This document shows positions 1-10,487 of a DNA stretch of 10,487 nt, one piece after another. Positions within the stretch are counted from its first letter, which is position 1; every line of letters begins with the position of its first letter. The DNA lies in contig CANOCD010000025.1 of the NCBI GenBank assembly GCA_947564495.1, positions 1 to 10,487 on the forward strand. Direction: 5' to 3'. Below the pieces are notes generated by a model that was not told where the DNA came from, made no database searches, and saw only the letters and a program-made list of their open reading frames with translations. The translations under genes were made by a program, and so were the position numbers. Source of the stretch: an uncultured Angelakisella sp. (GTDB lineage Bacteria; Bacillota; Clostridia; Oscillospirales; Ruminococcaceae).

Positions 1-838
1 AGAGGATGTCCGAGCTGTCCAGGCTCCATTCCACGGCCCCGGCGTCGATAAGCTCCTTCATCTCCTTCATGTGGGTCTTGAGGGTCTCGGCGTCCAGGCC
101 GGTGGTGTTGTCCTCCTTGATGAAGGTGCCGCCGAAGTTCTGCATCATGTTGTAGTTCACAGTCTTTTCATTGGCGGCCATGAGGTAGGCAGGCTTGCCG
201 GTGGCCTTGTGGACCTCCATGGCCCAGGTCTTGAACTCGTCCCAGGTGGCGGGGAAGTCGGGGAGGTTTTTCTCCTTGAGGATGTCCTTGTTGTAGTAGT
301 AGACGAAGCAGGAGACGCCGTGGGGCATCCCGAACTGGACCCCGTCGTAGTTGCCCACGCTGAGGAAACCGGGGATGTAGTCGTTCATATCTACCTGGTA
401 GTCGGCCAGGTAGTCATCCAAGGGTTCGGCCACGCCGCTCTGGACGTAGTTGGGCAGGGTGCTGTAGTTGACCACGCTGATGCCGGGGAGGCCGGTCCCT
501 GCGGCCTGAGCCCCGATGATCTGCTCGTTGATGGCGGCGTAGTTGCCCCCGCAGACGGGGACCACCGTCACCTTGTCCTGGGAGGAGTTGAACTCCTCCG
601 CCACCTGGTTATAGAACTCCTCGTTGCCGGAACCGGCGTACCAGAACTCGATGGTGACCGGCTCGGTGACGGCGTGCTTGCTCCCGGGCCCCCCGGGGGT
701 CTCGGGGGCCGGGGAGGCCGCCGGAGAGGCCGGGGCTGGATCGGGGCTGGGGGCGGGCTGGTCTTGGCCGCCGCAGGCGGAAAGGCTCCCCAGGACCAGG
801 GCCGCCATGAGCAATAGGGCGAGTGTTCTGCGTTTCAT
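1..838 (-). CDS. ABC transporter solute-binding lipoprotein, sugar/glycerol-phosphate (UgpB-like) class, 3' part cut by window
   Basis: Extracellular substrate-binding lipoprotein of a carbohydrate-type ABC importer (solute-binding family 1). The ATG at 838 is preceded by GGAGGAGAAAC. The N-terminus is a lipoprotein signal: basic MKRR, a Leu/Ala-rich core and the lipobox LSAC with Cys22 as lipidation site. A Pro/Ala/Ser linker (about residues 27-50) follows. The mature fold then begins with VTIEFWYAGSGNEEFY and continues through GNYAAINEQIIGAQAAG and the fold-typical segment MPHGVSCFVYYYNKDIL. About 279 codons are visible; full-length relatives have about 430-450 residues, so roughly a third lies beyond the window. 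The gene is 73 bp downstream of a glycerophosphodiester phosphodiesterase on the same strand. That context and resemblance to UgpB suggest glycerol-3-phosphate or glycerophosphodiesters as ligand. The class is firm; the ligand is inferred. Confidence 0.9.
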   Translation of the reverse strand, partial: MKRRTLALLLMAALVLGSLSACGGQDQPAPSPDPAPASPAASPAPETPGGPGSKHAVTEPVTIEFWYAGSGNEEFYNQVAEEFNSSQDKVTVVPVCGGNYAAINEQIIGAQAAGTGLPGISVVNYSTLPNYVQSGVAEPLDDYLADYQVDMNDYIPGFLSVGNYDGVQFGMPHGVSCFVYYYNKDILKEKNLPDFPATWDEFKTWAMEVHKATGKPAYLMAANEKTVNYNMMQNFGGTFIKEDNTTGLDAETLKTHMKEMKELIDAGAVEWSLDSSDIL

Positions 839-887
839 TGTTTCTCCTCCGTTCTGATCGTTATTTTTGTGAGTTTACGGTATGTCA

Positions 888-903
888 TTCCCGCCTTCGG
901 GAA
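888..903 (-). other. Small intercistronic hairpin between GDPD-1 and the binding-protein gene
   Basis: A perfect 6-bp stem (TTCCCG/CGGGAA) with a 4-nt loop lies in the 73-bp gap. No U-run follows it on the minus strand, so it is not a convincing terminator. It could adjust mRNA processing or the expression ratio between the two genes. Confidence 0.4.
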
Positions 904-911
904 AGGGTCCT

Positions 912-1766
912 TTATGGAAGGCTCCTGCCGATGGAGGCCAGGTACCGCTTGGCCTCCCAGGGCCAGTCGGTCTGGATGATGTCCACCCCCTTGGCGGCCA
1001 GGACGCCCCAGCTCTTGTCCCCGCCCAGGCGGAGAGCGGCAAGGTCGTCGTACCCCCCGCCGTAGACCAGGCGCTTGGCCAGGCTCAACGAGTTGCACCA
1101 GACCTTGATGTTCCGGCTGTGGAGCCGGTGGAAGATCTCCGGCTGGAAGATGGGGTCGTCGGGGGCCTCAGGCAAAATTTCCAAAGCGGGGATGCGGACG
1201 GTCCGGCCAAGGGCCTCCACCCGGTCCAGGGTGGCCGGGTCCTTGACCATGGGGACGTAGAGGGCGTTCGGGTGGTCCTCCGCAAAGCGGCAGGCGGTTT
1301 CGTTCTCGATGTAGAACTTGAAAAGAGCCTGCCCCGCCATCCCCTTTTCCCGGACCAGGGCGTGGACCTCCTCCCAGCAGTCCCAGCAGCGGTCCAGGGC
1401 CACAAAGGCCCGGTCCTTCAGACTGTCCAGGATGTGGGGGAGGGTATCCAGCCCCTCGGTGCCGATCTCCCCCACGTAGTTATAGAGGGGCAGGCCCCGC
1501 AGCTCCTCCCAGGTGCAGCCGGCCAGGGGCCGGTCCAGGTGGAAGAGGCGGTTCATGGTCTTGTCGTGGTGGCCCACCAGCACCCCGTCCTTTGTCCGGC
1601 TCACGTCCAGCTCCACCAGGTCGGCCCCCTCGTCTAGGGCCAAAAGGCAGGCCAGGGCGGTGTTTTCGATGACGCTGGAGGAAAACTTCCCCCGGTGGGA
1701 CGCCACCGCCACCCGGCCGTCGATCCCCCCGGAGAGCCACGCTTCGGTCTCTTGCCAGCTGCTCAC
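912..1766 (-). CDS. Glycerophosphodiester phosphodiesterase family protein (GDPD-1)
   Basis: Hydrolyses glycerophosphodiesters to glycerol-3-phosphate and an alcohol; predicted TIM barrel. With the start chosen it has 284 residues and no signal peptide, so it is probably cytoplasmic. GDPD signatures are visible: HRG at 24-26, ENT at 34-36, ELD at 52-54 (metal ligands), a His pair plus Asp at 66-68, and near the C-terminus GVDIIQTDWP, equivalent to the family's TNxP end motif. The GTG at 1766 is preferred because GGAGGG lies 7 nt upstream. In-frame ATGs at 1772 and 1781 overlap or sit too near that site, and the ATG at 1871 would add about 35 residues lacking family character. The gene is first in a minus-strand unit with the binding-protein gene, which suggests that imported glycerophosphodiesters are its substrate. 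The family call is secure; the exact substrate is not known. Confidence 0.9.
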   Translation of the reverse strand: MSSWQETEAWLSGGIDGRVAVASHRGKFSSSVIENTALACLLALDEGADLVELDVSRTKDGVLVGHHDKTMNRLFHLDRPLAGCTWEELRGLPLYNYVGEIGTEGLDTLPHILDSLKDRAFVALDRCWDCWEEVHALVREKGMAGQALFKFYIENETACRFAEDHPNALYVPMVKDPATLDRVEALGRTVRIPALEILPEAPDDPIFQPEIFHRLHSRNIKVWCNSLSLAKRLVYGGGYDDLAALRLGGDKSWGVLAAKGVDIIQTDWPWEAKRYLASIGRSLP

Positions 1767-1773
1767 CCGCATT

Positions 1774-1779
1774 CCCTCC
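1774..1779 (-). promoter_or_regulatory. Ribosome binding site deciding the GTG start of GDPD-1
   Basis: GGAGGG on the minus strand, 7 nt before GTG at 1766. It is too close to ATG 1772 (1-nt gap) and lies downstream of ATG 1781, so it favours the GTG. Confidence 0.65.
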
Positions 1780-1872
1780 ATTTCCCCCGGCGCCCCCACG
1801 GGGAGGAGCCGTGATGTTTTTGATGATTTCTTCCGGATTCTTAAAAGGATTCTGTGCGGAATCACCAACATG

Positions 1873-1901
1873 ATTATACAATGTCTTTTGGACGGAATCC
1901 A
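1873..1901 (-). promoter_or_regulatory. Predicted sigma-A promoter of the GDPD-1/binding-protein unit
   Basis: On the minus strand there is a perfect -10 TATAAT (1873-1878) and, 17 bp upstream, a weak -35 TGGATT (1896-1901). The predicted start is near 1866, giving a leader of about 100 nt. A good -10 with a poor -35 fits a promoter that needs an activator, and the direct repeat just upstream fits an AraC-type one. Confidence 0.55.
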
Positions 1902-1904
1902 TAT

Positions 1905-1934
1905 ACGATCATGCTATTTATATGGACGATCCTG
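1905..1934. promoter_or_regulatory. Candidate AraC-type operator: 9-bp direct repeat with 21-bp phasing
   Basis: ACGATCATG at 1905-1913 and ACGATCCTG at 1926-1934 match at 8 of 9 positions and are offset by exactly 21 bp, two helical turns. They lie about 40 to 68 bp upstream of the predicted minus-strand start at 1866, next to the weak -35. Tandem sites with this phasing beside the -35 are usual for AraC-family activators, and such a gene begins at 2149. The assignment is inference. Confidence 0.4.
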
Positions 1935-2029
1935 TTTTTTCGTTTCCGCCCCTAGGGGATGCCGCCCGGGGACAGGGAAGATCCCAGCCGCCCAGGGACA
2001 GCATTATCGGAAAAAGATGGTGTCCTGTC

Positions 2030-2057
2030 TTGCTTTTTGAAGATCCGGTGATATAAT
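2030..2057 (+). promoter_or_regulatory. Predicted sigma-A promoter of the AraC-family gene
   Basis: TTGCTT (2030-2035) and TATAAT (2052-2057) with a 16-bp spacer on the plus strand. The predicted start is near 2064, about 85 nt before the ATG at 2149, and falls inside the inverted repeat at 2059-2084. Confidence 0.5.
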
Positions 2058-2058
2058 C

Positions 2059-2084
2059 AAAGCGGGCCCTCCCAGGCCCGCTTT
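2059..2084. repeat. Perfect 10-bp inverted repeat at the predicted araC-type transcription start
   Basis: Arms AAAGCGGGCC (2059-2068) and GGCCCGCTTT (2075-2084) flank a 6-nt loop. It begins one base after the -10 hexamer. It could be an operator, a 5' hairpin of the leader RNA, or a terminator for minus-direction transcription, since the minus-side flank TTTGATTATAT is U-rich. The sequence does not decide between these. Confidence 0.6.
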
Positions 2085-2148
2085 GCCGCTTTATGGCGAA
2101 ATTTGCTGTTCATATGGATATTTCCGCTTTGGAGGGGAGGAGAGGACA

Positions 2149-3006
2149 ATGATCCGGGTGGCGGGACACGCAAGGAGCACCGGGAGCCGGGTCTTTCCCG
2201 AGGACGCCGGCCGGGAGCTGTTCGTCAACTGCTGCGGCTACCAGCACTTTATGACCAAGGATTTTTCCATCCAGCGCCCCGGGGGGAGGCCGGACTACCA
2301 GCTTCTCTATGTCGCCAAGGGCTGCGGCCACTACTGCCTGGAGGGCCAGTGGACGGTGATGCCGGCGGGGAGCGTCGTCCTTTACCGCCCCCTGGAGCCC
2401 CAGGTCTATCAGTATTTCGCCAAAGAGGACCCGGAGATCTACTGGCTCCACTTTCTGGGCACCCAGAGCGCCGGCCTGCTGGAGCAGTACGGCGTTGCCA
2501 CCGGCTTTGTGGGCCAGCACCAGCACCTCAAACAGCTTTTTGACGAGATCATCCTGGAATGCCAGCTCCGCAAGCCCTGCTTCCAGGAGGTCATCACCGC
2601 CGACTTCCACAAGCTCCTGGCCCTCCTCCACCGGTACTCCCTGGCCCTTGTTTCCTCCCGGGAGGGGGTCACCCAGCTGGAAAAGCTGGTGGCCAGGCTG
2701 AACCGCCACTATATGGACCCCTGGAGCGTCCAGGCCATGGCCGACTACTGCCACCTGAGCGCCGATTACTTCTCCCACCGCTTCAAGGAGTTTACCGGCC
2801 TTTCCCCCATCCAGTTCCTCAATAGCCTGCGGATCGAACGGGCCAAAGAGCTGCTTTTGGCCGAGCACCTCAGTGTCTCGGAGGTGGCCGAGGTGGTGGG
2901 GTATAAGGACCCCCTCTATTTCAGCAAGGTCTTTAAGAAAGCCACCGGGATGTCCCCCAAGCAGTTCCACGGCAACCGGTGGCTCCTGGACGGGACCTCC
3001 TTATAA
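2149..3006 (+). CDS. AraC-family transcriptional regulator
   Basis: DNA-binding regulator of 285 residues, the usual AraC-family size. The N-terminal half (about 25-110) looks like a cupin-type sensor domain: strand-rich, with YQLLYVAKGCGHYCLEG and a segment resembling AGSVVLYRP. The C-terminal 100 residues carry the two helix-turn-helix units: the first about 192-220 (WSVQAMADYCHLSADYFSHRF), the second about 241-273 (LSVSEVAEVVGYKDPLYFSKVF, then KKATGMSPKQF). The start at 2149 is chosen because AGGAG lies 6 nt upstream within a purine-rich tract; the frame is open further upstream (to 2083) but lacks a ribosome site there. The gene sits between two glycerophosphodiester phosphodiesterases, divergent from one and upstream of the other. 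It therefore probably controls this local regulon, most likely as an activator. The effector is unknown; glycerol-3-phosphate or a glycerophosphodiester is a guess. Confidence 0.93.
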   Translation: MIRVAGHARSTGSRVFPEDAGRELFVNCCGYQHFMTKDFSIQRPGGRPDYQLLYVAKGCGHYCLEGQWTVMPAGSVVLYRPLEPQVYQYFAKEDPEIYWLHFLGTQSAGLLEQYGVATGFVGQHQHLKQLFDEIILECQLRKPCFQEVITADFHKLLALLHRYSLALVSSREGVTQLEKLVARLNRHYMDPWSVQAMADYCHLSADYFSHRFKEFTGLSPIQFLNSLRIERAKELLLAEHLSVSEVAEVVGYKDPLYFSKVFKKATGMSPKQFHGNRWLLDGTSL

Positions 3007-3029
3007 ACAAAAAGGCGGCTTTGCCCGCC
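3004..3029 (-). terminator. Rho-independent terminator-like element, functional orientation minus (antisense to its neighbours)
   Basis: Read on the minus strand: GGCGG (3029-3025), a 6-nt loop, CCGCC (3018-3014), then TTTTTGTTTAT. This has the form of an intrinsic terminator. On the plus strand the hairpin is followed by GCAAAAACC and should not terminate. It lies between araC-type gene and GDPD-2, both plus-strand, so it would stop antisense transcription. Confidence 0.55.
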
Positions 3030-3050
3030 GCAAAAACCAGGAGGATGAAT

Positions 3051-4010
3051 ATGCTTGTGATCGCCCATCGGGGGGCGTCTTACCACGCCCCGGAAAACAC
3101 CCTGGCCGCTTTCGCCGCCGCCAAGACCCTGGGGGCCGACGGTTTCGAGACCGACGTGCAGCTTACCCGGGACTGCCGCCTGGTCATCCACCACAACTAC
3201 ACCGTGGACGCCCGGTCCAACGGCACGGGCAGGGTCTGCGACCAGACCCTGGAGCAGCTGCGCCGCCTGGACTTCGGCTCCTGGAAGGACCCGGCCTTCG
3301 CCGGGGAGCGGATTCCTGACCTGGCCGAAGCCCTGGAGGCCGCCCGGGGCTTTTCCTTGATGAACCTGGAGTTGAAGGCCCCTGTCCGCCGGGACGTCCC
3401 CTTTGTGGAGCCGGTGGTCCGGGCCATCCGGGCTGCCGGGCTGGAGGGCCGGGTCCGCCTCTCCTCCTTTGACCTTTCCCTGCTCCGGGAGGCCAAGGCC
3501 CTCTGCCCCGGCATCCGGGCGGGGGTCCTCACCTCCCGGGCGGTGACGGAACGCAATTCTGTCCAGATGCTGGCCCGGCACGCCCCCGGGGACAAGGCCC
3601 TGGGGGAGCTGACCCCCCGGGACCTTCAGCTGCCCCAAGACGACGGGGAGCTCCGAAGGGCGCTGAACAAGCCGGGCCGGGAGCCGGGGGAGGTCCTGCT
3701 GGAGCGGGCCCGGAGCCTGTCTATCCTCTACCCAGGGGCCGCCATCCGGGAGGTCATGGCCCGGTTGGAGGAGCAGCTGGACCTGGCGGGCTTTGTATCC
3801 AAGCTGGATTTCCCGGTGGAATACCTCCACTGCGAGTATCACGCCTGCCTGTCCGACCCCGGCCTGGCGGAGCGGCTGGGCCGCCGGGGGATCGGGGTCA
3901 CCCCCTGGACCCCCGACGAGCCGGAGGACCTCCACGCCCTGGCCGTCATGCCCCTGGACGGCATCATCACCAACCGGCCGGACCGCCTGCTGGAACTGTT
4001 GGGGCGATAG
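3051..4010 (+). CDS. Glycerophosphodiester phosphodiesterase (GDPD-2), with an enlarged central region
   Basis: Second GDPD-family enzyme, 319 residues, no signal peptide, so predicted cytoplasmic and yielding glycerol-3-phosphate. The N-terminus is classic: MLVIAHRGASYHAPENT with HRG at 6-8 and PENT at 14-17, ETD at 33-35 (metal ligands), then IHHN at 46-49, where many relatives have H-D. The end motif IITNRPD near residue 307 is the family's TNxPD. Bacterial GDPDs of this type are often about 240-260 residues. The excess here lies around 165-230, including a charged stretch of DLQLPQDDGELRRALNKPG type with no resemblance I recognise. The start is set by AGGAGG 6 nt before ATG 3051; an in-frame ATG at 3045 directly abuts that site and is less likely. 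It begins 45 bp after the AraC-type gene and is probably cotranscribed with it. Confidence 0.93.
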   Translation: MLVIAHRGASYHAPENTLAAFAAAKTLGADGFETDVQLTRDCRLVIHHNYTVDARSNGTGRVCDQTLEQLRRLDFGSWKDPAFAGERIPDLAEALEAARGFSLMNLELKAPVRRDVPFVEPVVRAIRAAGLEGRVRLSSFDLSLLREAKALCPGIRAGVLTSRAVTERNSVQMLARHAPGDKALGELTPRDLQLPQDDGELRRALNKPGREPGEVLLERARSLSILYPGAAIREVMARLEEQLDLAGFVSKLDFPVEYLHCEYHACLSDPGLAERLGRRGIGVTPWTPDEPEDLHALAVMPLDGIITNRPDRLLELLGR

Positions 4011-4043
4011 AAGGGAGGAGGACGGGATAAAGGGCCAAACGCC

Positions 4044-4058
4044 GATCTCCGGGAGATC
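4044..4058. repeat. Perfect palindrome downstream of GDPD-2
   Basis: GATCTCC-G-GGAGATC, a 7-bp inverted repeat 34 bp after the GDPD-2 stop. There is no U-run, so a terminator role is doubtful. It may still be a weak 3'-end hairpin of the plus-strand transcript. No gene is seen in 4011-4169. Confidence 0.4.
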
Positions 4059-4098
4059 CGCAGCGGCCCCCAACGCCCCTTTGCATCACAACACCCAA

Positions 4099-4137
4099 GC
4101 AAAGGGCCGCCCCCAAACAACAGGGGCGGCCCTTCGC
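4099..4137 (-). terminator. Terminator of the mdcA-mmdADCB operon (GC-rich hairpin)
   Basis: A perfect 12-bp stem (4102-4113 with 4123-4134) with a 9-nt loop. On minus-strand RNA it extends to 15 bp through a G-U pair and is followed by TTGGGTGTTGTGATG, modestly U-rich. The G-U extension forms only on the minus transcript, which supports use by the minus operon whose last stop codon is at 4170. The U-tract is poor, so efficiency is uncertain. Confidence 0.6.
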
Positions 4138-4169
4138 AAATGGAAAAGAGATCAAGAGGAGAGCAAAAC

Positions 4170-5333
4170 TCACTGGAAGAACAGCAGCAGCATCCCGGCG
4201 GCCACCGCCGAGCCGATGACCCCGGCCACGTTGGGGCCCATGGCGTGCATCAGCAGGAAGTTGGAGGGGTTGTACTTCTGGCCCTCCTTCTGGACCACAC
4301 GGGCGGCCATGGGGACAGCGGAGACCCCCGCAGCGCCGATCATGGGGTTGATCTTGCCCCCGGTCATCTTGCACATCACCTTGCCCAGCAGCACTCCCCC
4401 GGCGGTGCCCATGCCGAAGGCGATGACGCCCAGGACGATGATCTGGAGGGTCTGGGGGCGCAGGAACATCTCGGCGCTGGCCTTGGCTCCCACGGTGAGG
4501 CCCAGGAGGATGGAGACGATGTACATGAGGGACTTCTGGATGCAGTCCACCAGGAGGGGCACCCGGCCCGACTCCTTCAGGAGGTTCCCCAGCATCAGCA
4601 TCCCGATGAGGGCCCCGGCGCTGGGGAGGAGAAGGACGGTGAAGAGGGTGACCACGATGGGGAAGATGATCTTCTCGGTCTTGCTGACCTCCCGGAGCTG
4701 CTCCATTTTGATGACCCGCTCCTCGGGGGTGGTGAGGAGCTTGATGATGGGGGGCTGGATCACCGGCACCAGGGCCATGTAGCTGTAGGCGGCGATGGCG
4801 ATGGCGCCCAGGAGGTCCGGGGCCAGCTTGCTGGTGAGGTAGAGGGCGGTGGGGCCGTCGGCGCCGCCGATGATGCCGATGGAGGCGGCCTCCGGGCCGG
4901 TGAAGCCCAGGAAGATGGCCCCGAAGAAGGTGGTGAAGATGCCCAGCTGGGCCGCCGCCCCCAGGAGGAGGCTCCGGGGGTTGGCCAGGAGAGGCCCGAA
5001 ATCGGTGCCCGCCCCGATGCAGAGGAAGATGAGGGGCGGGTAGATGCCCAGCTCGGTGCCCTGGTAGAGGTAGTAGAGGAGGCCGCCGTTCTCATCCCCC
5101 ACGGCGTGGGCCATGAGGCCGGCCAGGGGGAGGTTCACCAGCAGCATCCCGAAGGCGATGGGGATGAGCAGGTAGGGCTCGAAGCCCTTGCGGATGGCCA
5201 GGTAGAGGAAGATACAGGCAATGCCGATCATGATGAGCTCCCCGGGGAGCCGCAGACCGAACAGCTCGGTGTTGCACTGGACCAGCTGGGAAAAACCGGT
5301 GCTTTCCCAGAAGCCTTGGAGTAACTCCAGCAT
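4170..5333 (-). CDS. mmdB: Sodium-ion-translocating decarboxylase beta subunit (membrane Na+ pump)
   Basis: Integral membrane subunit that decarboxylates carboxybiotin and couples this to Na+ export (OadB/GcdB/MmdB/MadB family). The 387 residues are mostly hydrophobic membrane segments. The signature GGADGPT is at 156-162. Residues known to matter in Klebsiella OadB (Asp203, Tyr229, Asn373, Gly377, Ser382, Arg389) have equivalents at exactly matching spacing: Asp159, Tyr185, Asn329, Gly333, Ser338 and Arg345, in [10 protein letters not shown] and [20 protein letters not shown]. The pump therefore looks intact. The ATG at 5333 has GGGAGGG 7 nt upstream and lies 14 bp after the biotin-carrier gene, within one operon. 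The symbol follows the gene order and the MmdA partner; sequence alone cannot separate it from gcdB, oadB or madB. Confidence 0.95.
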
Positions 5334-5347
5334 CTGTCAGCCCTCCC

Positions 5348-5728
5348 TTATTGGAGGCTGACCAGCGGATCACCGGCCGCCACAGCGTCGCCCTTCTGGA
5401 CCGAGACCGAGGCCACGGTGCCGTCGGCGGGGGCGACCACCTCGTTTTCCATCTTCATGGCCTCGATGACCACCAGGACCTGGCCGGCCTTCACCGCCTG
5501 CCCCGCCTTGACGGGGACGTCTAGGACGGTGCCCTGGAGGGGGGCGGTGATTGCTCCGGCGACAGCCGCCGGTTTGGGTGCGGCGGCCTTGGGGGCGGCG
5601 GGGGCCGCCACGGGGGCGGGAGCGGCCACGGGGGCGGGGACAGAGAAGACGACAGAAGCGCCCAGCTCCTCCACTTCTACTTCGTGAGCGATGCCGTCCA
5701 GGACGACACGGAATTTCTTGACAGCCAT
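5348..5728 (-). CDS. mmdC: Biotin carboxyl carrier subunit of the decarboxylase
   Basis: Small soluble carrier, 126 residues, that moves the carboxyl group on biotin from the carboxyltransferase to the membrane beta subunit. The N-terminal 30 residues resemble the short head of decarboxylase biotin subunits ([20 protein letters not shown]). A flexible Ala/Pro linker spans about 31-56. The biotinyl domain covers about 58-126, with the biotinylation motif EAMKMEN at 89-95 and Lys92 as acceptor. The linker contains a hexapeptide duplication, VAAPAP-type, encoded by an 18-bp tandem DNA repeat. The ATG at 5728 has GAGGTG about 8 nt upstream. The gene lies 23 bp after the small membrane subunit and 14 bp before the beta subunit. 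Biotinylation needs a BirA ligase encoded elsewhere. Confidence 0.95.
5607..5642. repeat. 18-bp tandem duplication in the Ala/Pro linker of the biotin carrier
   Basis: Two near-identical units (5607-5624 and 5625-5642), each starting GCCACGGGGGCGGG. They encode a repeated Ala/Pro/Val hexapeptide in frame. Copy-number change would only lengthen or shorten the linker. Confidence 0.6.
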
Positions 5729-5751
5729 TTCATTGCACCTCGTTACTGTAA

Positions 5752-6090
5752 TTATTGGATGGTGTTGGTCCTGCCGGACTGGACCCAGGGGCTTTCCTCC
5801 CCGGCCACCCGGCGGATGCTGCGGACGACGAACCGGTCGGTAGTGGTCCCCAGGCAGGCGGCAACAGCGGCGGCGATGAGGACGGCGGCGTGGTCATCCT
5901 TTGCCGGGGCGGGGTCGGAAGCGGGGGCCGTGGCGGGAGCGGCGGCGGGCTTCTTCTCGTTCCGGGTCAAGATCCAGTGCACCAGGTCGATCATGTAGGA
6001 GATGGCCAGCAGGACGAGAAAGACGACGGCCAGACTGAAGCCGCAGACGATAAGGGCCCGGCCCATGGTGATAGTTTCGTTTGCAAACAT
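5752..6090 (-). CDS. mmdD: Small membrane anchor subunit of the sodium-pump decarboxylase (OadG/MmdD/GcdD type)
   Basis: 112-residue subunit that in this family anchors the carboxyltransferase to the membrane pump and aids assembly. One N-terminal transmembrane helix (about 10-34, [20 protein letters not shown]) is followed by an amphipathic/basic stretch, a Pro/Ala linker (about 47-64), and a second conserved region, [14 protein letters not shown] followed by [10 protein letters not shown]. The C-terminal tail WVQSGR is typical of the MmdD/GcdD group. The gene begins 12 bp after the mmdA stop, with GGGGGAG close to ATG 6090, so translation is probably coupled. In Veillonella a further tiny subunit, MmdE, follows this gene. 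None is found here: only 23 bp separate it from the biotin-carrier gene. Confidence 0.9.
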
Positions 6091-6102
6091 ACGGCTCCCC
6101 CC

Positions 6103-7650
6103 TTACAGCGGAATATTCCCGTGCTTCTTCTTGGGGCGGTCCACCCGTTTCCCGGCCAGGGCCTCGAAGGCGCTGATGACCCTTTTTCGGGTCTCGCCGG
6201 GGAGGATGACGTCGTCCACATAGCCCCGGGCGGCGGCCACGTAGGGGTTCATCATGGCATCCTGGTACTCGGCGATCTTTTCCTTCCGCTTGGCGGCGGG
6301 GTCGGCGGCGGCCTTGATCTCCTTGGAGAAGATGATGTTGGCGGCCCCGTCGGCCCCCATGACGGCGATCTCGGCGTCGGGCCAGGCAAAGACCATGTCG
6401 GCCCCCAGGTGCTTGGAGCACATCCCGATGTAGGCCCCGCCGTAGGCTTTCCGGGTGATGACGGTGACCTTGGGGACGGTGGCCTCGCTGTAGGCGTAGA
6501 GCATCTTGGCCCCGTGGCGGATGATGCCCCCCCGCTCCTGCTGGGTGCCGGGGAGGAACCCGGGGACGTCCTCCAGAGTGAGCAGGGGGATGTTGAAGCT
6601 GTCGCAGGTGCGGATGAACCGGGAGGCTTTGTCGGCGGCGTTGATGTCCAGGCACCCGGCCATGGCCTTGGGCTGGCTGGCGATGACGCCGACGGACTTG
6701 CCGTTGAGGCGGATGAAGGCGGTGATGATGTTCCGGGCGAAATACTGCTGGTATTCCATCACTTCGCCGTTGTCGGCCAGGGTCCGGATGACGGTCATCA
6801 TGTCGTAGGGCTTGTTGGGGCTTTCGGGCACGATGTCGTTGAGCAGGGCGTCCTCCCGGTTCAGGTCGTCGGCGCAGCCGTAGACCGGGGCGGGGTCCAG
6901 GTTGTTCTGGGGCAGGTAGCTTAAAAGCTGACGGATCTGGGCGATGCACTCGTCCTCGGTGTCGGCGGAGAAGTGGGCGCAGCCGCTGGTGCCGTTGTGG
7001 GCCATGGAGCCCCCCAGGGATTCGGCGGTGACGTCCTCCCCGGTGACCGCCTTGACGACCTGGGGCCCGGTGATGAACATCTGGCCGGTGCCCTTGACCA
7101 TGAAGATGAAGTCGGTCAAAGCGGGGGAGTAGACGGCGCCCCCGGCGCAGGGGCCCATGATGACGCTGATCTGAGGGATGACCCCCGAGGCCATGGTGTT
7201 GTTGTAGAAGATGCGGCCGTACCCCGCCAGGGCGTCCACCCCTTCCTGGATGCGGGCGCCGCCGGAGTCGTTGATGCAGATCATGGGGGCGCCCGCCTTG
7301 AGGGCGGCCTCCTGGGCCATGGCGATCTTGGCGGCGTGCATCTCCCCAAGGCTCCCCCCGATGACGGTGAAGTCCTGGGCGGCGGCGTAGACCAGCCGCC
7401 CGTCGATGGTGCCGTAGCCGGTGACCACCCCCTCCCCGGGGGCCTCCTTCTTTTCCATGCCGAAGTTCTGGCAGCGGTGCTTCACGAAAAGCCCTGTCTC
7501 CACAAAGCTGTCCTCGTCAAAGAGCTTGACGAGACGCTCCCGGGCGGTCTGCTTGCCGTTCCCGTGCTGCTTTTCGATGGCCTTTTCGCCGCCGCCCAGC
7601 CGCAGCCGGGCCTTGAGTTCCAGCAGTTCCTGCTGTTTCGCGGTTGCCAA
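6103..7650 (-). CDS. mmdA: Biotin-dependent acyl-CoA carboxyltransferase, methylmalonyl-CoA decarboxylase alpha-subunit type
   Basis: Soluble carboxyltransferase, 515 residues, that moves the carboxyl of malonyl- or methylmalonyl-CoA to biotin on the carrier subunit. It matches the MmdA/PccB single-chain crotonase-fold family. The N-half has GGGEKAIEKQH, KQTARERL, NDSGGARIQEGVDALAGYG (127-145) and the oxyanion loop CAGGAVYSPA (168-177). The C-half has QPKAMAGCLD, DVPGFLPGTQQE and a second oxyanion loop in RKAYGGAYIGM (about 400-410). The KKHGNIPL end is the same as Veillonella MmdA from memory. It is distinct from GcdA (about 590 residues) and from the split MdcD/MdcE or MadC/MadD. The start is a TTG at 7650 with AGGAGGG 6 nt upstream; no nearby ATG fits. 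It is followed after 12 bp by the anchor subunit. MmdA-type enzymes accept both malonyl- and methylmalonyl-CoA, so context must decide the physiological substrate. Confidence 0.95.
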   Translation of the reverse strand: MATAKQQELLELKARLRLGGGEKAIEKQHGNGKQTARERLVKLFDEDSFVETGLFVKHRCQNFGMEKKEAPGEGVVTGYGTIDGRLVYAAAQDFTVIGGSLGEMHAAKIAMAQEAALKAGAPMICINDSGGARIQEGVDALAGYGRIFYNNTMASGVIPQISVIMGPCAGGAVYSPALTDFIFMVKGTGQMFITGPQVVKAVTGEDVTAESLGGSMAHNGTSGCAHFSADTEDECIAQIRQLLSYLPQNNLDPAPVYGCADDLNREDALLNDIVPESPNKPYDMMTVIRTLADNGEVMEYQQYFARNIITAFIRLNGKSVGVIASQPKAMAGCLDINAADKASRFIRTCDSFNIPLLTLEDVPGFLPGTQQERGGIIRHGAKMLYAYSEATVPKVTVITRKAYGGAYIGMCSKHLGADMVFAWPDAEIAVMGADGAANIIFSKEIKAAADPAAKRKEKIAEYQDAMMNPYVAAARGYVDDVILPGETRKRVISAFEALAGKRVDRPKKKHGNIPL

Positions 7651-7656
7651 TGCGAT

Positions 7657-7663
7657 CCCTCCT
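7657..7663 (-). promoter_or_regulatory. Strong ribosome binding site deciding the TTG start of mmdA
   Basis: AGGAGGG on the minus strand, 6 nt before TTG at 7650. The encoded N-terminus MATAKQQELL aligns with the usual start of the family, which supports the rare TTG. Confidence 0.75.
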
Positions 7664-7676
7664 GTTGTTCTTTTAT

Positions 7677-7711
7677 GGAGCGCCCCCTCCCCTTCCGAAG
7701 GGGGCGGCTCC
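7677..7711 (-). other. Strong intercistronic hairpin between mdcA and mmdA
   Basis: In the 77-bp gap, GGAGCGCCCCCT (7677-7688) pairs with AGGGGGCGGCTCC (7699-7711) with one bulged base. An alternative inner stem CCCCTT/AAGGGG with a 3-nt loop is also possible. No U-run follows on the minus strand, so it is not a standard terminator. It may stabilise the pump part of the mRNA or set different levels of the transferase and the pump. Confidence 0.6.
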
Positions 7712-7727
7712 TTGTTTTACGAAGCTG

Positions 7728-9362
7728 TTACTTCTTCCTCTGGAACCGTTCGGGCACGTGGTACAGCCCGCCGGAGATCTCGGCGATCTCCTCCAGGGAC
7801 TGGGCGGCCAGCATACTCCGGTTGGCCTTGTCGGGGGAGATGCCCAGGTCCTCGGGGAGGGCCACCTTGCCCCAGGCCCGGTACCGCCGGATCTCGTCGG
7901 GGGTCACCAGGGAGCCGATGGGGGTGCCCTGGGCCACGCTCCCCAGGAGCTTGGTGCGCTCCTCGGCGTTCTGGGCCATGTATAGGTAGGCGATGCCCTG
8001 CTCGGTGACCACGTGGGTCACGTCCTCGCCGTAGATCATCACCGGCACCCCCTGGAGGTTGGCCTTGCGGCCGATGTCCACGGCGTCCAGCACCGGGGTG
8101 AAGGCGGGGCCGAACTTGCTGGCGCTCTTGGTCATCTGGACCACCAGCTTGCGCCCCGAGATGAGGGAGCCGTTCTGGGGGGCGCAGTTGCACCAGGCTT
8201 TGGTGGTGTGGCGGCGGCCGCCGGTGCTGTTGCCCATGTTGGGGGCGCCGCCGAAGCCGCTGAGCCGCCCGTTGGTGACGGTGGAGGAGTTGCCCAGGTA
8301 GTCCATCTGGAGGGTGCCCCCCAGGAAGAGGTCGATGCCGTAGAGTCCCGCCATCTGGGCCACCGCCCGGTTGGACCGCAGGTTCCCGTCGGGGCCGCAG
8401 AAGAAGACGTCGGGACGGGCGGTTGCGTAGTCGTTCATCCCCAGCTCCCCGCCGAAGGCGCAGATCTGCTGGACCCAGCCGTCCTCGATGGCGGGGATGA
8501 GGGTGGGATGGGGGTTGAGGACCCAGTGGGTGCAGATCCGGCCCTTGAGCCCCAGCTCGTTGCCGTAGGTGGGCAGCAGCAGCTCGATGGCCGCCCCGTT
8601 GTAGCCGATGCCGTGGTTGAGGGTCTTGACCTCGTGCTTGGCGTAGATGCCCTTGATGACCATCATCCCCATGAGGACGTGGGCGTCCTGGATCTTGGCG
8701 GGGTCCCGGGTGAAGAGGGGCTCCATGGGGTAGGGCTCGTCGGCTTTGACGATGTAGTCCACCCACCCGGCGGGGACGTCCACCCGGGGCAGCTCGTCGG
8801 TCTCCACGATCTCGTTGACCTGGGCGATGACGATGCCGTTCTTGAAGGCGGTGGCCTCCACGATGATGGGGGTCTCCTCGGTGTTGTAGCCGGTGTAGAG
8901 CCGCCCGTATTTGTCGGCCTTGTCCGCCGCCACCAGGCAGATCTGGGGGGTCAGGTCCACGAAGAACCGGCCGTAGAGCTCCATGTAGGTGTGGATGGCC
9001 CCGATCCGCAGCTTCTCGTCGGCCAGCATCTGGGCCAGGCGGAGGCTCTGCACCCCGGCAAAGGCGAAGTTCAGCTCCTTGGCGATGCCCCGCTCAAAGA
9101 GGTCCAGATGCTCGTCCCGGGAGATAGAGGGGATGAGCATATTGAGGCTATGTACCTTCTCCGGGTCCACCCGGGTCAGGGCCCCGGCCAGGAAGGCTGC
9201 CTGCTTTTGGTTGCAACCCTCCAGCACCACCTTGTCCCCGGGATGGATGACCCCCTCCAGGAAGGGGACGATGCTGGCGGTGTCCACCACCTTGCCGTCG
9301 GCGTACCGCTTTCCGGCTTCCTTTCGTTCCAGCTTGGATCTTCTCTCGTTGTCCCAGACCAT
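7728..9362 (-). CDS. mdcA: Malonate decarboxylase alpha subunit (malonate CoA/ACP transferase)
   Basis: 544-residue transferase, close to the usual 550 of MdcA/MadA. In known malonate decarboxylases this subunit swaps the acetyl group of the acyl-carrier thioester for malonate, giving malonyl thioester and acetate. Segments I recognise from MdcA: PGDKVVLEGCNQKQAAFLAG (41-60), SRDEHLDLFERGIAKEL (81-97), GAIHTYMELYGR (121-132), NTEETPIIVEATAF (160-173), TLNHGIGYNGAAIELLLPTYG (247-267), NPHPTLIPAIEDGWV, GFGGAPNMG (369-377), YGEDVTHVVTEQGIAYLY (444-461). ATG 9362 has AAAGGAGA 8 nt upstream; an in-frame TTG at 9404 lies before that site and is rejected. The gene heads the operon with mmdADCB. No ACP gene or MdcD/MdcE is present, so CoA rather than ACP is the likely acyl carrier; this is inference. 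A broader CoA-transferase role is the alternative. Confidence 0.92.
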   Translation of the reverse strand: MVWDNERRSKLERKEAGKRYADGKVVDTASIVPFLEGVIHPGDKVVLEGCNQKQAAFLAGALTRVDPEKVHSLNMLIPSISRDEHLDLFERGIAKELNFAFAGVQSLRLAQMLADEKLRIGAIHTYMELYGRFFVDLTPQICLVAADKADKYGRLYTGYNTEETPIIVEATAFKNGIVIAQVNEIVETDELPRVDVPAGWVDYIVKADEPYPMEPLFTRDPAKIQDAHVLMGMMVIKGIYAKHEVKTLNHGIGYNGAAIELLLPTYGNELGLKGRICTHWVLNPHPTLIPAIEDGWVQQICAFGGELGMNDYATARPDVFFCGPDGNLRSNRAVAQMAGLYGIDLFLGGTLQMDYLGNSSTVTNGRLSGFGGAPNMGNSTGGRRHTTKAWCNCAPQNGSLISGRKLVVQMTKSASKFGPAFTPVLDAVDIGRKANLQGVPVMIYGEDVTHVVTEQGIAYLYMAQNAEERTKLLGSVAQGTPIGSLVTPDEIRRYRAWGKVALPEDLGISPDKANRSMLAAQSLEEIAEISGGLYHVPERFQRKK

Positions 9363-9387
9363 CTGCCGATTCTCCTTTCCATTTCGA

Positions 9388-9402
9388 GGCGGTTTTTCCG
9401 CC
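9388..9402 (-). other. Hairpin in the mdcA leader
   Basis: GGCGG-5 nt-CCGCC, about 10 nt upstream of the mdcA ribosome binding site and within the first 30 nt of the predicted transcript. A 5' stem like this could protect the mRNA. It is short, so a regulatory role is uncertain. Confidence 0.4.
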
Positions 9403-9424
9403 AAAAATTTAACTTGCTGTCCCT

Positions 9425-9453
9425 ATCATATCATTGACATTTAATAGCGTCCA
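9425..9453 (-). promoter_or_regulatory. Predicted promoter of the mdcA-mmdADCB operon
   Basis: On the minus strand TGGACG (9448-9453), 17-bp spacer, TATGAT (9425-9430). The predicted start is near 9418, about 55 nt before the mdcA ATG. The -35 matches consensus at 4 of 6 positions, as expected for an activator-dependent promoter. It overlaps the lysR-type promoter on the other strand. Confidence 0.55.
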
Positions 9454-9462
9454 ATATATAAT
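9434..9462 (+). promoter_or_regulatory. Consensus sigma-A promoter of the LysR-family gene
   Basis: Perfect TTGACA (9434-9439), 17-bp spacer, perfect TATAAT (9457-9462). It should be strong unless repressed. The start is near 9469, giving a leader of about 45 nt to ATG 9514. Confidence 0.75.
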
Positions 9463-9490
9463 TTGATACATAGAAATAGCAAATTTGATA
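9460..9490. promoter_or_regulatory. Candidate LysR-type operator in the divergent promoter region
   Basis: Inverted repeat AATTTG-N14-CAAATT (9460-9465 and 9480-9485), plus a direct repeat AATTTGATA at 9460-9468 and 9482-9490 (22-bp offset). The inverted repeat lies about -42 to -67 from the predicted mdcA start, where LysR-type activators bind. It also overlaps the -10 of the regulator's own promoter, which would give autorepression. T-N11-A pairs occur inside it. Confidence 0.4.
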
Positions 9491-9513
9491 TGAAAAAAAG
9501 GAGGGTATTTTCC

Positions 9514-10395
9514 ATGATGGATCTTCACTCCCTGATCTACTTTAAGAAGGTGGCGGAGCTCCAGCATCTGACCCGGGCGGCGGAGGAGCTCCGGGTGGCC
9601 CAGCCATCCCTGAGCCGGACCATCGCCGCCCTGGAGGCGGACCTGGGGGTGAAGCTCTTTGACAGGGTGGGCAAGGGCATCGTCCTCAACCGGAACGGGG
9701 CCATTCTGCTGCGCCGCACCAACAACGCCCTCCGGGAGTTGGAGGACGCCCGGCGGGAGCTGGCCGACCAGGAGGCGGAGGAGAACCGGACGGTGACCGT
9801 CTCCCTCTTTGCCGCCAGCAAGCTCCTGCCCCAGCTCATCTCCGCCTTCAAGGAGGAGTACCCCCATATCCGCCTCCAGATCGTCCAGCACGACCTCCGG
9901 GACCAGGGGGAGGGGGAGCGGGACATCGCCATCTTCTCCTCCATGCAGCCCGCCACCGGGGAAAACCAGCGGGTCCTCATCGGGGAGGAGCTGCTCCTGG
10001 CCCTCCCCGAGGACAGCCCCCTGGCCAGCCGCCGGGAACTGCTCCTTTCCGACACGGCGGGGATGGAGTTCATCTGCCTCCACAAGGGGAAGTCCCTGCG
10101 GACCATCACCGACCTCTACTGCCAGATGGCGGGGTTTTCCCCAAAGGTGGTCCTGGAGTGCGACAGCCCCGAGACGGTGCGGGAACTGATCTGCGCCGGG
10201 ATGGGCATCTCCTTTGTCCCCTCCATCACCTGGCACGGGATGGACACCAAGAACATCGTCCTCCGCCACCTCTCCTGCCCGGTCTGCAAGCGGTACATCA
10301 ACCTGAGCTGGCGGAGCAAGGGGTACCTTTCCCCGGCGGTGATCCTTTTTCGGGATTTCGTCCAGGACTACTTTGCCGTGCTGGGCCAGCCGTGA
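9514..10395 (+). CDS. LysR-family transcriptional regulator of the divergent malonate operon
   Basis: 293-residue LysR-type regulator of normal length. The winged helix-turn-helix is N-terminal (about 1-60: MMDLHSLIYFKKVAELQHLT, RAAEELRVAQPSLSRTIAALE, DLGVKLFDR). A linker helix rich in Arg/Glu follows (about 62-90). The C-terminal effector-binding domain (about 95-290) starts TVTVSLFAASKLLPQLISAF and includes AGMGISFVPS, typical of the periplasmic-binding-protein-like fold. ATG 9514 is chosen because GGAGGG lies 8 nt upstream (9500-9505); the frame upstream to 9463 overlaps the promoter and is not used. The gene is divergent from mdcA with overlapping promoters, the classic LysR arrangement. 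It probably activates the operon in response to malonate or malonyl-CoA, as MdcR does in other bacteria; the effector is inferred. Confidence 0.93.
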   Translation: MMDLHSLIYFKKVAELQHLTRAAEELRVAQPSLSRTIAALEADLGVKLFDRVGKGIVLNRNGAILLRRTNNALRELEDARRELADQEAEENRTVTVSLFAASKLLPQLISAFKEEYPHIRLQIVQHDLRDQGEGERDIAIFSSMQPATGENQRVLIGEELLLALPEDSPLASRRELLLSDTAGMEFICLHKGKSLRTITDLYCQMAGFSPKVVLECDSPETVRELICAGMGISFVPSITWHGMDTKNIVLRHLSCPVCKRYINLSWRSKGYLSPAVILFRDFVQDYFAVLGQP

Positions 10396-10402
10396 GAAAA
10401 AC

Positions 10403-10455
10403 AAAAGACCCCGCTGCCCTCCTCCCGGACGGAGAAGAGGATGGCGGGTCTTTTT
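10403..10455 (+). terminator. Rho-independent terminator of the LysR-family gene, probably bidirectional
   Basis: AAAAGACCC(C)GC (10403-10414) pairs with GCGGGTCTTTT (10444-10454) with one bulged C. Inner CCTC/GAGG pairing is possible, and TTTTT ends the stem. The upstream A-rich flank gives a U-tract on the minus strand too. It begins 7 bp after the stop codon. The remaining 10456-10487 shows nothing recognisable. Confidence 0.85.
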
Positions 10456-10487
10456 ATGCCAAAACTGTTATGAATAGGTAACGAAAA

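Follow-up and report, generated by a model that had tools for sequence, protein, structure and literature searches.

An mdcA operon with the genes of a methylmalonyl-CoA decarboxylase-type sodium pump suggests malonate decarboxylation on free coenzyme A

The two malonate decarboxylases known to us both need a special carrier protein. We asked what a malonate transferase gene of the mdcA type might do at the head of a set of genes for a biotin-dependent sodium pump, as found in the window analysed here, a stretch of 10,487 nucleotides from an uncultured Angelakisella sp. From sequence, we conclude with good confidence that the operon encodes a malonate decarboxylase that would act on free coenzyme A (CoA) and conserve energy as a sodium gradient.

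Layout and conservation of the operon

On the minus strand of the window, between 9362 and 4170, full-length mdcA was followed by mmdA, mmdD, mmdC and mmdB, separated in this order by 77, 12, 23 and 14 bases. The original prediction of an operon joining mdcA to these four genes fitted these coordinates exactly, and its family assignments were matched. The features of the locus are as follows.

7728..9362, minus strand: mdcA, MdcA-type malonate transferase, proposed acetyl-CoA:malonate CoA-transferase (PF16957, TIGR01110; ATG at 9362 with a ribosome-site-like stretch upstream; malonate pocket kept, Phe424 replaced by Ala)
6103..7650, minus strand: mmdA, carboxyltransferase subunit, proposed substrate malonyl-CoA (PF01039; TIGR01117 below cut-off; own clade)
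5752..6090, minus strand: mmdD, small membrane subunit of the OAD_gamma type (PF04277, 43.8 bits)
5348..5728, minus strand: mmdC, biotin carrier with its AMKM site at residues 90-93 (PF00364, motif)
4170..5333, minus strand: mmdB, by family a membrane carboxybiotin decarboxylase and Na+ pump (PF03977, TIGR01109, equivalents of the 6iva site; stop at 4170)
9425..9460, minus strand: element upstream of mdcA with a promoter-like match (conserved in L002-L006 and L041)
9514..10395, plus strand: divergent LysR-type regulator in a reading frame open from 9463 (PF00126, PF03466; ATG 9514 preceded by a ribosome-site-like stretch)

MdcA matched PF16957 with an E value of 1.1e-246 and passed the TIGR01110 cut-off of 789.15 only barely (794.6 bits), and it has a solved homologue along its full length. 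MmdA scored 875.6 bits against TIGR01117, under the cut-off of 998.8, which was passed by none of 60 mutase-bearing genomes either. MmdD exceeded the OAD_gamma cut-off of 27, while both MmdD and MmdC stayed under the delta and gamma cut-offs that NCBIfam sets for equivalogs of methylmalonyl-CoA decarboxylase. MmdB matched OAD_beta and TIGR01109 (491.8 bits, cut-off 190.6) and is not of the MadB type (TIGR03136, 173.6 bits, cut-off 596.9); in the alignment it has kept equivalents of Asp203, Ser382 and Asn412 of the solved homologue 6iva. Every subunit type of the Mmd/Oad decarboxylase pumps was present in the operon: alpha, beta, delta and the biotin-bearing gamma. The operon is probably controlled by the LysR protein through the conserved element upstream of mdcA.

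We fetched 40 MdcA loci from genomes other than that of the window. In 29 of them (L002, L004-L030, L041), hereafter hybrid loci, mmdA came directly after mdcA; four were cut off by the contig end in or just past mdcA (L003, L038-L040), and seven were of other types (L031-L037). The gene run extended to mmdB in 24 of the 29, including L018 and L021, where the mmdD product was unmatched though an mmdD-sized gap was present. The search for mdcA adjoining mmdADCB in other genomes, suggested with the original prediction, thus bore it out, and the conserved gene order ruled out chance or mis-assembly of neighbours. Hosts belonged to five families in two phyla and included the isolate Hungatella effluvii DSM 24995. 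Hybrid MdcA and hybrid MmdA each formed one clade (support 100/100 in both cases), Na+ site motifs occurred in 24/24 hybrid MmdB, and the biotin lysine motif was found in 27 of 28 hybrid MmdC matches, the remaining one being a contig-end fragment.

Such an operon would most likely support a closed cycle. MdcA would move CoA from acetyl-CoA onto malonate, giving malonyl-CoA and acetate; judging by their families, MmdA would then shift the carboxyl group of malonyl-CoA to the biotin of MmdC, freeing acetyl-CoA for the next round, and MmdB, held by MmdD, would decarboxylate carboxybiotin while exporting Na+. The net reaction would be malonate to acetate and CO2. The activity of MdcA with CoA thioesters, the acceptance of malonyl-CoA and the Na+ coupling are all predicted properties.

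MdcA residues and the carrier protein

Malonate-contact residues of MdcA were taken from PMC5534430, and in published work on Pseudomonas MdcA changing Phe424 to Ala broke its complex with the carrier protein. All seven malonate-contact residues, together with Arg228, were kept in all 30 hybrid MdcA proteins. Position 424 was Phe in 15/15 MdcA adjoining a carrier gene and in 0/30 hybrid MdcA, a count that amounts to one evolutionary event because the hybrid proteins form one clade; the window protein has Ala. As aligned, hybrid MdcA has lost the key residue of its acyl carrier protein (ACP) face, which lends the CoA route support beyond the original proposal. Positions 521 and 500 were dropped as ACP markers, as they vary among ACP-linked proteins as well.

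It is conceivable that MdcA still uses an ACP, be it the CitD of citrate lyase or one from another locus, and that the pump takes malonyl-ACP. Consistent with this, 11 PF06857 carriers were spread over 8 of the 19 hybrid genomes, and a protein of the CitG/MdcB family PF01874 occurred in 10/19, the window's genome among them. However, PF06857 was not found in 11/19, namely the window's genome, whose absences are weak since it is 59% complete, and 10 of the 18 others; most of these 18 came with no completeness value. Both families were missing in nine hybrid genomes, that of the isolate H. effluvii (6.9 Mb) and eight more. The three of 11 carriers that were classified by HMM were all CitD, and no match to MdcC or MdcD references at E 1e-4 turned up in the eight carrier loci that we retrieved. 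At the same threshold no hybrid locus matched MdcC references, and Mad-type loci (L031, L033, L042, L067-L070, L100) did match MdcC references. No separate MdcD or MdcE was found adjoining hybrid mdcA, where the next genes are mmdADCB; MdcD references gave weak matches to hybrid loci (26-34% identity) at the place where MmdA sits. The expectation that no ACP system would be encoded elsewhere in the genome held for the genomes with neither family and did not extend to those with a carrier or a PF01874 protein. Taken with the loss of Phe424 in every hybrid MdcA, these results make continued use of an ACP improbable.

Substrate and direction of the pump

MmdADCB is named for methylmalonyl-CoA decarboxylase and MmdA does match TIGR01117, so the pump might instead work on methylmalonyl-CoA, like that of Veillonella, or on some other acyl-CoA, with MdcA a merely co-operonic CoA-transferase for a different acid. 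Against this, methylmalonyl-CoA mutase (PF01642) was found in none of the 19 hybrid genomes, in line with a pump that does not serve methylmalonyl-CoA, and its absence points to malonyl-CoA as the likely substrate. Since the mutase is missing in 203/398 genomes of the phylum, its absence excludes one substrate source yet is not specific. The unchanged malonate-contact residues of MdcA and the presence of MadL/MadM close to mdcA in four loci also speak against a different acid, and we regard this explanation as unlikely. Hybrid MmdA formed a clade apart from the MmdA of 30 mutase genomes, and the operon MmdA was the sole one above 800 bits in 18/19 hybrid genomes. Residue 408 of MmdA, which we take to be equivalent to a known propionyl/acetyl specificity position, was Ile in 30/30 hybrids; we dropped it as a substrate predictor because Ile also occurs in 8/30 mutase-genome proteins and the solved propionyl-CoA carboxylase 3n6r has Val at the equivalent position.

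The operon could also run in reverse, the Na+ gradient driving carboxylation of acetyl-CoA to malonyl-CoA and MdcA releasing malonate or feeding fatty acid synthesis. Judging by its title, Dimroth and Hilpert 1984 reports that such a decarboxylase pump was reversed on acetyl-CoA. However, AccD- and AccA-type subunits are partially matched on contig C2, which suggests that the window's genome has its own acetyl-CoA carboxylase. In addition, malonate transporter genes of the MadM type accompany the operon in 7/19 hybrid genomes, one of them the window's genome, where they lie away from the operon, and MadM was not found in the other 12. We consider reversal very unlikely. Malonate decarboxylation through malonyl-CoA, the interpretation given with the original prediction, is supported and remains our preferred reading.

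Relation to known malonate decarboxylases

The soluble MdcACDE enzyme of Pseudomonas, Klebsiella and Acinetobacter shares with the hybrid operon the MdcA family, an identical malonate pocket and the overall conversion proposed here, but its ACP, MdcC, bears a CoA-like group and its MdcD-MdcE are biotin-independent; the hybrid operon has no ACP, and a membrane biotin pump takes the place of MdcD-MdcE. The Na+-pumping Mad system (Malonomonas rubra, the R. capsulatus plasmid L100 and others) likewise combines an MdcA-family transferase with a biotin-dependent Na+ pump that malonate decarboxylation drives; Mad, however, includes an ACP, and its MadC/MadD-type subunits are separate, whereas hybrid MmdA is in one piece and the window's MmdB is nearer to the Mmd/Oad beta family than to MadB. 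Methylmalonyl-CoA decarboxylase MmdADCB of Veillonella and Propionigenium has the same four subunit types, but those of the hybrid operon are joined to mdcA, in mutase-free genomes and with a separate MmdA clade.

Going by its title alone, Dehning and Schink 1994 is said to describe malonate degradation via malonyl-CoA, the intermediate proposed here, and the chemistry may therefore already be known. That title need not imply an ACP-free system, since R. capsulatus is one of the species concerned and its strain SB 1003 has an ACP in a Mad-type operon. In a literature search that covered few subscription journals, no title named an mdcA-mmd operon and no text contained both mdcA and mmdA, and the gene system appears to be new.

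We think it fairly probable, if less so than the function of the operon itself, that these operons represent a third type of malonate decarboxylase, which pumps Na+ and needs no ACP, and that it has spread among Bacillota of the gut and rumen and reached a spirochaete. More broadly, the 'malonate decarboxylase subunit alpha' family would then split into ACP-transferases that keep Phe424 and true malonate CoA-transferases, the ACP face having been lost in about four places that serve different malonyl-CoA uses: once in the hybrid clade, once in a Rhodococcus, once in a Bradyrhizobium next to malonyl-CoA decarboxylase, and once in a group of which part is linked to carbon-nitrogen hydrolases. 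If so, one residue would serve as a marker for re-annotating MdcA proteins, and five genes would replace the longer mad or mdc clusters, providing a compact route from malonate to malonyl-CoA. The named isolate H. effluvii DSM 24995, which carries the operon and in which no carrier protein was detected, makes the system directly testable. Malonate would then drive the build-up of a sodium gradient through ordinary CoA, without a dedicated prosthetic group, which suggests what little-known gut and rumen bacteria may feed on and how they may conserve energy.

Gene content and distribution of the hybrid operon

Profile searches of the window bore out the gene names of the original prediction, which had read mdcA, mmdA, mmdD, mmdC and mmdB as one operon; in the window sequence the gaps between the genes, in order from mdcA to mmdB, are 77, 12, 23 and 14 bases.

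Genes of the operon, assigned by profile search
9362-7728, minus strand, mdcA
7650-6103, minus strand, mmdA
6090-5752, minus strand, mmdD
5728-5348, minus strand, mmdC
5333-4170, minus strand, mmdB

In the same searches MmdA, MmdC and MmdD scored below the narrow methylmalonyl-specific cut-offs. The solved Pseudomonas MdcA aligned with the window MdcA over its length, and MmdB matched the oxaloacetate pump beta subunit 6iva, whose Na+ ligands are Asp203, Ser382 and Asn412 (PMC7274780). Counted on the 6iva alignment, all three equivalents were retained in window MmdB, and the motifs surrounding these residues were found in 24/24 hybrid MmdB proteins of other genomes. The biotin site was present in window MmdC and in 27 of 28 MmdC matches, the sole exception being a contig-end fragment. 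At locus L017 (5008-6158) the mmdB match was split in two overlapping pieces, and the frame may be interrupted or mis-sequenced. Within window positions 1-4010 the minus strand encodes solute-binding protein and GDPD, and the plus strand an AraC regulator and another GDPD; this glycerophosphodiester or sugar-uptake region is probably unrelated to the operon.

Screening species genomes for MdcA brought together 40 loci (L002-L041), and the predicted adjacency recurred: mmdA came next after mdcA in 29, with the run extending to mmdB in 24 of these, and the other 11 comprised four with a contig end in or just after mdcA (cut-off loci) and seven of other types. Going by the titles of their records, the operon hosts belong to five families in two phyla, namely Oscillospiraceae (Angelakisella, Ruthenibacterium), Erysipelotrichaceae (many named Solobacterium), Lachnospiraceae (including the isolate H. 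effluvii DSM 24995), Clostridiaceae and one Spirochaetaceae MAG. The distribution is patchy. Full-length MdcA occurred in 2/295 sampled genomes of the order (the window's own and one Mad-type) and in 6/398 of the phylum sample (one of the six split over two contigs), where an ACP gene adjoined every MdcA except the window's own. Near-complete MdcA was found in 17/272 genomes of the family of one Erysipelotrichaceae MAG, a count of genomes with MdcA and not of hybrid operons, with pieces in three more. Hybrid MdcA from the window and 29 loci formed one clade (100/100) among 51 sequences, and hybrid MmdA from the same loci formed one clade (100/100) apart from 30 MmdA of mutase genomes; most hybrid counts rest on one clade.

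MdcA residues and carrier genes

Pseudomonas residue positions were transferred to other MdcA through alignment with solved MdcA. According to the structural study, malonate is held by Arg341, Asn292, Gln345 and Phe312, with Asn59, Tyr134 and Gly381 near, and Arg228 lies near the diphosphate (PMC5534430). These seven malonate residues and Arg228 were identical in 30/30 hybrid MdcA (window plus 29) and in the 16/16 rows first sorted as ACP-linked; among six other MdcA rows, one differed in the malonate pocket (L036, at position 345). The study names F424A as the only interface point mutation of MdcA to break the Pseudomonas tetramer (PMC5534430). Phe424 was present in both solved MdcA and in 15/15 MdcA with an adjoining ACP gene (8 Mad-type, 7 Mdc-type), a class from which the sixteenth row, Rhodococcus L101 with Gln at 424, was removed after the fact. 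Position 424 of hybrid MdcA was Ser, Ala, Arg, Lys or Gln in 30/30, and the window carries Ala, the same change as the complex-breaking F424A. Position 490 was Gly in 29/30 hybrids and Tyr, Val, Phe or Ile in the 15 ACP-linked MdcA, and position 466 was Gln in 30/30 hybrids and Glu or Val in those 15.

The expectation that hybrid genomes lack an ACP-type carrier held in part: 11 of 19 had no PF06857 match, and the other eight contained 11 carriers. Both PF06857 and the CitG/MdcB family PF01874 were absent from 9/19, to be read in light of completeness being given for few hybrid relatives; the same search detected both families in each of two Mad-type genomes. Eight of the 11 carrier loci were fetched: three are CitD of citrate lyase by HMM, four more sit with CitE- or CitF-like frames as read by eye, and the eighth (L056) was assigned to neither; MdcC/MdcD references matched none of the eight. 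The window's genome, an incomplete MAG, has a PF01874 (CitG-like) gene on contig C193 (251-1039), for which no ACP partner was found in that genome. Methylmalonyl-CoA mutase was found in 0/19 hybrid genomes, an absence not rare in itself since 195/398 genomes of the phylum sample have the mutase. The operon's MmdA was the only MmdA above 800 bits in 18/19.

MdcA outside the hybrid clade

On our reading of the MdcA tree, Phe424 and the ACP gene would have been lost together in about four places. For L101 (Rhodococcus sp. JS3073 plasmid, 2381-5022), where an AEC-type transporter adjoins mdcA, no ACP gene was found near mdcA or anywhere in the plasmid record (PF06857), nor any MdcD match near mdcA. 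A malonyl-CoA decarboxylase gene (PF05292) directly follows mdcA in L105 (Bradyrhizobium sp. CB82 plasmid, 2399-5336), a predicted second kind of CoA-based pairing; its MdcA lacks Phe424 and no ACP was found in its plasmid record. MdcA of L035 also lacks Phe424, and no ACP was found. A carbon-nitrogen hydrolase gene, assigned by cluster (c26) with the PF00795 HMM applied to L032 alone, adjoins mdcA in L032, L034 and L036 (Caldiserica, Elusimicrobia and an unclassified bacterium), whose MdcA lack Phe424 and in whose genomes no ACP was found; H. effluvii has a PF00795 gene ~3 kb before mdcA. Such hydrolases may provide malonate from an amide or nitrile. Loci L069 and L070 hold another mixture: mdcA with an Oad/Mmd-like beta subunit, a small biotin protein, an MdcC-type ACP (checked in L069) and an MdcD-like gene.

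Regulation, malonate supply and the proposed cycle

In 21/33 hybrid or cut-off loci a divergent LysR gene lies upstream, its product sharing 40% identity or more with the window LysR. A 36-base element also precedes mdcA (window 9425-9460). Copies differing from it at 3 to 8 positions were found in L002-L006 and H. effluvii, and one differing at 10 in L013; no other locus up to L041 gave a match when as many as 10 mismatches were allowed. The element contains a 9-of-12 promoter match and the LysR side a perfect one, three such matches being found in 6.6 kb versus 0.7 expected. We infer that LysR acts on this element.

The malonate transporter subunit MadM was found in 7/19 hybrid genomes, including the window's (contig C134), and not in the other 12. 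Genes for both MadL and MadM were located no more than 3.5 kb from mdcA in four loci (L012, L014, L016 and L023); in L012 the MadM score exceeded the NCBIfam cut-off, and that of MadL fell just short of its own. Clustering placed AEC-type carriers near mdcA in six loci, and the two examined matched TIGR00946 below its cut-off. In two Clostridiaceae loci (L028, 13527-15044; L029, from 13536) an amidase-like gene, identified by eye, follows mmdB and is possibly a malonate source.

The cycle originally proposed is the simplest reading of these genes: MdcA would convert malonate and acetyl-CoA to malonyl-CoA and acetate, and the pump would then convert malonyl-CoA to acetyl-CoA and CO2 while moving Na+ out. 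The energy released when malonate is decarboxylated roughly suffices to move one or two Na+, and MdcA isolated from ACP systems has been reported to be active on CoA thioesters in vitro. Going by its title, a 1984 paper by Dimroth and Hilpert suggests that pumps of the Mmd type can handle acetyl-CoA. The hybrid operon, read in this way, would differ from each of the known systems: Mdc is soluble and ACP-based; Mad is a pump but also ACP-based; and Mmd is a pump whose substrate is methylmalonyl-CoA. A 1994 title mentions malonate breakdown via malonyl-CoA, with R. capsulatus among the species named; it does not settle the ACP question, because R. capsulatus SB 1003 has a Mad-type operon with ACP. 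None of the papers searched contains both mdcA and mmdA. The parts of the operon are known and their ACP-free assembly appears to be undescribed, and the residue pattern makes the ACP-free reading more than a guess.
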